Source: Acidobacteriaceae bacterium
GTDB lineage: Bacteria; Acidobacteriota; Terriglobia; Terriglobales; Acidobacteriaceae
Reading direction: 5' to 3'
DNA length: 64,000 nt
Assembly: GCA_003134815.1 (NCBI GenBank)
Contig: PLCO01000056.1
Coordinates: 310-64,309 of the forward strand
The position numbers and the translations under genes are program-made. The notes below the pieces were generated by a model. The model was not told the DNA's origin and ran no database searches. It was given only the letters and a program-made list of their open reading frames with translations. Shown here in pieces: positions 1-64,000 of the stretch (the stretch's first letter is position 1; the number at the start of each line of letters is the position of its first letter).

Positions 1-1
1 T

Positions 2-184
2 GGTATCCTCGATGCATTGTGGGTAGCCATCCAGGCGTTTGGTGAAGGAGGCCCGCAATCTGACGACATGACCGCGCTGGCCTTGTGCCGCGGAGAGATG
101 ATGAGCGGAGAGTTGCCGGCTGAGGAGACGCGAGCCAGAGAGATGCGAGCCAGAGAGATGCGAGCCGGAGAGATACGAGAATGA
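2..184 (+). CDS. PP2C/SpoIIE-type phosphatase, C-terminal end (partial)
   Basis: The 3' end of a gene that enters from outside the window. The frame reads GILDALWVAIQAFGEG and then QSDDMTALALC. The Asp-Asp-Met-Thr motif with following hydrophobics is the usual last strand of PP2C/RsbU-type serine phosphatases, which dephosphorylate a STAS antagonist. The last 18 codons are a low-complexity tail of three 15-bp repeats (131-175). The stop overlaps the ATG of the next gene as ATGA, so the two are probably translationally coupled. The kinase and STAS genes that follow support the RsbU-like role. Only about 60 codons are visible, so the sensor part is unknown. Confidence 0.7.
   Translation, partial: GILDALWVAIQAFGEGGPQSDDMTALALCRGEMMSGELPAEETRAREMRAREMRAGEIRE
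131..175 (+). repeat. Three tandem 15-bp units in the phosphatase C-terminus
   Basis: The unit CGAGCCAGAGAGATG occurs at 131-145 and 146-160, with a diverged third copy at 161-175. In frame it encodes repeated RAREM, after the conserved phosphatase domain. Such a repeat can change copy number by slippage without shifting the frame. Confidence 0.85.
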
Positions 185-627
185 CCGAGCCGAAAACCAC
201 CACCGTCGAGGTTCGTCTGCCTACTAAAATGGGCTACGAAAAGGTGGCCATGAGCACGGCGGCGTCGGTGGCCAAGCTCATGGGCTTTCCTGAAGACCGG
301 ATCGAAGATCTGAAGACCGCTGTGGCCGAAGCCTGCATCAACGCTATCGAGCACGGCAACCGGCTCAATGAAAAGCTCTCGGTCGGCGTGGTTCTTCGCG
401 CCGATAACGACGAGCTCGAAGTAAAAGTCCTCGATGACGGCAGGGGAATCACGACTCAGCCCTCCAAGCCGGACATCGATCGCAAGATGCACGGTGAAGA
501 AGACGCGCGCGGCATGGGAATGTTCCTCATCCAGGCGCTTGTGGATGAAGCCGAATGGGTAACCGGATCGGACGGCAAGAGCAGCTATGTGCGGTTGGTG
601 ATCAAGCTGGGCAAAGCGGCGGCGTAG
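181..627 (+). CDS. Anti-sigma factor serine kinase, RsbW-like (HATPase_c_2)
   Basis: This 148-aa protein is a stand-alone GHKL ATPase. The N-box reads EACINAIEHGN (about residues 49-59), the G1 box DDGRGI (about 86-91) and the G2 region ARGMGMFLI (about 109-117). There are no membrane segments. In the RsbW/SpoIIAB family such a kinase phosphorylates a STAS protein and holds a sigma factor or other target. The phosphatase overlaps it upstream (ATGA) and a STAS gene follows 40 bp downstream, so all three parts of a partner-switch sit together. No sigma factor gene is visible in the window. The start is fixed by the overlap with the upstream stop. Confidence 0.88.
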   Translation: MTEPKTTTVEVRLPTKMGYEKVAMSTAASVAKLMGFPEDRIEDLKTAVAEACINAIEHGNRLNEKLSVGVVLRADNDELEVKVLDDGRGITTQPSKPDIDRKMHGEEDARGMGMFLIQALVDEAEWVTGSDGKSSYVRLVIKLGKAAA

Positions 628-667
628 TCTAAAGCAGAGCCCAATCGAAAGTGGAGGCAGTTGACAA

Positions 668-1027
668 GTGGAGAGCGAGACCAAATCGCACGTTGACCAG
701 TTGAAGTCCCCAACGGGATACCCCGTAGCCATCCTGCGTTTTGAGGGCGATATCGCCAGCACTTCGAAGGAAGCGGTCCTGGGAGCCTACGAAGGGCTGC
801 CCAAGGAGACCACAAAACTGATCCTGCTTGACTTCACAAAGGTGGACTACATTAACTCGAGCGGCATTGCGCTCGTAATCCAACTGCTTATTCAAGCCGC
901 CCACGCCGGGCAAACGGTCTTCGCATTCGGTCTCTCGGCCCACTTCACCAAGGTCTTCACGATGGTGGGCATCACCAAGTACGCGCGCCTGTTTCCCAAC
1001 CAGGCTGAGGCCATGGCCGCACTGTAA
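668..1027 (+). CDS. STAS-domain anti-anti-sigma factor (RsbV/SpoIIAA-like)
   Basis: This 119-aa single-domain STAS protein is the likely substrate of the kinase and phosphatase just upstream. The core motif LDFTKVDYINSSGIALV (about residues 55-71) carries the Ser-Ser-Gly in which the first or second serine is the phosphorylated residue in this family. The start is GTG at 668, because the nearby TTG at 661 is out of frame. When dephosphorylated the protein would bind the RsbW-like kinase and release its partner. It ends the three-gene module; the next gene is on the other strand. Confidence 0.85.
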   Translation: MESETKSHVDQLKSPTGYPVAILRFEGDIASTSKEAVLGAYEGLPKETTKLILLDFTKVDYINSSGIALVIQLLIQAAHAGQTVFAFGLSAHFTKVFTMVGITKYARLFPNQAEAMAAL

Positions 1028-1175
1028 TCGCGCTGAATTCCAATGAAGTGAATGAATGAGCTTGGCAATAATTACTTGACTCGCCCAGCTGTTTCTGCGA
1101 TTCCTTTTTGGATACCGAGAGAGTCTGGCGCATTGCCGCGTCAATTTTTTGGGGATTCCGACTGCATTTCCTGAG
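1028..1175. other. Intergenic region between convergent genes
   Basis: No convincing gene was seen. The plus-strand frame here runs antisense to the following minus-strand gene and has no family features. No clear terminator hairpin was recognised. Confidence 0.5.
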
Positions 1176-1916
1176 TTATTCCATTTCGCATTGGAGTTTT
1201 CCGTCTTCATCCATCCAGACGGTGAACCATGACGATAGCGTAGGCGCATTCTGCGCCGAGATATTTACGTTGATCCTGTATCGGCCGCGTGGGATTTCTT
1301 TATTGGTATCCCAAGCGATGTGCTCGACGGTAAACTGGTGCGCTCCCGTTAGAGCAGAAACCAACTCGATTATTTTGTGCTCGCCTGCGTGCAGGTCGAA
1401 ACTCTGAGCGGGTGGCACTCCTTTCATCACATTATCGCCTCTCTGCCGAAGGCAGACTGGCAACAACGCCAGACTCGAAACGGGCGGTTGTATTTCCGCA
1501 ATCTGGACGCGCACATCTTTGATGGTGACGGCTTCGCTCGTACCTGCGACTTCAAAATAACTGGCCGTTGGATCTCCCTTGACCCCTCCGGGGGGCATGG
1601 GACTCTTGTCGTAAAGCACGCGACCGTACGCAGGTGTTGTCCGGGCAATGATCCGCGCAACGCGCAGTTTTGGCTGCAGTCGAAGGTGATAGTCACGCCA
1701 TAGCTGATAGCCAGCGACAAAAACAACGAAAGCGACGACGTAGCCAAAAGCGCGCCATGACGGGGACCAGACCAGCGTGGCGATGGTAAACGCCAGGCCG
1801 ATCATGCCCGCACCCCACATAACTTCCCATGCGTGCTCCTTGACGGCAGCGAGATAATCGAAAATCTCCGTCCATCCCGTCCAAAAGACGCGCGTGGCCT
1901 CCCGAAAACTACGCAT
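1176..1916 (-). CDS. Hypothetical membrane protein, 246 aa
   Basis: I do not recognise a family. Two hydrophobic segments near the N-terminus (about residues 31-48 and 54-72) are followed by a basic stretch and a soluble C-terminal domain of about 170 residues. The C-terminal part has alternating polar and hydrophobic residues (beta-rich looking) and may be exposed. The gene stands alone, convergent with the STAS gene. Codon use matches the neighbours. Confidence 0.6.
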   Translation of the reverse strand: MRSFREATRVFWTGWTEIFDYLAAVKEHAWEVMWGAGMIGLAFTIATLVWSPSWRAFGYVVAFVVFVAGYQLWRDYHLRLQPKLRVARIIARTTPAYGRVLYDKSPMPPGGVKGDPTASYFEVAGTSEAVTIKDVRVQIAEIQPPVSSLALLPVCLRQRGDNVMKGVPPAQSFDLHAGEHKIIELVSALTGAHQFTVEHIAWDTNKEIPRGRYRINVNISAQNAPTLSSWFTVWMDEDGKLQCEME

Positions 1917-2005
1917 ATTTCTCCACGCTCGAATCGTAGCGCCTCGCGGGTCGGCGAGCTAAGTATATTTTTGCCATGAGCTTGCGCTCCGGCCCGCCGT
2001 AGCCG

Positions 2006-2608
2006 CTACTGCGGCCCCTTTTCGCCCTTCGCGAACGGGTTCGGCAAGTGGAACGGTGATTCCGGCGACGAATCTTTCTTCTTTGTGCTCGCATCCTGCC
2101 GCAGCACGGTGCGTTGCGAATTGATGCACAGCCACCCGGCGTGCACGCGCTCAAAGACCTGCGTGAACACGCCTCTTTCGTCTACCAATCCGGTCGCGGC
2201 TTTATGGTGCAAAGTGTAGGTGCCGTTTGCCACGGCAATGTCCCCCAGCATGCGCACCGTAATCACCCTCTGCGTGAGGTAGAGCGTCTTATCCTCGCTG
2301 CTGAGCACCTGCGCCACTTGCTGGTTGCGGGTGGTCACATCGCCGCTTGCGGAGACGTCAACAAACAAGGGAGACAACACCAGCTCCAGGGCGTATTGGT
2401 CGCGCCGGTTCACGGCGTCGGACCAACTGTCTTCAATCTTCTGGAATTGCAGAATCTCAGGACTGACGGTTTCCGTCGCGCCGGACGTGCCCGCAGCCGG
2501 GGCGGGAATTGCTGCCGGAGGATTTGCCGCTGGATCAGTAGAAGGACTTTGAGCAGCTGCAACACAGCACAGAAGAGAGGAAAAAAAGAACAACAAAAAG
2601 CGGTTCAT
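2006..2608 (-). CDS. Secreted DUF4440 / NTF2-like protein
   Basis: This 200-aa protein is taken from the internal ATG at 2608, because this start gives a clean signal peptide (MNRFLLFFFSSLLCCVAAAQ). A Pro/Ala-rich linker follows, then an NTF2-like fold of about 120 residues. The fold begins KIEDSWSDAVNRRD and includes VDVSASGDVTTR and the closing FERVHAGWLC strand. SnoaL/DUF4440 proteins of this shape are small cone-shaped barrels of varied or unknown role; no catalytic residues can be named. A longer start at 2656 exists but would bury the signal peptide. Confidence 0.65.
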   Translation of the reverse strand: MNRFLLFFFSSLLCCVAAAQSPSTDPAANPPAAIPAPAAGTSGATETVSPEILQFQKIEDSWSDAVNRRDQYALELVLSPLFVDVSASGDVTTRNQQVAQVLSSEDKTLYLTQRVITVRMLGDIAVANGTYTLHHKAATGLVDERGVFTQVFERVHAGWLCINSQRTVLRQDASTKKKDSSPESPFHLPNPFAKGEKGPQ

Positions 2609-2731
2609 GCGCGTTTCAAGCTCCAGCCTGGAAACCAGTGTTCCAACAAGAATCATAGCTCTTTGGACTCGGCTACGGGTGCGCGCGGGAGCGAAAAATC
2701 GGTGGCCCTTTGGCCGGCCCTTTCGCGGTCT

Positions 2732-3529
2732 TTAAAGAATGCCTTGCAACCGGCGGGGTTGGTGAATGGTCACGTTGGAGTCTTCGATTGAGATCCAGCC
2801 GTCTTTGCGAAACTGGCCGAGAGTGCGGGTGACGGTCTCGCGGGTGGTGCATGTCATCGAGGCCATCTCCTCGTGGGTCAGCAGCAAAGGGAAACGGTAC
2901 TCGCCGCCCTCGGAGTGTTCGCCGATCTGATACGCAAGCTCCAGCAGCAGGCGAGCCAGCCGCGCGGCGACGGTTTCAGCCAGCGCGATGCGGCATGCAT
3001 CCTGCAGGGCGAAACGGTACTCCTGGCAAATGCACTGCACGGCGCGCAGTTGCGCTTCCTTGTGGTTGCGTAAGAAATTCAGAAACCGCTCCCGTTCCAC
3101 CGGGCGCAATTGGGCGGCAGTTAAGGTCTCCGCCGAGACCTCATAAACGCCATGCGAGAGCACCGCGTAAAGCCCCAGCATCGACCCAGGGCCGGCGACG
3201 CGGACAATCATGCGGCGGTCCCCTGACCGGCCCGCGGTCAGCTTCAAATAGCCGCTGCAAATTACGTAAAGGCAGCGAGCGTCTTCACCCTCGGTGAAGA
3301 GAGCACCCTGCGCCGGAAGCGTAATCGTGCTGCTGGCCAGTTCCAGATCGGCGAGAACAGCGCTGCCGAGCGAGCAGAACCAACCAGGACGGCGATTCGC
3401 GCAAGCCGAGCAGCCCAACGGCGACGGCTGGCTCAGGTGCGTTGGTCGCGTCTTCACTTGCGCCGACTTCTGCGTGCCCGGTATTTGCGTGCCCTGTATC
3501 TGCGTATCTGATATCTGCATGTCCGCCAT
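2732..3529 (-). CDS. Crp/Fnr-family transcriptional regulator with N-terminal Cys cluster
   Basis: This 265-aa regulator has a cyclic-nucleotide-binding-type beta-roll (about residues 70-170), a long dimerisation helix and a C-terminal winged HTH (LTHEEMASMTCTTRETVTRTL, then a KDGWISIED wing). The ATG at 3529 is chosen because GAGGAAAG lies just upstream; longer frames to 3898 would place that ribosome site inside the gene. The N-terminus has repeated TQI-x-GTQ units, then CSACANRRPGWFC. This C-x2-C-x7-C cluster resembles FNR-type Fe-S ligands. It diverges from the multiheme cytochrome cluster, which makes it the obvious candidate regulator (inference). Confidence 0.8.
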   Translation of the reverse strand: MADMQISDTQIQGTQIPGTQKSAQVKTRPTHLSQPSPLGCSACANRRPGWFCSLGSAVLADLELASSTITLPAQGALFTEGEDARCLYVICSGYLKLTAGRSGDRRMIVRVAGPGSMLGLYAVLSHGVYEVSAETLTAAQLRPVERERFLNFLRNHKEAQLRAVQCICQEYRFALQDACRIALAETVAARLARLLLELAYQIGEHSEGGEYRFPLLLTHEEMASMTCTTRETVTRTLGQFRKDGWISIEDSNVTIHQPRRLQGIL

Positions 3530-4028
3530 CGTCTTTCCTCGTCCCATAACGACGCGGCCCCTCATCTCGCCCGTTCCCGCCTTGGATTCTGGCTCGGCCA
3601 GGCTCTGGTTGAGATAGAAATGCTCTACCGTCTCCAAATTGGCAGGTGCACTTACTTGGATTTTCCTTGAGTTAATGGGGCTTTGGATGTGACCCGCCTC
3701 ACGTTTGAGTTCTGTTTTGAGCGATGGGCCTCCGTCTTGCCCCCTCGGGCCAAGGACCGCAATTGACGCGGCCAAGGGGCCTGCGGCTTCAAAACGAGCC
3801 TCTCCCCCTTCGAACGTGATAGACATCACCGTCCCCCGCCACGACGAAACCGTAATCTTTCGTGCATGTGGTGATGCTCGGCACCGGAACATGAGCAAAA
3901 GGACTCAGCGGTGCTCGCGCCCACCCGGGAAAAATGGGCCTGGAGAGAATCCACCGCATCCAGCCTGAAAAGGCGGCTGAGGTTCGTAGTAAGCAGTGCC
4001 ACGAAGTTCTTCGAAGGCGGTATTTTGC
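3530..4028. promoter_or_regulatory. 499-bp divergent region between the Crp/Fnr gene and the cytochrome cluster
   Basis: No gene is called here, although the Crp/Fnr frame stays open through to 3898. The region must hold the start signals for the divergent regulator and cytochrome genes. I looked for a TTGAT-N4-ATCAA FNR-type palindrome and did not see a good match. A weak AAGGCGG lies upstream of the ATG at 4029. Confidence 0.4.
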
Positions 4029-5000
4029 ATGCATATTCATCGGCCGGTAACGCGTTTGTCCATACTATCCAGTTCGTTCCGTGGTGCGGTTCTCGGGAAC
4101 TGTCCGGGGCTGCGAGTGTTTTTGATGGTTTTGCTGGGCGCCGGCATGTTCTGCGCAACGGCACTGGCTGCTCCGCCACAAGCGGCCGCGCCGGCCACTC
4201 CGCCCGGACACGCCGAATTTGTGGGCTCTGACACCTGCGCAACCTGTCACGCAGAGGTGGCCAAGAATTTCGCCACCAATCCTCACACCAAAATGGCGTC
4301 GATGCACGGGAACGCAGATGGCGTGACCTGCGAGAACTGTCACGGGGCGGGCAGCGAGCACGTAGCGGGCGGCGGCGACGTCACCAAGATCTTTGATCCC
4401 GCCAAGGCCTCGACCAAAGACGTTGACACCAAGTGCCTGAGTTGCCACGCGGGCGCGCATCCAAATTTCGACCGCTCTCCTCACGCCAAGGCCAACGTCG
4501 GCTGCATCAGTTGCCATAGCATTCACGGCAGCAAGGAAGAGGCGTTGCTCAAGGCTCCGCAACCAACGCTTTGCTTCCAATGCCACGCCGATCAGAAGGC
4601 GCAGTTTGGCATGCCCTTCCACCACCCGGTAAACGAAGGCACGGTCAAGTGCACCGACTGTCATGACGTGCACGGCACCTTCCAGCCAAACAACCTGAAA
4701 GCGACAGTCGATCAAAACATGATCTGCACCAAGTGCCACACAGATGTCCGTGGTCCTTTCGTGTACGAGCACGCCCCGGTCAAGGCGGAAGGCTGCCTGT
4801 CATGCCATTCGCCGCACGGTTCGCAGAACGCTCGGATGCTGAACATGCCCAACGTGAACGTCCTATGCAACCAGTGCCATAGTGCGGTAGCTTCCGGCGC
4901 CGTTCATGGTCAAGGGCAGGGATCGTCGGATAGCGTGCCTTGCACCAGCTGCCACACCTACATTCATGGTTCGAATATGAATCCGGCGTTTCTCAGATAG
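4029..5000 (+). CDS. Decaheme c-type cytochrome, MtrA/PioA/DmsE-like
   Basis: This protein of about 323 aa has an N-terminal signal segment (VFLMVLLGAGMFCATALA) and ten CxxCH heme sites in order: CATCH, CENCH, CLSCH, CISCH, CFQCH, CTDCH, CTKCH, CLSCH, CNQCH and CTSCH. Ten hemes in about 280 mature residues and the CLSCHSPHGSQN stretch fit the DmsE/MtrA family. Those periplasmic decahemes plug an outer-membrane barrel and carry electrons across it. The barrel gene follows by 119 bp. An upstream GTG at 3996 is possible, but ATG 4029 gives a better signal peptide. No separate MtrC-like surface decaheme gene is present. Confidence 0.9.
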   Translation: MHIHRPVTRLSILSSSFRGAVLGNCPGLRVFLMVLLGAGMFCATALAAPPQAAAPATPPGHAEFVGSDTCATCHAEVAKNFATNPHTKMASMHGNADGVTCENCHGAGSEHVAGGGDVTKIFDPAKASTKDVDTKCLSCHAGAHPNFDRSPHAKANVGCISCHSIHGSKEEALLKAPQPTLCFQCHADQKAQFGMPFHHPVNEGTVKCTDCHDVHGTFQPNNLKATVDQNMICTKCHTDVRGPFVYEHAPVKAEGCLSCHSPHGSQNARMLNMPNVNVLCNQCHSAVASGAVHGQGQGSSDSVPCTSCHTYIHGSNMNPAFLR

Positions 5001-5119
5001 CTGTGATGGAGCACTGCGCCGTCCGTTCTTTACTTCGGCGCAGGACGGCTCAGCAAAAGATTGTACGGGGTCTCAAAGATTCGATGTTGGCAATGAGTTT
5101 CATTCAAGTGAGGCTTTAT

Positions 5120-7762
5120 ATGAAGAAAGCAGGCCGGTTCTCAAGGCTATTTAATCAACAGCCATCTTTTGCAATGTTCCTGGGAATGCTGGTGGCCATG
5201 TTTCTTGCAGTGGCTTGCATCGCCGTTGCGCAGAATCCAGCCGAGCCTCCTCCTACATCGAATTCAACGATGTCTATCCCGCAAGGGTATTCGGTCCATG
5301 AGTCCGTCGATCTCGGCGGGCGTGTGGCCGGCCTTTCGGGCAGCGGCGCCATGTACGACACCATGGTGAACCTGCAGTCCGGGCCGCGCGTTCTCGGAGA
5401 GACCTTCCAGTTGCACGCGCTGCCGGGTACCAAAAATACCCCGCTCGACGATTTGAGTGTTTTTGCCGGCGGCTTCGGCGGCGACCCCAATAACTTCGCC
5501 AAGCTCGACTTTTCAAAGAGCAAATACTACGAGTTTTCGGGGATGTTCCGCCGCGACCGACAGTACTTCGACTACGATCTGCTGGGCAACCCGGATATCC
5601 CCAGCGGGTATTCCATTCCGATCGGGCCCTCTACGGCACCCACTGGCTCCTATGCGTGGCCGCAGGTGACGCAATCGCCATTCTTGTATAACACCGTGCG
5701 CCGCATGACCGACACCAACTTGACCCTCCTTCCGCTGTCGACGTTCACGTTCCGCATTGCGTATTCAAAGAACCTCTTCCAGGGACCGAGCCTCTCCCCG
5801 AGCGGCAATTCGGTGGCCGGGCAGGAGGTCCTGCTTCAGGAGTTTCAGCGCAACAGCACCGACGATTTTACGGGCTCGATCGACTGGAAGCCGGTGCAGG
5901 GCACCAAGCTGACCTATGAAGAGCAAATTGATCACTATAAGGGTGACTCCTACTTCACCATGGCTCCCCGCGACTTCACCGTGCAGGAGTCGGACGGAAC
6001 CAAGGTCGCCCTCCTGGCGAGTTATCAGAGCTTTCTGCCGTACGGCTATAGCAGCGCCACGGGCGCTTTTGCCCCCAGCAGTAACTGCAACAGCACCAGC
6101 ATGATCAATTCGTCCACGATACTTTATGCCAATCCCAATGGCGGCTTGCCCATCATCGATCCGGCTTGCAACGTCATCAGCAGCTATGCCCGGTACCAGC
6201 CCACGCGCGTCATTTTCCCCACCGAAATCTTCCGGCTCCAGAGCTCCAGCATCAGGAACGTTTCGATGAACGGCAATATCCGCTATACCAACGCGAACAT
6301 GAATCTGCCCAACTATTACGAGAGCTTCCAGGGCCTGAGCAAAACCAGCCGCCAGCTCACCTATGCGGCCAATGCCAGCGCGAAGCGGGAAGTGATGGCC
6401 TTCGATTACGGCATCGTCTGGCAGTTGGCGAAGACGGTCAGCCTCGAGGAGCAGGTCACCTACTCCAACGTTCACCAGCCCGGAACCGCCGTGTTCATCA
6501 GCGGGACCACCGTGTCGGTGCCCGCGACGGCGGGTGCGGACACCATCAACAACACAAATCTGACCTCGGTGACAGTCATCACCGGTGGGGCGCCCTTTAC
6601 GGGTAGCCCCGGAATCGGATCGCCTCTGCCCGCCTACTTCGGCCAGCGGTTCGCAACCAACGACTTCACCGTGAGCTGGGACGCGACGCCGCGCAGCACT
6701 TTTTCGCTCACTTGGCGCTATCAGGACCACCTGATCTCCGAGGGCCAGGGAACCGGGCCAGGCACGGCGCACAATGTTCCGATTCCCGCCAACAATACGA
6801 ATTCCGGCGAGGTGGTCATTCACGAAAACGGTGGAATCTTCAACGCCGCCCTGCATCCCACCAGTAACTGGGACCTCAACGGAAGCGCCGAAGTCATGTA
6901 CAACGACAATGCCTTCACTCCGATGGGATTCCGGCAGCTCCAGCACTTCAGGGTGCATACCATCTACCGGCCAAAATCATGGGCCACGGTCTCCGGCGCT
7001 TTCAGTGACCTTGAGCGGCATAACAATACAAATAACAACCAGAACTTCCCCGGCAACACCACGCCCTACTTCGGCCCGCTCGATCACGTCGATCACTCCC
7101 GCTTGGTGAGTTTTGGCGCCGAGATGTTCCCGAACGATCGCTATGGGCTTGATCTCAACTACACCTATAGCGATGTGTACATGGCAGACAACATCTGCTT
7201 CCAGGGCGCGGCTGGCGTCATGCCGGGTGGCACCGTCGCACCTGCCGCCGCAACCCAGAGCGGCTCGCTTTGTGGCGCCGTTGCAGCCGGCCATGGATCG
7301 AACACCATCCTCTTCGGGCCCGCCAGGGATTTTGAAGACGCTCCAACGCAGTTCGGATCGGTTGCCTTCACCTATACGCCTAACAAGAAGATCCACTCCA
7401 ACCTCGGCTACCGCATCAGTTCCGTCAACGGCAGCCGGTTCTTCACCGATGCCGGCGACGTCAATGGTTCGCTGGTGTCCGCCTACCAGACTCCCTTCGT
7501 GAGCGCCGCATGGACCATGCACCCGGGGCTGATCTGGAAGGGCGAATACGAATACTACGGTTACGGCGAGGGGGGCCGCTCGGGCGCGCAATGGTGCAAC
7601 AACAACCCCGCCCTTGCGCTAGGCAGCACCACCGCGCCGGTTGTAGCTTGCAGTTCTTTGCCGAATACCGCCATGTCCCCGGGCACTCCGGTTTACGGGT
7701 TTACCGCGCCGCGCAATTTCCACGCCAACAACGTGACGCTTGGACTGCATTACGAGTTCTGA
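5120..7762 (+). CDS. Outer-membrane beta-barrel, MtrB/PioB-like
   Basis: This 880-aa protein starts at ATG 5120, which gives a basic n-region (MKKAGRFSRL) and a hydrophobic signal core ending near AVAQ. The mature part is rich in alternating polar/aromatic strands and Asn/Ser/Gly loops, and ends LGLHYEF, the terminal-Phe signature of outer-membrane barrels. Its size and position directly after a decaheme gene fit the MtrB/PioB sheath family. The N-terminal CxxC of Shewanella MtrB is absent here. The open frame extends back to 4940 but overlaps the decaheme gene. Assignment as MtrB/PioB rests on context plus architecture, since no profile search was possible. Confidence 0.78.
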   Translation: MKKAGRFSRLFNQQPSFAMFLGMLVAMFLAVACIAVAQNPAEPPPTSNSTMSIPQGYSVHESVDLGGRVAGLSGSGAMYDTMVNLQSGPRVLGETFQLHALPGTKNTPLDDLSVFAGGFGGDPNNFAKLDFSKSKYYEFSGMFRRDRQYFDYDLLGNPDIPSGYSIPIGPSTAPTGSYAWPQVTQSPFLYNTVRRMTDTNLTLLPLSTFTFRIAYSKNLFQGPSLSPSGNSVAGQEVLLQEFQRNSTDDFTGSIDWKPVQGTKLTYEEQIDHYKGDSYFTMAPRDFTVQESDGTKVALLASYQSFLPYGYSSATGAFAPSSNCNSTSMINSSTILYANPNGGLPIIDPACNVISSYARYQPTRVIFPTEIFRLQSSSIRNVSMNGNIRYTNANMNLPNYYESFQGLSKTSRQLTYAANASAKREVMAFDYGIVWQLAKTVSLEEQVTYSNVHQPGTAVFISGTTVSVPATAGADTINNTNLTSVTVITGGAPFTGSPGIGSPLPAYFGQRFATNDFTVSWDATPRSTFSLTWRYQDHLISEGQGTGPGTAHNVPIPANNTNSGEVVIHENGGIFNAALHPTSNWDLNGSAEVMYNDNAFTPMGFRQLQHFRVHTIYRPKSWATVSGAFSDLERHNNTNNNQNFPGNTTPYFGPLDHVDHSRLVSFGAEMFPNDRYGLDLNYTYSDVYMADNICFQGAAGVMPGGTVAPAAATQSGSLCGAVAAGHGSNTILFGPARDFEDAPTQFGSVAFTYTPNKKIHSNLGYRISSVNGSRFFTDAGDVNGSLVSAYQTPFVSAAWTMHPGLIWKGEYEYYGYGEGGRSGAQWCNNNPALALGSTTAPVVACSSLPNTAMSPGTPVYGFTAPRNFHANNVTLGLHYEF

Positions 7763-7848
7763 CCCCGGGAAAGCTGTTTCACGATCGGGTTTCACGTTCG
7801 TGTTCCACGATCGAGATGAAACGAATGGTTAGCACGAGGAGATACGCA

Positions 7849-8169
7849 ATGAAGATCAGGGCTGGAATGATCATCGCCGCAATGATTGCAGCTACGACTG
7901 CTACAACCGCCTTCGCGCAGAGCTCGGGAGCAGACATCTACAAGGCCAAATGCCAAAGCTGTCACGGTGCCGAGGGAACGCCGAATCCAGGCATCGCCAA
8001 GATGATGGGCGTCAAGCCCGTAAGCGATCCTTCGGTCAAGTCGTTGAGTGAAGCGCAGATGATTGCCGACACCGCCAACGGCAAGGGCAAGATGACGGCC
8101 TTCAAGGGCAAGCTCACTGATGCCGAGATCAAGGCTTCAGTGGATTACTTCCGCTCCCTCGCCAAGTAA
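7849..8169 (+). CDS. Monoheme cytochrome c, periplasmic
   Basis: This 106-aa protein has a signal peptide (core MIIAAMIAATTATTAFAQ), one heme site CQSCH with the class I start IYKAKCQSCHGAEG, and a C-terminal helix DYFRSLAK typical of cytochrome c domains. A methionine in the KMTAF segment could be the sixth ligand. GAGGAG lies a few bases before the ATG. It sits 86 bp after the barrel gene and probably carries electrons between the inner-membrane oxidoreductase and the decaheme. Confidence 0.85.
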   Translation: MKIRAGMIIAAMIAATTATTAFAQSSGADIYKAKCQSCHGAEGTPNPGIAKMMGVKPVSDPSVKSLSEAQMIADTANGKGKMTAFKGKLTDAEIKASVDYFRSLAK

Positions 8170-8390
8170 GGGCAGCGGTCTGAAAAGCAAGACGAAGTGG
8201 TTGTGCACGAACATGCCGGCGCGGTCGTCGCTCAAAACATCCCGACCGCGCCGGTTTGTGTCAGGTGGTTCCTGCTACTATCGCGATTGCGGAACCAACG
8301 GCCACGAACGCCGGCCGGCGGCATCAACCTTAACGACGGCAAGCGCTTGAACGCGCGTTCGAGCCTAAAACAACCCCAAGGAGTTTCGCA

Positions 8391-8705
8391 ATGAAGAAGA
8401 GTTTTCGTTCCCATATCGTTCTGGCCGCAACGGTGCTTCTGGCCGGCTCCATGTGCTTCGCTGAAGACGGCGCAGCCATCTACAAATCCAAATGCGCAAT
8501 GTGCCATGGACCTACCGGCACTCCAAGTGCGGGCATGGCCAAGGCCATGGGCATCAAGCCCGCCTCCGACCCGGCGATAAAGGCTCTAACAGTCGCCCAG
8601 GTCAACGCGACAATAAAGAACGGCAAAGGCAAAATGAAGCCCGTCGCCGGCCTGTCCGATGCGCAGGTGACTGCCGTGGCCGAATACTTCAAGACCCTCA
8701 AGTAA
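8391..8705 (+). CDS. Second monoheme cytochrome c, paralogue of the preceding gene
   Basis: This 104-aa protein has a signal peptide ending near CFAED, heme site CAMCH, and the same order of blocks as the previous cytochrome: IYKSKCAMCHGPTGTP, an AMGIKPASDP block, NGKGKMKP and EYFKTLK. The two probably arose by duplication. AAGGAG precedes the ATG. A 221-bp gap separates them, perhaps with its own promoter. The two may differ in potential or partner; this cannot be told from sequence. Confidence 0.85.
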   Translation: MKKSFRSHIVLAATVLLAGSMCFAEDGAAIYKSKCAMCHGPTGTPSAGMAKAMGIKPASDPAIKALTVAQVNATIKNGKGKMKPVAGLSDAQVTAVAEYFKTLK

Positions 8706-8783
8706 GCATTACAATCGCCGCAGAGATTTGAGGGCGGCCCCGCCATCCCCGGCGGGTCGCCTGCACACGGAGGCTGAGGAAAC

Positions 8784-10250
8784 GTGTCGTTGTTTGAGAG
8801 ATTCCGCGATAGCTGGCTTCGTCCGGCGCTGTTTTTCGGCAACAACCCCATATCGCTCGCAGGCGGCGCCATCACCACCGCCGCCGGCGTCACCATGATC
8901 AGCTACTGGCTGGCCGAGCTCTCTGGCCATCTCAGTGACAACCCTTATCTGGGCATCATCTTCTTTCTCTTCCTGCCTCTCATATTCCTGCTGGGCCTTG
9001 CGCTCATCCCTGTCGGCGTATTCTTGCGGCGCAATAAGCTGCTGAAAGCCGGCCAGATTCCCTCCGTGTTTCCCAAAATCGATCTCAACGACCGCAAGTT
9101 CCGTCACGGGCTCGACATTGTTCTCGTTTTCACCATCGTCAACTTCCTCGTCGTGGCTACGGCCAGCTATCACGGCGCGGAGTACATGGATTCGCCGCAG
9201 TTCTGTGGCCGCTCCTGCCACGTGATGAAGCCGGAGTATACGGCTTACCTGATCTCCCCGCATTCTCATGTGGCCTGCGTCGAGTGCCACATCGGCTCCG
9301 GCGCTCAAGCCTACGTCAACGCCAAAGTGAACGGCACTAAGCAATTAATCGAAGTCAGCTTCCACCCTTTTGCGCCGCTCGCGCCCAAAATCATTCCCAA
9401 CTATCCCACGCCGATTCCCTCGCCGGTCACCAGCCTGCGCCCGGCGCGCTACACCTGCGAGGGCTGCCACACGCCCACGCGCTTTGACGGCGACAAGCTG
9501 CTGGTCAAGTCCAACTTCGCTGACGATGAGCCCAACACCGAGACGCAGACGGTACTCATTCTCCATCTCGGCGGCGTTGATTCGCTCTCTCGCTATACCG
9601 GCATTCACGGCGTCCACCTGGGCCACATCGAGTATGTCGCCACCGATCCCGCGCGCACCACGATTCCCTGGGTGGAGCGGCAGAACGCCGACGGATCGTT
9701 TACAGAGTTCAGTTCTCTCCCCGCCGGCAGCGGCATTCCCAAAGGCGACCGCAGGGTCATGGATTGTATCGATTGCCACAACCGCGCTGCGCACACATTT
9801 GTTACTGCCGAGCAGGCCGTTGACCAGGCCATGGCGGGCGGCACAATCAGCTCCGATCTGCCCTGGATCCACAAGGAGGGACTTGGGCTGCTGAACGGCA
9901 CATACTCCACCCAGGAGGAAGCCGACGTCCAGATTCCGCAGCAGCTTCAAGCCTTCTATCGCTCGCAGAATCCTGCCGTTCTCTCCCAGAAGGCCGCGTT
10001 AGTCGACAAGGCCGGCAAGGAACTGGTCACGCTCTACGACCAGAATGTTTTTCCGTTCATGAATGTCACCTGGGGCACCCATCCTAACAACATCGGCCAC
10101 ATGGATTATCCCGGATGCTTCCGCTGTCACGATGGCAGCCACACCGCCAAAAGCGGCGACACGATTCCTCAGGACTGCTCCGTCTGCCACAACCTGCTTG
10201 CCGTCCAGGAATCCAAGCCAAAAGTTCTCGCCGATCTCGGTATTCAATAA
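8784..10250 (+). CDS. NapC/NirT-like multiheme quinol dehydrogenase, six heme sites
   Basis: This 488-aa protein has three hydrophobic segments (about residues 24-46, 53-80 and 113-130). The third runs into a NapC/NirT-like domain, CGRSCHVMKPEYTAY then CVECHIGSGA. Further sites are CEGCH, CIDCH, CFRCH and CSVCH, giving six CxxCH in all. NapC/NirT/CymA proteins oxidise quinol at the inner membrane and pass electrons to periplasmic cytochromes. This one is longer than the usual tetraheme (about 200 aa) and carries extra C-terminal hemes. The start is GTG with GAGG close upstream. It lies last in the cytochrome cluster and would be its quinone entry or exit point. Confidence 0.85.
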   Translation: MSLFERFRDSWLRPALFFGNNPISLAGGAITTAAGVTMISYWLAELSGHLSDNPYLGIIFFLFLPLIFLLGLALIPVGVFLRRNKLLKAGQIPSVFPKIDLNDRKFRHGLDIVLVFTIVNFLVVATASYHGAEYMDSPQFCGRSCHVMKPEYTAYLISPHSHVACVECHIGSGAQAYVNAKVNGTKQLIEVSFHPFAPLAPKIIPNYPTPIPSPVTSLRPARYTCEGCHTPTRFDGDKLLVKSNFADDEPNTETQTVLILHLGGVDSLSRYTGIHGVHLGHIEYVATDPARTTIPWVERQNADGSFTEFSSLPAGSGIPKGDRRVMDCIDCHNRAAHTFVTAEQAVDQAMAGGTISSDLPWIHKEGLGLLNGTYSTQEEADVQIPQQLQAFYRSQNPAVLSQKAALVDKAGKELVTLYDQNVFPFMNVTWGTHPNNIGHMDYPGCFRCHDGSHTAKSGDTIPQDCSVCHNLLAVQESKPKVLADLGIQ

Positions 10251-10333
10251 CCCTCGGCCCACCGCTCCGGCGCAAACCGCCCTGGGCAAGGTGCGCATTC
10301 CTTACCTTGATTTGTCCGTCCTTCCGATCGCTC

Positions 10334-10378
10334 CGCTCCGTAGGAGCGCTCGAGAATAGCCCAGGGTGAAACCCTGGG
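10334..10378 (+). repeat. Paired stem-loops downstream of the cytochrome cluster
   Basis: Two perfect hairpins lie close together: CGCTCC-GTA-GGAGCG (10334-10348) and CCCAGGGT-GAA-ACCCTGGG (10360-10378). No U-run follows. The form is that of a dispersed repeat more than a simple terminator, but it could still protect the 3' end of the transcript. Confidence 0.6.
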
Positions 10379-10546
10379 TCAGCATCACCCACGACTGCGC
10401 CGCCCCGTAGGGCCGGCCGAACTCCGCACCGAACAATCGGCGCGCACACCATTACCGCACAGCCGCAGTAGGCAAGTCAGCCGACGCTCAAGCGTGTTAG
10501 GCTGGCGTTTCGCGTTCCACATCCGGCTTCCAGGAGCAAAACCTTC

Positions 10547-12010
10547 ATGCATTCCACGCAGCCTTCCCACTTCAATCTTGTCGCCGCAGCCCACGCCTCC
10601 ATGATCGAGCACGGTTTTCAGCCCGATTTCCCTGCCGGAACCGACACTGAGCTCGCCGCCATCAAGGCGCAACCCGCTCCCGCCGCCGACGGCTTCACAG
10701 ATCTCCGCAGCCTCCTCTGGTCCTCCATCGACAACGACACCTCCAAAGATCTCGATCAGATTGAGTGGGCCGAACAGTTGCCGGACGGCCGTATCCGGGT
10801 ACTCGTCGGAGTCGCCGACGTAGACTCGCGAGTCACAAAGGGCACGGTCATCGACAAGCACGCCGCATTCGAAACCACCTCCGTCTACACCGGCGTCAGC
10901 ATCTTTCCCATGCTGCCTACGGAACTCTCTGAGGGCATCACTTCCCTGAATGAGAATCAGGATCGCGCGGCCATTGTGGTCGAATATTCCATCGACGCCA
11001 ATGGCGCTGCTTCCGATGGAAAAGCCTACCGCGCGCTGGTGCGCAATCGCGCGCAACTCGCGTATCCGAGCATCGGCGCGTGGCTCGAGGGCAAAGCCGC
11101 GCCGCCGCTCAAAGTCGCAGCCAACTCCGATCTGGCCGCTCAACTCAAGTTGCAAGACACTGCCGCGCAGCGTATGGAGGGCAGCCGCTTCCAGCACGGC
11201 GCGCTCGATATCGAGACCATAGAAGTCCGTCCCATCCTGCACACCGATCAAATCGTCGGCATTGCGCCCATCGAGAAAAACCGCGCCACCTCACTCATTG
11301 AGGAGTTTATGGTCGCCGCCAACGGCGTTGTCGCGCGCACCTTTGAAAGTGCAGGCGTGGCCTCCATTCGCCGCATCGTGCGCGTCCCCAAGCGCTGGGA
11401 CCGCATCGTGGAGCTGGCTGCGCAAAAGGGCACCACGCTGCCCGCCGATCCCGACTCCAAGGCCCTTAACGACTTTCTACTCGCGCAAAAGCAGAAGGAT
11501 CCCGACCACTTTCCCGATCTCTCGCTCGCCGTCGTCAAGCTCATGGGTCCCGGCGAATACGTGCTCGTCAAGCCCAACGCTCCGTCGCCCGGCCACTTCG
11601 GTCTCGCCGTCCAGGACTACACCCACTCCACGGCGCCCAATCGCCGTTTCCCAGATGTTGTCACGCAGCGCCTGCTCAAGGCGCAACTCACGCACACCGC
11701 GGCCCCTTACTCTGAGAACGACCTCGACGCCATCGCCCAGCGATGCACCCAGATGGAAGACGCCGCGCGCAAAGTCGAGCGCGAAATGCAAAAGCGCATC
11801 GCGGCCGTGGTCCTTCATCCGCGCATCGGGCAAACCTTTCAGGCCATCGTCACCGGCGCCACCGACCACGGAACCTTCGTGCGCACCCTCGATCCCCACG
11901 TTGATGGAATGGTGGTGCGTGGCGGCAAAGGCCTCGACGTGGGCGATAGAGTCACCGTCAAGCTGGTCTCGACCGATCCTCAACGCGGATACATCGATTT
12001 CGAAGCGTAA
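10547..12010 (+). CDS. RNB-domain exoribonuclease (RNase II/R family)
   Basis: This 487-aa protein has a central RNB domain beginning at SIDNDTSKDLDQIEW (about residues 60-74). Those aspartates coordinate the catalytic metals in RNase II/R. The position of the last Asp of the usual DLDD motif is Gln here, as in the DLDQ subgroup. A block resembling the RNB C-terminal motif follows (DYTHSTAPNRRFPDVVTQRLL, about residues 361-381), and the C-terminus has an S1-like beta-barrel segment (GQTFQAIVTGATDHGTFVR). The protein is shorter than full RNase R because the N-terminal cold-shock domains are missing. It would degrade RNA 3' to 5' in the cytoplasm. Confidence 0.85.
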   Translation: MHSTQPSHFNLVAAAHASMIEHGFQPDFPAGTDTELAAIKAQPAPAADGFTDLRSLLWSSIDNDTSKDLDQIEWAEQLPDGRIRVLVGVADVDSRVTKGTVIDKHAAFETTSVYTGVSIFPMLPTELSEGITSLNENQDRAAIVVEYSIDANGAASDGKAYRALVRNRAQLAYPSIGAWLEGKAAPPLKVAANSDLAAQLKLQDTAAQRMEGSRFQHGALDIETIEVRPILHTDQIVGIAPIEKNRATSLIEEFMVAANGVVARTFESAGVASIRRIVRVPKRWDRIVELAAQKGTTLPADPDSKALNDFLLAQKQKDPDHFPDLSLAVVKLMGPGEYVLVKPNAPSPGHFGLAVQDYTHSTAPNRRFPDVVTQRLLKAQLTHTAAPYSENDLDAIAQRCTQMEDAARKVEREMQKRIAAVVLHPRIGQTFQAIVTGATDHGTFVRTLDPHVDGMVVRGGKGLDVGDRVTVKLVSTDPQRGYIDFEA

Positions 12011-12290
12011 GCCGCCGCAATCCTTAAAGCGAATTAAAAAACCGGCAAATCGCCATTCATCCTTGCGTTTCCTGCCACTTCCGGGGTGCCGGGAATGGGA
12101 CATTTTTGTGTCCGGCTGGCGCACCAATGCGTCTAATTAAAAGAAACTGTCGATAATTAAACAGGCGGCTTACTGCCTTTGAATCGGCGCTTCGACAGAC
12201 AAGAACGATCCGAGCGGTCTCCCCCGAGTCATCTTGCCTCCAAGGCATGTTGCGCCGGCTAACGCCGATTTCCTCCTACCAGGTGAATGA
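12011..12290. other. Intergenic region, 280 bp
   Basis: No gene or clear repeat was seen. The reading frames here are extensions or shadows of neighbouring frames. The segment is somewhat more AT-rich around 12030-12170 and may contain the promoter for the next gene. Confidence 0.4.
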
Positions 12291-13124
12291 ATGCGATTCA
12301 GTTCCAGGCTTACCTCCGCAGCCTTCATATCCTTAATTCTCTCCCTGCGTCTGCCCGCATCTCTTCGCTCGCAGGAGCCGAATTCGAGTACCGCACTAGC
12401 CTCAACCGCGCAGCCCGAAGCTCCCGCCCCGCAGAACCCTTCAGCCCCGCCCCAATCGTCGAGCCAGGCGCAGCCAAACCCGAACGCAGCAAGCCAAACG
12501 CCTGACACGAACAACCCGCCAAAGCATCAGCCGCCTCCGCAACCCAAGCGCATCCTCGGCATCATGCCCAACTACCGCGCAGTCAGCGCCGGCCAGATTC
12601 CTCCGCCGCCTACGCCGCGTGAGGCATTCGTCATCGCCACCAAAAACAGCTTCGACTACTCCGCCTTCGTCTTCGTCGGTGTCACCTCGCTGCTCGCCGA
12701 AGGCACCGACGCGCACACCCAATTAGGCAAAGGAGTCGGCGGCTACTGGGCCTATTACTGGCGCGGCTGTCTCGACAAAACCGACGGCAACTACTGGGTC
12801 GACTGGGCCATGCCCACCGTCTTCCATCAGGATGAGCGCTACTACGCCATGGGCGAGGGCGGAATCTTCAAGCGCGGAATCTACGCGGCCTCCCGCGAGC
12901 TCATCACGCCCGACTATCACGGCAAGAACGGCTTCAACGCCTCTGAAGTTCTTGGCCGCGGTATCTCACAGGCCATTTCGCTCGCCTACTATCCCAGCAA
13001 GACGCAGACCCCTTCGGCCTTCGGTGAGAAATACGCGTACGCCGTCGGCCGTGACGCGATCACCAATGTATTTCGCGAATTCTGGCCCGACATCAACCAG
13101 CATCTGTTCCATCGTCATCATTGA
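12291..13124 (+). CDS. Secreted protein of unknown function, paralogue of the gene at 26451-27554
   Basis: This 277-aa protein has a signal peptide and then a long Pro/Ala/Gln-rich linker to about residue 80. The conserved part starts near GIMPNYRAV and includes FHQDERYYAMGEGG, YAASRELITPDYHGKNGFN and ISLAYYPSK, ending in an REFWPDINQHLFH block. The same order of blocks occurs in the C-terminal half of the protein at 26451-27554, so the two share a domain of about 180 residues. I cannot name the function. It is probably periplasmic or outer-membrane associated. Confidence 0.65.
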   Translation: MRFSSRLTSAAFISLILSLRLPASLRSQEPNSSTALASTAQPEAPAPQNPSAPPQSSSQAQPNPNAASQTPDTNNPPKHQPPPQPKRILGIMPNYRAVSAGQIPPPPTPREAFVIATKNSFDYSAFVFVGVTSLLAEGTDAHTQLGKGVGGYWAYYWRGCLDKTDGNYWVDWAMPTVFHQDERYYAMGEGGIFKRGIYAASRELITPDYHGKNGFNASEVLGRGISQAISLAYYPSKTQTPSAFGEKYAYAVGRDAITNVFREFWPDINQHLFHRHH

Positions 13125-13272
13125 TTCACAGCGTCGGTTTCCAGGGCGCAAAATTATCCCGATCCGTTGGGACACCCACCTCTGACCTGGCCACAGAGTC
13201 GGGCGTCCGCAGGGTTAGCCAGGGAGAAAATGTAAATGTCCCAAGGATGGCGCACAGCCGAAATGGAATGAA

Positions 13273-13575
13273 TTGCGGGGTGTTGGCGTGGAAAAGCGGG
13301 GACTACCCTATCCGGAAGTCCGGTCGAAGCTAGTGCCCAAAGGAATGTCTTTGGAGGAGATCAAAGCGTGGCGAACGGCAGAAGCCGAAGCGGCGAGGCC
13401 ATCGAGTTATGAAGCCTTCTGCCGTGCCCACGGTTTTTGCGTGGCTTGCAAGAGCGAAGGGGTAACACATAACGACAACGGCGTGGGCTATAAGGTTGTC
13501 GGCTTGGATGGCGATACTCAGTTGTTCGAGCAATGCCCGGTTTGCGGTGGCACCGGCAAGTTCCCAATGTCTTAG
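13273..13575 (+). CDS. Small protein with CxxC pairs, unknown function
   Basis: A frame of up to 100 aa. The C-terminal half has CVACKSEG and CPVCGGTGKFP, two CxxC pairs about 37 residues apart that suggest a zinc ribbon like the DnaJ Cys-rich region. The start is uncertain: TTG at 13273 has a weak ribosome site, while ATG at 13345 (MSLEEIKAW) starts the more conserved-looking part but has AAAGGA directly against it. I do not recognise a family. Confidence 0.5.
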   Translation: MRGVGVEKRGLPYPEVRSKLVPKGMSLEEIKAWRTAEAEAARPSSYEAFCRAHGFCVACKSEGVTHNDNGVGYKVVGLDGDTQLFEQCPVCGGTGKFPMS

Positions 13576-13578
13576 CCG

Positions 13579-13617
13579 GGTGCCCCAGATCCCTCGCATT
13601 TGGGGACCTGGGATAGC
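13579..13617 (+). repeat. GGTGCCCCA-type stem-loop between convergent genes
   Basis: The sequence reads GGTGCCCCAGATCCC, a short loop, then GGGGACCTGGGA, so the arms pair with one mismatch. A close relative lies at about 23670-23711. Here it sits between convergent genes and may act as a bidirectional terminator. Confidence 0.6.
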
Positions 13618-13629
13618 ACGACCGCCAAC

Positions 13630-14001
13630 TCACTCGCGCTTCGCGGTCTTGCCGGCTCGCCGCCCCGCCGGCTTGCCGCCTTTCTTGTTTTTCTCCACGC
13701 GCAGTCTCCACGCTGCGTGCAGCGCTCCGCGCATCGAGTCCTCGTCCGCAACTGCAAGCCGAATGTGTGTAGCGCCGCTGCGGCCCCATCCGCCATGAAT
13801 CGGCAGAAACAAATCGGGCCGCTCGCTAAGAAACTCCGCCTGAATCTCCGGCGTCAGCATCAGATTTCCGTAGCCCTCTTTGACTGAAGCCAGCGTTGCA
13901 AAAATCCGCCCGCCAACGCGAAAGTCCACCGCGCCCATGTGCGAGCCTTCCTCTGCACCTTCCAGGCTCAACGCAATCCGCCGAAAATCCGCTGCCGTCA
14001 T
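13630..14001 (-). CDS. MmcQ/YjbR-family protein
   Basis: This 123-aa protein begins MTAADFRRIALSLEGAEEGSHMG and contains FRVGGRIFATL and LPIHGGWGRSGATHI, the usual blocks of the MmcQ/YjbR family (a CyaY-like fold). The Lys/Arg-rich tail (NKKGGKPAGRRAGKTAKRE) is more basic than in the family core and could bind nucleic acid. The biochemical role of the family is not settled. The gene lies 14 bp after the M3 peptidase gene on the same strand and is probably co-transcribed. Confidence 0.82.
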   Translation of the reverse strand: MTAADFRRIALSLEGAEEGSHMGAVDFRVGGRIFATLASVKEGYGNLMLTPEIQAEFLSERPDLFLPIHGGWGRSGATHIRLAVADEDSMRGALHAAWRLRVEKNKKGGKPAGRRAGKTAKRE

Positions 14002-14015
14002 CGGTCTTCCATTCC

Positions 14016-16034
14016 CTACCCTCTACCGACTACATCCTGCCCTTCAAACTCCTCATTCAGCCACTTCGCGAACGCAGCAAACTCTTCGTCGCGCCCCAGA
14101 AAATCCCGCACCATCTCTCTTCCCGGTTTTGACCCGCCCTGTTCCAGCACCGCCTTCCGATAGCGCGTCCCCGCCTCGCAGCCCAACAAGTCCTCGGGAT
14201 CGAACTGCCCAAAGAAATCCAGCGCAATCACCTTGTCGAACGCATACGTGTAGTAGTTCGACGAGTAGCCCGTCAAATGCCCGAAGCTCGCGTACATGCG
14301 ATTGCCTTCAAGCCACGTCCACGGCTGGAATTGCTTGTAAAGCTCGCGCGTCACCACGTCAGGATCAATCCCCGCCGGATCCTCGTCGTGCAAATTGAGC
14401 GAAAGCGTCGTGTAGTAGAGCTGCGTCCGTATCCAATCCGCGCGCCCAAACGCGCCCGCCAGTTTCATCGTCCGAATCAGCTCTGCCGGCAGCACCTCGC
14501 CTGTTTCGTAGTGCCGCGCGAACACCTGCAGCAGCTTCTCGTCGCGGAAGAACTCCTCCAGCATCTGCGACGGCACCTCGATGAAATCACCCTCCGTCGC
14601 AAATCCCGAAAGCCCCGCCCACTCCGTATGCCCGCCAAGAATCGCGTGCATCAGGTGGCCGAATTCATGAAAGAACGTTACCACATCCGAATACTGCAGC
14701 AGCCCCGGATCATCCCCATCGCCCGCCGGAAAATTACAAATCAGCGCCGCCTCAGGCAGCGTGCGCCCGCGAACGCCGGTCACTACCGGCGCGGCAGAAA
14801 ACCATTTGTCCTTGCCCTCGCGCGGATGCATGTCGAGATAGAATCGCCCCGCCATTCGCCCGCCATCAAAAACATCAAACACTGAAACCGCTGAATCCCA
14901 CGCAGGCGCATTCGATGGATGGAACTCGATTGTGAAAAGCTTCGCCGCCGTTTCCAGCACGCCTGCTTCAACCCGTGCGTAGGGAAAATACGGCCGCACC
15001 GACTGCGAGTCGAAATCAAATCGCGCGCGCCGGAACTGCTCGTACCAATACCCGCGACTCGTAATATCAATCTCACTCAGCCCCGGATTTGTACCCCGCG
15101 CAAAATCGAGCACCAGCGCATGCTCGTGCTTCGCGCCGTCGCGGCTCGCCTCGTCGAGCTTCGCCAAAAACGAGCGCACATTCGCCGCCGACTTCATCAT
15201 CTGGTCGGCAGTCGCGAGATCCGCCCAACTGCGAAACCCGAGAATCGACGCAATCTCCTGCCGCGTCGCCAACAAATCGAGAAGTATCCGCCGGTTCGCC
15301 GGATACGCGCGCGTGTTGTAGGCCAGAAACATCCGTTCCCGCAGCGCCGCGCTCATCGCAAACGTCATCACCGGCATCATGTCCGGCGGATCAGTTGTCA
15401 GCGTCACTCGCGCAACGCCATCCGCATCTTTTTGCGCCGGGTGCCGCGCGATATAGTCGGCGGGCAGTCCATCCAATTCCTCGAGCGTCGCCTCAATCGT
15501 TTTTCCACCCTCCTGAATGTTGCGGCCGAACTCGAGTGACAGGCCAGTGGCCTTGTCGTGCAGCGCGTGCAAACGGGCGCGCGTCGCCTGGTCCTTGTCC
15601 ACGCCAGATAGTCGATAGCCAAGCAGAGTCCGCTTCACATAATGTTTCGTCGCCGGGCTCGCGCCATCCAGCTTAATCGCCGTCAGCGCGTCATAAACTT
15701 CGCGGTTCAGGCTCAGAGCGCTTCCCGCCATCGCCACGCGCTGCGCCTCCATTTGCGCCTGGTCGCGCACACCCTTGTCGGCAGCCACGGAATTCAGAAT
15801 TCCCGCCTGTGCTCCCGCCAAACTCAAGTGCTCGATCGCCTTGTCGTAGAGCAGCAGCGAATTCTCAGGCGTGCGCTCGCCATCGATGGCCAGCAGCGCG
15901 GCCAATGCGCTTTCGTGAGCAGCCAGCCGCGCGCTCACCCATGTTGTCAGGGCATCGGCAGATGCGGCGCCCCCGGCTTCCCATACGTGCAGTGACTTGC
16001 TTTCGGTAGCGCCAGCAGTAGTTTCGGTTGCCAT
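14016..16034 (-). CDS. M3-family oligopeptidase (thimet-type zinc metalloprotease)
   Basis: This 672-aa protein carries the zinc motif HEFGH at about residue 454 (TFFHEFGHLMHAILGG), followed by the downstream Glu region (EGDFIEVPSQMLEEF), as in thimet oligopeptidase and Dcp/OpdA. The all-helical N-terminal half fits the M3 fold. There is no signal peptide, so it should act on short peptides in the cytoplasm. The ATG at 16034 has GGAGG about 10 bases upstream; the longer frame to 16052 would need a TTG start. Confidence 0.9.
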   Translation of the reverse strand: MATETTAGATESKSLHVWEAGGAASADALTTWVSARLAAHESALAALLAIDGERTPENSLLLYDKAIEHLSLAGAQAGILNSVAADKGVRDQAQMEAQRVAMAGSALSLNREVYDALTAIKLDGASPATKHYVKRTLLGYRLSGVDKDQATRARLHALHDKATGLSLEFGRNIQEGGKTIEATLEELDGLPADYIARHPAQKDADGVARVTLTTDPPDMMPVMTFAMSAALRERMFLAYNTRAYPANRRILLDLLATRQEIASILGFRSWADLATADQMMKSAANVRSFLAKLDEASRDGAKHEHALVLDFARGTNPGLSEIDITSRGYWYEQFRRARFDFDSQSVRPYFPYARVEAGVLETAAKLFTIEFHPSNAPAWDSAVSVFDVFDGGRMAGRFYLDMHPREGKDKWFSAAPVVTGVRGRTLPEAALICNFPAGDGDDPGLLQYSDVVTFFHEFGHLMHAILGGHTEWAGLSGFATEGDFIEVPSQMLEEFFRDEKLLQVFARHYETGEVLPAELIRTMKLAGAFGRADWIRTQLYYTTLSLNLHDEDPAGIDPDVVTRELYKQFQPWTWLEGNRMYASFGHLTGYSSNYYTYAFDKVIALDFFGQFDPEDLLGCEAGTRYRKAVLEQGGSKPGREMVRDFLGRDEEFAAFAKWLNEEFEGQDVVGRG

Positions 16035-16125
16035 CGTTCGGGAATCCTCCAAACCTTTAGACTATCAAGGCGAATTTGGACACACCTCTAGCTTTGCGCA
16101 CTGCGCACGTTTCCTGCCTCAATTT

Positions 16126-16800
16126 CTATTTCGCAGGCCGTGCCGCATAGCCGTCCAGCCGCTTTTTATATAGCAGCAAAACGCTCGGGCCAAACGACAA
16201 CAGCATCACCGCGATCCCGGTCACAATGCCGAAGCTCGTCGCAATGGGCGCGGAGCAATCGCCGCGCCGTCGTACCCACATGTGACAAGGAACCGCAATC
16301 AGGAGCTCCAGCACGCTTCCTTTGAGGAGCCACGAAGCGGCACGCGTAGTCACCTGCGCGAAATTCCGGAAATACAGATAAAAGGCAATCCCCCACAACA
16401 GCCAAATCGCAACCTAAACGCCGAACATTTGCGCCGCGCTCAGCCAATACCGATCAACGAATTTTTCTCCACTCGCCGCGGCTCCCACAGCAGACAGGCC
16501 CGCGAACGCAAGAAGAGCGAACAGCATCGATGTGACGATGACAGAGACTGCAACGTGCGCCCGGGGCTTGAGCTTCTTGAAGGAGGTGTCGACAGAGAGA
16601 AAAAGCAGAATCGCCTGCCCTGCAACGAGCGCGATAACCGGCACCCACACGAGCCACTCCCCAAATAGCTCAAACATGTCTCGTGAGAAGACGAGCCGGA
16701 GCGGACTGCCATCTCCGGCAAGGATCATTCCGCCCGGCACGAGCAGGCCGAAGACGATCACGGCATAAAACAAACTGATGACGATGCCCCACTTGCGCAT
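16126..16800 (-). pseudogene. Membrane protein gene interrupted by an in-frame TAG
   Basis: Two open segments, 16800-16414 (128 aa) and 16413-16126, are in the same frame and separated only by a TAG at 16414-16416. Reading through gives AAQMFGV-stop-VAIWLLWGIAFYLYFRNF, a continuous hydrophobic helix across the stop, and a product of about 224 residues with about five or six membrane segments. A single T-to-A change in a TTG Leu codon would explain it. So it is a recently broken gene, a sequencing error or, less likely, a read-through site. I do not recognise the family. Confidence 0.75.
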
Positions 16801-16924
16801 GGCACGTCCTTTCTTCGCTTCGCAACCAATTATCCGCCTGCAACCGGCTTGCCGCGCCGTTTTTCTCGCTAGGGTGGGATCGTCGGCTGACTTGCCAACT
16901 CGTCCGCCGAGGCGGACCGACTCG

Positions 16925-17650
16925 CTATTTCTCCGCGCTCGGACTCAATTCCGGCGGCATCTGCAAAAACTCCTCCGTCTTGAGCGCTCGCGACGTGAAT
17001 CGCGCTTCGAAAACCGCGCCTTTGAAGTAGTCGCGTTGGTTGATGCGAGTTCCAATCGACGAGTGCCCCGGTCCCCGCGGCGTCAGATGCAACTGGCCTT
17101 CGCCCTGCATCTCACCGCCTACGTAGTTGCGCAGCGTCTGGCCGTCGTACACCGCCGTCACGCGGTACCACTGGCCGAGCGGATGCAGATCGTTGCAGTT
17201 CAGAAGAGTTCGCCGCGACCCATTCGATTCCGCAAAGCTGTCGAGGCACCACTCGCCCTTCACAATGCGAATTTCGAAGAGCATGCGGTTGTCGGTATCC
17301 TTGCCGGTCGCCGGGTCAATTTCAGCAAGGTGAAAAAATCGCTGCGCCTCTGCGCCGTCTGCGTCCGGCCGGAAGATCACCTCCCATGTATATGCGCTCG
17401 CGCCAGCCAGCGGATGCGCATCGACAAAAAGCGCATCGTCCACGCCGTTGAATTCGACTGCCTTGCCATAAGGCGAATCGATCAGGTGCGGATGTCCCAA
17501 CACATGCGTCGGGTGGCCGCCAACGGAATCGACGTTGTCAAACCGCCACACGGTCGCCTGCGGTTCGGCCGATGTTTGCGCAAATGCGACCGACTGTAAC
17601 GTCAGCGCGCCCAAAGCAAGCACAACAAATCTGCTGCGCACTATCTTCAT
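16925..17650 (-). CDS. Secreted LamG / concanavalin-like domain protein
   Basis: This 241-aa protein uses ATG 17650, which gives a signal peptide (MKIVRSRFVVLALGALTLQSVAFAQ). The mature part is a single jelly-roll typical of LamG/Laminin_G_3 domains, with VEFNGVDDALFVDAHPLAG, YTWEVIFRPD, YRVTAVYDGQTLRNYVGGE and SIGTRINQRDYFKGAVFEARFTSRAL. Such domains bind carbohydrate or act as lyases. It follows the GH28-like gene on the same strand by 56 bp, so the pair may act on the same plant or microbial polysaccharide (inference). Confidence 0.78.
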   Translation of the reverse strand: MKIVRSRFVVLALGALTLQSVAFAQTSAEPQATVWRFDNVDSVGGHPTHVLGHPHLIDSPYGKAVEFNGVDDALFVDAHPLAGASAYTWEVIFRPDADGAEAQRFFHLAEIDPATGKDTDNRMLFEIRIVKGEWCLDSFAESNGSRRTLLNCNDLHPLGQWYRVTAVYDGQTLRNYVGGEMQGEGQLHLTPRGPGHSSIGTRINQRDYFKGAVFEARFTSRALKTEEFLQMPPELSPSAEK

Positions 17651-17664
17651 CTCGATTGGACCCC

Positions 17665-17700
17665 GCCAACTTGCTAACTCGCCAACTCGCCAACTTGCCG
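17665..17700. repeat. Short tandem repeat GCCAACTC/GCCAACTT
   Basis: Four consecutive 8-bp units (GCCAACTT, GCTAACTC, GCCAACTC, GCCAACTT) fill the gap between the GH28-like and LamG genes. A degenerate relative occurs near 16890-16905. The unit is a simple-sequence array with no evident coding role. Confidence 0.75.
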
Positions 17701-17706
17701 CGTTTC

Positions 17707-19173
17707 TCACCGCAACTCATACGGCTTCTCTGGCGCGGGCACTGCGTCCGGCGTTTTCGGCACCTTTGCCACATCAAGTTTGGCCGCGCCCGCCAACCCT
17801 ACGCCCGTCACGTTGTCGATGCTGATCAGCGGCCCATCGAACCCCGTCACTTTCACATCGCGAATCACCACATTCTTCATGTTCGCCAGCGCGATACCGC
17901 TCTTGCAGGTTCCAGTGACATTGCTCAGTGAAAAGCCCACGAGCGGCTTGCGCGGGTGAATCTCCGTCGCATGTACCAGCACAGGCACATCCGCCACGCG
18001 TATGTTCGAAAAGCGAAAGTTGGCAAACTTCGGAATCCCCTCATCGCCGGGAACAGGAAACTCATCTTGTTTGCCGCTGTTCAAATTATTCAGCCGCAGA
18101 AATCCCTGCCCCATGCCCGAAACATCCAGATCGTTCACGGTAATGTTTTCGACAAACGCTCCGCGCCCCGGCCGGCTCTTGATGTAGATGGCGTGGCTGC
18201 GCGCGCCCACGCATTTGCAATGCTCCACAACCACATTGCGAATTCCCGCCGACGTCTCGCTCCCAATTCCCACGCACGCAAAGTTCCGGTCGCTGAATGT
18301 GCAGTTCGCGATGCGTACATCCTCAGTCGGCCGGTTGATCGTGTATCCCTCCTCGCCGCGCCCCGACTTGAGCGAAATGCAGTCGTCGCCGGTCTCAAAC
18401 GTGCAGCCATCGATCACGACGCCCCTGCATGAGTCCACATCGATGCCGTCCGCGCCGCTGTGAACCACGACATTTCTGAACGCGACATTCTCGCAATACA
18501 CCGGATGAATCGACCACATCCCCGCCTGGCTGGTGTAGCAATTCTCCACGCGCACATCGCGGCAATTCGTGAATTCAAGCAGCGCTGGCAGCCGCATTCC
18601 CGTCGCGTGCTCCACCCGTCCCTTGATCGCGTCGCTTGCCACAATCTTTCCCGGCCCAGCGATCCCAACGTTCTCGCTGTCGATTGCGGAGATGAGCGCG
18701 CTGTATCCTTTGATCCATCGCCCCTCCCAGCGCACCTGCGTCACCGGATAATCATTCATCTCACCTGACCCGAGCAGGCTGGCGCCATCCTCCACGCGCA
18801 ACAGCACATTGCTGCGCAGCACGAGCGCACCCGTCACGTTGTCGCCCGCCGGAACCACCACCTCGCCTCCGCCCAACGCAGCGCAGCGGTCGATCGTCTG
18901 TTGCAGCGCCAGCGTATCTTTCGTCTTACCGTCCCCAGCCGCACCAAAATCCTTCACATTCAGCGTCACCGTCGGTCCTGTGTGCGCGGATGTCGCGTTC
19001 GCAGTTGCCTGATGCGTTTCCGCCCGGCGCGCGTCTCCAGTTTTTGCCTGCTGCGCCAGCCCAATCCCATTCAGCGCAACCAATACAGGTGCTGCCAGCG
19101 CACCCTGCGCCGCCGCTTTCAAAAAGTCTCTTCGCTCCAAAGTTCCGCTCGCGACTCTGTTCACGTTTTTCAT
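17707..19173 (-). CDS. GH28-like right-handed beta-helix protein, Tat-type signal
   Basis: This 488-aa protein has [24 protein letters not shown] near the N-terminus, a Tat-like signal, and then the pectate-lyase-3-type opening [19 protein letters not shown]. The beta-helix follows with repeated short strands. GH28 landmarks are [21 protein letters not shown] and [13 protein letters not shown], with [11 protein letters not shown] at the fourth site. The catalytic-region GHG is replaced by NFA and the RIK Arg by Tyr, so substrate or mechanism may differ from polygalacturonase. The start at 19173 is preferred over 19194. It probably acts in the periplasm or outside the cell. Confidence 0.82.
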
Positions 19174-19312
19174 TTCTCCCCGCATCGGGCACAAACGCGT
19201 CTCGGCCGTGCGGCCAGCGGTCAGTCCACTCGATACGCGTTAGCAATCTTCCGAGCGTCAGCAATCTTCCAAGACCGGGATGCCCGTGTCAAGCCCGCCG
19301 CACTTCGCTTCA

Positions 19313-19708
19313 TCAGCCCCGATATTGCTCGTCGCTCACGTGCTCCATCCAGTCCACCACCTTCCCGTCGAGCCTTTCCTGGATGGCGATGTGCGTCATA
19401 GCCGTGTCAGGGCCAGCCCCGTGCCAGTGTTTCTCGCCAGGCGAAAACCACACCACATCCCCCGGGCGAATCTCTTCGATCTCGCCACCCCAGCGCTGCG
19501 CCCGCCCGCAACCCGCAGTCACAATCAAAGTCTGCCCCAGCGGATGCGTGTGCCACGCCGTCCGCGCGCCCGGCTCGAACGTCACGCTCGCGCCCTGCAC
19601 AAATGCCGGCTCCGGCGCCTGAAACAGCGGATCGATCCGCACTGTCCCAGTGAACCAATCTGCCGGCCCTTTGCCTGACGGCTGGGAGCCGCTTCTCTTA
19701 ATCTCCAT
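19313..19708 (-). CDS. Cupin-domain protein, (R)-mandelonitrile-lyase-like
   Basis: This 131-aa single cupin has [21 protein letters not shown] (His-x-His of motif 1), [18 protein letters not shown] (motif 2) and a C-terminal EHVSDEQY block. This spacing matches small bicarbonate-length cupins of the mandelonitrile-lyase/AraC-binding type, which hold a divalent metal. A gene next to GH28 and LamG could be a carbohydrate or aldehyde enzyme; the true substrate cannot be told. It diverges from aroDE. Confidence 0.8.
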
Positions 19709-19858
19709 CTCCGAGTCCCTCCCGAGGAATTTGACCGCTCAATGACTAAAGTACTCGACTCGAACGGTGTGCGAGCTCCCAAACCAGCCAGTTTTGGTAC
19801 TGAAATACCCCCTCAATCTGCACATTCTTGGTTGCATTCGCCGCAAAACCCCTTTAAT

Positions 19859-21466
19859 ATGCGTCAATTGAAGAGAATGCCTCTCGCCGTCGCCAGTACG
19901 ATTGACCAGCCGACCGCACCGGCTGCAGTATTGCCCCGCCTGCGCATGGGCAAGCTGTGTATCGCCGTCCAGGCAGCCACCCCGGCTGAGCTGATCTCGC
20001 GCGCCGAAGCTGCCATTAAAGACTCTGTTTTCATCGAGTTCCGCCTCGACCTTCTGCCCAAGCCCCCCGCTGTCCTACCCGACATAAAGGCCCTCCTCAA
20101 CCGGCGTCGAGACATCACGGCCATTGCCACCTGCCGGCGCAAGCCTTATGGCGGCAAGTTCACCGGGTCCCTTAACGCGGAGCTCGAAATCCTCCTCAAA
20201 GCTGCCGAAACCGGCTGTCAGATCGTCGATTTAGAGGTCGAGTCAGCCGAGCAGTGTACCCGCCCCCAGCTGGCCAAGTTCCGCGCCGCCCTCAAAGCCG
20301 CCGGTGCCGCGCTCCTCATCAGTTCGCACGACTTCACCCGCACCCGCCGCCCCGAGGGCCTCAATCAGACCGCCAAGCGCATCGCCGCATACGAGCCCGA
20401 CTTCGTCAAAGTCGTCACCACCGCTCGCAGCTTGGCTGACAATCTCTCCGTCCTCCAAATGATTGAGGATCAGTCGATCAATGCCCAAGTCGTCGGCATC
20501 GCCATGGGCGAGGAAGGCCTGATCAGCCGGATCCTGAGTCCGCGCGCCGGCGCAGCATTCACATTCGCCTCCGCAACTGACGGCGCAGAAACCGCCGCTG
20601 GCCAGGTCCCCGCGCGCACGCTCCTCGATATTTTTCGTCTTGACCAGCTCGACCGGGCCACGCGCATCTTCGCCGTCGCCGGCAATCCCATCGCCCACTC
20701 CCTTTCGCCGCTCATGCACTCCACGGCCTTCCGCCGCGAAAACGTCAACGCCGTCATGCTTCCGCTCAAGGTTCGCACCCTCGACGACCTGCTCACCATC
20801 GTCCGCGACCTGCCCCTCGACGGCGTCGCCGTCACCATGCCGCTCAAGCAGGAGGTCCTTCCGCACCTCGCCAACATGGACCCGCTCACTGGCCGCATCG
20901 GCGCATGCAACACCCTGCGCACCGGCGCAGACGGCAAGCTCTACGGCTTCAATACTGACGTGGCCGGCATCGTTCGCCCGCTCGAGCGCCGCATCAAGCT
21001 CCACGGCGCGCGCATTCTCGTCCTCGGCGCAGGCGGCGCTGCACGCGCAGCCGTCTTCGGCCTTGTCGAGCAGGGCGCTGAAGTCTTCATCGTCAACCGC
21101 ACGCACGAGAAGGCCGTGGCATTAGCTCGCAAAGCCAAAGCTCACGTCCTCCGCCAAAGCCTGCTCTCGAAGACCCGCTTTGACGCCATCATCAATACCA
21201 CCCCGTGCGGAATGACCGGCATCAAGCAGCAGTTGCCTATCAAGGAAAGCGAACTCAACGCCTCGATCGTCTTCGACCTCGTTTACACGCCGCTTGAAAC
21301 ACCACTCCTCAAGCTGGCCAAGTCGCGCGGCCTCGCCGTCATCTCCGGCCTTGAAATGTTCGTCCATCAGGGCGCTCGCCAGTTCGAAATCTGGACCGGC
21401 AAGCCCGCTCCCGAAGCCGAAATGCTCCGCGTCGTCGAGCTCGAGCTCCGCCGCCACCCGCAATAA
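19859..21466 (+). CDS. aroDE: Bifunctional 3-dehydroquinate dehydratase / shikimate dehydrogenase
   Basis: This protein of about 535 aa fuses two shikimate-pathway enzymes. The N-terminal type I dehydroquinase (about residues 35-255) has the EFRLDLL start, ISSHDF and FVKVVTTA with the Schiff-base Lys. The C-terminal shikimate dehydrogenase (about 265-535) has GNPIAHSLSPLMH, AVTMPLKQE with the catalytic Lys, the LGAGGAARA nucleotide fold and NTTPCGM. It converts 3-dehydroquinate to shikimate in two steps. ATG 19877 with AAGAGA upstream is an equally good start; the frame opens at 19742. The fusion is common in plants and known in some bacteria. Confidence 0.93.
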   Translation: MRQLKRMPLAVASTIDQPTAPAAVLPRLRMGKLCIAVQAATPAELISRAEAAIKDSVFIEFRLDLLPKPPAVLPDIKALLNRRRDITAIATCRRKPYGGKFTGSLNAELEILLKAAETGCQIVDLEVESAEQCTRPQLAKFRAALKAAGAALLISSHDFTRTRRPEGLNQTAKRIAAYEPDFVKVVTTARSLADNLSVLQMIEDQSINAQVVGIAMGEEGLISRILSPRAGAAFTFASATDGAETAAGQVPARTLLDIFRLDQLDRATRIFAVAGNPIAHSLSPLMHSTAFRRENVNAVMLPLKVRTLDDLLTIVRDLPLDGVAVTMPLKQEVLPHLANMDPLTGRIGACNTLRTGADGKLYGFNTDVAGIVRPLERRIKLHGARILVLGAGGAARAAVFGLVEQGAEVFIVNRTHEKAVALARKAKAHVLRQSLLSKTRFDAIINTTPCGMTGIKQQLPIKESELNASIVFDLVYTPLETPLLKLAKSRGLAVISGLEMFVHQGARQFEIWTGKPAPEAEMLRVVELELRRHPQ

Positions 21467-21588
21467 ATCCCGCGCGACTATACCAGCGTGGAACCCCTCC
21501 TTCTCCGCTCGGAAATTCAGCATTGATCCCGCAACAACCCAGCAGCGGTACAATTCTTGCGACTCAGCGTTCAAAAAGGAGATGCACA

Positions 21589-23595
21589 ATGCCAGATGCT
21601 GCCGGCTTGATTCTGCTTTTTCTTGTCGTAGTTGTGGTCTTGTTCGTGTTCGCCACTGCCTTTGCGTCGTTCTACAGCATTGGCCCCACCCAAATCGGAC
21701 TGGTGCGAAAAAGGTTTGGCAGCAAGCTGCCCGGCAACAATCCCATCGCCTTCCTGGGCGAAGCGGGTTATCAGGCCGACCTTCTCATGCCCGGCGTACG
21801 CTTCAAATTCAAACCTTTATTCACCGTCACAAAGCATCCGTGGGTTCAGGTGCCTGCCGGGCAAATCGGCGTTGTGATCGCGCAGGTTGGCAAGCCCACG
21901 CCTATCGGCGCAAAGTCAGGCAGGTACGACTCGGCCTTCGGCAACTTTACTGACCTGCGAGTGTTTGTGGACAAGAACGGAGAGAAGGGCGTGCAAAGGC
22001 CGGTTCTTTCCCCCGGCACACTGGCGCCCATTCACCCCGTGGCATTCCTGGTCATCACCAGGCCGCAGGTTTTCGGCGTGCCGGTGTCAGACGAGTACAG
22101 CAGGCTCGCCCGCGGCGGCAAGCTGGACTTTCGAGCCTTCGGCCTTGAAGATTGGCAGCTCGATGTCACGCGCATTGCGCCCAAGCCGACCGGCGACGGC
22201 GGCAAAGTCGCGGACATGATCGGAGTGGTCACCGCGCTCGACGGCGAGCCCTTGCCCGCCGGCGCTATCGCCAGCCGCCTCGGTGGATTCAATGACGTAA
22301 GTCAATTAGAAGGGAAAGCGGACGTAACCGATTTCGAGCTGATGGGGATAATTCTCGGCAGCAAGAACGACCAGCACAATAACTATCAGGACTTCCAGAA
22401 GTTTCTTGAAGCCGGCGGCAAAATCGGCCTTCAGCACGACCCTTTGCTCTATGGCGCTTACAACCTCAACCCGTTCCTGATCCGCGTGGAGCCGGTTCCG
22501 ATGCTGGTTGTGGAACAAGGTCAGGTCGCCGTCATCAAGGCGTACGTAGGATTGCCCACGCAGGACACGTCCGGCGCAAACTTCAAGTTCGGCAGCCTTG
22601 TTCGCCCCGGCCACCAGGGCATCTGGCAGGAGGCGCTGCGAACAGGGAAGTACCCCATCAATCCCCGGATCTACGACGCCAAACTTGTTCTTACCTCAAT
22701 TCTCAAGCTCGATTGGGCAAAGGATGTCACTGGCGCTCACGGCCTTGACGCGCGCCTGGAGCCGATCATAGCCAAAAGCAATGAGGGCTTTGTTTTCAGC
22801 ATCGACCTCCAGGTTCTCATTCACGTTCCCGATACGAATGCGCCTCGCGTCATCTCCATGGTCGGTTCCATGGAAAATCTCGTCAACGAGGTTCTTCAGG
22901 CTGCCGTCGGCAACCTCTTTCGCGACAAGATCGGCGGCATGGAAGCCATTACGTTTATCCAGACGCGCCAGAGCGTCCAGGAACAGGCCTTCAACTACAT
23001 CCAGTCGAAACTCGCCGAGTATGAAATCGAGACGCGGGGAGTTTATATCCAGGATGTCGTCTACCCCGAGCAGTTGGTCACCGTTCTCACCCAGCGCGAA
23101 GTCGCCCATCAGGAAGTGGAAACTTTCAAAATGCAGCGCCAGGCGCAAGACCAGCGCATCGAGACGGAGAAGGCTCGCGGCACCGCCGATATGCAGGTGG
23201 ACCTTGCCAAGTCAAAGGTCGGTGTCGACATTCAAACCAACCGGACCGAGGCCAGGATGAAGGAGGCCCAGGGCGAAGCCGCGTACATTGAGCAGACCGG
23301 AACCGCAAGGGGCGCCGAAGTTCGTGCCGTCGGCCTGGCCAACGCCGAGGCCTATGAGCGCCAGGTCGGAGCGCTCGGCAAGGGGCCCACCGCTCTCGTC
23401 AATGCCATCAAAGCGCTCTCGGTCGGTAATGTCGCGTTCGTTCCCAAAATCCTTGTCGTCGGCGGCAGCGGCAATCAGGGCATCCTCGAAAGCCTCGGAT
23501 CGCTCCTCATGGACAAGCTCGACACCAGCACCGCGGACTCCGCAGGCACGGCGGACTCCGGCTACGCCAGCTCCTCACCCGTCAAGCCAACGTAA
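21589..23595 (+). CDS. SPFH/Band 7 (flotillin-like) membrane protein
   Basis: This 668-aa protein starts at ATG 21589 with AAAGGAG 8 bases upstream. One N-terminal membrane helix (LILLFLVVVVVLFVFATAFASF) precedes a Band 7 domain (GVVIAQVGKP, VVEQGQVAVIKAYVG, FSIDLQVLIHVPD). A long charged coiled-coil region (ETFKMQRQAQDQRIETEKARGTADM) and a Gly/Ser-rich tail follow. SPFH proteins scaffold membrane microdomains and often partner with an NfeD-like protein; none is adjacent here. The last 15 codons and 20 bases beyond are duplicated at 26352-26416. Confidence 0.85.
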   Translation: MPDAAGLILLFLVVVVVLFVFATAFASFYSIGPTQIGLVRKRFGSKLPGNNPIAFLGEAGYQADLLMPGVRFKFKPLFTVTKHPWVQVPAGQIGVVIAQVGKPTPIGAKSGRYDSAFGNFTDLRVFVDKNGEKGVQRPVLSPGTLAPIHPVAFLVITRPQVFGVPVSDEYSRLARGGKLDFRAFGLEDWQLDVTRIAPKPTGDGGKVADMIGVVTALDGEPLPAGAIASRLGGFNDVSQLEGKADVTDFELMGIILGSKNDQHNNYQDFQKFLEAGGKIGLQHDPLLYGAYNLNPFLIRVEPVPMLVVEQGQVAVIKAYVGLPTQDTSGANFKFGSLVRPGHQGIWQEALRTGKYPINPRIYDAKLVLTSILKLDWAKDVTGAHGLDARLEPIIAKSNEGFVFSIDLQVLIHVPDTNAPRVISMVGSMENLVNEVLQAAVGNLFRDKIGGMEAITFIQTRQSVQEQAFNYIQSKLAEYEIETRGVYIQDVVYPEQLVTVLTQREVAHQEVETFKMQRQAQDQRIETEKARGTADMQVDLAKSKVGVDIQTNRTEARMKEAQGEAAYIEQTGTARGAEVRAVGLANAEAYERQVGALGKGPTALVNAIKALSVGNVAFVPKILVVGGSGNQGILESLGSLLMDKLDTSTADSAGTADSGYASSSPVKPT

Positions 23596-23615
23596 GCCAG
23601 CCGCGCCAAAAACGC
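23551..23615 (+). repeat. 65-bp direct repeat, left copy (SPFH 3' end)
   Basis: This segment holds the last 14 codons and stop of the SPFH gene plus about 20 bases beyond. It matches 26352-26416 with only two mismatches (23589-23590). The copies bracket the three-gene cassette. Confidence 0.92.
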
Positions 23616-23669
23616 CGTGCCCTGATCGACCGGCTGATCCTCGGGGCCTGTGAGTTCCTCCACTCAATG

Positions 23670-23711
23670 TGGGTGCCCCAGGTCCCTTGCGTTCGGGGAC
23701 CTTGGACGGCA
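23670..23711 (+). repeat. GGTGCCCCA-type stem-loop
   Basis: The arms CCAGGTCCC and GGGGACCTTGG around a short loop form a hairpin related to that at 13579-13617. It lies between convergent genes, just inside the left direct repeat, and could terminate both. Confidence 0.6.
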
Positions 23712-23760
23712 CGAACTCCGGCTGGCTCTTTCTCTGCACGGGACCGGCGTTCTTTGATTG

Positions 23761-24600
23761 CTATATGTATTCCCCAGGCGGATCTTGCTTCAGGCTGACG
23801 TCCTCTAAACGCCACTGCTTATAGCCATCCAACATGTGCCGCACAGAAAACACGGTGTCAGCGACCGCTTCGCAAGCACGGAGATCGACGGAGTGCCAAA
23901 GGCCCTGTTTAGAGAAGTTCCTTTCGAAGCTCATACGGAGCTTGTTGGCGTAGTCCTCCGCCACCGCTTTGCCCCCGAGCACAAGCGTTGAGTACACGAT
24001 CTTGACCGATAGCTCATATGGAACCTCGTCAGGCAGATGATTGTCTTCCGGGTCGTACATCATCCAAATGCCGCTGATGGCGTCGGGATCCGCAGACCGG
24101 AGCCCTTTCTTGATCGGCTCCATTCGGCTGTCTAGATCATCGGGAAATGCTGCACGGTTGTAGCGCGCCGCAAGCCACACCTGCAATATCTGCACACCCT
24201 TTCTCCCGAGAACCGCATCAGGGTCGGGGACCACGTCCATCAGCAATTTCTTGTCAACAGGGATCTTATTACGGGCATGTAATTCGAGAACTTTCTTTTC
24301 GCCATCCTGCTTGTATTCGAGATGCAGTCTCCGCGGGTTCCGCCCGTTGTATAGGCCGCCACTCTGTTCGTTCGTGTTTCGTCCCTGTATCAACTCCACA
24401 TGCGGCTCAACCTCATACGGCCTGACTAGGTCGCAGTCGTGGGAGACGACAACAAGCACCGGATTGGGATTATCCTTTGGAGTCGCTATGCCGAGCCGAT
24501 CGCGCACAGCCTTGGGGAGAATTGATCCCTGCCTCAGCTTCATCGTCGCATCATCCTTTTGGGAGGATGATGCGACGGACTGTTCGCGGGATCTATCCAT
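23761..24600 (-). CDS. Unrecognised protein with SHDCDL motif, third gene of the cassette
   Basis: This 279-aa protein has no family I can name. After a Ser-rich N-terminus it reads LRQGSILPKAVRDRLG, then VLVVVSHDCDLVRPYE (about residues 49-64). Here His, Asp, Cys and Asp are clustered and could bind metal or form an active site. A LYNGRNPRRLHLEY stretch, an AARYNRAAFPDDLDSRM block and an all-soluble C-terminal half follow. The ATG at 24600 overlaps the upstream stop by 8 bp (ATGGATAG) with GGAAGAG before it, so translation is coupled to the HTH gene. A downstream ATG at 24543 is possible. Confidence 0.62.
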   Translation of the reverse strand: MDRSREQSVASSSQKDDATMKLRQGSILPKAVRDRLGIATPKDNPNPVLVVVSHDCDLVRPYEVEPHVELIQGRNTNEQSGGLYNGRNPRRLHLEYKQDGEKKVLELHARNKIPVDKKLLMDVVPDPDAVLGRKGVQILQVWLAARYNRAAFPDDLDSRMEPIKKGLRSADPDAISGIWMMYDPEDNHLPDEVPYELSVKIVYSTLVLGGKAVAEDYANKLRMSFERNFSKQGLWHSVDLRACEAVADTVFSVRHMLDGYKQWRLEDVSLKQDPPGEYI

Positions 24601-25255
24601 CAAACTCTTCCAGAATTGGCGCAGCCAATTCCATAACTGACGAAAGATCTTGCTCGCGATGGCGCGTGTTTTGGTGCTCCGCAATGGACCGGTCGCGCGA
24701 ACCCTGCTCAGCGACAGACTGCTCTTCTAGAAGTGCAATTGCGGAATCTACATTCGCACCGCTAACCAGTAGCTGGAACAGAGAATCCCCCTCTGGCGAG
24801 AGAGGACGATGAATGAAGTGCTCGGGTCTATCAATGCCTGCAACCCGGATGCGTTTTGCAATAAGGCTCATTTGCCAAACTCTTTGGGCGTATTCATTTT
24901 TCAGATTCTCCCCTTTCAGCCAAAGATAAACAGCCTGCCGAGAAACACCGAAAATATCCGCTACCTCTGACATCTTGAGTCCGAGCCCGTCTCGAATTTG
25001 AAGGATCGCTTTGGGAATGCTGATCTCTTGGGTCGACTTCTTGCGTTCTAGAGAAGGCGCGCAGCTGATCGCAACCGCTGGGGCAGTGGTCCATTGGGAG
25101 ACCAACGCTGCATTCATTGGCGAGTAAAATCCACCCGTACCGGCGACGAATGCTCCGAATAGCGTCACAGCAGCAGCAAATTGCCGCGGATTGCCCCTCG
25201 CGTATAGAACCGATGCAGAACTGAAGACCTTACCCTCGCTCTTTTCAACATTCAT
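24593..25255 (-). CDS. HTH protein with N-terminal hydrophobic segment, second gene of the cassette
   Basis: This 220-aa protein has a hydrophobic stretch at about residues 26-52 (AAAVTLFGAFVAGTGGFYSP). A helix-turn-helix of XRE/phage-repressor type follows, with LQIRDGLGLKMSEVADIFGVSRQAVYLWLKGE at about residues 86-117. The C-terminal 90 residues are acidic and unrecognised. It could repress its own operon, perhaps through the tandem repeats at 26092-26128, or act as the membrane-linked sensor of the module. GGAGG precedes the ATG, 4 bp after the TIGR04255-like stop. Confidence 0.72.
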   Translation of the reverse strand: MNVEKSEGKVFSSASVLYARGNPRQFAAAVTLFGAFVAGTGGFYSPMNAALVSQWTTAPAVAISCAPSLERKKSTQEISIPKAILQIRDGLGLKMSEVADIFGVSRQAVYLWLKGENLKNEYAQRVWQMSLIAKRIRVAGIDRPEHFIHRPLSPEGDSLFQLLVSGANVDSAIALLEEQSVAEQGSRDRSIAEHQNTRHREQDLSSVMELAAPILEEFDG

Positions 25256-25259
25256 GAAG

Positions 25260-26042
25260 CTACCTCCACAGATCCAATGCTAACTGCGAGACGGCACCGC
25301 GGAAGGCCTTTGAGGCTTCCTCTTTTACAGCCGTGAGGCGCTCGCCTATAACATCAGGATCGAAGTCGAACTGCTCACGGGCCGTGCAATCCGTATCAAG
25401 AATGGCGTGCCAGTCGTTAATCGACGTGAACCGCGTATCGATCGCTAGGCCAATAGGCATCAAATCGATCGGGGTCGCAAGCACTCCACGAAGAATCACG
25501 ACACGCTGAACAAGGAGGCCCGAGGGACCGACGGTTGACACGCCTTCGAGGATACTGTGCTTTAGGGTGCCATTGGTACCCGAATAGAAGCCGAGCAGCT
25601 CTGGTTTGAGCCAAGCCTCCAGCGGATGGTCTTGACTTGGAATGACGGCGTCGAGCGTTCTAAATCCAATCTGCTCGACGTAATCAAGATTCAGTTCTTT
25701 GTGCACGACCCGAATTGCGATCATGAGGCGGGACTTGAAATCCTGCGATGTTCCGTAGTTGGTCGTTTGGTACGAGATTGAATTCGGAAAGAGAACGATC
25801 TCCCCCGTCTTCTTTGAATTAGTGAACCGCCACCGCTTTTGGCTCGTAGACACCGCCTTGGGCGCTTCGCCTGCTGGGTCGATCTGGAGCGACGTAAGGT
25901 TTTCTTCACTAAACCCGGAAAAGCTGTATTTCCTAAGCTCCGTTTGAAGAGCCTCTATATGGCGGTGCATATCTAGGATTGGGTTGAAACGTACTTGTCC
26001 AATTGTGAAAAAAATTGGAGCGTTTTGCATTTTCTCGCCCAT
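25260..26042 (-). CDS. TIGR04255-like protein, first gene of the cassette
   Basis: This 260-aa protein opens APIFFTIGQVRFNPILDMHRHIEALQTELRK. It contains RWRFTNSKKTGEIVLFPNSISYQTTNYGT, HKELNLDYVEQIGFRTLDAV and a closing FHDxxxD-like WHAILDTDC block. This order of blocks is that of the sporadically distributed TIGR04255 family, whose function is unknown. GGAGG lies about 9 bases before the ATG. It leads a three-gene operon with 4-bp or overlapping junctions. Base composition is visibly more AT-rich than in the flanking aroDE and SPFH genes, which suggests horizontal gain. Confidence 0.72.
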   Translation of the reverse strand: MGEKMQNAPIFFTIGQVRFNPILDMHRHIEALQTELRKYSFSGFSEENLTSLQIDPAGEAPKAVSTSQKRWRFTNSKKTGEIVLFPNSISYQTTNYGTSQDFKSRLMIAIRVVHKELNLDYVEQIGFRTLDAVIPSQDHPLEAWLKPELLGFYSGTNGTLKHSILEGVSTVGPSGLLVQRVVILRGVLATPIDLMPIGLAIDTRFTSINDWHAILDTDCTAREQFDFDPDVIGERLTAVKEEASKAFRGAVSQLALDLWR

Positions 26043-26091
26043 GTCCTTGACTCCCTCCGAGAAACGGATTCTGACTCCGTTATCGTCAAAC

Positions 26092-26128
26092 TTTACACTT
26101 TACTTGACAGTTTACACTTTACTTGACA
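26092..26128. promoter_or_regulatory. Two tandem 18-bp repeats upstream of the TIGR04255-like gene
   Basis: TTTACACTTTACTTGACA occurs at 26092-26109 and exactly again at 26111-26128, 50 to 86 bases upstream of the start at 26042. Their period is 19 bp, close to two helical turns. They suit an operator for the HTH protein of the same operon; this is inference from position. Confidence 0.7.
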
Positions 26129-26307
26129 ATCTCCTATGTCCAAATTCAGAAAATCTTCGACCGCGACCCTGAATTGTCCGGCCCTTGGCCGAGACTCACG
26201 GGCTGTCTAACCCCCTTAGCCCTCGCTCCCTTGCTCCCACGCCTGGAGCGACCCCCTAAACTGAGACAGAGCAGGAAAGCCCCATTTACATGGAATGGAG
26301 GCTTTAG

Positions 26308-26457
26308 ATGAAGCGAGATTATCGTCATTGGATGTCGACTCCGGAAGCACCGCGGACTCCGGCTACGCCAGCTCCTCACCCGTCAAGCCCGCGTAAGCCA
26401 GCCGCGCCAAAAACGCTGCCGCCTTATTGCCGGCCCCGCCGCATTCGCCCTTAAGGC
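26308..26457 (+). pseudogene. Possible truncated 5' end of another gene at the island edge
   Basis: GGAGG six bases before ATG 26308 opens a 49-codon frame starting MKRDYRHWMSTPE. After about 11 codons it runs into the right direct repeat in a frame that makes only Pro/Ala-rich sequence, then stops. The opening resembles the start of esterase-type genes, but this is a weak impression. It may be the remnant of a gene cut by the rearrangement. Confidence 0.3.
26352..26416 (+). repeat. 65-bp direct repeat, right copy
   Basis: This is the second copy of 23551-23615 (two mismatches), 2801 bp downstream in the same orientation. It still encodes the SPFH C-terminal peptide ADSGYASSSPVKP and stop in frame but has no intact gene upstream of it. 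Confidence 0.92.
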
Positions 26458-27554
26458 TGGCCGTTCGCCCCTTTAGGGACGTGCTTCGTGAACTTCTTCA
26501 GAACGAACTCGCGTATCAGATTCCCCGCGGCATTTCCAGCCGTGTCCGCCAATCCATTGAAGATGACCAGCGAGGCTCCTCGATCGGAAGCCGGATAGTA
26601 AAGATTTGAAAGGCCTGCCGCTGAGAAGTTGCCGAGCATCTGTGAGTAATTCACCCTCCACCGCCCATCATCGTCCCGGGTCATCACGGCGGCGGACATG
26701 GCGTACAGTGCACGCGACCCGAAGCTTCCCTTGCCCTTGTAGAAGTAGCGCGGGTCCTGATGAAAGATCGCAGGGAAAACGGCTCTGCTCAGCAAGCCGG
26801 CCGAAACGTGAGTAGCCAGCGCAGCGCCGTATCGCTTTCCATATCCTCCAATTCCACCGCCATATGCGGGGAATATGTTCTGGTATTGCTCCGCGCCGGC
26901 TATGCCCGCCACCGTTAAGAATGAAATCGGATCGAAGACTGACCGAAGGCCGAGTTGGAACTTCTGTTTCGCTTCCATCGGCGGAGCGTTCCAGTCATAA
27001 GTGGTGTAAAAGTTCGGAATGATCCCTACGACACGCTGCTGCACCGCAATCTGAACCTGTTGCTCGGCCAGCTCCTCCTTGTTCCCATTCACCGTCACAC
27101 TGGTAGTTCCGCCCGAGACCGAGAATGTGATCGGAGGCACAATATGAGATTCGCCCGCCTGCAATGGAATCTGGATCGACGTGAAAGTGCTCATCCGCGG
27201 CCCCATCACAGTGATCGTATAAACGTTCGGGGCTAAGCCCGCGAATGCGAACTGCCCATCGCTGCCAGACACCACTGTGCGAATCGCGGAGCCCGATGGG
27301 TCCGAAAGAGTTACTTCCGCCCCTGGCAGCACATTTCCATTCGTGTCGAGCACGGTCCCGGAAATGTCCCCGGTCACGGCCTGTGGGGTTCCCATTTCTG
27401 CAGGTTGATTGGTAGCCTGTGCCGGCTGAGGTGCGTTCGGCAATGCGCTAGTCGAATCAGAACTCTGCTGCGCATGAGCGGCTGAAGGCGTCAGATTGAG
27501 AGAAACGAATAAGACCGAGGCAGTAACTAAAACCGGCACTAACTCCCGCGCCAT
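26451..27554 (-). CDS. Carboxypeptidase-regulatory-like domain protein, secreted
   Basis: This protein of about 367 aa uses ATG 27554, which gives a signal peptide ending SAAHAQQ. A Pro/Gln/Ala linker leads to a carboxypeptidase-regulatory-like beta-sandwich (ISGTVLDTNGNVLPGAEVTL, SDGQFAFAGLAPNVYTITV). The C-terminal domain shares FHQDPRYFYKGKGSFGSRALYAMS, a WRVNYSQMLGN block and NLYYPASDRG with the protein at 12291-13124. Proteins of this make-up are common in Acidobacteriota outer membranes. Role unknown. The frame stays open to 27719, but that would add an extra hydrophobic segment. Confidence 0.72.
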   Translation of the reverse strand: MARELVPVLVTASVLFVSLNLTPSAAHAQQSSDSTSALPNAPQPAQATNQPAEMGTPQAVTGDISGTVLDTNGNVLPGAEVTLSDPSGSAIRTVVSGSDGQFAFAGLAPNVYTITVMGPRMSTFTSIQIPLQAGESHIVPPITFSVSGGTTSVTVNGNKEELAEQQVQIAVQQRVVGIIPNFYTTYDWNAPPMEAKQKFQLGLRSVFDPISFLTVAGIAGAEQYQNIFPAYGGGIGGYGKRYGAALATHVSAGLLSRAVFPAIFHQDPRYFYKGKGSFGSRALYAMSAAVMTRDDDGRWRVNYSQMLGNFSAAGLSNLYYPASDRGASLVIFNGLADTAGNAAGNLIREFVLKKFTKHVPKGANGQP

Positions 27555-27764
27555 GCGAAAGATCCGGCAATTTTGTGTCCGAACCAAATTGTGGACCTCC
27601 ACTGTTAGACGTGATGCCAGAACGAACGCGGAGGCTGCAAGCGCAACTGGCAGAACGAAAAATAAGGAAACAGCGATCGGCTTCAATTTTTGCTGGATGT
27701 CAAGAGCCTGACCAGCCAAGGATCACCCTAACCCACTGGAAACACTCGCTAAAAACTCTTCCCC

Positions 27765-28150
27765 AAGTTTGCCGATCATTATCCCGTTCCGGCGCATACT
27801 CATTCCATGATCAACTTCCGCGATCCCCGTTCCTCGCATAACGCCAGACCAGAACCTCACCTTCGCTGGCCACCGGTTTGGTCCCGGGACCCGAATTCGA
27901 AGGTCCGTAATCAAAGAATCATTTCTTGACTTTCTGGGGGCTAAAATGACACTTAACCCTTTAGCAATCAACAAAACGACCTCAAAATCCCGGAGGTCAG
28001 AAATTAATGAAATAAAAAATGGATTCATTTTGGGTACAAAAGGCCACTTAACCCTTTCGGAATCAACAAAACCACCACAAAATCCACATCGATTTTTTGC
28101 GATTTTTGTTGATTTTTGTTCCCAAATCGCTCCTTTTCGGCCCCAAAAGC
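27765..28150. repeat. AT-rich dispersed non-coding element, copy 1
   Basis: About 390 bp of AT-richer sequence with no convincing gene. It shares with 49927-50275 an opening block (AAGTTTGCCGAT, then CCGGCGCATACTCA) and a closing block (CGATTTTTTGCGATTTTT, then CCTTTTC-GGCCCCAAAA). Inside, a motif CTTAACCCTTT-N4-ATCAACAAAAC appears twice, about 99 bp apart. Long frames exist on both strands but are not believable proteins. Confidence 0.7.
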
Positions 28151-28250
28151 CACCCAAACGGCACTTCTGCGCAGCCGCCAAGCGAGCCCTGCGGCGCCAC
28201 ACACTAATTTGCCAATTGCTCGCCCGCGGTGTTTCAATCGAACTATTGAA

Positions 28251-28322
28251 ACAGGGGTGCTCCACGCGAGTGGGGCTGAGAAATACCCTCGAACCCGATC
28301 CGGATAATACCGGCGTGGGAAG
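28251..28322 (+). ncRNA. TPP riboswitch (THI element)
   Basis: The sequence ACAGGGGTGC at 28251, then GGGGCTGAGAAATACCC, then GAACCCGATCCGGATAATACCGGCGTGGGAAG, carries the conserved CUGAGA and the GAUCCGGAUAAUACCGGCGU thi-box. It ends about 90 bases before the TonB receptor start, so thiamine pyrophosphate should turn the operon off. No clear terminator is visible after it, so control may be at translation. Confidence 0.93.
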
Positions 28323-28411
28323 TTTTCTCCGAACCGAGCGGCCTTCTTCTTCAACTCCCTTTGCGGCGCAAGCTCCTTTGTTTCATGTGAACTACGAAAC
28401 GAAGGGTCCGC

Positions 28412-30868
28412 ATGTCCTCAGCCGCTTTCACCCGGGGCACTACCTCATCGCTCTTTCGCCGCGCTCACCTTGCGCTTGCGTTCGTTCTTTCTTGGGCCTT
28501 CTTTTTCGCTTTGCCGATCTCTTTGCCGCTCCGGGCCCAAACCTCTCCGACCACGCAAACTGCGCCGCGAGCGAACGCGCAGAGTCCTCCGCCGCAGCGG
28601 CAGAAGCCCGCGCCTCTCACGACAACTGTTGTTGTCCATGGCCAGGTGGAAGACAACTATCTTCCCGAGTCAGTTACAGTGGGCACGCTTGATGGCGCTC
28701 AACTCAAGAGCGTGCCGCTCTCGGCATCCGTCGTCACGCGCGATCTGCTCAACGACCAGGTCTCGCGCCTGCTCTCTGACGTGATCCAGAACGACGCTTC
28801 GGTTGGCGACGACTACGTTCCCGTCGGTTATTACGGCGACTACCAGATTCGCGGCTTTCCCATCGATCTCGCGACCGGGCTTGAGATTAACGGCATGACC
28901 ATTGCCGGCGAGCAGGATGTGCCGCTCGAAAACAAGCAGGCTGTCGAAATTCTCAAAGGTATAGCCGGCGTGGAGAGCGGTGTGGCCTCGGCGGGCGGCC
29001 TCATCGACTACGTGACCAAGCGCCCCGCCAACATCCAGGCCATAGATCTTGCCACCGATCATCGCGGCACCGCGTACGGCGCCGCCGACTTGGGACATCT
29101 CTTCGGCGCCCGCAAGCAAGTGGGCGCGCGCGTCAATCTCGCCGGCGAACGAATCGTCCCGTACATGAACGACACCAACGGCTGGCGCGCTGTGGGCGCG
29201 GGCGCGGCCGACTGGAAGTTGAGTCCGGCCACGATCCTCAAGGGCGACTTCGAGTACCAGCACAAAACCGAGCGCGACGGCAGCGGTTATCAACTGCTCG
29301 GCGGCACAACCTTGCCGGACATCAACCGCATCTATCGCTCAACGATGGTCGGCGATCAGCCATGGGGACTGCCTGACACCTACGACACCTTCAACACTGG
29401 CGCGCGTCTCGATCACACTTTCTCGCCCTCGTGGCTCGCCTTCGCCGCCGCCAGCCTCAGCCACTCGCTCATCCAGGACAATGTGATCTACGCGTATGGC
29501 TGCTACTACGAGGCCGAGTGCCAGGGCAATGGCGGAACCGCACCCGATTACTTCTTCGCGCCCGACGGGACATATGACATTTATGACTATCGCAATCCCG
29601 GCGAGCTGCGCATCGACGCCGACGCCGAAGCCATGCTCACCGGTCATATCAAGACGGGAGCGATCACGCAAGACGTCACCGCCGGCGGCAGCCTCTTCCT
29701 GCGCAGCTTGCAGGAGCCGGGTTTCTACTCGGCATCTGATCCGTACTCGCCGGATGGCGTTGTGCAGGACGGCGCGGTATACACCTACGTCGGCTCGGAG
29801 AACATCTACCAGTCCAATGCGGCTCTTCCTCCGCCTGGCGATCCGAATTCGCTTGAACCCACGTACGAATCAGCCGGCCCGCGCCGACTGTGGGTAGACA
29901 GCCATCAATCCTCCGGCGTCATTCAGGATCGCATTCATCTTCCTCGTCGCGTCGAACTTATCGCCGGCGGCCGTTACGATTCGCTGCATGACCACAATTA
30001 CTCCGCCTACGCCAGCTGTTCCGACCCCTCAGAATTGGATCCAACGACAGCAACGAATCCGAATCCCTGCGCGCCGATTATTACGAACAAGCCCGTCTGG
30101 CTGCCGCAGTTCGCCGTTACGTACAGCCCAATCGAGAACCTGACTCTCTACTCGAATTACGGCGTGGTGCTGTCGCTCGGTCCGCAGGCCCCCTTCTGGA
30201 CCGACAACGGCAGCCAGTTTCTTGCGCCGTTCTTCACGCGCCAGGCCGAGATCGGCGCGAAGTACGAGCCCGGCCAGCGCATTTTGCTCACCGGCGCGCT
30301 CTTCCACATGCGCGCGCCGTTCTTCTATCCGAAAATGATCGCAGCGCCGCCTGACAGCGTCTGTCCCAGCGGCGCTGCTGGCGATATCTGCTTCGAGCAG
30401 CAGGGCCATGAAACGCACGACGGAATCGAACTCAATGCTGAGGGCAAGGCTGCAAACTGGCTGCGCCTGAATGGCTCGGCAGCGGCCCTGAAGGCGGTAT
30501 CGTCAGACACTGGCACACTCTCGTTCGACTCGAAGCAGGTCATCAACGTGCCTCACCTGCATACGAATGTATTTGCCGATCTCACGGTGCCCCACTTCCA
30601 CGGCCTGCACCTGATGCCCGGCTGGAGCTATACCTCGCGCAAGGAGGCTACGCGCGACGACCAAGTGAGCGTGCCCAGCTACAACCTGTTCAACCTTGGC
30701 GCGCGGTACACGCCCGGTGGCGAGCGGGGTCACGTCACCTTTCACATTTACGCGAACAACATCGCTAACAAGCACTACTGGTCCGACACCGGCGCCAGTT
30801 ACGGCGACACATTTGTGTGGCTGGGTGCGCCGCCGACAGTGCGCCTCGACGCCCACTACACTTTTTAG
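28412..30868 (+). CDS. TonB-dependent receptor, likely for thiamine or a thiamine precursor
   Basis: This 818-aa protein has a signal peptide (core LALAFVLSWAFFFALPISLPLRAQ). The plug domain runs from about residue 85 (PLSASVVTRDLLNDQVSRLLSDVIQ, YQIRGFPIDLATG, EILKGIAGVESGVASAGGLIDYVTK). The long barrel ends LDAHYTF with terminal Phe, as in siderophore-type receptors. Because a TPP riboswitch precedes it and a PnuC-type transporter follows, its cargo is probably thiamine or a precursor; that is inference from control and context. Confidence 0.88.
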   Translation: MSSAAFTRGTTSSLFRRAHLALAFVLSWAFFFALPISLPLRAQTSPTTQTAPRANAQSPPPQRQKPAPLTTTVVVHGQVEDNYLPESVTVGTLDGAQLKSVPLSASVVTRDLLNDQVSRLLSDVIQNDASVGDDYVPVGYYGDYQIRGFPIDLATGLEINGMTIAGEQDVPLENKQAVEILKGIAGVESGVASAGGLIDYVTKRPANIQAIDLATDHRGTAYGAADLGHLFGARKQVGARVNLAGERIVPYMNDTNGWRAVGAGAADWKLSPATILKGDFEYQHKTERDGSGYQLLGGTTLPDINRIYRSTMVGDQPWGLPDTYDTFNTGARLDHTFSPSWLAFAAASLSHSLIQDNVIYAYGCYYEAECQGNGGTAPDYFFAPDGTYDIYDYRNPGELRIDADAEAMLTGHIKTGAITQDVTAGGSLFLRSLQEPGFYSASDPYSPDGVVQDGAVYTYVGSENIYQSNAALPPPGDPNSLEPTYESAGPRRLWVDSHQSSGVIQDRIHLPRRVELIAGGRYDSLHDHNYSAYASCSDPSELDPTTATNPNPCAPIITNKPVWLPQFAVTYSPIENLTLYSNYGVVLSLGPQAPFWTDNGSQFLAPFFTRQAEIGAKYEPGQRILLTGALFHMRAPFFYPKMIAAPPDSVCPSGAAGDICFEQQGHETHDGIELNAEGKAANWLRLNGSAAALKAVSSDTGTLSFDSKQVINVPHLHTNVFADLTVPHFHGLHLMPGWSYTSRKEATRDDQVSVPSYNLFNLGARYTPGGERGHVTFHIYANNIANKHYWSDTGASYGDTFVWLGAPPTVRLDAHYTF

Positions 30869-30896
30869 GAACTGCTTCAAGGGAGCAAGAAGTGTC

Positions 30897-30962
30897 AGGG
30901 CACGACTTCAGTCGTGCCGCAAACGGCGACAAAGAATTGAGGGCTTTAGCCCCTGAGGGAAG
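30897..30962 (+). repeat. Dispersed stem-loop repeat, copy 1
   Basis: GGCACGAC-TTCA-GTCGTGCC (about 30899-30918) and a GGGCTTTAGCCCCTGAGGGA close form two hairpins. The same layout lies at 48542-48607. It sits between the receptor and kinase genes and may affect their relative expression. Confidence 0.65.
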
Positions 30963-30985
30963 GCTGTTTTGTCGGCCAACACCAA

Positions 30986-32233
30986 ATGGAACATGGAATG
31001 AACCTGCACCTCAAAGCCCACGGCCCCAAATCTCACGGCCTCGACGGGACGCTGGTCGATCCCGACTGGCCGCCCCTCACGCTCGATGAGCTGCGTCCGA
31101 TTCTCGCCCGATTCCCCGATCTCGGCGAACCCACGCAGATCCTCTCCGCGAGCCCGCGCCCATTTTCCGCGGCTGGCGTCGTGGCCGTGCGCAGCGATCG
31201 CGACAAGAATCAGCGCGTCTTCGTCAAGCGCCATCACCGCGCTGTGCGCAATCGTGAAGGCTTGCTCGAGGAGCATCGCTTTCTTGCGCATTTGCTGGCG
31301 CATGGCGCAGCCGTTCCGCGTGTCTTCGTGTCTACTACCGGTGAGACGGCTATCGAATCCGGCGAATGGGCCTACGAGGTGCACGAGATTCCGCCGGGAA
31401 TCGATCTCTACGAGGACGCTATTTCGTGGACGCCGTTTCGCAGCGCCGATCACGCGCGTTCGGCCGGCGCGGCGCTGGCGCGTCTTCACGTTGCCGCGCA
31501 GAATTTCGATGCGCCACGTCGTCAACCCCGGCCACTCGTCGCCGGCCTCACCATTTTTGCCGGCAACAATCCGGCCGTAGCATTGAAGCGCTACCTCGCC
31601 GCGCGTCCTTCGCTTGCGTCGCACAAAGCCGTTCACTCCTGCGCCGAGCAAGCGGTTGAACTGCTTTCGCCCTTTCACGCCGAGCTTGCGCCGCTTTTGT
31701 ATTCGCTCACACCGTTGTGGACGCACAACGACCTTCACGCCTCGAATCTCTTCTGGAGCGATGCGGCTCTTGAAACTGATCACGTTGCTCATGCAACGGC
31801 CATTATCGACTTCGGCCTGGCCGACCGAACTAACGCCGTACACGACATTGCCCACGCCATCGAGCGCAACATCGTTGAGTGGCTCGCCCTCGTTGACGAG
31901 CCGGCGCGCCCTGAAGAAGTACCCATCCACCTCGACCACCTTGTAGCGCTCCTCGATGGCTACGAATCGGTTCGTCCGCTTACCGACGAAGAATCAGCCG
32001 CGCTCGCGCCCATGACGGCGCTGTGCCACGCTGAGTTTGCTCTCTCTGAAGCTGACTATTTTCTCGGCGTTCTGCATTCCGACGAGAGAGCGGCGATGGC
32101 CTACGACGGCTGGATTGTCGGCCATGCACGCTGGTTTCGCAGCCAAGCTGGCAGCAAACTGCTTGGGGTTCTTCGCAATCGCGCCGCCGCACGGTCAAAG
32201 CCACGCCCGAATCAAGGGACGGATCATTCATGA
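30986..32233 (+). CDS. APH-family phosphotransferase, candidate thiamine kinase
   Basis: This 415-aa protein has a kinase-like fold. Its signature is LWTHNDLHASNLFW (the catalytic Asp of HNDLHxxN) followed by AIIDFGLADRTNAVHDIAHAIE (the DFG-like metal site), as in aminoglycoside/choline/thiamine kinases. An N-terminal region with VFVKRHH supplies the ATP Lys. It lies between a riboswitch-led TonB receptor and a PnuC-type transporter, so thiamine or hydroxyethylthiazole is a sensible substrate (inference). A second ATG at 30998 is also possible. The stop overlaps the next start (ATGA). Confidence 0.8.
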   Translation: MEHGMNLHLKAHGPKSHGLDGTLVDPDWPPLTLDELRPILARFPDLGEPTQILSASPRPFSAAGVVAVRSDRDKNQRVFVKRHHRAVRNREGLLEEHRFLAHLLAHGAAVPRVFVSTTGETAIESGEWAYEVHEIPPGIDLYEDAISWTPFRSADHARSAGAALARLHVAAQNFDAPRRQPRPLVAGLTIFAGNNPAVALKRYLAARPSLASHKAVHSCAEQAVELLSPFHAELAPLLYSLTPLWTHNDLHASNLFWSDAALETDHVAHATAIIDFGLADRTNAVHDIAHAIERNIVEWLALVDEPARPEEVPIHLDHLVALLDGYESVRPLTDEESAALAPMTALCHAEFALSEADYFLGVLHSDERAAMAYDGWIVGHARWFRSQAGSKLLGVLRNRAAARSKPRPNQGTDHS

Positions 32234-32814
32234 CTGCGATCGCCGCTTATCTAACTGCTCACGGTCTGGAGCTCGCCGGAGTCACCACGGCGGCTCTCGG
32301 AATCTGGCTCACCACGCGGCGTTTGCTTATCTGCTGGCCCATCACGCTGGTCTCTATCTTCATTTACATGATCGTTTTCTACCGTGCGGGCCTTTTTTCT
32401 GATGCTTTGCTGCAAGTCTTCTTTGTTGTATTTACTTTCTACGGTTGGTGGCACTGGTGGCGCGGCCTGCGCGAAGATGGCAAAGTGCGTGTGGTCCCGC
32501 TGCCGATGCCGAACCTGATAATCGCTCTCGTCCTTGGCGTGGCAGGGAGTTTTGCTTTGGGAACGCTGGCCAAGCGTCTTCATGCCGCGCTGCCATACCT
32601 TGACGCCATGTTGATGAGCTACAGTTTGGTCGCAACCTGGTGGCAGGCGCGCAAGCACATCGCCAATTGGTGGCTTTGGATTCTCGTGGACGCGATCTAC
32701 GTTGGCGAATACATCTACAAGGATCTGTGGCCAACGGCGCTGCTCTATGCGGCCTTTGTGCCTTTCGCGGTGCTCGGCCTGCGCGACTGGCACCGCGCGG
32801 CAGCCAGCGATTAA
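32230..32814 (+). CDS. PnuC-family transporter, likely PnuT-type thiamine uptake
   Basis: This 194-aa protein has about seven hydrophobic segments. The family core is present: LTTRRLLICWPITLVSIFIYM, FYGWWHWWRG and WWLWILVDAIYVGEYIYKDLWPTA, with the Trp-rich and WxxWxxxDxxYxxxY pattern of PnuC/PnuT inner-membrane facilitators. ATGA overlap with the kinase gene fits the idea that uptake and phosphorylation trap the substrate together. TPP-riboswitch control points to thiamine rather than nicotinamide riboside (inference). The stop overlaps the stop of the convergent next gene. Confidence 0.88.
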   Translation: MTAIAAYLTAHGLELAGVTTAALGIWLTTRRLLICWPITLVSIFIYMIVFYRAGLFSDALLQVFFVVFTFYGWWHWWRGLREDGKVRVVPLPMPNLIIALVLGVAGSFALGTLAKRLHAALPYLDAMLMSYSLVATWWQARKHIANWWLWILVDAIYVGEYIYKDLWPTALLYAAFVPFAVLGLRDWHRAAASD

Positions 32815-33779
32815 CTCGCCGCTTGCACCACGTTCCGCAGTGGCTCGCCGTTCATGTAGCGCCTCAGCTCATCGGCCACAGTGCGCAATGCGCGCGGTGC
32901 AAACTGAGGCGTCGATCCGCCGATATGCGGCGTGAGCAGCAGATTTGGGCAGCTCCATAGCGGATGGCCTTCGGGTAAGGGCTCAGGATCGGTCACGTCG
33001 AGGGCAGCGCGAATGCGTCCGGAATTGAGCGCATCAACCAACGCGTCGGTATCCACAATTGGGCCGCGTGCGGCATTCACCAGCAGCGCGCCCTGCCGCA
33101 GCAGCGCGAGCTGTCTCTTGCCAATAAGCCCGCGTGATTCTGCCGTCGACGGCAAGATCAGCACTATTACGTCGGCACACGGCAGCAAGCTGTCCAGCTC
33201 GCTCACGGCGTGCACTTCAGGCTCGGTGCGCGCGCTCCGAGCTACGCGCATCATCTTCACGTCGAACGGCGTCAGCATGCGCTCGATCTCCTTGCCGATC
33301 GCTCCATAGCCAACCAGCAGCACAGATTTACCGGTAAGCTCTTCCGCGAGCACTGGAGGATAAAGTTGTGCATTCCCAGTGATTCTTGCGTAGTGTTCGC
33401 TGGCCTCGTATCGGCGCTTCCAGATTCCGGAGCGCTGAATGTCGAGATACAACGGAAAGTACTTGAGCATGGCCAGGATTGACGACACCGTCCACTCTGC
33501 AGTGGAGATGTTGTGCGCGCCATGCGCATTGCAAATCGTTACGTGCGGCCCCACCGTCTCAGGAATCCACTCCGTTCCCGCCATCATGGCGAGCACCAGT
33601 TTCACGCCGCGCAACCGTGGCCATGCGCGTATCGCCTTGGTGGAATACGGGTCGGGAATCCACACATCGATGTCGATGTCGCGGTCGATTTTGTCCGACA
33701 CGGGGATCAATTCGATCCCCTCGGGAAAATCGCGGAAAAGCTCAAACGATAGAGTGGCTGGGTATCCGACTCGCAGCAT
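32811..33779 (-). CDS. D-isomer-specific 2-hydroxyacid dehydrogenase
   Basis: This protein of about 322 aa has the Rossmann NAD motif VLLVGYGAIGKEIERML, the substrate region NAARGPIVDTDALVDAL and the catalytic-His block LLLTPHIGGSTP. Together these place it in the GyaR/SerA/PdxB-type superfamily. The first 80 residues form the usual substrate-binding lobe (MLRVGYPATLSFELFRDFPEG). The exact substrate is unknown. The longer frame to 33863 adds a basic, unlikely extension. It is convergent with the thiamine operon. Confidence 0.87.
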   Translation of the reverse strand: MLRVGYPATLSFELFRDFPEGIELIPVSDKIDRDIDIDVWIPDPYSTKAIRAWPRLRGVKLVLAMMAGTEWIPETVGPHVTICNAHGAHNISTAEWTVSSILAMLKYFPLYLDIQRSGIWKRRYEASEHYARITGNAQLYPPVLAEELTGKSVLLVGYGAIGKEIERMLTPFDVKMMRVARSARTEPEVHAVSELDSLLPCADVIVLILPSTAESRGLIGKRQLALLRQGALLVNAARGPIVDTDALVDALNSGRIRAALDVTDPEPLPEGHPLWSCPNLLLTPHIGGSTPQFAPRALRTVADELRRYMNGEPLRNVVQAAS

Positions 33780-33956
33780 GGAAATGCGGCGCAGGCGGCC
33801 GCGGGCTCCTTGAATGTATGGTATCCCAGTCGCGATTGCGCGATTCGCGGCAACCGCCATCATTGAATGCCGCTGTTCGAAGACGGAAATCGCGCAAAGC
33901 TATGCGGGTCGCAATCTATCCTGAAAGAGCATAAGAATTGACCTCAACCTGCAATC

Positions 33957-35102
33957 ATGCGCTTGAAACCCAAGAGAACGTGGTCACAGCACCAACTCAC
34001 CGCGAAACTGCGCGTTGAGGGCGGTGGCCAGCATGGATTGCTGAACTTCGAGCGACGCCGCCTGCTCATCGACGCGGCCAAGACCGCACTGGCCGCTGCT
34101 CTTTGCTGGTGGCTCGCGTTGCGATTCGGCCTGCATGACGGCTATTGGGGCTCGATAAGCGCCATCATAGTCTTGCAATCGAACGTCGGCGCCACGGTAA
34201 CGGCTTCACGCGATCGCTTGCTTGGAACATTGATGGGCGCGGCGTTCGGTTTTGCCTGTTCCGTTTTCGGCGCGCCTCCGTGGAATTACATTCTCGCCGT
34301 AATCCTCGCGGTGGTCGTTTGCGGCCTGCTCAGCCTTCGTAACAGCTCCCGGCTTGCCGCGGTCACCATCACCATCATCATGCTTGTTCCCAAATCCGGC
34401 TCGCGTTGGGGCCTGGCGCTGGATCGCGTGGGCGAGGTGCTGCTCGGAATCGTTGTCGCGCTCGCGATCACTACGCTCGTTTTCCCTGATCGCGCGCGCC
34501 TTTGGCTGCGCGATGGCCTGGGCCAGGAGTTTCTGATGCTCGGCGCCTTCTTCGCGGCAATTCTCGAGGGCTTTCGCGGCGCGCCATCGCAGAATCTATT
34601 GGCTTTGCGCGAGGACGTTCTGGCCTTGCTCCGCCGAAACAGCCAGCTTCTCGACGCGGCGCGCAACGAGCCGAGCGGCCCCGGCACGCGCGAGGGCCTC
34701 AGCATGCTTTCGCAATTTGGCCGCTCTCTTTATGACGCGCTCGTCGCCCTTGAGTTCGCGGTAAAGGACAGCCACGAAGACCGATTCGCGCAGCAATTGG
34801 AGCCGGCGCTCTCGCGTCTTGCCGCGGACATCCACACCGGGTTCATTTATGTGGCGAGTTGCATTCACAAATGGCGATTTTATTTATCCGCCCCTGGAAT
34901 CGACCTGGAGCAAGACATCGCCAATCTCGAGGCCCGCATGGATGAAGTTCGTCACACAGGAATCGGCTTCTCGCAGGCCGAATTGCTGCGTGCCTATGCG
35001 GTCCAGCTTCATCTCAAGCAAATCGCCCGTTTGCTTCGTTCCGCGCGTATTGAAACCAGCGAAGCAGTAGGCGAGACCAAACACGCTGTCGAATCCATCT
35101 AA
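33957..35102 (+). CDS. FUSC-family inner-membrane protein
   Basis: This 381-aa protein has about six hydrophobic segments in the N-terminal half, with WWLALRFGLHDGYWGSISAIIVLQ and SRDRLLGTLMGAAFGF. This WxxxxAxxxxxxxxGxxxxR pattern is typical of FUSC/aromatic acid exporter family proteins. The C-terminal half is soluble and helical and probably cytoplasmic. Such proteins export aromatic acids or other small organics, but no substrate can be assigned here. It stands alone between convergent and same-strand ends and diverges from the dehydrogenase gene. Confidence 0.82.
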   Translation: MRLKPKRTWSQHQLTAKLRVEGGGQHGLLNFERRRLLIDAAKTALAAALCWWLALRFGLHDGYWGSISAIIVLQSNVGATVTASRDRLLGTLMGAAFGFACSVFGAPPWNYILAVILAVVVCGLLSLRNSSRLAAVTITIIMLVPKSGSRWGLALDRVGEVLLGIVVALAITTLVFPDRARLWLRDGLGQEFLMLGAFFAAILEGFRGAPSQNLLALREDVLALLRRNSQLLDAARNEPSGPGTREGLSMLSQFGRSLYDALVALEFAVKDSHEDRFAQQLEPALSRLAADIHTGFIYVASCIHKWRFYLSAPGIDLEQDIANLEARMDEVRHTGIGFSQAELLRAYAVQLHLKQIARLLRSARIETSEAVGETKHAVESI

Positions 35103-35176
35103 CGAACTCATCTGAGCCGAAGCGACTCGGGGAAAGCTTTTGCCAGTATCCGGAAAGAACGCGCCGGAAAGCAGAA

Positions 35177-35854
35177 TCAAACTGCAAGCAACTCCGTGTA
35201 CACCGCCATGCCCACGACGGCATCGGCGCCGATCGCATCGAGCGCGTCCACTTCCTGTTGGCTGCGAATGCCACCGGCTACGATCAGTTGGCGTTTTGTA
35301 AGTTTGCGCAAACGCGCTGCGGTCTCTGTGGGAAAGCCCTGCATCATTCCCTCGCCGTCCACATGCGTGTAGAGAAATGCCGCGGCGTAGGTATCAAGCT
35401 GCGGAATCGCGTCGTCGGGAGTCAGCTCCACCTGCGCCTTCCATCCCTTTACGGCAATGCGGCCATTTTTCGTGTCGATGCCGGCCACCACACGCTCCGC
35501 GCCAACGCTCTCTGCCATCTCGGCAGCGAACGCTGTATTGACCGCGCCCTCCGGCGAGAAGAAAGCCGACCCGATGATGACGCGCTTCGCTCCGGCATCC
35601 AGCACTTGCCGCGCGCGTTCTATCGAGTGGATTCCGCCGCCCGCCTGACAAGGGAGGCGCTTTGCGATCTGCTCCACCAGCGCGGAATTGTCGCCCTGCC
35701 GCATGGCTGCGTCCAGGTCGATCAACTGGACCAATGGAAATTTGGAAAACTTTTCGAACCAATACTCAAAATCGTCGAACGCCAGGCGCAGCTTTTCACC
35801 CTGCACAAGCTGCACAATGCGGCCGCCCATCAGATCAATCGAAGGAATCAACAT
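35177..35854 (-). CDS. hisA: HisA, ProFAR isomerase
   Basis: This 225-aa TIM barrel starts [19 protein letters not shown] with the catalytic Asp of IPSIDL. It contains [55 protein letters not shown] with the second catalytic Asp, and the phosphate loops [12 protein letters not shown] and [11 protein letters not shown]. It isomerises the fourth intermediate of histidine synthesis. It is the last gene of the his operon and overlaps hisF by 7 bp (ATGTTGA), so it is probably translationally coupled. Confidence 0.95.
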
Positions 35855-36627
35855 GGCAGCCTCACGGGAACTCCGGCTTGCGCAAGTTCTGTTTTCAGAT
35901 CTCTCGCGCTTGAAACACCAAAGTGAAAAATGCTTGCCGCGAGCGCCGCGTCGGCCTTGCCACGCCCAAACACATCGGCAAAGTGCGCCACCGTTCCCGC
36001 GCCGCCTGAGGCAATCACGGGAATGCCCACGGCCTCGCTTACCGCCGCGGTCAATTCACAGTCAAAACCCGCACGCGTTCCGTCGGAGTCCATCGAGGTC
36101 AGAAGAATCTCGCCCGCGCCGCGCTGTTCCGCCTCGCGCGCCCACTCGACGACGGTTCGACCGACGGAACGGCGGCCTCCCTGCACGTACACTTGCGCAT
36201 CGCGCACAGGATCTGCGGCAGCCGGGTCGCGCCTCGCATCGATGGCGACGACGACAGCCTGTGCGCCGAAGCTCGCGCCAATCGCGCTGATGAGTGCGGG
36301 GTCGGCCAGTGCCGCTGAGTTGATGCTGACCTTGTCCGCGCCCGCCTCGAACACTTGTTCGGCATCCCGCGCCGAGCGAATGCCACCGCCCACGCAAAAC
36401 GGCACAAACAGCTCACGCGCCGTGCGACGAACCGTGTCAAGCAGCGTCCGTCGTCCCTCGTGCGTCGCCGTAATGTCCAGCAGCACAATCTCGTCTGCGC
36501 CCTCGCGTGCGTGCCTCGCCGCCTGTGTCGCCGGATCACCCGCGTCGACAAGATCGACAAACTGCACGCCCTTGACCACGCGGCCCGCGTGCACATCGAG
36601 GCAGGCAATAATGCGCTTAGTCAGCAT
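35848..36627 (-). CDS. hisF: HisF, cyclase subunit of imidazole glycerol phosphate synthase
   Basis: This 259-aa TIM barrel opens [23 protein letters not shown] (catalytic Asp in CLDV). It has [41 protein letters not shown] with the second catalytic Asp, [20 protein letters not shown] and [13 protein letters not shown]. With HisH it makes imidazole glycerol phosphate and AICAR. It is unusual in that a YcxB-like gene lies between it and hisH, while the two are normally adjacent. Confidence 0.95.
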
Positions 36628-36630
36628 GGC

Positions 36631-37143
36631 TTACTTCCTCGCCAGATTTCGTTGAATGATAGTTATTAGTTCCATCTTTTGCTCCACCGACATTGCGCTG
36701 ATGGGAAAAATAACAAAGCAATCCTTGCTGGTGTAGAGCAGGATAATTTTGTCATTTCGCGCGACGGCGACAAAACAATTCCAGAACCTCTTTGTCTCGC
36801 TAACTCCGGGAACCTGGATCAGAACACATTCGTCATCAACGAAGACGGAGCATTGATCCTGGCCGGCGTTTTGCCTATGGCGGCGTCGAGCAATATTGCG
36901 GGATGCGAGGCCCGTCACGATTCCGACCCAAAGCAGAGCAGATGCGAAACTGAGGACAAGCCAGCCCGGTAAGGTGTTTGTCTTTGGGCCGTAGGCACCC
37001 AAAAGCACCAACCCAACTACAGATAGGACGGGAGCAATTCGATAGAGCAATAGGAAGCGCACCCACCTGCCGGCATTCTGGCGCTGGTGGAGCCGAAACG
37101 CCTCGTCGTAGTCCCCTACGGATAATGTGCAATTGAACGTCAT
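36631..37143 (-). CDS. YcxB-like membrane protein inserted in the his operon
   Basis: This 170-aa protein has two hydrophobic segments (about residues 33-50 and 60-80) and a C-terminal YcxB-like domain (CVLIQVPGVSETKRFWNCFVAVARNDKIILLYTS, FVIFPISAMS) as in YcxB/PF14317 proteins. Its ATG overlaps the hisH stop as ATGA and its stop is 3 bases from hisF, so it is fully embedded in the operon. Role unknown; no link to histidine synthesis is known to me. Confidence 0.78.
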   Translation of the reverse strand: MTFNCTLSVGDYDEAFRLHQRQNAGRWVRFLLLYRIAPVLSVVGLVLLGAYGPKTNTLPGWLVLSFASALLWVGIVTGLASRNIARRRHRQNAGQDQCSVFVDDECVLIQVPGVSETKRFWNCFVAVARNDKIILLYTSKDCFVIFPISAMSVEQKMELITIIQRNLARK

Positions 37144-37745
37144 CGATTCCATCCCAAAAAATTCCGCAGAATCTTCAGCCCGGTCTCGCTGGACTTTTCC
37201 GGATGAAACTGCACGCCCATCACGTTGCCGCGCTCCACCGCCGCCGCGAACGGCTCAATATATTGCGCCACGGCCGCGGTGTCCGCCGTAACCGGGCCTT
37301 TGTACGAGTGCGTAAAGTAGACAAACTCGCCCGGTTCGACGCCTGCCAGCAATCGCGAGCTCGGACGCACTTCGAGCGAATTCCAACCGACGTGCGGAAC
37401 TTTTTCCGTGCTTTCAGCAAAGCGCGTACAAGATTCAGAGAAATGCACAAGCCCAGGCTGCTCGGGCGCTTCGCTCGATCCGGCATAAAGCCACTGCATC
37501 CCGACGCAAATTCCTAGAAACGGCACGCCGCGCGCAATTGCCGCTCGGATCGCACCTGTCAGCCCTGTTGCATCCAGCCGCTCCGTCGCTGCAAAGTGGC
37601 CCACACCGGGAAGAACGATGCGCTCCGCTGACTCAACGAGCGACAAATCGCCGTCCGTCACAACCGTCTCCGCGCCAAGATGTCGCAGCGTCTTCAGCAC
37701 GGATGTCAGATTGCCGGCTTTGTAGTCGATGACAACGACGCGCAT
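37140..37745 (-). CDS. hisH: HisH, glutaminase subunit of imidazole glycerol phosphate synthase
   Basis: This 201-aa class I glutamine amidotransferase has nucleophile Cys in GICVGMQWLY, with the His and Glu in MGVQFHPEKSSETG. It opens [20 protein letters not shown]. It supplies ammonia to HisF. It starts directly at the hisB stop and its own stop overlaps the YcxB-like start. Confidence 0.95.
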   Translation of the reverse strand: MRVVVIDYKAGNLTSVLKTLRHLGAETVVTDGDLSLVESAERIVLPGVGHFAATERLDATGLTGAIRAAIARGVPFLGICVGMQWLYAGSSEAPEQPGLVHFSESCTRFAESTEKVPHVGWNSLEVRPSSRLLAGVEPGEFVYFTHSYKGPVTADTAAVAQYIEPFAAAVERGNVMGVQFHPEKSSETGLKILRNFLGWNR

Positions 37746-38374
37746 CAGAGCAGCCCTTTTGTCGACGGCAACATTTTGCCTAGTTGCTTGTCGCGCGAGC
37801 AGGCCACGCGAAGTGCCCGCGCGAATGCCTTGAAGATGGCCTCGATCTTGTGGTGATTCGAACGGCCGTACATGGTCTTCACATGTACGTTGGCCCGTGC
37901 GCCGCGAGCGAAGCCTTCGAAAAAGTCCGTTACCAACTCGGACTGTAAATCGCCAACAAGCCGTGTGCGTACCTTCGTGTCGACAGCAAAGGCCGCGCGC
38001 CCGCTCAAGTCCACGGCCGCAATCGCCAGCGTCTCATCCATCGGCATCACAAAGTAGCCGGCACGCAGTATGCCTCGCTTGTCGCCTAACGCGCGGTCGA
38101 ATGCTTCTCCCAACGCGATGCCCACGTCCTCAACAGTGTGGTGCTGGTCTACATCCAGATCGCCTTTGCAGGCGAGATCGAGGTCAAACGCGCCGTGCCG
38201 CGTGAACAGCTCCAACATGTGATCGAAGAAGCGAATTCCAGTGGAGACTTTGTACCGTCCCTGTCCCTCGATGGTCATCTCGATCTCAATGCGCGTCTCA
38301 TTGGTGTTGCGCACCACCGTTGCTGTGCGCGCGGCCGGTCGCCTTTTCGCCGCTTTGTTCTTCTTCGCTTTCAT
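37745..38374 (-). CDS. hisB: HisB, imidazoleglycerol-phosphate dehydratase
   Basis: This 209-aa protein has [16 protein letters not shown], the metal motifs [17 protein letters not shown] and [19 protein letters not shown], and [18 protein letters not shown] near the C-terminus. It is the dehydratase alone, without a fused phosphatase, so histidinol phosphatase must be elsewhere. The basic N-terminal stretch ([15 protein letters not shown]) is longer than usual. It overlaps hisC by 4 bp. Confidence 0.95.
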
Positions 38375-39468
38375 CGCTTCCTGCTTTCCGCGCGTAGCGT
38401 GGCTATAGCGTTGTTTAGCGCCATAACGGTCTGCCGCATCTGCCCGCGCGTCCCAATGGTGATGCGCACGCGGCCGTCGCAGCCGGGATCGCTCGATCGG
38501 TCGCGGACCAGCACGCCGGCATCGCGCATGAGTTGCACAAATTTCGCGTGCTGCGCGCCAATCTCAACCAGCACGAAATTTGCCCGGCTCGGCCAGCGCC
38601 GCACTTCAGCCGCATCGAGCGCCGCCTCAAAGTCTGCACGCGCTGCCAGCACCTCGCCCACATACCAATCGAGGTAAACCGTATCTTCGAGCGCTGGCGG
38701 CAGGCACGCCAGCGCAAGAGAGTTCACGCTGTAGGGTGAGAGCACGCGCCGAACCCATCGCATTAGGTCGGCCGGTCCGGCAAGCAATCCCAACCGTAAT
38801 CCCGCCAGCCCGTAAGCCTTCGAGAAGGTGCGCGCGACGACGAGATTTGGCAGCGTTCCCACAAGGTCCATCACCGTCTCGCCGAAGAAATGAAAATACG
38901 CCTCGTCGACCAGCAAGACGGCCTGCGGCGCGCGGCGCGCCAGTTCGAGTAGCTGCTCGCGTGTGGCCACGGAACCCGATGGGCTGTTGGGATTGGCAAT
39001 TGCAATCACTTTTTTTCGCGGCGTTATCGCTGCTAGCAGCCGCTCGAATGGAAACTGCAAATCGTCGGCTGCCTGCACTGTGACCACTTGCGCGTCCGTC
39101 GCCGAGGCGTACACCTCATACATGGTGTACGTAGGCACAGGCATCAAGACTTCGTCGCCCGCTTCGAGGAACGTTTCGAAGAGGACGTGAATTGCCTCAT
39201 CGACGCCGTTAGTCAGCACGACCTGCTCGGGGCGCAAGCCAAGATTCTCGGCCACGATTGCCTCCACTGGCTCGCGTTCGGGATAGCGCGTCAATGCTCC
39301 GGCCGAAATCTGCGCCAGCGTTTCGCGCACTTTCGGCGAGCACTCGAGAGTGTTCTCGTTGAAGTCCAGCCGCATGGCGTCACGGCTGCCCAGCGGAGGG
39401 TGATACTCCTTCATTTGCCGCACGCGCGCACGCGGCGCAGGAGTTGCCGTTATCGTTGCCTCAGCCAT
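38371..39468 (-). CDS. hisC: HisC, histidinol-phosphate aminotransferase
   Basis: This protein of about 365 aa is a PLP fold-type I aminotransferase. It has [59 protein letters not shown] and [16 protein letters not shown] (Schiff-base Lys). The ATG at 39468 overlaps the hisD stop by 8 bp (ATGGCTGA) with GGAGG before it, so the longer frame to 39534 is not used. Confidence 0.95.
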
Positions 39469-40735
39469 TAACCCTCCTTTTGATTCGCGTTCGAATCGCA
39501 TCTGCGTGGCCGACGAGCCCTTCGGCTTCAGCAAGGAGCGCAGCCTTTGGTCCCAGCGCCTGTACGCCCTTCACTGTGTACTGCTGCACGGTGATGAGTT
39601 TCACGAAGTCGTTCACGCTCAAACCGCCACGCACCCGAGCCATGCCGCCCGTGGGCAGAGTGTGATTCGGACCTGAAATGTAGTCGCCCATGGGCTGAGT
39701 AGACCAGCGGCCGACGAATACCGATCCTGCATTCTCAACCCAGGCCAGATCGCTCGCCGCATCCACGGTCAGATGTTCCGGTGCAAGACGATTGGCGATT
39801 GCACGCGCCTCCTGAACCGAGCCGGCCACAATCACCACACCGTTGCGCTTGAGCGCCTCGCGCGCAACGGCGTTGTCGCGGCTGCGTTCCTTCGTTTCGG
39901 CCATTACCGCCCGCGCCAATTTTTCACTCGTTGTTACAAAGATTGCCAACGCTTCAGGATCATGCTCAGCCTGTGCGACAAGGTCGCTCGCAATGTCTGC
40001 CGCGCTGCCGCGCTCGCTGGTGACCACGATCTCCGTCGGCCCGGCGAGCATGTCAATCGCACAATCAAACGAAACCAGCCGCTTTGCCGCGGTGACATAA
40101 AGATTCCCCGGTCCGACAATCTTGTCCACGCGCAACAAGCTTTCAGTTCCATACGCGAGCGCCGAGATGGCGTGCGCGCCACCGAGGCGGTAGAACTCCT
40201 CGATCCCGAGCAAGTGCGCGGCAGCTAGCGTCTCCGGCGCAGGCTTGGGTGAAACCACAACAATTCGCTTCACGCCCGCGACCTTCGCAGGAATCGCCGC
40301 CATCAACAAAGTTGAAGGCAGCGGGTGCCGTCCGCTGGGCACATAGCAGCCGACGGACCCGAGCGGGCGCACAAGCTGTCCCGTCGTCAGGCCTTTCACG
40401 GTCGATACATTCCACGATTCCGGCATTTGCCGCTCGGCAAAATCGCGAATCTGATTTGCAGCCGTAGTCAGCGCATCGCGGAGCGCTGGATCGAGCGCCT
40501 TCCACGCCGCCGTCATCTCTTCGGGTTTCACGCGCATCGCGTTCGGGCCGGCGAGCCCATCGAACTTCGCCGCGTAACGCAGCAACGCGCGATCTCCACG
40601 CCTGCGAACATCTGCCACAATACGCTCGACCGCGGACAGCACCGAGTCCAGCGCGGCGCCGCCACGCCGTTCAAGGGCGGCCAGCGCTTTCGCCGCCGCT
40701 CTCGAGCTTCGTCCTGTGGTCCGAATCACCTTCAT
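39461..40735 (-). CDS. hisD: HisD, histidinol dehydrogenase
   Basis: This 424-aa protein has CYVPSGRHPLPSTLLMAAIPAKVAGVKRIVVVSPK, GGAHAISALAYGTESL, VDKIVGPGNLYVTAAKRLV, MLAGPTEIVV and QAEHDPEA, the NAD and zinc-site blocks of HisD. Near the end is ISGPNHTLPTGGMAR. It catalyses the last two oxidations to histidine. It is 27 bp after hisG, the widest gap in the operon. Confidence 0.95.
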   Translation of the reverse strand: MKVIRTTGRSSRAAAKALAALERRGGAALDSVLSAVERIVADVRRRGDRALLRYAAKFDGLAGPNAMRVKPEEMTAAWKALDPALRDALTTAANQIRDFAERQMPESWNVSTVKGLTTGQLVRPLGSVGCYVPSGRHPLPSTLLMAAIPAKVAGVKRIVVVSPKPAPETLAAAHLLGIEEFYRLGGAHAISALAYGTESLLRVDKIVGPGNLYVTAAKRLVSFDCAIDMLAGPTEIVVTSERGSAADIASDLVAQAEHDPEALAIFVTTSEKLARAVMAETKERSRDNAVAREALKRNGVVIVAGSVQEARAIANRLAPEHLTVDAASDLAWVENAGSVFVGRWSTQPMGDYISGPNHTLPTGGMARVRGGLSVNDFVKLITVQQYTVKGVQALGPKAALLAEAEGLVGHADAIRTRIKRRVNG

Positions 40736-40762
40736 CGTTCGTCTCTCGTTACAACACGACCT

Positions 40763-41638
40763 CTACAAGACAACTTTGTTCAGCGGATACTCGACGATTC
40801 CCGTTGCGCGCGCGGCTTTCAGCCGCGGAATCACATCGCGCGCCGCGCCTTCTTCGAGAATCGTGTTCACCGCGACCCATTCCGAATCGCTCAGCTGCGA
40901 GATAGTTGGCGAGTTCAACGCCGGCAACACGGCGAGCACGGCGTCAAGGTCCCCGCGCTTCACGTTAAGCATCAGTCCCACCTGCGCCTGCGCGTCAATT
41001 GCGCCGCGTAGCATAAGCGCAATCTGGTCGATCTTCTGCCGCTTCTTCGGGTCGGCTAACGCGGCTTTACTCGCAATCAGGTGTGTCTCGCTCTCCATCA
41101 CCGTGTCGATGATCTTTAGGTGGTTGGCCTTGAGCGAACTGCCCGTCTCCGTGACTTCAACAATGGCGTCGGCGAGCATGGGCGGTTTCACTTCGGTTGC
41201 GCCCCAACTGAACTCGACCTTCACGTTCACGCCTTTGGCCGCAAAGTAGCGTTTGGTCACCTCGACCAGCTCAGTCGCGATGATCTTGCCTTCGAGATCT
41301 TCGGCCTTCTCAAACCCGCTCGCCTCGGGCACGGCCAGTACCCAGCGCACCTTGCGCCGGCTCTGCTTGGCATAGGTCAGCGTGGTCACGCTGGCAACGT
41401 TCAGGCCGCTTTCGACCACCCAGTCGATGCCGGTGAGTCCCGCATCGAGCACGCCGTGGTCGACGTAGCGCGCCATCTCCTGCGCGCGAATCAGCATGCA
41501 CTCGATGTCGCCGTCGTCGATCGAAGGAAAGTAGGAGCGGCCGTCGGCGTAGATATTCCATCCCGCGCGCTTGAACAGCGAAATGGTCGCGTCCTGCAGG
41601 CTGCCTTTGGGAATTCCGAGTCGAAGCTTGCTACCCAC
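40763..41638 (-). CDS. hisG: HisG, ATP phosphoribosyltransferase, long form
   Basis: This 291-aa protein has [38 protein letters not shown], the PRPP loop region [19 protein letters not shown], and [20 protein letters not shown]. The C-terminal part has the ACT-like regulatory domain of long-form HisG ([27 protein letters not shown]). It therefore needs no HisZ and should be feedback-inhibited by histidine. It overlaps hisI by 8 bp. Confidence 0.94.
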
Positions 41639-42017
41639 GGCTCACCTCCGAGTCAAGCTTAATGGGCCGCGTAAAGCAGCTCACTGTGCCCTCGTGGCAA
41701 ACCAGGCCGTCGCCTTCCACCTGCACGCGAAACAGTAGCGTGTCGTTGTCGCAATCGGTTGCCGCCGAAATCACGCGCAGCCGGTTTCCGCTGGTCTCGC
41801 CCTTCATCCACAGCTTCTGGCGGGTGCGGCTCCAGAAGGTCACAAAGCCGGTTTCTCTGGTTTTCTGGTAGCTGACCGGATTTAAAAAGCCCAGCATCAG
41901 CACCTCGCCGGTGCGCGCATCCTGCACGATCCCCGGTACGAGGCCATCCATCTTGTCGAAATCAATTGCCGCCGTCTGCTCTGGCGCCGTTTTGACTGTC
42001 GCTTTCTGGTCGCTCAT
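41631..42017 (-). CDS. hisI: HisI, phosphoribosyl-AMP cyclohydrolase
   Basis: This 128-aa single-domain enzyme from ATG 42017 has AGGACGAGAG before it. It contains [67 protein letters not shown] and SCF, the Cys and Asp ligands of the zinc and magnesium sites. No HisE pyrophosphohydrolase domain is fused and none is seen nearby, so hisE must lie elsewhere. It is the first structural gene after the attenuator. Confidence 0.94.
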
Positions 42018-42070
42018 CTCTCGTCCTGTCTTTATCCCCGATTGGGGTTGAAGTTTTGTGTCCAAACGCG

Positions 42071-42101
42071 AAAAAACCCACCAGCGTCATTCGCCGGCGG
42101 G
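42071..42101 (-). terminator. his attenuator terminator
   Basis: On the minus strand CCCGCCGGCG, loop AATGA, CGCTGGTGGG pairs perfectly with two G-U pairs and is followed by six T. It lies between the leader peptide and hisI. The 5' arm is complementary for 8 bp to GCCGGCGG inside the leader, giving an antiterminator. Confidence 0.9.
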
Positions 42102-42135
42102 CTTCTGGTGTTTCTCTTCGATCTCTCTGGCCTTG

Positions 42136-42213
42136 TTAGCTCAGGCCATGGCAGTCCGCCGGCATGGTTGTCCCATGGTGATGGTGGTGGCCGTGATGGC
42201 GGAAGCTCTGCAT
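42136..42213 (-). CDS. hisL: His operon leader peptide, 25 aa
   Basis: On the minus strand ATG at 42213 opens MQSFRHHGHHHHHGTTMPADCHGLS and stops at 42136. Seven of the 25 residues are His, five in a row after Gly, and it lies 35 bases before the attenuator terminator. The layout is that of a His-codon-sensing leader: scarce charged tRNA-His would stall the ribosome on the His run and favour the antiterminator (8-bp match GCCGGCGG with the terminator 5' arm). The ribosome site is weak (AAGAG close to ATG). Confidence 0.9.
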   Translation of the reverse strand: MQSFRHHGHHHHHGTTMPADCHGLS

Positions 42214-42439
42214 CTCTTATCAACGTATAGGCTTCGCCGCCGCATTGTCAAATCAATGGGATTTACATACTTAATTCCCGTGTCGCGTTAAGGCCGTCAG
42301 AACGGTGTAAACTGTGGGGGAGACTTGCCGCCATCAGGTCTCGCCCTTTCAGTGGTTTGCACTGGTTCTACGAGGAAATTGCATTAACGCGATTTGGGCT
42401 TCAACCAAGGCTCGAATCACAAACCAAGGGGTTGCGTTG

Positions 42440-43105
42440 ATGCCAAATCAAGCTCTAAACGACGTAGGCATTCGGGAGCTATTGCTGCCGTTTATCCATC
42501 TGGAGCACGCCGGACACGAGGTAAAGTGTCTGGAGGAGTTTGCTATTTACGGCGGCGCAAACCGCGCAGACGTTGCCGCCCTGAACGGCTGTTCACATGG
42601 ATACGAAATCAAGAGCGAACTTGATACGCTGGAACGATTGCGCCGCCAAGTGGAAGCCTACTGTGCTGTTTTCGAGCGAGCTACCCTTGTTTCTGCGCCT
42701 CGGCATCTCGATCACATAAAAGGCATCGTTCCTGATTGGTGGGGAATTATAGAAGTGCGCTCTTCCGACAATCCTGATGGATTGCTCCGTCGCACTCGCG
42801 AATCTAAATTGAATCCGGCTCCTTCTGGAGTGGCGATTGCATCGCTACTCTGGCGCGCAGAATTGCTTGATCTTTTGTCGAGGCTGGGTCTGGATTCCGG
42901 TGTGCGCTCCAAGCCCGTCGAGGCTCTTGCCGGACGGCTTGCAGTGCACGTCCAGCTTGATAGGCTGTCATCCCATGTGAGGGAAATTCTGCGCGCTAGG
43001 GGAGAGTGGCGATCTGCTGCACGACTAAAGCAATGTGATGATTCATTCCAACCGCCCTCCAGACGGTCGCGTTTCCGCACTCCTTATTTGAACATTTATC
43101 GATGA
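42440..43105 (+). CDS. sce7726-family protein, PD-(D/E)xK-like
   Basis: This 221-aa protein from ATG 42440 opens MPNQALNDVGIRELLLPFI. It has the nuclease-like order E (KCLEEFAIYGGANRADVAAL), then GYEIKSELDTLERLRRQVEAYC with ExK, and RRQVEAY. This matches sce7726-type proteins, which look like PD-(D/E)xK nucleases. The C-terminal half is unrecognised. It is convergent with a beta-family protein and their 3' ends overlap by 110 bp. The longer frame to 42314 is less likely. A defence role is inference. Confidence 0.78.
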   Translation: MPNQALNDVGIRELLLPFIHLEHAGHEVKCLEEFAIYGGANRADVAALNGCSHGYEIKSELDTLERLRRQVEAYCAVFERATLVSAPRHLDHIKGIVPDWWGIIEVRSSDNPDGLLRRTRESKLNPAPSGVAIASLLWRAELLDLLSRLGLDSGVRSKPVEALAGRLAVHVQLDRLSSHVREILRARGEWRSAARLKQCDDSFQPPSRRSRFRTPYLNIYR

Positions 43106-44129
43106 ACGCGTCTCCCCAACTGAATTTCTTTCCTTTCCACGCGGCGTGAGATTTGATAATCGCTGCTAGCTTCGGATACTGCACGGAGGGAGCCAACTGC
43201 GCGCGAATCTTTTCCTTCGCAGGGTCACCGTCGGCCCACTTCTTTCTTGGCTGTGCCTGTCCTTTCGCAATCACATACTCAGACACGTCCGTGTAGCGAA
43301 TGTTCGGACTCATACTCATCGTGAGCGGATTGTATTCCGTGAGCACCGGATGATTGATCCCATAATCTCCGTAGGATGGAATCCGCTTGACGGTTGGGTT
43401 TACTCGCAATGAATTCCATGTGGTCCACTCTTCTCGCTCCATCTGCTTCACTGAGTTGCGCGCAACCTCTCCCATGTCCGGGGGGAATGAGGATGAGGCG
43501 AGCGTAACAGTTCGCCACTCATCAAGAAATGGCACTGCATTGATAAGAAGTGGGAGCGTGCCTTTCTGTGGAACCTTTGGCCCAAAATCGATCAACAAAT
43601 CTACTTGGTTGGGTTCGACTGCAATCGCGTTTAGAAGGCCGGAAATCTGCGCCCCGAGAGTTGTGCTGACGGCATCGGTATCTGCTTCAAACAGGCGCAG
43701 ACAGCACCCTCGCCCGTCTAGGTTCATTGCAATGCTGACCGAATCCGCATAATCGACGACGCGATCTAGGCCGATCACCGGAACGAATGGGATTCCCTTT
43801 TCGCGCAGAACACGAAAAACTGTGTCGATTGGAGACGAACCATCTTGTAGATCGTCTTCTGATTCGACGTAAACTCCATCGATGAACACGCACGGCAAGT
43901 GCTTCACGGCGTCGGCAAGATTTGCGGCACAACCCACGATATGCTCGTCGATTGTTTTGGCCGTGACGCCGTGGTCCTGGCCGGGATAGTACGTGAGAGG
44001 AATTGGAGGGACTTCTATTAGCGGCGTGAACTGTGCAATCTGCTCAGTTGATGTGATATTCCCCAGCGCCGTGAACTCCCCTTGTTTGCCTTTCAAGATT
44101 GGCACGAAATGCTTATGGTCGAACGGCAT
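42996..44129 (-). CDS. Beta-family protein (PF14350-like)
   Basis: This 377-aa protein from ATG 44129 has AAAAAAGGAG six bases upstream. It opens FDHKHFVPILKGKQGEFTALG and includes PLIEVPPIP, AVKHLPCVFIDG, DLLIDFG and YTDVSEYVIAKGQ. The KQGEFxAL start and the repeated aspartates at strand ends fit the Beta protein family, often found with sce7725/sce7726-type genes. It overlaps sce7726 tail to tail. The frame continues to 44216, where it would overlap the transposase stop; the added 29 codons look like an IS downstream frame. Confidence 0.75.
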   Translation of the reverse strand: MPFDHKHFVPILKGKQGEFTALGNITSTEQIAQFTPLIEVPPIPLTYYPGQDHGVTAKTIDEHIVGCAANLADAVKHLPCVFIDGVYVESEDDLQDGSSPIDTVFRVLREKGIPFVPVIGLDRVVDYADSVSIAMNLDGRGCCLRLFEADTDAVSTTLGAQISGLLNAIAVEPNQVDLLIDFGPKVPQKGTLPLLINAVPFLDEWRTVTLASSSFPPDMGEVARNSVKQMEREEWTTWNSLRVNPTVKRIPSYGDYGINHPVLTEYNPLTMSMSPNIRYTDVSEYVIAKGQAQPRKKWADGDPAKEKIRAQLAPSVQYPKLAAIIKSHAAWKGKKFSWGDAFIDKCSNKECGNATVWRAVGMNHHIALVVQQIATLP

Positions 44130-44212
44130 GAAAACTCCTTTTTTATTCTTCGATTCGGGACGATATGACAGCACAGCATCAACGATCTCGTTTAGTTCTT
44201 CTGGTACATCCT

Positions 44213-45130
44213 TCATGCGATCAGCCTCGCGTAGGTGAGCCGCTTACCATTCACCGCGTCAACGAAGCTGTCCAGACGGTCAAGGGTATGCCGCTTCACA
44301 TCTCCCTCATTCAGCCGAAAGGCAACCTCATTCACATAGCGCCCGAGATGCTTGGCACTGACCTGATGCCATGTGCCGTAGATGCCGCGCTTCAAGAGCG
44401 CCCAGACACTTTCGATGCTGTTTGTGGACACCGGCCCACGGGTGTATTCCCCGCCAAGGTGATTGACCGATTCATGCTTGAAGAATGGACCATTCAAGCT
44501 CTTATAGGCCAGCGCCTCATCGGTCATGATTGTTGACCCAAGCTCTACGTGATCGTAGATCGCATTTTGCAGAGTCTCTTTATTTGTGTTCTCAACTGGC
44601 ATCGCGATTGTCCTACCGCCGCGCTCACGAAGACCCATGACGGCTGTCTTTCCGACAGCGCCTCCGCCTAGCCTCTTCTTTTTCGATTGATGCCTGTTGG
44701 CTTCTAGGCCGCCGACAAAGCACTCATCGGCCTCGACGATGCCCGAAAGCTTATCCGTCTTCCCGGCGCAAGCCTCACGCAGCCGCTGGAGCATAAACCA
44801 CGCCGTCTTTTGCGTGACTCCAATCTCTTTGGCAAGCTGCATGGAGCTAATGCCCTTCCGTGCCGTTACCACGAGATACATGGCATGAATCCACTTGTGG
44901 AGAGGAACGTGTGACCGCTCAAAGATTGTGCCCGTCCGAACCGTGAAATCGGTCTTACACTGATTGCAGCGATAGAATCCGCCCTTGCGAGTGGTAATCC
45001 GATCCGTCGAGGAACAGGCCGGGCAAGTGGGACCATTAGGCCAGAGCCGGGATTCGAGATAGACCCGCGCAGTCTCTTGGTCGGGGAACATTGCGAAAAG
45101 CTGTAAGGTGCTGATTGTACTTCTGCTCAT
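44213..45130 (-). mobile_element. IS1595-family transposase
   Basis: This 305-aa protein has an N-terminal zinc ribbon (CPACSSTDRITTRKGGFYRCNQC) and the TGTIFERSHVPLHKWIHAMYLV and GVTQKTAWFMLQRLREA blocks. The DDE-like ISXO2 core has GIVEADECFVGG, STIMTDEALAY and ESVWALLKRGIYGTWH. It is intact and has a good promoter upstream, so the element may be active or recently active. I could not define terminal inverted repeats by eye. The stop overlaps the extended beta frame as ATGA. Confidence 0.88.
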
Positions 45131-45135
45131 GACTA

Positions 45136-45164
45136 ATGGTAGATAACTCCCACGAGTTTGTCAA
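45136..45164 (-). promoter_or_regulatory. Promoter for the IS1595 transposase
   Basis: On the minus strand TTGACA (45164-45159), 17 bases, then TACCAT (45141-45136), close to the consensus for a sigma-70-type promoter and just before the transposase ATG at 45130. GGGAGTTATC lies inside the spacer and pairs with ACTCCC further upstream, which could be an operator or part of the IS end. Confidence 0.65.
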
Positions 45165-45221
45165 GGGAGTAATGTATATAATTCCCAAATCAATTTTCCC
45201 GCGCGGCGTCCTTCATCGCCG

Positions 45222-47075
45222 TTACCGCACTGGTTCGCTTTGCGCGTGCAGCAGATCCACCACTCGCTGGTAGAGCCGATTGCGCAAATCGATTCGCCGC
45301 GACGCCGACGTCACATAGCGAATCTGGAGATCGATCCCCGACCCGGAAGGCCGCAGGTTCACCACAGGCCTCGCGCTAAATCGGCCCAGTTCTTCACCGT
45401 GTTTGCCATGCTTCCACTCCTTCTCGGCGCGGCGAGAGTTCTCCACCGTCTCTTCGGCAACAACTTTCTGCACCTCTTCCATCAGTGCGTGTACGTCCGT
45501 GGCCGCGGGCACGCTCACCGCAATCTCGTCCCACATCCACTGGCCCGCAGTCGAGAAGTTGAAATACTGCCCACGAATCGCAAATCCGTTCATGAACGAA
45601 ATGCGGCGCCCCGTCGGGTAGCCCTGGTCTGCCAGCCCGCCGGTTTCAAGCAGTGTTGTCGACATCAATCCAATCTCCGTCACCGTGCCGGCAACGCCGT
45701 TAACGCTGCCAACGCCGTAGATCTCCACCCAGTCGCCCACATGAATGCCGTTCTTACCCATCAAAATGAACCAACCCAGAAATGCCAGGATGTAATCCTG
45801 CAGTGCGATCGTAAGCGCAGCGGTAACGAGCCCAAGAATCGTCGGCGTCTCCTTGGGCGATCCGAAGATCACGACCAGAATGATCCCTGCGCCCAGCACC
45901 TGAACGCTCAATTCGAGAATGCTGCGCAGAGTGCGCATTCGCCTGCGATCCTTCGCCGGCCGGTCCATCACGCGCCGGATAATAGCGTCGCTGACCAGCA
46001 TGAATGCGAGGATGATGAGTATCAAAGTGAACGATTGCAGGATCATGTGCACAACAATCTGGTGCTGCAGTTTCACCTGCGCCTGCCACTTTGCGTAAAC
46101 CGCTGCCAACTGCTGCTCAGTCTCAATGCGGTCGTCGTCGATGCTCAGAATCTGCCGCTCCACGCTGAGATCCGTCAGATTCGCCAGGTGGGTCGCCTGA
46201 TTGGGCGCAGCGCTTGCGGGCGGCGCCGCATTTGCCTTGGCCTCCAGCGCAGTGTGTTCGGCAGTCAGGTTGCGCACGTCGTTCTGCGCCTCTTCCAGAG
46301 CCTGTGCAATCAGGCCCTCTCGCTCTCGTTGCCGGAACCATGCCCCGAGGCGCGTGGCCAGCGTGTGGTCCTGCTTGGCCGACACGATCGCAATTTGGCC
46401 GCCATTCTTCGCTTCGCTGTCGTACTTGCGCATTGATGCTTCATGCGCAGTCAGCTCATCCTGAATCTCCGCGCTGTGATCGCCAGAGGCACGCTCCAGG
46501 TCTCTCTGTGCGTCGGCCAGCTCGTCAGTGTCGAGCCCAAGCTGCGCCTTCGCCACTTCCGCATCGTCACTGGGTGGAGCGTTCTGGGCGCCGTTTTTCG
46601 CCGCCCCGGCCGCAGGTCCCGCTCCCGACGTAAGGCTGTCAAACAGGGCCTGGTCCTGCTGCTTTAGCTGCTGCAGTTGCGCGACCTTTTGTGCAAGGGC
46701 CTGCGCCTCGCCTGTCAAATTGTCGTGCTCCGCGTCCAACCGCGCTTGTCGCAGCGCGGCGGCAAACGCCTGGTCCACTTCATGGTCGGCGAGTCGCTCC
46801 GCGTCGTGCGCATACTCGTTTTCCTCGGCGGTCACCGCCAGCGCTGCCAGCGCTTGCGCCGTCTGCCACGGTTGCAGATTCACCAGCGATTGCCCGCCAC
46901 CACGCGCACCGCTCCTGCCATGGAGATAAGTCAGCGCGCCGCGTGTCATCCAGGTAAAAACAACGCACACAATCAGCAGCACGAGCAGCGTGCCCCACAG
47001 CACAGTGCGGGTCTTGTTAAAAAGACGGGGGCTGCTGGCTTCGTCGGAAGTTGGGGGTATCGGGGACGGCGGCAT
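45222..47075 (-). CDS. Mechanosensitive ion channel, MscS-type, with long N-terminal region
   Basis: This 617-aa protein is read from ATG 47075 (MPPSPIPPT). A membrane helix (VLWGTLLVLLIVCVVFTWM) is followed by about 260 residues of periplasmic coiled coil rich in Glu, Gln and Ala. Then come two or three further helices and the MscS pore region (TPTILGLVTAALTIALQDYILAFLGWFILM, GDWVEIYGVGSVNGVAGTVTEIGLMSTTL). MscS channels release solutes under membrane tension; the coiled coil is a sensor-like addition. The frame extends back to 47363, but that would overlap the divergent HHH gene. Confidence 0.85.
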   Translation of the reverse strand: MPPSPIPPTSDEASSPRLFNKTRTVLWGTLLVLLIVCVVFTWMTRGALTYLHGRSGARGGGQSLVNLQPWQTAQALAALAVTAEENEYAHDAERLADHEVDQAFAAALRQARLDAEHDNLTGEAQALAQKVAQLQQLKQQDQALFDSLTSGAGPAAGAAKNGAQNAPPSDDAEVAKAQLGLDTDELADAQRDLERASGDHSAEIQDELTAHEASMRKYDSEAKNGGQIAIVSAKQDHTLATRLGAWFRQREREGLIAQALEEAQNDVRNLTAEHTALEAKANAAPPASAAPNQATHLANLTDLSVERQILSIDDDRIETEQQLAAVYAKWQAQVKLQHQIVVHMILQSFTLILIILAFMLVSDAIIRRVMDRPAKDRRRMRTLRSILELSVQVLGAGIILVVIFGSPKETPTILGLVTAALTIALQDYILAFLGWFILMGKNGIHVGDWVEIYGVGSVNGVAGTVTEIGLMSTTLLETGGLADQGYPTGRRISFMNGFAIRGQYFNFSTAGQWMWDEIAVSVPAATDVHALMEEVQKVVAEETVENSRRAEKEWKHGKHGEELGRFSARPVVNLRPSGSGIDLQIRYVTSASRRIDLRNRLYQRVVDLLHAQSEPVR

Positions 47076-47198
47076 GTTTCTATTTTCGCGCGTCAGGCCG
47101 CGTATCCCGTCCCTTTTCGTCTTCCCTGTCATTCGGCGCCATTTCGGCCGGGATTGTCGCCCCTTGCGATCGAACGGCCGGAATTGGACAATGAAACC

Positions 47199-47534
47199 GT
47201 GCCTATTCAAAAGCACCTTGCAGTACTGGCGGCCGCCGCGCTGGCAATTTGCCTTTGCGGAGGCGCTCGCTGTTCTGCGGCACTGGCCCGTCCCTCCACC
47301 CCGCAAACCGCAACCAAATCCAAACCCACTCCGCCTCCCGAGGCGCGCGTCGACATCAACCACGCGAGCGCAGAGGAATTAGCCAAGGTCCCCGGCTTGA
47401 CGCCGAGTTGGGCCGGGCGAATCGTGCGCTTTCGTCCCTACCGGACAAAACAAGACTTGCTCGAGCGCGGCGTGCTCCCCAGCGATGTTTATGACCACAT
47501 CAAGGACTCGATCATCGCGCACCGCGTCAAGTAG
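47199..47534 (+). CDS. Helix-hairpin-helix protein, secreted
   Basis: This 111-aa protein starts at GTG 47199. A signal-like N-terminus (HLAVLAAAALAICLCGGA) is followed by a Thr/Pro linker and a ComEA-like HhH domain, ARVDINHASAEELAKVPGLTPSWAGRIVRFR. The DINxAxxxELxxxPGxxxxxAxxIxxxR pattern is that of DNA-binding HhH repeats. A periplasmic DNA-binding or competence role is possible but not proved. It diverges from the MscS gene. Confidence 0.78.
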   Translation: MPIQKHLAVLAAAALAICLCGGARCSAALARPSTPQTATKSKPTPPPEARVDINHASAEELAKVPGLTPSWAGRIVRFRPYRTKQDLLERGVLPSDVYDHIKDSIIAHRVK

Positions 47535-47637
47535 CGATCTTCGGACCGTGAGGCCGATTCCGCAAAGTTTCTTCTCAGGCGAACTTCCGGGCCGTTACAC
47601 TGTTCGTTACACCGATCGGCGACAGGAGGCTATCGCG

Positions 47638-48396
47638 ATGCAAACCCGGATTCTGGGCACCACCATGCCGGTGCTTGAAGTGCTGCTCGATCCCAACGAA
47701 AGCGTTTTTTCTGAGAGTGGAGAGCTCTCATGGATGACCGCGTCGATCCAGATGATGACGCACACGCAGGCCGGCGGTGGTGGCGGGTTTCTCGGCGTGA
47801 TTAAGCGCGTGGCCGGCGGCGGCAGCCTCTTCATGACCGAGTACCGCGCGATGCAGTATCAAGGCACTGTCTCGTTTGCCACGCGGGTGCCGGGCCACAT
47901 TGTCCCGGTGCAGGTTGGCCAAGGGCCGGAGTACATGGTGCACCGGCACGGGTTCCTTTGTGCCACGCCGCAGGTGACGATCTCGGTTGGCTTTCAGCAG
48001 TCGCTGGGCGCGGGCATCTTCGGCGGAAGCGGATTTCTGCTGCAAAAAATCGGCGGCGTGGGCACCGCTTGGATCGAGCTCTCCGGCGAGCTGATCCAGA
48101 AGGATCTCGCTCCCGGCGAGATTCTGTTTGTGCATCCCGGCCATGTGGGCGCATTCCAATCGACGGTCGGCTTCCAGATCACTACGGTTCCGGGAATCAA
48201 GAACATGATCTTCGGCGGCGACGGAATCTTTCTGGCGCGGATGGTCGGCCCGGGCACAATCTGGCTGCAAACTCTGCCCATCTCGCGGCTGGCGAGTCAG
48301 ATCTATGAGTATCTGCCGCACCCCGAGGCGGCACAGCAGGCAACAGGCGCCGGACTGCTTGGCGGAATCGTCGGCGGAATCATCAGCGGCCAATAA
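47638..48396 (+). CDS. AIM24/TIGR00266-family protein
   Basis: This 252-aa protein from ATG 47638 has GGAGG 8 bases upstream. It has VLLDPNESVFSESGELSWMTASIQMMTH, a Gly-rich loop, SLFMTEYRAM, GHIVPVQVGQGPEYMVHRHGFLCAT and AWIELSGELIQKDLAPGEILFVHPGHVGAF, the repeated beta-strands of the AIM24/TIGR00266 fold (tubulin-like or double-stranded beta helix). Role in bacteria is not known. The Gly/Ile-rich C-terminus could be membrane-inserting. Confidence 0.82.
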   Translation: MQTRILGTTMPVLEVLLDPNESVFSESGELSWMTASIQMMTHTQAGGGGGFLGVIKRVAGGGSLFMTEYRAMQYQGTVSFATRVPGHIVPVQVGQGPEYMVHRHGFLCATPQVTISVGFQQSLGAGIFGGSGFLLQKIGGVGTAWIELSGELIQKDLAPGEILFVHPGHVGAFQSTVGFQITTVPGIKNMIFGGDGIFLARMVGPGTIWLQTLPISRLASQIYEYLPHPEAAQQATGAGLLGGIVGGIISGQ

Positions 48397-48403
48397 CGTT
48401 GGC

Positions 48404-48512
48404 CAGTTATCAGTTGTCAGCGATCAGTCGTCAGTGATCCGTTGTCAGTTGTCAGTGATCAGCCGTCAGTTGTCAGTGATCAATTGTCAGTTGTCAGTGA
48501 TCAATTGTCGGT
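48404..48512. repeat. Tandem TCAGTTGTCAGTGATCA repeat array
   Basis: About 105 bp of imperfect tandem TCAGTTGTCAG and TCAGTGATCA units, about 10 bp each, follow the AIM24 gene directly. Such arrays occur in Acidobacteriota intergenic regions. No coding function. Slippage-prone. Confidence 0.82.
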
Positions 48513-48541
48513 AGAGTGCGTTTCAACAATCGGCTTTGTAA

Positions 48542-48607
48542 CAAGGGCACGGCTTTAGCCGGGCCGAAAAAGGCAACAAAATTATGGGGTTTTAACCCCT
48601 GAGGGAT
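48542..48607 (+). repeat. Dispersed stem-loop repeat, copy 2
   Basis: This segment shares its layout with 30897-30962: AGGGCACG(G/A)CTT(T/C)AG, then a short GGC(G/A)ACAAA spacer, then GGGGTTTTAACCCCTGAGGGA. Both hairpins are preserved by compensating changes, which suggests the folded form matters. Confidence 0.65.
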
Positions 48608-48732
48608 TACAACCGGATTCAATACGACCATTTTTGAAACACGCTCTAGGAAGTGATGAGCGCTCGAGGAGCGGAGATTACCGCAGTCGTTGAACTGCGC
48701 GTACTTGAATCGGCGTGCAAGAATCGGTAAGT

Positions 48733-49767
48733 ATGACTGAGTCCTCCCAGCAGCGAAGCGGCGTTCATGGGCACATCGTGTTCTTCTTCGCCGTCGCGCT
48801 GGCGCTTTACGTAGCGTGGCTGATTCGCGACGTGCTGGCGCTGATTTACGTCTCGGCGCTGTTTGCCGTGGTGCTCACGCCGGTGGTGCGGGCCACCTCG
48901 CGCATTCAACTTGGCCGCTGGAAGCCGTTCCACGGATCCACGGCCATCCTCATCCTGCTGCTTGCTGTTGCCGGCGCGCTCGCGACGTTTGGCTTTTTCG
49001 CCTTGCCGCCGGTCATCAACGACCTTCAGTCGCTGGCGGGCGAGCTGCCGGCTCGCCTGCCCGGAATCCTGGACAAGATCAAAGCGGTCCCATTCGCCGG
49101 TCGCATTGACGCCGGCGACGTGGTCTCGTGGGCTCAGCGCGGGCTGAGCGGCGGAGCAACTTACCTGCTCACTTCGTTCAGCGCATGGGCGGGCGTACTG
49201 GTCCAGGTAATCGCCGGGTTTGTGCTCACGCTCTACTTCATTCTTGAGGGCGACGGCGCGTATCGATGGTTTCTTTCGTTCCTGCCCGCTCAGCCGCGGC
49301 ACCGGCTTGACGCGACGCTCCGGCGCGCAGCCGGCCGCATGGAGAAGTGGCTGCTCGGCCAACTAAGCCTGATGCTGATTCTGGGAACATTGAGCACCCT
49401 CGTTTATCTCGTGCTTGGTGTGCGCTACGCCTATGTGCTGGGCGTAATTACCGGGCTGCTGAATCTCATTCCGGTCCTGGGCGCTGCCGTTTCGCTTGTT
49501 CTTGCCATGCTGGTGTCTGCCATCGACAGTTGGGGCCGCGTGCTGGGCGTGGCCATCTTCTTCGTCCTGTATCTGCAAATTGAAAACTCCTGGCTTACTC
49601 CACGCATCATGCACAGTCGCGTCCAGCTTCCCGCGCTGGCAATTTTCGTGGCCCTGCTGCTTGGCTCGGCGCTTGGCGGAATCGCCGGCGCGATGGTCGC
49701 GATTCCAACGGCGGTTCTGGTCAGCGTGCTGGTTGAGGAGTATCTCGTCAAAAAGACCGACGCGTGA
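48733..49767 (+). CDS. AI-2E-type transporter family protein
   Basis: This 344-aa protein has about eight hydrophobic segments. The family blocks are FAVALALYVAWLIRDVLALIYVSALFAVVLTPVV near the N-terminus, then GWVLVQVIAGFVLTLYFILEG, and the C-terminal RYAYVLGVITGLLNLIPVLGAAVSLVLAMLV and ENSWLTPRIMHSRVQLP. The order matches the PF01594 (AI-2E/YdiK/TqsA) permease family. What it moves is not known; many members are not AI-2 exporters. GTG at 48715 is an alternative start. Confidence 0.86.
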   Translation: MTESSQQRSGVHGHIVFFFAVALALYVAWLIRDVLALIYVSALFAVVLTPVVRATSRIQLGRWKPFHGSTAILILLLAVAGALATFGFFALPPVINDLQSLAGELPARLPGILDKIKAVPFAGRIDAGDVVSWAQRGLSGGATYLLTSFSAWAGVLVQVIAGFVLTLYFILEGDGAYRWFLSFLPAQPRHRLDATLRRAAGRMEKWLLGQLSLMLILGTLSTLVYLVLGVRYAYVLGVITGLLNLIPVLGAAVSLVLAMLVSAIDSWGRVLGVAIFFVLYLQIENSWLTPRIMHSRVQLPALAIFVALLLGSALGGIAGAMVAIPTAVLVSVLVEEYLVKKTDA

Positions 49768-50665
49768 GGCGGCAATGGCTGAGCTGGCGGAGCTAGCCAA
49801 GTTTGCGGAGCTAGCGAGCGGCGGCTCACCTCATTTTCTGTCAAGCCCCCGAACCCAAAATAAATCCGCCCACATTCCGTAAATTGTTCATTCTCTAGTC
49901 CCTAGTCCCTTAGTCCCTGTCTTATCAAGTTTGCCGATTATTTCCCGCCTCCGGCGCATACTCAAACTATGAGTTTCAACTCAAGACAAATTCGGTTCGC
50001 CAACTCACCGATGCTCAATTCGAATTTCCTTCGGGCCAGGGACCTCGCGAGTTTCATCCAAATACCCTCCCTCGGAGGCTCGCTTCAGGCCAAAAATAGC
50101 CGAAAAAATAATTTTGTGCACTTCAAAATACGCTTTTTGCCTATAACTATCTTTAGAATCAACATAACCGACTCAAAAGCCGTCTCGATTTTTTGCGATT
50201 TTTTGCGTTTTTCTTTGATTTTCTTCGATTTTTTTGCGCAAAATGGCCCTTTTCAGCCCCAAAATCGACCTCGCTTCCGGCCCCAAAATCGTCCTTCCGC
50301 GGAGCCTGGTTCGTGCTGTCCCATCCTTCGCCGGAGTTCCAGCAAGCAGGTCCCCATTCGACTTCGATCGCTTCCGCGATCTTCGCTCAGGGCAGGCTTT
50401 CGACTCCCGTCGTCCGTCGGCGGGGACACTGGTCGCGCAGGATGCACCCAGGGAGGGGCACCCATTTTCCTGGGTCGGTTGAGTGCGGGCACGCGCTGGG
50501 CGAGCGAATAGAGAAAGCTGGCGAGTTTGCAAACGCAAGCGCGGGTCGAATATAAGTAACAGCGGACGGAAAGTAACAGAAGTCGATGATTGATGGCCAA
50601 ATGGGAGCCGGGTGCTTTCTCGCGCGGCGCCATTCGCAGGATTACAGACAAGAGGGGAAACAACG
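49768..50665. other. 898-bp gene-poor region with an AT-rich dispersed element
   Basis: Apart from the element at 49927-50275, I see no credible gene. Frames on both strands through about 50200-50560 are low-complexity or antisense-type and lack ribosome sites. The stretch just before 49927 has short CTAGTCCCTAGTCCC-type repeats. Confidence 0.5.
49927..50275. repeat. AT-rich dispersed non-coding element, copy 2
   Basis: This is the second copy of the element at 27765-28150. The blocks shared are AAGTTTGCCGAT, CCGGCGCATACTCA, CTTTAGAATCAACATAAC, CGATTTTTTGCGATTTTT and CCCTTTTCAGCCCCAAAA, in the same order. Several poly-T and ATTTTTTGCG runs make it strongly AT-rich against a GC-rich background. 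No terminal repeats or transposase were recognised. Confidence 0.7.
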
Positions 50666-51205
50666 ATGAATCGCAGAGAGATGTTCGCGGCTTTGGCCGC
50701 TACTGCCGTGGCCGGCGACGTGCTGGCCTTTGCCGAAGCTAATCCGCAATCTGCGCCTGCCGCTGCGCCAGCGGCTGCGCCCGCGGCAGCGAGGGCGCCC
50801 GCAGCAGAGAATGTGATGGGATCGCCCGTTATGGGATCAAAAGTCTTCGACTGGAACGCGATGGTCGACAAGCCGAACAAGACTGGGTCCGTGCGGTCGG
50901 TTTGCAGCTCGCCGACGGCGACGCTGGAAAATCTGGAGATCCACATCTCGACGCTGAACCCGGGACTGATGTCGCATCCGCCGCATAAGCATCCGAACGA
51001 GGAATTGATCATCGTGAGACAAGGCACGGTGGAGACGCTCTCGAACGGGGAGTGGATTCGCGTAGGGCCGGGGAGCGTGATCTTTAACGGGTCGAACCAG
51101 CCGCACGGATTCAGAAACGTGGGCACCGATCCGGCGATTTATCACGTGGTGAACTTCAAGACGGCAGCGACGCCGGCGGGATCGACGGTGTTTGTGGGGG
51201 GATAA
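50666..51205 (+). CDS. Secreted cupin-domain protein with Tat-like signal
   Basis: This 179-aa protein from ATG 50666 opens MNRREMFAALAATAVAGD, a twin-arginine-like signal, then an Ala/Pro linker. The single cupin has LNPGLMSHPPHKHPNEELIIVRQG (His-x-His and Glu of motif 1) and VGPGSVIFNGSNQPHGFRNVG (motif 2). A divalent metal is likely; substrate unknown. AGAGGGG lies about 10 bases upstream. Confidence 0.8.
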   Translation: MNRREMFAALAATAVAGDVLAFAEANPQSAPAAAPAAAPAAARAPAAENVMGSPVMGSKVFDWNAMVDKPNKTGSVRSVCSSPTATLENLEIHISTLNPGLMSHPPHKHPNEELIIVRQGTVETLSNGEWIRVGPGSVIFNGSNQPHGFRNVGTDPAIYHVVNFKTAATPAGSTVFVGG

Positions 51206-51507
51206 AGCAGGGAACGAGTCAGGCGCTGCCCCTTGTGGAAAGGGTGTCGGCGCGTCGTTTTCCGGTTTTTGCCTTCTTCGCAGTACTTTCCTTTTGAGGA
51301 GCAGGCAAAACCCTCGATAGAGCCCTAAGAAAGCCTGATTCTCGGTAGTTGATGACGATGGAACACGCTCCGTAGTCACCAAAGTAAGGACATCTACAAT
51401 ATGGAAAACTGCTAAAATCATATGTGGCGCAGGGTTAGGCACAGGTAGTCGGTGTACCATTCCAGTCAAGCGCGTGGCGCGATTCTTAAACGGAAGAAGG
51501 AAACACA
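51206..51507. other. Intergenic region, 302 bp
   Basis: No gene seen. It becomes AT-richer from about 51380. A TAAAAT at about 51414, with nothing clear at -35, might serve the following operon. Confidence 0.35.
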
Positions 51508-51780
51508 ATGCCACAGTCTAACGTGACCCTGCCGGACGGTCGAACCTTTACCGGACCAGACGTGTCGATAAACGAGCAGACCGAAAGATGGACAGAGGTT
51601 GTCCTCTCGGATGGTTCAACACTGCGCGTTAAGCCGAACGTCGTGTCAGTCATTAGAGTCCCGGATCAGTGGGATGCTGATGGGAATCCCCTGTACGCGA
51701 TCAGGTCGAACATCATCATGACTGTTGCCACTTCCCCAGCGGAATTGAAAAAGGGGTACGTCGCACCCAGGAAGAATTGA
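51508..51780 (+). CDS. Unknown 90-aa protein, first gene of a small operon
   Basis: I do not recognise this protein. It has a strand-rich look (VTLPDGRTFTGPDVSI, TEVVLSDGSTLRVKPNVVSVIRV) and no signal peptide or membrane segment. AGAAGGAAAC lies 4 bases before the ATG. The next gene starts 4 bp after its stop, so the three genes 51508-52724 probably form one transcript. Confidence 0.6.
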   Translation: MPQSNVTLPDGRTFTGPDVSINEQTERWTEVVLSDGSTLRVKPNVVSVIRVPDQWDADGNPLYAIRSNIIMTVATSPAELKKGYVAPRKN

Positions 51781-51784
51781 GCGT

Positions 51785-52270
51785 ATGAAACTCCGCGTCG
51801 TGTCAACAATCGTTACCGGGTTGATCGCTAGCGCGACGATCTCCGCCAGTTGGGGCCTCACGTCTGCTTCAGTTGAGCAACAGGCTGCGACGGTCGAACT
51901 TCAGAATCGGACCGTGCTGATCGAGAGCACCGCGAAAGAGCGCGAAGGTGAAGTGTATTTCGAAAAGGGCGCGTTGAATTGGCTGAAGTTCGAACTTCTC
52001 ATGCAGGATTGGCACAAGCAAAGGGGAGCAAGTTCCTCAATTACAAAGGCGATAATGTCACCGGCCTATCAAGCAATCATCGGGATGGGGGAGCCTGCCG
52101 TGCCGCTTCTCCTTGCGCAGATTCGCTCAGAGGGAGACGACCCTGACCAGTGGTTCTGGGCACTTGAGTGCATCACCCAAGAAAGCCCCTCTCGCCCGGA
52201 AGACCAAGGAAACAACCTGAAAATGGCAAAGGCTTGGCTTGCGTGGGGCGAGGAGAAAAATGTCGGGTAG
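51785..52270 (+). CDS. Unknown 161-aa protein, second gene of the small operon
   Basis: The N-terminus (MKLRVVSTIVTGLIASATISASWGL) could be a signal or membrane anchor. The rest is soluble: FEKGALNWLKFELLMQDWHKQRG, then MGEPAVPLLLAQIRSEGDDPDQWFWALE, a HEAT-repeat-like pair of helices, and a KAWLAWGEEKN end. Such a helix pair suggests a protein-binding role. No family named. It overlaps the next gene by 11 bp. Confidence 0.6.
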   Translation: MKLRVVSTIVTGLIASATISASWGLTSASVEQQAATVELQNRTVLIESTAKEREGEVYFEKGALNWLKFELLMQDWHKQRGASSSITKAIMSPAYQAIIGMGEPAVPLLLAQIRSEGDDPDQWFWALECITQESPSRPEDQGNNLKMAKAWLAWGEEKNVG

Positions 52271-52724
52271 TTGGTCGCCTGCCGAGTTTCCTAACCTCAA
52301 CAATTCCACTTGCACGATTACGTCCCCGCCAGCCCGTCGATACAACTGCATTGCCTGGGCTGCTGGAGATGACACGCAGAATTGGTGGCCCGACCGATTC
52401 AACATGGGGTATTGGCCTCAGGGAGTACCACGCGAGGAAACTATTCCGGCATTCATGCTCGCTTACGAATCCCTAGGCTACAAGCTCTGCTATGAGGATC
52501 ATTTCGAAAAAGGGCTAGACAAGATCGCGATCTACGGAATCGAGAATCCAGACGGCACGGTAACGCCGACTCACGCAGCCCGCCTGCTCCCTTCCGGAGA
52601 ATGGACTAGCAAGCTGGGCAACTTTGAAGACATTGCACATAAGGCTCTCGACGCCGTAGATGGGCCGGTCTATGGCCGCAAAATCTGCTGCATGTCCCGA
52701 CCCGCAAGACAGCCTCACTCTTGA
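52260..52724 (+). CDS. Unknown 154-aa protein with RYNCIAWAAGD motif (DUF7689-like)
   Basis: Read from ATG 52260 inside the end of the preceding gene. The block RRYNCIAWAAGDDTQNWWP (about residues 26-44), followed by a long Trp/Tyr-rich stretch, is shared with a family I believe to be DUF7689. A Cys and later His residues could form a Cys-His pair, but no catalytic pair is proved. Function unknown. Base composition is AT-richer than in the flanking genes. Confidence 0.6.
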   Translation: MSGSWSPAEFPNLNNSTCTITSPPARRYNCIAWAAGDDTQNWWPDRFNMGYWPQGVPREETIPAFMLAYESLGYKLCYEDHFEKGLDKIAIYGIENPDGTVTPTHAARLLPSGEWTSKLGNFEDIAHKALDAVDGPVYGRKICCMSRPARQPHS

Positions 52725-52854
52725 GCGGTCGTTAGCCTTCTACATTAGTCCCAAGATCGAGAGCACTGGCGCTCATTTCTCCCAGGTGTGTTTGCCTCTC
52801 GACAACGATCTTTCGTCCGCATCTGGGGGCTTCCATCCAAATCGACACTCTTGT

Positions 52855-52904
52855 CCCCAGGCTTGCGCCTGGGGCTACCGTCTTCGACCCGCTGAAGCGG
52901 GTCG
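52855..52904 (+). repeat. Two adjacent perfect stem-loops
   Basis: CCCCAGGC-TTGC-GCCTGGGG (52855-52874) and CGACCCGC-TGAA-GCGGGTCG (52885-52904) lie between convergent genes. They have no T-run but may terminate both, and they belong to the same general class as the hairpins at 10334-10378. Confidence 0.7.
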
Positions 52905-52924
52905 TTGCGCGAATGGAGTCAGGT

Positions 52925-54238
52925 TTACTTGCTTTGCACGATGGGTTCGCCGGGGATGGAGAGGCGGACTCGGTAGATGCTGGTGCTGGCGCAGATGTAC
53001 AAAGTTTTTCGATCGGCGCCGCCCCAGGCTACGTTGGCGACGCGCTCAGGGATGAGCAGTGTGGCGAGGTGCTTGCCTTCGGGCGAGAGAATCACTACGC
53101 CGCCGGGGCCTGCGCTGTAGATGTTTCCCTGCACGTCAACCTTCATGCCGTCAGGGCCGCCGGGGAGTGGGTCGGCGGTTGCGTCATAGAGGAGCGTGGG
53201 ATCGGCGAGAGTGCCGTCGGGGAGTACGCTGTAGCGCATCCAGATTTTCTTTGGCTCGGTGGAGTCGACATAGAGGAATTTTTCGCCGGGCGAAAAAGCA
53301 ATCCCGTTCGGCCGCGGCAAGTCTGAAATCAGAAGCTGGAGGTCATCGCGCGAGGGCGGCGCGCCGGGCTTTTGGGCGGCAGCGCCCGGAATGCGATAGA
53401 CACCGTTGACCTTGATCTCCTTTTCAGGATCTGAATCGTTCTGCTTGCGCAGGCCGTAGGGCGGGTCGGTGAAATAAATTGATCCGTCCGACCGATACAC
53501 CAGATCGTTAGGACTGCTGAGGCGCAGGCTCTGGTAGCGATCAGCGAGGACGGTTTGCACGGCTTCAGGGTTCAGAGATTCAAAGCGGAAGACGTCGCGC
53601 TGGGCGTGGCCGGCGACGGTGAGGCGCCCCTGGGCGTCCAGCGTCATTCCATTGGAACCCGGCTCGCGGCCACCATAGGGAGGGCTGCCTTTGTAGCCGC
53701 TGGGCTGAAGGAAAATGCTGACGCCCTTGCCGGGTGTCCAGCGGCGAATCGAGTTGGAAGGAATGTCTGCAAAGAAGAGACTGCCGTTGACCCAGACGGG
53801 GCCTTCAACCCAGGTGAAACCTGTGGCGATGCGGTCGAGCTTGGCGTTGGCGGGGACGATGCGGCTGCTGGCGGGATCAAGCCGGTCGACTTGAAGCGGC
53901 GCGGAGGTGATGCGAGTTGGCGCGGCGGAGGGTTGCGGCTCATGACCTGCAGGCGTCTGCTGACTGACCGGGCCGGAGCCGGGATCATCGCAGTCGTAGT
54001 ATCCGCCTATGGGGCCCCAACCATAAAACAAATTGTTCCTGGCACATACCGAGGCGCACTCCTGCTGCGATGTCGGGCGAGGCTTTTCCTTCAGAGTGCA
54101 GGTACGAGGTTTTCCGAGTGCACCAGGGCTGTGCCAACACCAGCAGACGTTCTGGGCATGGACCGAGGAAAATGCAAATAGACCAAATCCCAGTGATACC
54201 AGCGCGGTGACTCGTTTTCGTGTAAGTCTTCTCTTCAT
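52925..54238 (-). CDS. SMP-30/gluconolactonase-family protein with Cys-rich N-terminal segment
   Basis: This 437-aa protein has a signal peptide (core VTALVSLGFGLFAFSSVHAQ). A segment of about 60 residues with seven Cys (NVCWCWHSPGALGKPRTC ... CASVCARNNLF ... YYDCDD) follows, then a linker. From about residue 135 comes the six-bladed propeller: GFTWVEGPVWVNGSLFFADI, SNGMTLDAQGRLTVAG, LSSPNDLVYRSDGSIYFTDPPYGL, RPNGIAFSPGEKFLYVDSTE and GGPDGMKVDVQGNIYSAGP. The metal-site Glu and Asn/Asp blocks are present, so it may be a lactonase. The Cys-rich start is unusual. Confidence 0.8.
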   Translation of the reverse strand: MKRRLTRKRVTALVSLGFGLFAFSSVHAQNVCWCWHSPGALGKPRTCTLKEKPRPTSQQECASVCARNNLFYGWGPIGGYYDCDDPGSGPVSQQTPAGHEPQPSAAPTRITSAPLQVDRLDPASSRIVPANAKLDRIATGFTWVEGPVWVNGSLFFADIPSNSIRRWTPGKGVSIFLQPSGYKGSPPYGGREPGSNGMTLDAQGRLTVAGHAQRDVFRFESLNPEAVQTVLADRYQSLRLSSPNDLVYRSDGSIYFTDPPYGLRKQNDSDPEKEIKVNGVYRIPGAAAQKPGAPPSRDDLQLLISDLPRPNGIAFSPGEKFLYVDSTEPKKIWMRYSVLPDGTLADPTLLYDATADPLPGGPDGMKVDVQGNIYSAGPGGVVILSPEGKHLATLLIPERVANVAWGGADRKTLYICASTSIYRVRLSIPGEPIVQSK

Positions 54239-54487
54239 GCCGCTCAATGTTTTCTCCTCAGGCGAACTGTCAGATATTCTCGCCAGCGAATCGGTTCGAA
54301 AGCAAGCCAGGGGTTCGTCGATGGTCTACTCGCCGGCGCTCCGCCGCCGCAGGCGCGACCACCATTGAAGCATGGCGCGAACGACTTTGCAACGAGATCG
54401 GCAACCCGGTAGGGCTGTATTGCACTCTGTGCAAGTGACCATGAAATGGGAGATGCAATCGAGGGGCGAGTGCGCTTAGAATCTTAA

Positions 54488-54802
54488 ATGGCGATGACAA
54501 AGAACAAGCACAAGACGTTTGAAGTGGCGTGCCCGGATTGCGGGGCGATGCTGAAGATCGACGCGGCGACCGGAGTGCTAGTGAGCCACACTTCCGCGCC
54601 GCGCAAGCGCATGTTCGAGGACCTTGAAACGGCGGCGCAGGCGATGCGCGAGCATGGAGAACGGACGGAGTCGATCTTCAGGCAAAGTGTGGATGCCGAG
54701 AAGAACAAGGAAGATTTGCTGGAGAAGAAGTTTGCCGAGGCAATGCGCAAGGCGAAGGACGCTCCGGAGGGCAAGCCGTTTCGCGAGATCGATTTGGATT
54801 GA
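54488..54802 (+). CDS. Small zinc-ribbon-like protein, unknown function
   Basis: This 104-aa protein contains FEVACPDCGAMLKIDAATG near the N-terminus, a single CxxC knuckle like those of rubredoxin-type ribbons, followed by a long charged helix (RKRMFEDLETAAQAMREHG ... SVDAEKNKEDLLEKKFAEAM). It may dimerise through that coil. ATG 54494 is an equally good start. It leads two small genes. Confidence 0.65.
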   Translation: MAMTKNKHKTFEVACPDCGAMLKIDAATGVLVSHTSAPRKRMFEDLETAAQAMREHGERTESIFRQSVDAEKNKEDLLEKKFAEAMRKAKDAPEGKPFREIDLD

Positions 54803-54843
54803 GGTCAGAAGGCGCTCGCCGAACGCGAACGCGAGGAGGAGTT

Positions 54844-55188
54844 ATGGTGGTTGTGCCGTTAGCCAGGGGAGAATACAGGTCGAGCGAGTCGAGTTTTGAG
54901 ACGCGCGAAGACGGGGGAGAATCCGTGAACTGGATCCGGTATGCGGCGGCGGGAACGCTGGCCGCAAGCGGCGCGCTGCTGGTGAGCGGCCATCGGCGAA
55001 TCGGCCTGATAGCAGCTCTGTCCGGCGCTGCACTGGCGCTGATGGATCAGCAGGATGCCGTAATTAATTGCTGGAACAGGCTTCCTGAATTTCTTGATGA
55101 CCTGCAAGGAACGCTTAGCAAGACACAGGCTGCGGTTGAGGATATTTCAAACCAGAGCCAGAAGCTGCGACAGGCGTTGGGCAAGTAA
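54844..55188 (+). CDS. Unknown 114-aa protein with one hydrophobic segment
   Basis: Read from ATG 54844 with GAGGAGG 5 bases upstream. The middle hydrophobic stretch (AAAGTLAASGALLVSGHRRIGLIAALSGAALALM) could be a hairpin in the membrane; the C-terminus (DQQDAVINCWNRLPEFLDDLQ, then DISNQSQKLRQALGK) is helical and may form coiled coils. Family not recognised. It lies 41 bp after the ribbon gene. Confidence 0.6.
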   Translation: MVVVPLARGEYRSSESSFETREDGGESVNWIRYAAAGTLAASGALLVSGHRRIGLIAALSGAALALMDQQDAVINCWNRLPEFLDDLQGTLSKTQAAVEDISNQSQKLRQALGK

Positions 55189-55257
55189 CGCTGCGGCGAT
55201 TCGTGCTGAATTGCTTGCGGCGGCGCGGCCTGCAAAGCGGAATCCCGAAAACAATTC

Positions 55258-56157
55258 CTAATTTTTGCGCTCGATGAGGTAGCGGGCGACGGCTTTGAGG
55301 CCGAAGGCGCGGCTGCCGTATGGATCGAGTGCGGCAAAGGCCTCTTCGACAAGCTGCGCTGCGTCGCGCAGGCTCTTGTCGACTCCGTAGACGGCTGGCC
55401 AGGTGGCTTTTTCGGTGGCTGCATCTTTGCCGGCGGTCTTGCCCAGCTGCGCTGAGTCGACGGTCATGTCGAGAACATCGTCAACAATCTGGAAGGCGAG
55501 ACCGGCTTTGCGTCCGAAGCGGTTGAGCCGGGCTATGTCTTCTGCCGTGGCTCCGGCATAGACGCCGCCGGTGACAACGCTGACGCGGATGAGAGCGCCG
55601 GTTTTAGCGCGATGAATGGCTTCGACAAGCTCGGGCGTGGGCTTGAGGTGTTCGCTTTCGAGGTCGAGCACCTGGCCGCCGATCATGCCGTCGACGGTGC
55701 CGACGGCGTTGGCGATGAGGCCGATGATCTGCGTGGTTGCGTCGGGCGGGCAGGCGAGGCCAGACAGCACTTCGAAGGCGCGGGTTTGCAGCGCGTCACC
55801 GGCGAGGATGGCGATGGCTTCACCGAAGGCCACGTGGCAGGTGGGCTTGCCGCGACGGAGGTCGTCGTTGTCGAGGGCGGGCAGATCGTCGTGGATGAGC
55901 GAGTAGGTGTGAATCATTTCAATGGCCGCGCCGAGACGTTCGATGCCTTTGGGCAGGCGGCCCGCGATGGCGATGCCGGCCTGCATGGCGAGCACCGGGC
56001 GGAGACGCTTGCCGCCGGCAAAGACTGAGTGGCGCATGGCGCCGTGGATGGAGACAGGAACAGTGTCCGCGGAGGGAATCAGCTTTTCGAGCGCCTTGTC
56101 GGTGAGGTCGGCGCCTTCCTGTATGAGCGTTTTTACGTCGGCGGCCATTGCAATCAT
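55258..56157 (-). CDS. Polyprenyl diphosphate synthase (FPP/GGPP type)
   Basis: This 299-aa protein has the first Asp-rich motif HDDLPALDNDDLRRGKPTCH and the second DDVLDMTVDSAQLGKTAGKDA. The preceding GGKRLRPVLAMQAG and later VYGVDKSLRDAAQ are typical of IspA-type trans-prenyltransferases. It makes a C15 or C20 diphosphate for quinones, undecaprenol or carotenoids. The first ATG overlaps the upstream stop as ATGA, so it is coupled to the membrane-protein gene. ATG 56148 is possible. Confidence 0.93.
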   Translation of the reverse strand: MIAMAADVKTLIQEGADLTDKALEKLIPSADTVPVSIHGAMRHSVFAGGKRLRPVLAMQAGIAIAGRLPKGIERLGAAIEMIHTYSLIHDDLPALDNDDLRRGKPTCHVAFGEAIAILAGDALQTRAFEVLSGLACPPDATTQIIGLIANAVGTVDGMIGGQVLDLESEHLKPTPELVEAIHRAKTGALIRVSVVTGGVYAGATAEDIARLNRFGRKAGLAFQIVDDVLDMTVDSAQLGKTAGKDAATEKATWPAVYGVDKSLRDAAQLVEEAFAALDPYGSRAFGLKAVARYLIERKN

Positions 56158-58013
56158 GTTAGACGAGAACGGGCGAGGCGGCGTTCATATCTCGAAAGAG
56201 CGAAGAGCAAGAGCCCGCTCAAGACTGTGAGGATGCAGCCGGCGCGGGAATCTGCGCCCGTTTCCCAATCGAAGGTGACGATGACCGGACCCTGAGGAAC
56301 CGGTATGACCATGAGGGCGTCGGGCCGGCCGATCCAGGTGGTGTTGCGGCCGAGAACGCGAATGGACCAGACGGGCGAGCTCTCGAGGCGAAAAACAAGA
56401 AAGCCGGAGCGGGGCATGACCGCGCGAAGGATGCGATGTTCGGGATTGACCTGAGCGCCATCGTCCCAGGTGAATGTGGCCAGGCAAGATTTTTGATCGG
56501 GAGACCAGGCAGGGTTCGCGTCGGGGTCGTCGGGAGCCGGCTTACCGAAGACAACTTCGGGATCGCCGACGAGGCACGCATCGGGAAGGCCGGTGGCGAT
56601 AGTGGTGATGTCGGCGCCGGAGGACTCGTACTCGTACATGCCTTCAAAGCCGGATCCGGCGTGGTAGGCGGCGAGCGAGGATGCAACGGTGTCTTCTGGA
56701 TAGCAGACCTGGAAGAAGGAGTTGGCGGCGTAGATAGTTGCGGCGAGGAAGAGCGCGGCGCAGGCGGCGAGGACAGCAATTTCGCTGCGGCCGGGAATTT
56801 GGCTGCGGCTGGAGATTTGGGCACGGCGGGCATCGTGACTTGTTGGCCAGATAGCGGCGGCGAAGAAGACGGCCATGGGAGCTTCAACAGCCTCAAGCCA
56901 GCGCCACGGATACTGCAGGAAGGCCATCTCAGGCAGCGTGTGCCAGACGATTCGCGAGATGGGAAAAAGCAGAAACAGGACTGCGGCTGGAATTGCGGCG
57001 AGAGGAATCCACCAAAGGCGGGAGGAGCCGTTCGGGGGAGCAGGCAGCGTGCGGCGGCGCCAGCAGATGAGGACAGCGACGAGCGCCACGGCAATCATGG
57101 AGACGGCGATCCAGGAGACCTGGCGCAGGATCACATCGTGGAGCGCGAGAATCGGGTTGGCGTGGCGGTCGAAGGCCCAGTTGTTTTCGAAGTTGTAGCC
57201 GGGGTCGTCGGTGGCCTGGCTGATGTCGACCCAATGACGTTCGAATGTTGCAGGGAGCCAGTAGATGGCGGCGAGGCCGAGGCCGAGAATTGTGGAGACG
57301 GCGGCGCGAAGAAGCGGGGCCCAGGATTTGATGACGATCGCCCAAAGAAGGGCGAGGCCGACGAGCAGGTAACCCGCGATGACTCCGAGCGGGAGATTCG
57401 AAAGCCATGCGCCGGCAAGCGCGAGAGCGAGCGGTACGGTGGAACCGTCAAATGCACGGCGAAAAAACGGCGCGGAACGAGAATGATCGCGCAGCACGAA
57501 GAGGATGATGAGCGGGAGCCAGAATCCGCCGGCGAATTCCGGGAACGCGCATCGCTCGTAGGCGGTGAAGAGCGTGAAGCCGGAAAATATGGAGACGCAA
57601 CCGCCGAGGGTGGCGGGCAGATCGTCGAGCCCTTCAAGCGCGAGTGCGCGCGTGGCAAGGCCGGTGGCGGAGAGGATGAGGAAGGTGAGCGCGATGGGCG
57701 CGAGATTCCAAGGAAGAATTGCGCCGAGCGCGGCGCCGAGCATCCAGGTGAGCGGCGGATAGTAGACGAAACGAGGCTCGCCTGCGCCGTAGTTGGGGCT
57801 TGAAGCCCAGTGCGGATAGAGAATGCCGTGACGCCAGGCGTTGAGGCAGTCAAGCCAGGAGACGAGATGGACGTTGAAGTCGTGTCCGCAGGAATTTCCA
57901 CGAATAAGTTGCGGGACGATGGCGACGAATGCGGCGAAGAGAATGAGCGCGGGGCCGGCGAAGCGCTGACGTGCGTTCTTTGTTTCCTGGCACGTCATGT
58001 CCGGGCTTTTCAT
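56154..58013 (-). CDS. Large membrane protein, PTPS-related / glycosyltransferase-like
   Basis: This 619-aa protein from ATG 58013 overlaps the acylase stop as ATGA. It has about ten to twelve membrane helices in the first 400 residues. The periplasmic loop after the first helix reads SCGHDFNVHLVSWLDCLNAWRHG and GEPRFVYYPPLTWMLGAAL, the GHD motif with the FxYPP block of the 6-pyruvoyl-tetrahydropterin-synthase-related membrane family and GT-C transferases. The C-terminal 200 residues are soluble (probably periplasmic). A role in cell-surface or lipid-linked sugar transfer is possible but unproved. Confidence 0.78.
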   Translation of the reverse strand: MKSPDMTCQETKNARQRFAGPALILFAAFVAIVPQLIRGNSCGHDFNVHLVSWLDCLNAWRHGILYPHWASSPNYGAGEPRFVYYPPLTWMLGAALGAILPWNLAPIALTFLILSATGLATRALALEGLDDLPATLGGCVSIFSGFTLFTAYERCAFPEFAGGFWLPLIILFVLRDHSRSAPFFRRAFDGSTVPLALALAGAWLSNLPLGVIAGYLLVGLALLWAIVIKSWAPLLRAAVSTILGLGLAAIYWLPATFERHWVDISQATDDPGYNFENNWAFDRHANPILALHDVILRQVSWIAVSMIAVALVAVLICWRRRTLPAPPNGSSRLWWIPLAAIPAAVLFLLFPISRIVWHTLPEMAFLQYPWRWLEAVEAPMAVFFAAAIWPTSHDARRAQISSRSQIPGRSEIAVLAACAALFLAATIYAANSFFQVCYPEDTVASSLAAYHAGSGFEGMYEYESSGADITTIATGLPDACLVGDPEVVFGKPAPDDPDANPAWSPDQKSCLATFTWDDGAQVNPEHRILRAVMPRSGFLVFRLESSPVWSIRVLGRNTTWIGRPDALMVIPVPQGPVIVTFDWETGADSRAGCILTVLSGLLLFALSRYERRLARSRLT

Positions 58014-60601
58014 GGCAGCAGCCGCAGCGTGTGCGTGGTTTGGGCGGCGACAGCAGCCGGCGTGAAGGGCAGCGCGAAGGTAGTTCCGCTGTACCAGTCG
58101 TTCCACTGGTCGCGGAAGTACGGGCTGAGCGGATTGCTGCTCTCGCCGAGGACGATGTTTTCGGTTGAGCCGTCGATGTTGCTCCAATCCATGGTGAAGC
58201 GTTGCGAGGGCCCGAATTCGCGGCCAACCTGCTTGACGGTGGTTCCATCGCCGCTCTGCGGCTGGCGACCGGTTCCGGCGACGCGGCCGACGAGAGGAAG
58301 AAAATGGGCGAGCGGGTGCTCGATATCGACCACATGCCAACGGCCGTAGGTCCAGTGAGTGACATCGAGGGGCGCTCTTCCGTCCTGCATCGCTTTGCGC
58401 ACGGCGGCAGTGAGCAGCGCGTTCCAGTCTTTGTAGGCGGGCGGAAGCCACGCAGGCTTCGCGTTCATCACGATTTCTTCTTCAGCAAACGCGGATTCGC
58501 TCCAGTGGTAGTCGCCGGCGAAGTTGCCGAGCTTGGGCTGGAGGATCATGGGCCAGAGGGCCGCGCGAGTTTCGGTGATGATGGACGCGGCAGCGGAATC
58601 GGTGGTAAGGCGGCCATCCCAACTGCGCATGAGGTCGGCGGCCTGACGCATGCGCGCGTCGCCATTGCCTTCGGGGCCGGGAGTGTGGTCGATAGCGTAG
58701 GCGAAACGATGGCCCATCTCCTGATCGACCTCGCTGTAAATGTCAGTCTGCACGGCGAGCAGGTCGGCGGCGGTGAGATGGTCGCGGCCGTCTAAAGTTT
58801 TATAAATCCGCTCGATGCGATAAGGCTCGCCCCACTCCTCTGTAAGCGGGTAAGGAGTTTTTTCAGTGGTGATGCGGGAGTTGGCGGTGGCCAGAAAGCC
58901 CGAGGGCGGATCGACTACGTTGGGCATCTGGTCGAAGGGAATGTAACCCTGCCATTCGTGCGCCTGGTCGCGGATGGGAACGTCTGCAATTCCTGCCGGA
59001 CGGATGGGGATCGCTCCAACGGCACGATAAGCGATGTGTCCTTGATCGTCAGCGTAGACGATATTCTGCGTGGGCCAGTTCCATTGGGCGAGCGCGACAG
59101 AGAACTCGGTCCAGTTGGAGGCGACATTCATTTCATAGAGCGGAATCGTGTTGAGCGATTTGTCGTAGAGGGTCCACATGAGTGCAGTAGGCGGATCGCC
59201 GGCGGGAAGAAGCGGGTTCAACAGCGGACCGTGCGCGGTGGATTGGACATTGAGGACAACATCCTTGCCGCCGCGGACGTGGATCACTTCATGCTCAACG
59301 AGCAGCGGGCGCCACTGGCCGCCCATTCCCGTAGATTCAGAGCTCTCATAGTTGCCTTTGCCGTCGAGTTTTTCGATGTAGAGGTCCTGCACATCGCCGT
59401 AGAGCGCGGTGAATCCCCATGCGACATGCTCATTGTGGCCGGCGACGATGAGAGGCATGCCGGGAAGCGTGACGCCGACGGCGTGGAAGCCGGGCGCGCC
59501 GTGAGAATCAGGCAAATTTAGATCTGCCATGTACCAGGTGTCCGGCTCGCGGAGAGTGAGATGCATGTCGTTCGAGAGGAGCGGCTTGCCGCTCGCGGTG
59601 TGCGTGCCGGCAATGACCCAGTTGTTCGAGCCTGACGCGCAGCCGTCGCAATCGGGCTGGCCAAGAAGAGACATGAGTGCGTGCGTGTCGACGGGCTCGG
59701 CGATTTGGTCGCGTCGAGTGGCGCGGGACTCGGTGTTTTCGTCGTCGTCATCGTCATTTTTCGAGGGCGGGGGAATTGGCTGCGGCTGGGTGAGGTCAAC
59801 GCGAACGCCGGTGGGCGGATGATCGCGCCAGGAGCCGACAGGGTAGAGATCGGCTTCAAGCGCGGGATTATTGAGCCTGGCGGCGACGCGGCCGCGCGAG
59901 AGCTTGGTGGCGATGTGCATGTCGAGGGTCTGCACCATGGAGAGACCGACGCTGATGGAGTCCACGCCGCGCCAGGGTTGCGGATGGTAGTGGAGCAGGC
60001 GGAATTCGACGGGGAGGGTATTCGACTGCTCGCACTGCGCGATGAAGAGATTGACGCCGTGGGCGTAATCGTCGAGGCGCGCGCGGGAGTCCGCGGGCAT
60101 TTGGTCGTAGACGCGCTGGGCGGTGAGGCGAATCTGGAGTACGCGCTGCGTTTTGTCGTGCTGGATGAGAGCTGGGCCCATGACTTCAGCCAGCTCGCCG
60201 TTGGCGTTGCGGCGCATGCCGTCCATTTGCCACAGGCGGTCCTGCGCGGTGATGTAGCCCTGCGCGACCAGGAGGTCGTCGAGATTGGCGGCGTCAATGT
60301 GGGGCACGCCGTGTGCATCGCGGCGGACAGTAACCGGCGCAGATAGTACGGGAGCGGAGAGACCTGACGCGGCGGAGCCTGAAGACAGATGCACGTCGCC
60401 GTCAAGCTGGGGCAGCGCGGCTCTTGTAACCGCGCGAAGCCACAAGACGCCGGCCAACGGTGCGAAGAGAAGCAACGCGAAGAGTACGCAAAAGAGCGAA
60501 AGGAGAACAACGGGCCAGCGGCGTTTGCGGGGCGAGGCGTTGGGCGAAGCGTTGAACGCAAACGGCGATTGCAACGGATCTGTTGGAAGCGAGTCGGGCA
60601 T
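58010..60601 (-). CDS. Penicillin acylase family protein (Ntn hydrolase)
   Basis: This 863-aa protein has an N-terminal membrane or signal helix (WPVVLLSLFCVLFALLLFAPLAGVLW). Its alpha-chain part holds RDAHGVPHIDAANLDDLLVAQGYITAQDRLWQMD, and the processing site is CASGSNNWVIAG with the nucleophile Ser near residue 324. The beta chain has LSNDMHL, GMPLIVAGHNEHVAWGFT and LTTDS blocks. Such enzymes hydrolyse amides (acyl-homoserine lactones, beta-lactams and others); the substrate is not deducible. It heads an overlapping operon with the membrane protein and the prenyl synthase. Confidence 0.92.
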   Translation of the reverse strand: MPDSLPTDPLQSPFAFNASPNASPRKRRWPVVLLSLFCVLFALLLFAPLAGVLWLRAVTRAALPQLDGDVHLSSGSAASGLSAPVLSAPVTVRRDAHGVPHIDAANLDDLLVAQGYITAQDRLWQMDGMRRNANGELAEVMGPALIQHDKTQRVLQIRLTAQRVYDQMPADSRARLDDYAHGVNLFIAQCEQSNTLPVEFRLLHYHPQPWRGVDSISVGLSMVQTLDMHIATKLSRGRVAARLNNPALEADLYPVGSWRDHPPTGVRVDLTQPQPIPPPSKNDDDDDENTESRATRRDQIAEPVDTHALMSLLGQPDCDGCASGSNNWVIAGTHTASGKPLLSNDMHLTLREPDTWYMADLNLPDSHGAPGFHAVGVTLPGMPLIVAGHNEHVAWGFTALYGDVQDLYIEKLDGKGNYESSESTGMGGQWRPLLVEHEVIHVRGGKDVVLNVQSTAHGPLLNPLLPAGDPPTALMWTLYDKSLNTIPLYEMNVASNWTEFSVALAQWNWPTQNIVYADDQGHIAYRAVGAIPIRPAGIADVPIRDQAHEWQGYIPFDQMPNVVDPPSGFLATANSRITTEKTPYPLTEEWGEPYRIERIYKTLDGRDHLTAADLLAVQTDIYSEVDQEMGHRFAYAIDHTPGPEGNGDARMRQAADLMRSWDGRLTTDSAAASIITETRAALWPMILQPKLGNFAGDYHWSESAFAEEEIVMNAKPAWLPPAYKDWNALLTAAVRKAMQDGRAPLDVTHWTYGRWHVVDIEHPLAHFLPLVGRVAGTGRQPQSGDGTTVKQVGREFGPSQRFTMDWSNIDGSTENIVLGESSNPLSPYFRDQWNDWYSGTTFALPFTPAAVAAQTTHTLRLLP

Positions 60602-60931
60602 CGGGCAGATTCAGGATACCGCCGACGGATGGCCGCCGCTAAGCCCTCATCGCGGGTCAATTCATCCTTAGATGGCCATCCGTAGACGGGCGCAACGTAC
60701 TTGAATTTCTTTGTGGCCTTGTGAGTCGCGAGGTCCATCAGGTAGTTCCAGATCGGGCCTGAGATGGCGGATACGTTACTGCCCAAACTTGCGCGAAGCA
60801 TGTGGCGAACCTCATCAGAGGTTGCCGGGGGACTTAAGGCTGGATTCGTGTCGCGGAGTCGTGTTCGCCCTATAGAAAAGCACTACCCTTCTACGAGCCG
60901 CTGTTCGCTTCCTGTTGAACGCGTTTGCTGC
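60602..60931. other. Intergenic region, 330 bp
   Basis: No gene is called. On the minus strand an open frame upstream of the acylase gene reads (R)TRLRDTNPALSPPATSDEVRHM and so on through 60801-60602. It looks like coherent protein but has no start, no recognised family and runs into the acylase in another frame. It could be a gene fragment. Confidence 0.35.
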
Positions 60932-61288
60932 TCATTGCCGTTGATAGTGACAAAGACCTGCGTCATCGAGCACCATGCTGTTCTTGCTTGAAAACTGATA
61001 GGTTTGATGGTTCGCCGACGTATTGCCGGTGACATACACGGTCGTCGGATAAGTAGACGTCTGCGCGGCGATATAATTCACCTTTTCGGGGGGCCACGGC
61101 TGCTGCCCTGGCCAGGTCAACGTCTGCGTCGTACTGGTAAACACAATGGGCGACGCGCAGTACCCAACCGTGGTCGCCCCGGGCGACGGGACTGCCTTCC
61201 ACGTTCCAATCAGCGGGTTCGGGGGCTGGCCACACGCAGCCGCTCCAATGGACAACAAAATTGCAATCGCGCTCACAATCTTCTTCAT
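60932..61288 (-). CDS. Small predicted lipoprotein
   Basis: This 118-aa protein from ATG 61288 opens MKKIVSAIAILLSIGAAACGQ, a lipobox-like LSIGAAAC end. The mature part holds PLIGTWKAVPSP, WPPEKVNYIAAQ and YQFSSKNSMVLDDAGLC, a short beta-rich domain of unknown role (lipocalin-like 'IGTWK' start). The frame stays open to 61459 without plausible start. Alone in its neighbourhood. Confidence 0.6.
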   Translation of the reverse strand: MKKIVSAIAILLSIGAAACGQPPNPLIGTWKAVPSPGATTVGYCASPIVFTSTTQTLTWPGQQPWPPEKVNYIAAQTSTYPTTVYVTGNTSANHQTYQFSSKNSMVLDDAGLCHYQRQ

Positions 61289-61610
61289 GGTAGTTTCCCT
61301 CGCATACAGCGATTGTCGAAACGATTCGTATCCAGGTGAGGATCCGTCCCTCCGGCAGTCATATTGGGGAGAGTCGCGCAAGTATACGTGTCGGGTCATA
61401 TTCCCGCAAGAACCACTCACCAGATCGCGGACACCACTTGAGTCAACCCAGCGCATCAAGCCCCGAAATATCCCAAGGCGTGGCGCTCCCGGCTGGATGT
61501 TGCGCGGTTGGCGACCGCAACGAACTTGTTGGAGATGAGTCGGGCATGGGACGGCGTTCGGGCTTTAGTCAGCTACAGAATACGCCGCGCAGCCCGGTCC
61601 CTGACGATCA
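61289..61610. other. Intergenic region, 322 bp
   Basis: No gene recognised. The plus frames here are short and antisense-type. A palindrome TAATCCCC-GATC-GGGGGATTA lies at 61612-61632 across the end of the next gene and may act as a terminator for it. Confidence 0.4.
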
Positions 61611-62115
61611 CTAATCCCCGATCGGGGGATTAAGAACTGCGACGACCGCCACGGCGACTAGAAGAGCAATCTTCACGACTTTCCACTTGTTCCCCGGCCT
61701 CGCATGAGAATATGCCCCCACGTATGCATCGGCCGGGTTGGAGCAGCGCAGATTAACATCCGTCATTCTTCCGGAGACCATCTCAGTTACGCGAACGGAG
61801 ATTTGTCCGTCGCGATGCCGGATGCGTAATGCGTGTTTGACTTGAACGACAACCCCAGCCATCGGCACACCCGCGCGGATCAATACTGCGTCGCCAGCGG
61901 TCAAATTCGTGTCAATAACAAATTGCACTGGTGCGCCAGTCTTGATTGCCGCCAACGCGGCCATGTCAGGGGAGAGGAAGCGCACTCGTGTGTCCTTGGA
62001 GAGGTCGACGTTCACCTGAGCTGGAGCAGTGGAAGACGAGTCAACCGTCTGCAAGCGCGACGAGCAGCGGCGAAAGGCAAATGCACAGCGCGGATGACAG
62101 AAGTCTGCGGATCAT
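61611..62115 (-). pseudogene. Secreted protein gene with a frameshift between signal peptide and body
   Basis: ATG 62115 has GAGGATTC upstream and opens MIRRLLSSALCICLSPLLVALADG, a complete signal peptide, but the frame stops at once. The body continues one frame away from 62054 (QTVDSSSTAPAQVNVDLSKDTRVRFLS). Adding one base near GCTTGCAGACGG would give ...VALAQTVDSSS, a proper cleavage site. The body has GDAVLIRAGVPMAGVVVQVKHAL and a C-terminal hydrophobic anchor (VVKIALLVAVAVVAVL). Either a recent frameshift or a sequencing error. Confidence 0.7.
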
Positions 62116-62124
62116 GAGGAATCC

Positions 62125-62739
62125 TCAACGTGCCTGAAACAAGCGAGGCAGCGGGCGCGGGTGAAAACCGAAAAGCGGAGAACGCATGCGCCCGAATCCG
62201 CGCGGCTGATAGGCGAAGCCTGCGTCATACGGGTGCGGGAGAAAGGCGAGCGGCGCGCCAGTGGCTGCGACTACAGCGGCGCCAATAGCGCCGGTGTAGG
62301 CAGCATCTCCGGCATCCATGGTGCGTGTGGCGGCGATCCCCACGATGAGGCCACCGCCGATGATGAAGGCAAGATAAGCGGGGTGGTAGTTCGGATGCGG
62401 ACGATCGAAGCGCGCGGAACACGGCGTGGGCCGATCGAGATCGACGCTGACAATGGCGGCGCGGTCGAGACGGAAGCCTGTGTCCGGCGGGTTCCCCGGC
62501 GGATCGCAGAAGAGGTACGCGTCGGTCGCGCCGGCGAAGAGGCAGTGGAGGGGAGGGCCATTGTCATTACGGACGACGATGGCTGCGCCGCGCGCGATTT
62601 CTTGGACTCGATCCCACATGGGGTCGGGCGGCGGCGCAGGGGCCGGTGCGTCAGGCAATGCCTGCGGGTGGGCGACGGCGGGCAAGAGGGCGGCGGGCAC
62701 TAGGAAAAGCGCGATGAGAATAAGGATGGGCTGCTTCAT
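62125..62739 (-). CDS. Secreted protein of unknown function, 204 aa
   Basis: A signal peptide (MKQPILILIALFLVPAALLPAVAHPQ) is followed by a Pro/Ala linker, PDPMWDRVQEIARGAAIVVRNDNGPPLHC, FRLDRAAIVSVDL and a hydrophobic stretch (AYLAFIIGGGLIVGIAATRT), with an Arg/Pro-rich tail. Not recognised. It ends 9 bp before the signal-peptide start of the frameshifted gene, so the two were probably one operon. Confidence 0.6.
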   Translation of the reverse strand: MKQPILILIALFLVPAALLPAVAHPQALPDAPAPAPPPDPMWDRVQEIARGAAIVVRNDNGPPLHCLFAGATDAYLFCDPPGNPPDTGFRLDRAAIVSVDLDRPTPCSARFDRPHPNYHPAYLAFIIGGGLIVGIAATRTMDAGDAAYTGAIGAAVVAATGAPLAFLPHPYDAGFAYQPRGFGRMRSPLFGFHPRPLPRLFQAR

Positions 62740-62802
62740 ACCTAGCGATGCTAGGCGGGGCGGGATTTGGGTGGGGCCGCGATGAGGACAGTTTCGAGAC
62801 TG

Positions 62803-63768
62803 TCACAGTGCTGGCTGGGAGGCTGAGATGGGGCGCTTTTCAGAAAGCGCAGTCTCCATGGCGCGAAGCTGGGCAAGCGAGGCCTCGCTGAGGAGGCGAA
62901 AGACGATGGGGAAGCAGCGCTGGGGGAGCTCCTGCGCTGTGGCGACGTCGCAGATGACGCCGGTTGTGGCTTCAAGGCCGCGCTTCCAGCCGGGACGAGC
63001 GGCGTCGCGGACGAGAAGGTTCTCCTGGGCCACGCCAGTGGCCACGATCATGATGCTTGCGAGCTGCTGGAACTGAGACCATCGCGAGGCGATGCCGATG
63101 AGATCTGCGGCGTGCTCCGGCAGATAGCGCTGCAGCTTTGCCTGCAGGGCGGGAGTGATGGCCTGCACCTGGAGCACGGTGAGATCGGTTCCCGCGGGCA
63201 GCAGTTTGCGAACAGCCTCGGCTTTGCTGGGCAGAACGACAGGGATGGATCGCTCAAGCATCTCCGGCGAGGCGCAGTGGGCAGGCTCGCAGCCGGTGAC
63301 GGGAAGCGCAAGATTCTCTTCCATCTCGAGGTTGACGATGCGGCGCAGTTCGGGATCGGGCTCAATGACGAGCCAACGCGCGGGCGGCTCGAAGGAGAGC
63401 CAGCGCAGCAGTCGAGCGCGGAGGAGCGCGTCGGATGCGCCCATGCTGCGCGCCCGGGCGGCCAGTTCGCCGATGAGGTGGTCGACAATTAATTCTGGGG
63501 CCACTTCATGGCTGAGCGAAAGGGCGTGGCGGGCGCTTGAGACGAAGACACCGCTGCCGTGGCGAAGCTCAAGCCAGCCTTCCTGCTCCAACTGGCGATA
63601 GGCGGCGCTGGCGGTGTTGGGATGAATGCCGAAGCGGCGCGCGAGCTCGCGGGTGCTGGGCAGACGCTGGCCGGGAAGCACCTCGCGAGTAAGGATGGCG
63701 AGGACAACCTGGGTGATCAACTGCTCACGGAGAGGAACTTCGGCGCTGCGATTGAGCCAGAGGCGCAT
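62803..63768 (-). CDS. GntR-family transcriptional regulator
   Basis: This 321-aa protein has an N-terminal winged HTH of GntR type (LREQLITQVVLAILTREVLPGQRLPSTRELARRFGIHPNTASAAYRQLEQEGWLELRHGSGVFV). The C-terminal 230 residues do not obviously match the FadR, HutC or MocR aminotransferase types. It follows the membrane-protein gene on the same strand by 9 bp and may regulate it. Confidence 0.85.
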   Translation of the reverse strand: MRLWLNRSAEVPLREQLITQVVLAILTREVLPGQRLPSTRELARRFGIHPNTASAAYRQLEQEGWLELRHGSGVFVSSARHALSLSHEVAPELIVDHLIGELAARARSMGASDALLRARLLRWLSFEPPARWLVIEPDPELRRIVNLEMEENLALPVTGCEPAHCASPEMLERSIPVVLPSKAEAVRKLLPAGTDLTVLQVQAITPALQAKLQRYLPEHAADLIGIASRWSQFQQLASIMIVATGVAQENLLVRDAARPGWKRGLEATTGVICDVATAQELPQRCFPIVFRLLSEASLAQLRAMETALSEKRPISASQPAL

Positions 63769-63777
63769 GGTGGAGTC

Positions 63778-64000
63778 TCAATCTGCCGGCCGTGCCGCGA
63801 GGCGCGCGGCCGCCGGGGATTCGGATCTGTTGCGGGCGTAGAGTGCGAGCAGGAACAGGAGCAGAAGCAGAATAGCGCCGAGGACGAGCAGGCTGCCTTC
63901 GGGGCCGTCTGCGCCGCCGCTCCAGAGGGGATTGCCGGCGGGGCTGGCGCTGAGAAAGTGGCCCTGGCCCTGAAGGCCGCTGTCGGCGGTGCCGTAGAAA
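63778..64000 (-). CDS. C-terminal end of a membrane protein, possibly CPBP-type (partial)
   Basis: The frame (entering from outside) reads FYGTADSGLQGQGHFLSASPAG, then GPEGSLLVLGAILLLLLFLLALYARNRSESP, a final membrane helix and basic tail. The GHFL and GPEGSL blocks remind me of C-termini of CPBP intramembrane metalloproteases. Only 74 codons are seen and the active-site motifs are outside, so this is tentative. Confidence 0.5.
   Translation of the reverse strand, partial: FYGTADSGLQGQGHFLSASPAGNPLWSGGADGPEGSLLVLGAILLLLLFLLALYARNRSESPAAARLAARPAD

What the first reader, a model, noticed from the sequence alone, without database searches (positions are those of the whole stretch)
23551..26416. 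Three-gene TIGR04255-HTH-SHDCDL cassette bracketed by 65-bp direct repeats of the SPFH gene end
The last 14 codons of the SPFH gene plus 20 bp downstream recur 2801 bp later with only two mismatches. Between the copies lies an AT-richer operon of three tightly coupled genes: a TIGR04255-like protein, an HTH protein with a hydrophobic segment, and an unrecognised protein with a His-Asp-Cys-Asp cluster. No integrase is present. This looks like a horizontally gained module, and the combination is unfamiliar to me. A conflict, stress or phage-related role is inference.
Basis: partly seen in the sequence, partly recalled or inferred. Interest (0 to 1): 0.85.

Follow-up and report, generated by a model that had tools for sequence, protein, structure and literature searches.

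The report
Mobile three-gene toxin-like defence cassette
Three genes that travel together with their own control switch, probably a toxin-like anti-virus module, have entered this bacterium's chromosome; the same trio sits in a known anti-phage hotspot of E. coli prophages, yet two of its three proteins match nothing in the defence catalogue we checked.

Summary
A 65-bp SPFH gene end (2 mismatches) brackets three minus-strand genes: a TIGR04255 protein (TIG), an HTH protein and the 'SHDCDL' protein (SHD). The trio is a real unit: TIG-HTH-SHD in that order in 122 of 128 genomic and viral loci (four of the six exceptions cut or partial) and in 9 of 9 plasmids, across many phyla. In E. coli it lies between gpA and gpQ of P2-like prophages (4 of 4 regions read), a published, validated anti-phage hotspot. 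Direct repeats flank other trios too (7 of 83; controls 1 of 358). TIG and SHD match nothing in PADLOC 2.0.0. Best reading: a mobile, autoregulated, toxin-antitoxin-like phage-defence module. Defence role, toxicity and chemistry are inferred, not shown; identity with Rousset's three-gene P2 system is not excluded.

The parts
23536..23626 (+). Direct repeat copy 1: 3' end of the SPFH gene plus downstream bases (65-bp core 23551-23615)
26337..26427 (+). Direct repeat copy 2: orphan copy of the SPFH gene end on the far side of the cassette (core 26352-26416)
25260..26042 (-). TIG: TIGR04255 family protein, 260 aa, first gene of the operon; model with pLDDT 94.8, fold not assigned
24593..25255 (-). 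HTH: 220 aa, second gene; N-terminal hydrophobic segment, GTGG, then a helix-turn-helix
25130..25180 (-). HTH residues 26-42: hydrophobic stretch ending in GTGG (G39 and T40 in at least 90% of 40 aligned sequences)
24905..25009 (-). HTH residues 83-117: helix-turn-helix domain (HTH_23 E=2.5e-5, HTH_3 E=5.7e-4, both under the Pfam cut-offs)
23761..24600 (-). SHD: third gene, 279 aa from the likely ATG 24600 (open frame runs on to TTG 24684); no Pfam match with a significant E-value, no NCBIfam or PADLOC match
24148..24549 (-). SHD residues 18-151: predicted MazF/CcdB-fold domain
24430..24444 (-). SHD residues 53-57, SHDCD motif; D55, C56 and D57 in 72 of 72 aligned sequences, H54 in 70
26092..26128 (-). 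Putative operator: TGTCAA-N6-TGTAAA twice in direct repeat (TGTCAA 26123-26128, TGTAAA 26111-26116, TGTCAA 26104-26109, TGTAAA 26092-26097), 50-86 bp before the TIG start

Best explanation
The cassette is one copy of a widespread, horizontally moving three-gene conflict module, most likely a toxin-antitoxin-like phage-defence system. Shown by computation: the three genes are inherited as one operon; SHD's N-terminal half is predicted to have the MazF/CcdB fold; a direct-repeat motif is conserved upstream of the operon; in E. coli the trio occupies the P2 gpA-gpQ defence hotspot. Inferred: the HTH protein binds the TGTCAA-N6-TGTAAA repeats and represses the operon; SHD is the effector, which harms or stops the cell (by cleaving RNA or poisoning a host target) when freed; TIG and/or HTH hold SHD silent and sense infection or stress. 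Inferred too: the cassette entered downstream of SPFH by an event that left a second copy of the gene's 3' end and kept the gene intact.
For: Unit: trio in order on one strand in 122 of 128 loci (80 genome, 48 IMG/VR, rows not deduplicated); 6 of 7 further loci in relatives (one of the six, L008, is the same contig as L038); 9 of 9 plasmid records and two Acinetobacter prophage-like records with identical trios; distances of the three proteins correlate at r = 0.91-0.94 over 88 loci (no control pair computed); one natural TIG-HTH fusion ORF (L107). Fold: SHD model pLDDT 87; Foldseek ranks 1-25 are MazF-type toxins, probability 0.99-1.00; VIA best Z 9.4, 3.0 A over 97 residues, the 50 entries listed are MazF-, CcdB- or CptIN-type toxins (some titles say only toxin, endoribonuclease or YdcE); viral ranks 2-6 are 'PemK-like'. 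Operator: 12-bp-spaced TGT[AC]AA pair in 68 of 80 upstream regions (window included), 0 of 80 on the other strand, 0 of 152 control strands; in 5 of 5 acidobacterial trios outside that set, and in none of 18 loci examined of 28 TIGR04255 matches not known to be in trios. Place: between the DinI-like gene after gpA and gpQ in 4 of 4 E. coli prophages read; neighbours of prophage copies include 9 portal, 7 terminase and 5 gpA proteins among 107 genes; neighbours of genomic copies include MzaC, MzaE, type IV REase, DndB, ThsB, AbiEii, AIPR and Z1 among 130 genes.
Against: No experiment shows defence or toxicity. Foldseek gave no PDB match for SHD at E<=0.001 (best 2.1e-3, TM-score by query length 0.25-0.30 for the MazF-type rows, as only half of the protein is covered), and Z 9.4 is only somewhat above what models without a clear match reach (tool note). 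SHD shows no sequence similarity to MazF (hhalign probability 0.2% against 21 acidobacterial MazF proteins). pTM is 0.63; the C-terminal half is not assigned. A fold shows no function. The defence genes among neighbours have no control set. The window's own copy was not seen to lie in a prophage or defence island. The HTH hydrophobic segment is borderline in the window (Kyte-Doolittle 1.56; 42 of 88 homologues reach 1.6). 12 of 80 upstream regions lack the operator pair, among them the Acinetobacter copies and a Mesorhizobium and a Gloeocapsa plasmid copy (L025, L026, L028, L027). TIG's fold matches are middling and split (Z up to 8.8).
Confidence: 0.6

Rival explanations
1. A selfish addiction (toxin-antitoxin) module that stabilises plasmids and prophages and protects against nothing. 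Same parts, other benefit.
For: SHD on 9 plasmids of 72,556, three of them typed conjugative, and in prophages; predicted toxin fold; operator as in autoregulated operons.
Against: In the E. coli prophages read it lies at the locus where published work finds anti-phage systems. Copies also lie on chromosomes, such as the window's own. Addiction and defence do not exclude each other.
Confidence: 0.2
2. [quoted passage not shown] that name link is recalled).
For: Same hotspot, three genes. The trio matches in 19 of 5426 complete E. coli genomes, frequent enough to have been sampled in 18,150 loci.
Against: The middle gene is annotated HTH/XRE (or transcriptional regulator) and the first TIGR04255 in RefSeq, which does not fit 'no clear predicted domain'. 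TIG and SHD of three copies give 0 PADLOC families at E<=10; that PADLOC holds 3HP is recalled, not tested. Tables S2 and S5 of the paper could not be read.
Confidence: 0.1
3. A regulatory or stress module with no toxin: SHD is an SH3-barrel enzyme or binding protein that shares only the fold with MazF, and the trio regulates something in the host.
For: No sequence link to MazF. The conserved Cys56, Glu69, Arg90 and Trp142 suggest chemistry other than MazF's (whose catalytic residues I recall, not tested). The HTH is regulator-like.
Against: Sporadic, mobile distribution (8 of 199 relatives) and the P2 hotspot are unusual for housekeeping regulation.
Confidence: 0.1

Closest known systems
Type II toxin-antitoxin systems with MazF/CcdB-fold toxins (MazEF, PemIK, CcdAB)
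   Same: Predicted toxin fold; tight operon with a DNA-binding protein; conserved operator-like repeats; mobile, sporadic
   Different: Three genes; toxin-like gene last; effector 279 aa with a second domain and an invariant Cys; no sequence similarity to MazF found; direct rather than inverted repeats upstream
P2 gpA-gpQ hotspot defence systems (old/tin, DUF4238, DprA-PRTase, the three-gene system of Rousset 2022)
   Same: Same position in P2-like prophages of E. coli
   Different: Protein families differ from those named in the passages read; also on plasmids and chromosomes of many phyla
Three-component TA-derived defence systems (PD-Lambda-2, PD-T4-9 of Vassallo 2022)
   Same: Three genes with an XRE-type HTH and a toxin-like protein (PD-Lambda-2)
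   Different: Passages read name HigB-like, HigA-peptidase and SecB-like parts; none of these matched here
TIGR04255 (NCBIfam)
   Same: First gene is a clear member (119.7 bits, cut-off 30)
   Different: Most TIGR04255 genes of relatives lie outside the trio (35 matches in 32 of 199 genomes, 7 of them in trios)

Membership tests
TIGR04255 | Score over the curated cut-off (30 bits) | tested here: met
   119.7 bits, residues 4-259 of 260
MazF/CcdB-type toxin | MazF/CcdB barrel fold | tested here: met
   On a predicted model only: Foldseek probability 1.00 but E no better than 2.1e-3; VIA Z 9.4 over 97 residues
MazF/CcdB-type toxin | Sequence match to PemK/MazF or CcdB profiles | tested here: not met
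   Window protein: no toxin family in Pfam or NCBIfam at E<=1; hhalign 0.2% against 21 MazF proteins; 72 homologues give no MazF or CcdB family in NCBIfam at E<=0.1. Not filed as a family member
MazF/CcdB-type toxin | Toxic alone, neutralised by the cognate antitoxin | not testable with these tools
   Needs expression
Type II TA operon | Autoregulation through an operator by an operon-encoded protein | tested here: inconclusive
   Motif conserved (68 of 80); binding by the HTH protein not shown
P2 gpA-gpQ hotspot cargo | Lies between gpA and gpQ of a P2-like prophage | tested here: met
   4 of 4 E. coli regions read; not the case for the window's own copy
Known defence system (PADLOC-DB 2.0.0) | Match of the signature proteins to a model | tested here: not met
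   TIG and SHD: 0 families in the window copy at E<=1 and in two E. coli and one Klebsiella copy at E<=10; HTH proteins hit RmrA and mad1 HTH models weakly (best E 4.1e-4)
Integrative element with att sites in a gene 3' end | Direct repeats of the target gene end at both boundaries | tested here: met
   Window: 65 bp. At the other loci looked at, the repeats do not regularly end an ORF
Integrative element with att sites in a gene 3' end | Own integrase | tested here: not met
   None among the three genes between the repeats

The most novel reading that the evidence does not exclude
An unnamed family of anti-phage systems that is at the same time a minimal mobile cassette: about 2.3-3.0 kb, no integrase, direct repeats of 19-260 bp of local sequence at both ends. 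A hydrophobic-tailed HTH protein with a GTGG motif senses attack, lets go of tandem direct-repeat operators and, with TIG, releases a MazF/CcdB-fold effector with a new Cys-Glu-Arg active site.
Probability: 0.25. Interest if true: 0.85.

Novelty: new variant of a known kind. Interest (0 to 1): 0.7.

Why it matters
It joins three little-known protein families into one testable system, with a predicted effector, a predicted operator and a phage-borne E. coli version; an SHD relative was confirmed at 150 loci in one genome collection. It would give TIGR04255, a name found in no paper of the library searched, a functional setting, and would add a divergent branch to the MazF/CcdB toxin fold. The direct repeats around several copies raise the question of how such cassettes move without an integrase.

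Tried and rejected
Tried without result: the window's SHD has no significant match in Pfam, NCBIfam or PADLOC and only phrog_34320 (unknown function, E=1.4e-5) in PHROGs. NCBIfam on 72 SHD homologues gave only weak hits, the most frequent Crn3/Csx3 and a secretion chaperone family, each in 2 of 72 (best E 0.0031). Profile searches of PDB sequences gave nothing usable for SHD or TIG (best E 0.68 and 0.51). SHD against MazF by hhalign failed, so the toxin link rests on the fold alone. SHD in the phage collection: only two Acinetobacter records. The Klebsiella trio has no match in E. coli genomes by blastn. A sigma-70 consensus scan found no promoter in the cassette region. A search for exact tandem repeats upstream found 4 of 132; the wider motif appeared when k-mers were counted. 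A wide alignment of SHD could not be used for a collection scan.

Considered and rejected: chance similarity of the repeats; the repeat as a genome-wide element (no other place listed); the trio as a vertical property of the genus; TIGR04255 itself as owner of the operator (no pair in 18 loci). The TIG fold was not assigned: arginine kinases (Z 8.8), TBP (Z 7.9) and AdoMetDC (Foldseek E 9e-4) compete. A general rule that the flanking repeats are gene 3' ends was not borne out by the 13 loci looked at. In one search, 18 of 19 E. coli genomes match at only 64% over 47% of the query; three of these 18 were read and carry the complete trio.

Rows dropped: for the operator, loci with TIG k-mer similarity above 0.5 to a kept one or under 160 bp upstream (80 kept, window included); for the repeat test, SHD similarity above 0.6 or flanks under 500 bp (83 kept, window not included); for neighbours, genes under 80 aa (viral) or 150 aa (genomic), and 130 of 169 genomic neighbours went into the scans. 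Of 150 confirmed genomic loci the best 80 were returned. Of six acidobacterial trios used to check the operator, L251 is the contig of L038 and is not counted. Some TIGR04255 matches outside trios had no locus or were not examined (18 of 28 examined).
Full report
Observation. The window shows an SPFH gene (plus strand, Band_7 E=2.3e-15) whose last 14 codons, stop and next 20 bases recur 2801 bp later with 2 mismatches in 65. Between the copies lie three minus-strand genes, 4 nt apart and then overlapping: TIG (26042-25260), HTH (25255-24593) and SHD (likely ATG 24600, to 23761). The stretch has less GC (0.535) than the window (0.593); 13 of 613 overlapping windows of its size are as low or lower, some of them overlapping the cassette. 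No other place for the repeat was listed in the genome. There is no integrase among the genes between the copies.

The trio is one unit. A search of 199 related genomes found SHD in 8, own included; six of the seven others have TIG, HTH and SHD in that order, the seventh only an SHD fragment. In PLSDB, 9 of 72,556 records hold SHD, and in all nine it follows TIGR04255 and a middle gene that aligns with HTH; so it does in two Acinetobacter prophage-like records, whose trios are identical. A scan of 84,980 species genomes confirmed SHD relatives at 150 loci, of which the best 80 were returned, and IMG/VR gave 48. Record titles include Pseudomonadota, Acidobacteriota, Cyanobacteria, Nitrospirae, Chloroflexi, Verrucomicrobia and an Acidothermus; a plasmid adds Deinococcota. 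In 122 of these 128 loci all three genes stand in order on one strand (rows not deduplicated, and L038 is the same contig as L008). The six exceptions: L107, where TIG and HTH are one ORF of 414 aa; L084, L122 and L150, cut by a contig end; L063 without TIG upstream; L158 with a partial SHD. Protein distances of the three families correlate at 0.91-0.94 over 88 loci; no control pair was computed.

Recent gain here. Of 80 genomes of the genus, eight, own included, have a close, near full-length SPFH match (77-100%); seven more have weaker or partial ones, not followed. Of the seven other genomes with a close SPFH, six could be read past the gene's end and none has the trio there; the seventh contig ends too soon (profile check of all seven stretches). 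The closest, G037 (94% in SPFH), has one copy of the repeat. A strict empty site was not seen, as the sequence after the gene differs. The two copies in the window differ from each other at 5 of 72 positions and from G037 at 9 and 10, which fits a duplication in this lineage.

Direct repeats elsewhere. In 83 non-redundant trio loci (window excluded) with 500 bp on both sides, 7 have a direct repeat across the trio (E<=1e-4), against 1 of 358 same-length control segments taken from 89 such loci (Fisher p=4.6e-5). With 3-kb flanks and E<=1e-3, 17 of 121 loci have one (not deduplicated, some distant and perhaps unrelated). Thirteen of the 17 were looked at: the stretch between copies is 2290-2988 bp in ten (L027, L032, L035, L050, L060, L070, L081, L102, L105, L113) and 3.6-5.4 kb in three; in the window it is 2736 bp. 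The repeats did not regularly coincide with ORF ends. My reading, an inference, is that the trio often enters as a minimal cassette by an event that leaves a copy of local sequence on each side.

Operator. Upstream of TIG the window has two 18-bp direct repeats, found nowhere else in the genome within 2 mismatches. Counting k-mers in upstream regions showed the same words in other phyla. The unit is TGTCAA-N6-TGTAAA in the sense direction. TGT[AC]AA occurs in 75 of 80 upstream regions (198 sites); on the opposite strand in 10 of 80; in control stretches after SHD in 1 of 76 and, on the other strand, 9 of 76. A pair 12 bp apart occurs in 68 of 80 (window included), in 0 of 80 on the other strand and in 0 of 152 control strands. 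The twelve without it are listed. The motif was learned from these 80 regions; outside them, 5 of 5 acidobacterial trios have the pair. Of 18 loci examined around TIGR04255 genes not in trios, none has it. So the motif goes with the trio, not with TIGR04255. That the HTH protein binds it is inferred: it is the operon's only recognisable DNA-binding protein.

Proteins. SHD: 72 diverse sequences keep Q24, D55, C56, D57, W142, L143, Y147, R149 and Y195 in all, and E69 and R90 in 71. More distant copies keep C56 but not always H54, D55 or D57. The model (72 sequences, pLDDT 87.1, pTM 0.63) matches MazF-type toxins first: Foldseek ranks 1-25, E 2.1e-3 to 1.4e-2, probability 0.99-1.00, none at E<=0.001. 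VIA-align 2, a second look at Foldseek's top 1000, lists MazF-, CcdB- and CptIN-type toxins as its 50 entries, best Z 9.4 with 97 residues at 3.0 A, model residues 21-149. BFVD gives an unnamed protein first and 'PemK-like' at ranks 2-6. Sequence profiles do not join SHD to MazF. Residues 152-279 are not assigned. TIG: confident model (pLDDT 94.8); matches are middling and split between arginine kinases, TBP and AdoMetDC. HTH: HTH_23 and HTH_3 below cut-off; before it a hydrophobic stretch and a GTGG motif, G39 and T40 in at least 90% of 40 sequences; 71 of 88 have a G[TS]G-type motif in the first 110 residues, 42 of 88 a 17-mer over 1.6 on the Kyte-Doolittle scale.

Place. In E. coli, 19 of 5426 complete genomes match, 18 of them at 64% over 47% of the query. 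In the four regions read, all of P2-like prophages, the trio lies between the replication endonuclease gpA, followed by a short gene and a DinI-like gene, and the portal gene gpQ. Rousset et al. (PMC9122126; abstract, first tenth of the text and passages read) describe this gpA-gpQ locus as a hotspot of anti-phage systems, 18,150 loci in E. coli, with tested systems; Vassallo et al. (PMC9519451; passages read) found four of their 21 systems there. Neighbours of prophage copies include P2-type genes. Neighbours of genomic copies include defence families (MzaC, MzaE, type IV restriction, DndB, ThsB, AbiEii, dCTPase; AIPR, Z1, DUF4420), each family matched by one of 130 genes, beside many ordinary genes; no control set was scanned. 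Plasmid neighbours include type I restriction genes (L021, L025), VapBC (L028) and a RES protein (L024).

Known or new. TIG and SHD match nothing in PADLOC-DB 2.0.0. 'TIGR04255' occurs in no paper of the library searched (openly licensed papers only). Searches for PemK with anti-phage three-gene operons and for DefensePredictor (listings; PMC13092281 passages) showed no such trio. One known system remains open: Rousset's P2 system of three genes with 'no clear predicted domain' that stops P1. Its accessions are in supplements I could not read. The trio's middle gene is annotated as HTH or regulator, which speaks against identity.

Verdict. Real, conserved and mobile; most likely a toxin-antitoxin-like defence module (0.6). 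The predicted toxin fold, the upstream motif and the hotspot are results; the toxic action, the antitoxin's identity, the sensor and the phage target are inference.

Noticed in passing
window 23670-23719: Dispersed repeat (GTGGGTGCCCCAGGTCCCTTGCGTTCGGGGACC...) with 80-89% copies at four other places of the genome and a similar stretch in relative G037; perhaps a REP-like family of this group.
   Followed up: partly
L277:1450-3223: A different TIGR04255 operon: TIGR04255, an unrelated 170-aa middle gene, then a 151-aa protein with QGDIL and SQSCDL, perhaps a distant relative of SHD (profile score only 2.8 bits).
   Followed up: partly
L255, L256, L264, L265, L268, L272: TIGR04255 genes outside trios are followed closely by unrelated genes of about 160-175 aa. 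Of eight partner genes scanned, seven have no Pfam match and one of 128 aa is weakly HEPN-like, as if TIGR04255 had interchangeable partners.
   Followed up: partly
L107:4717-5961: Natural fusion of TIG and HTH in one ORF (414 aa) followed by SHD; the hydrophobic segment of HTH is missing in the fusion.
   Followed up: partly
window 27943-28114: A 48-nt sequence repeated after 95 nt (88%) with 24-nt inverted arms just behind, before a gene that looks by eye like a TonB-dependent receptor.
   Followed up: no
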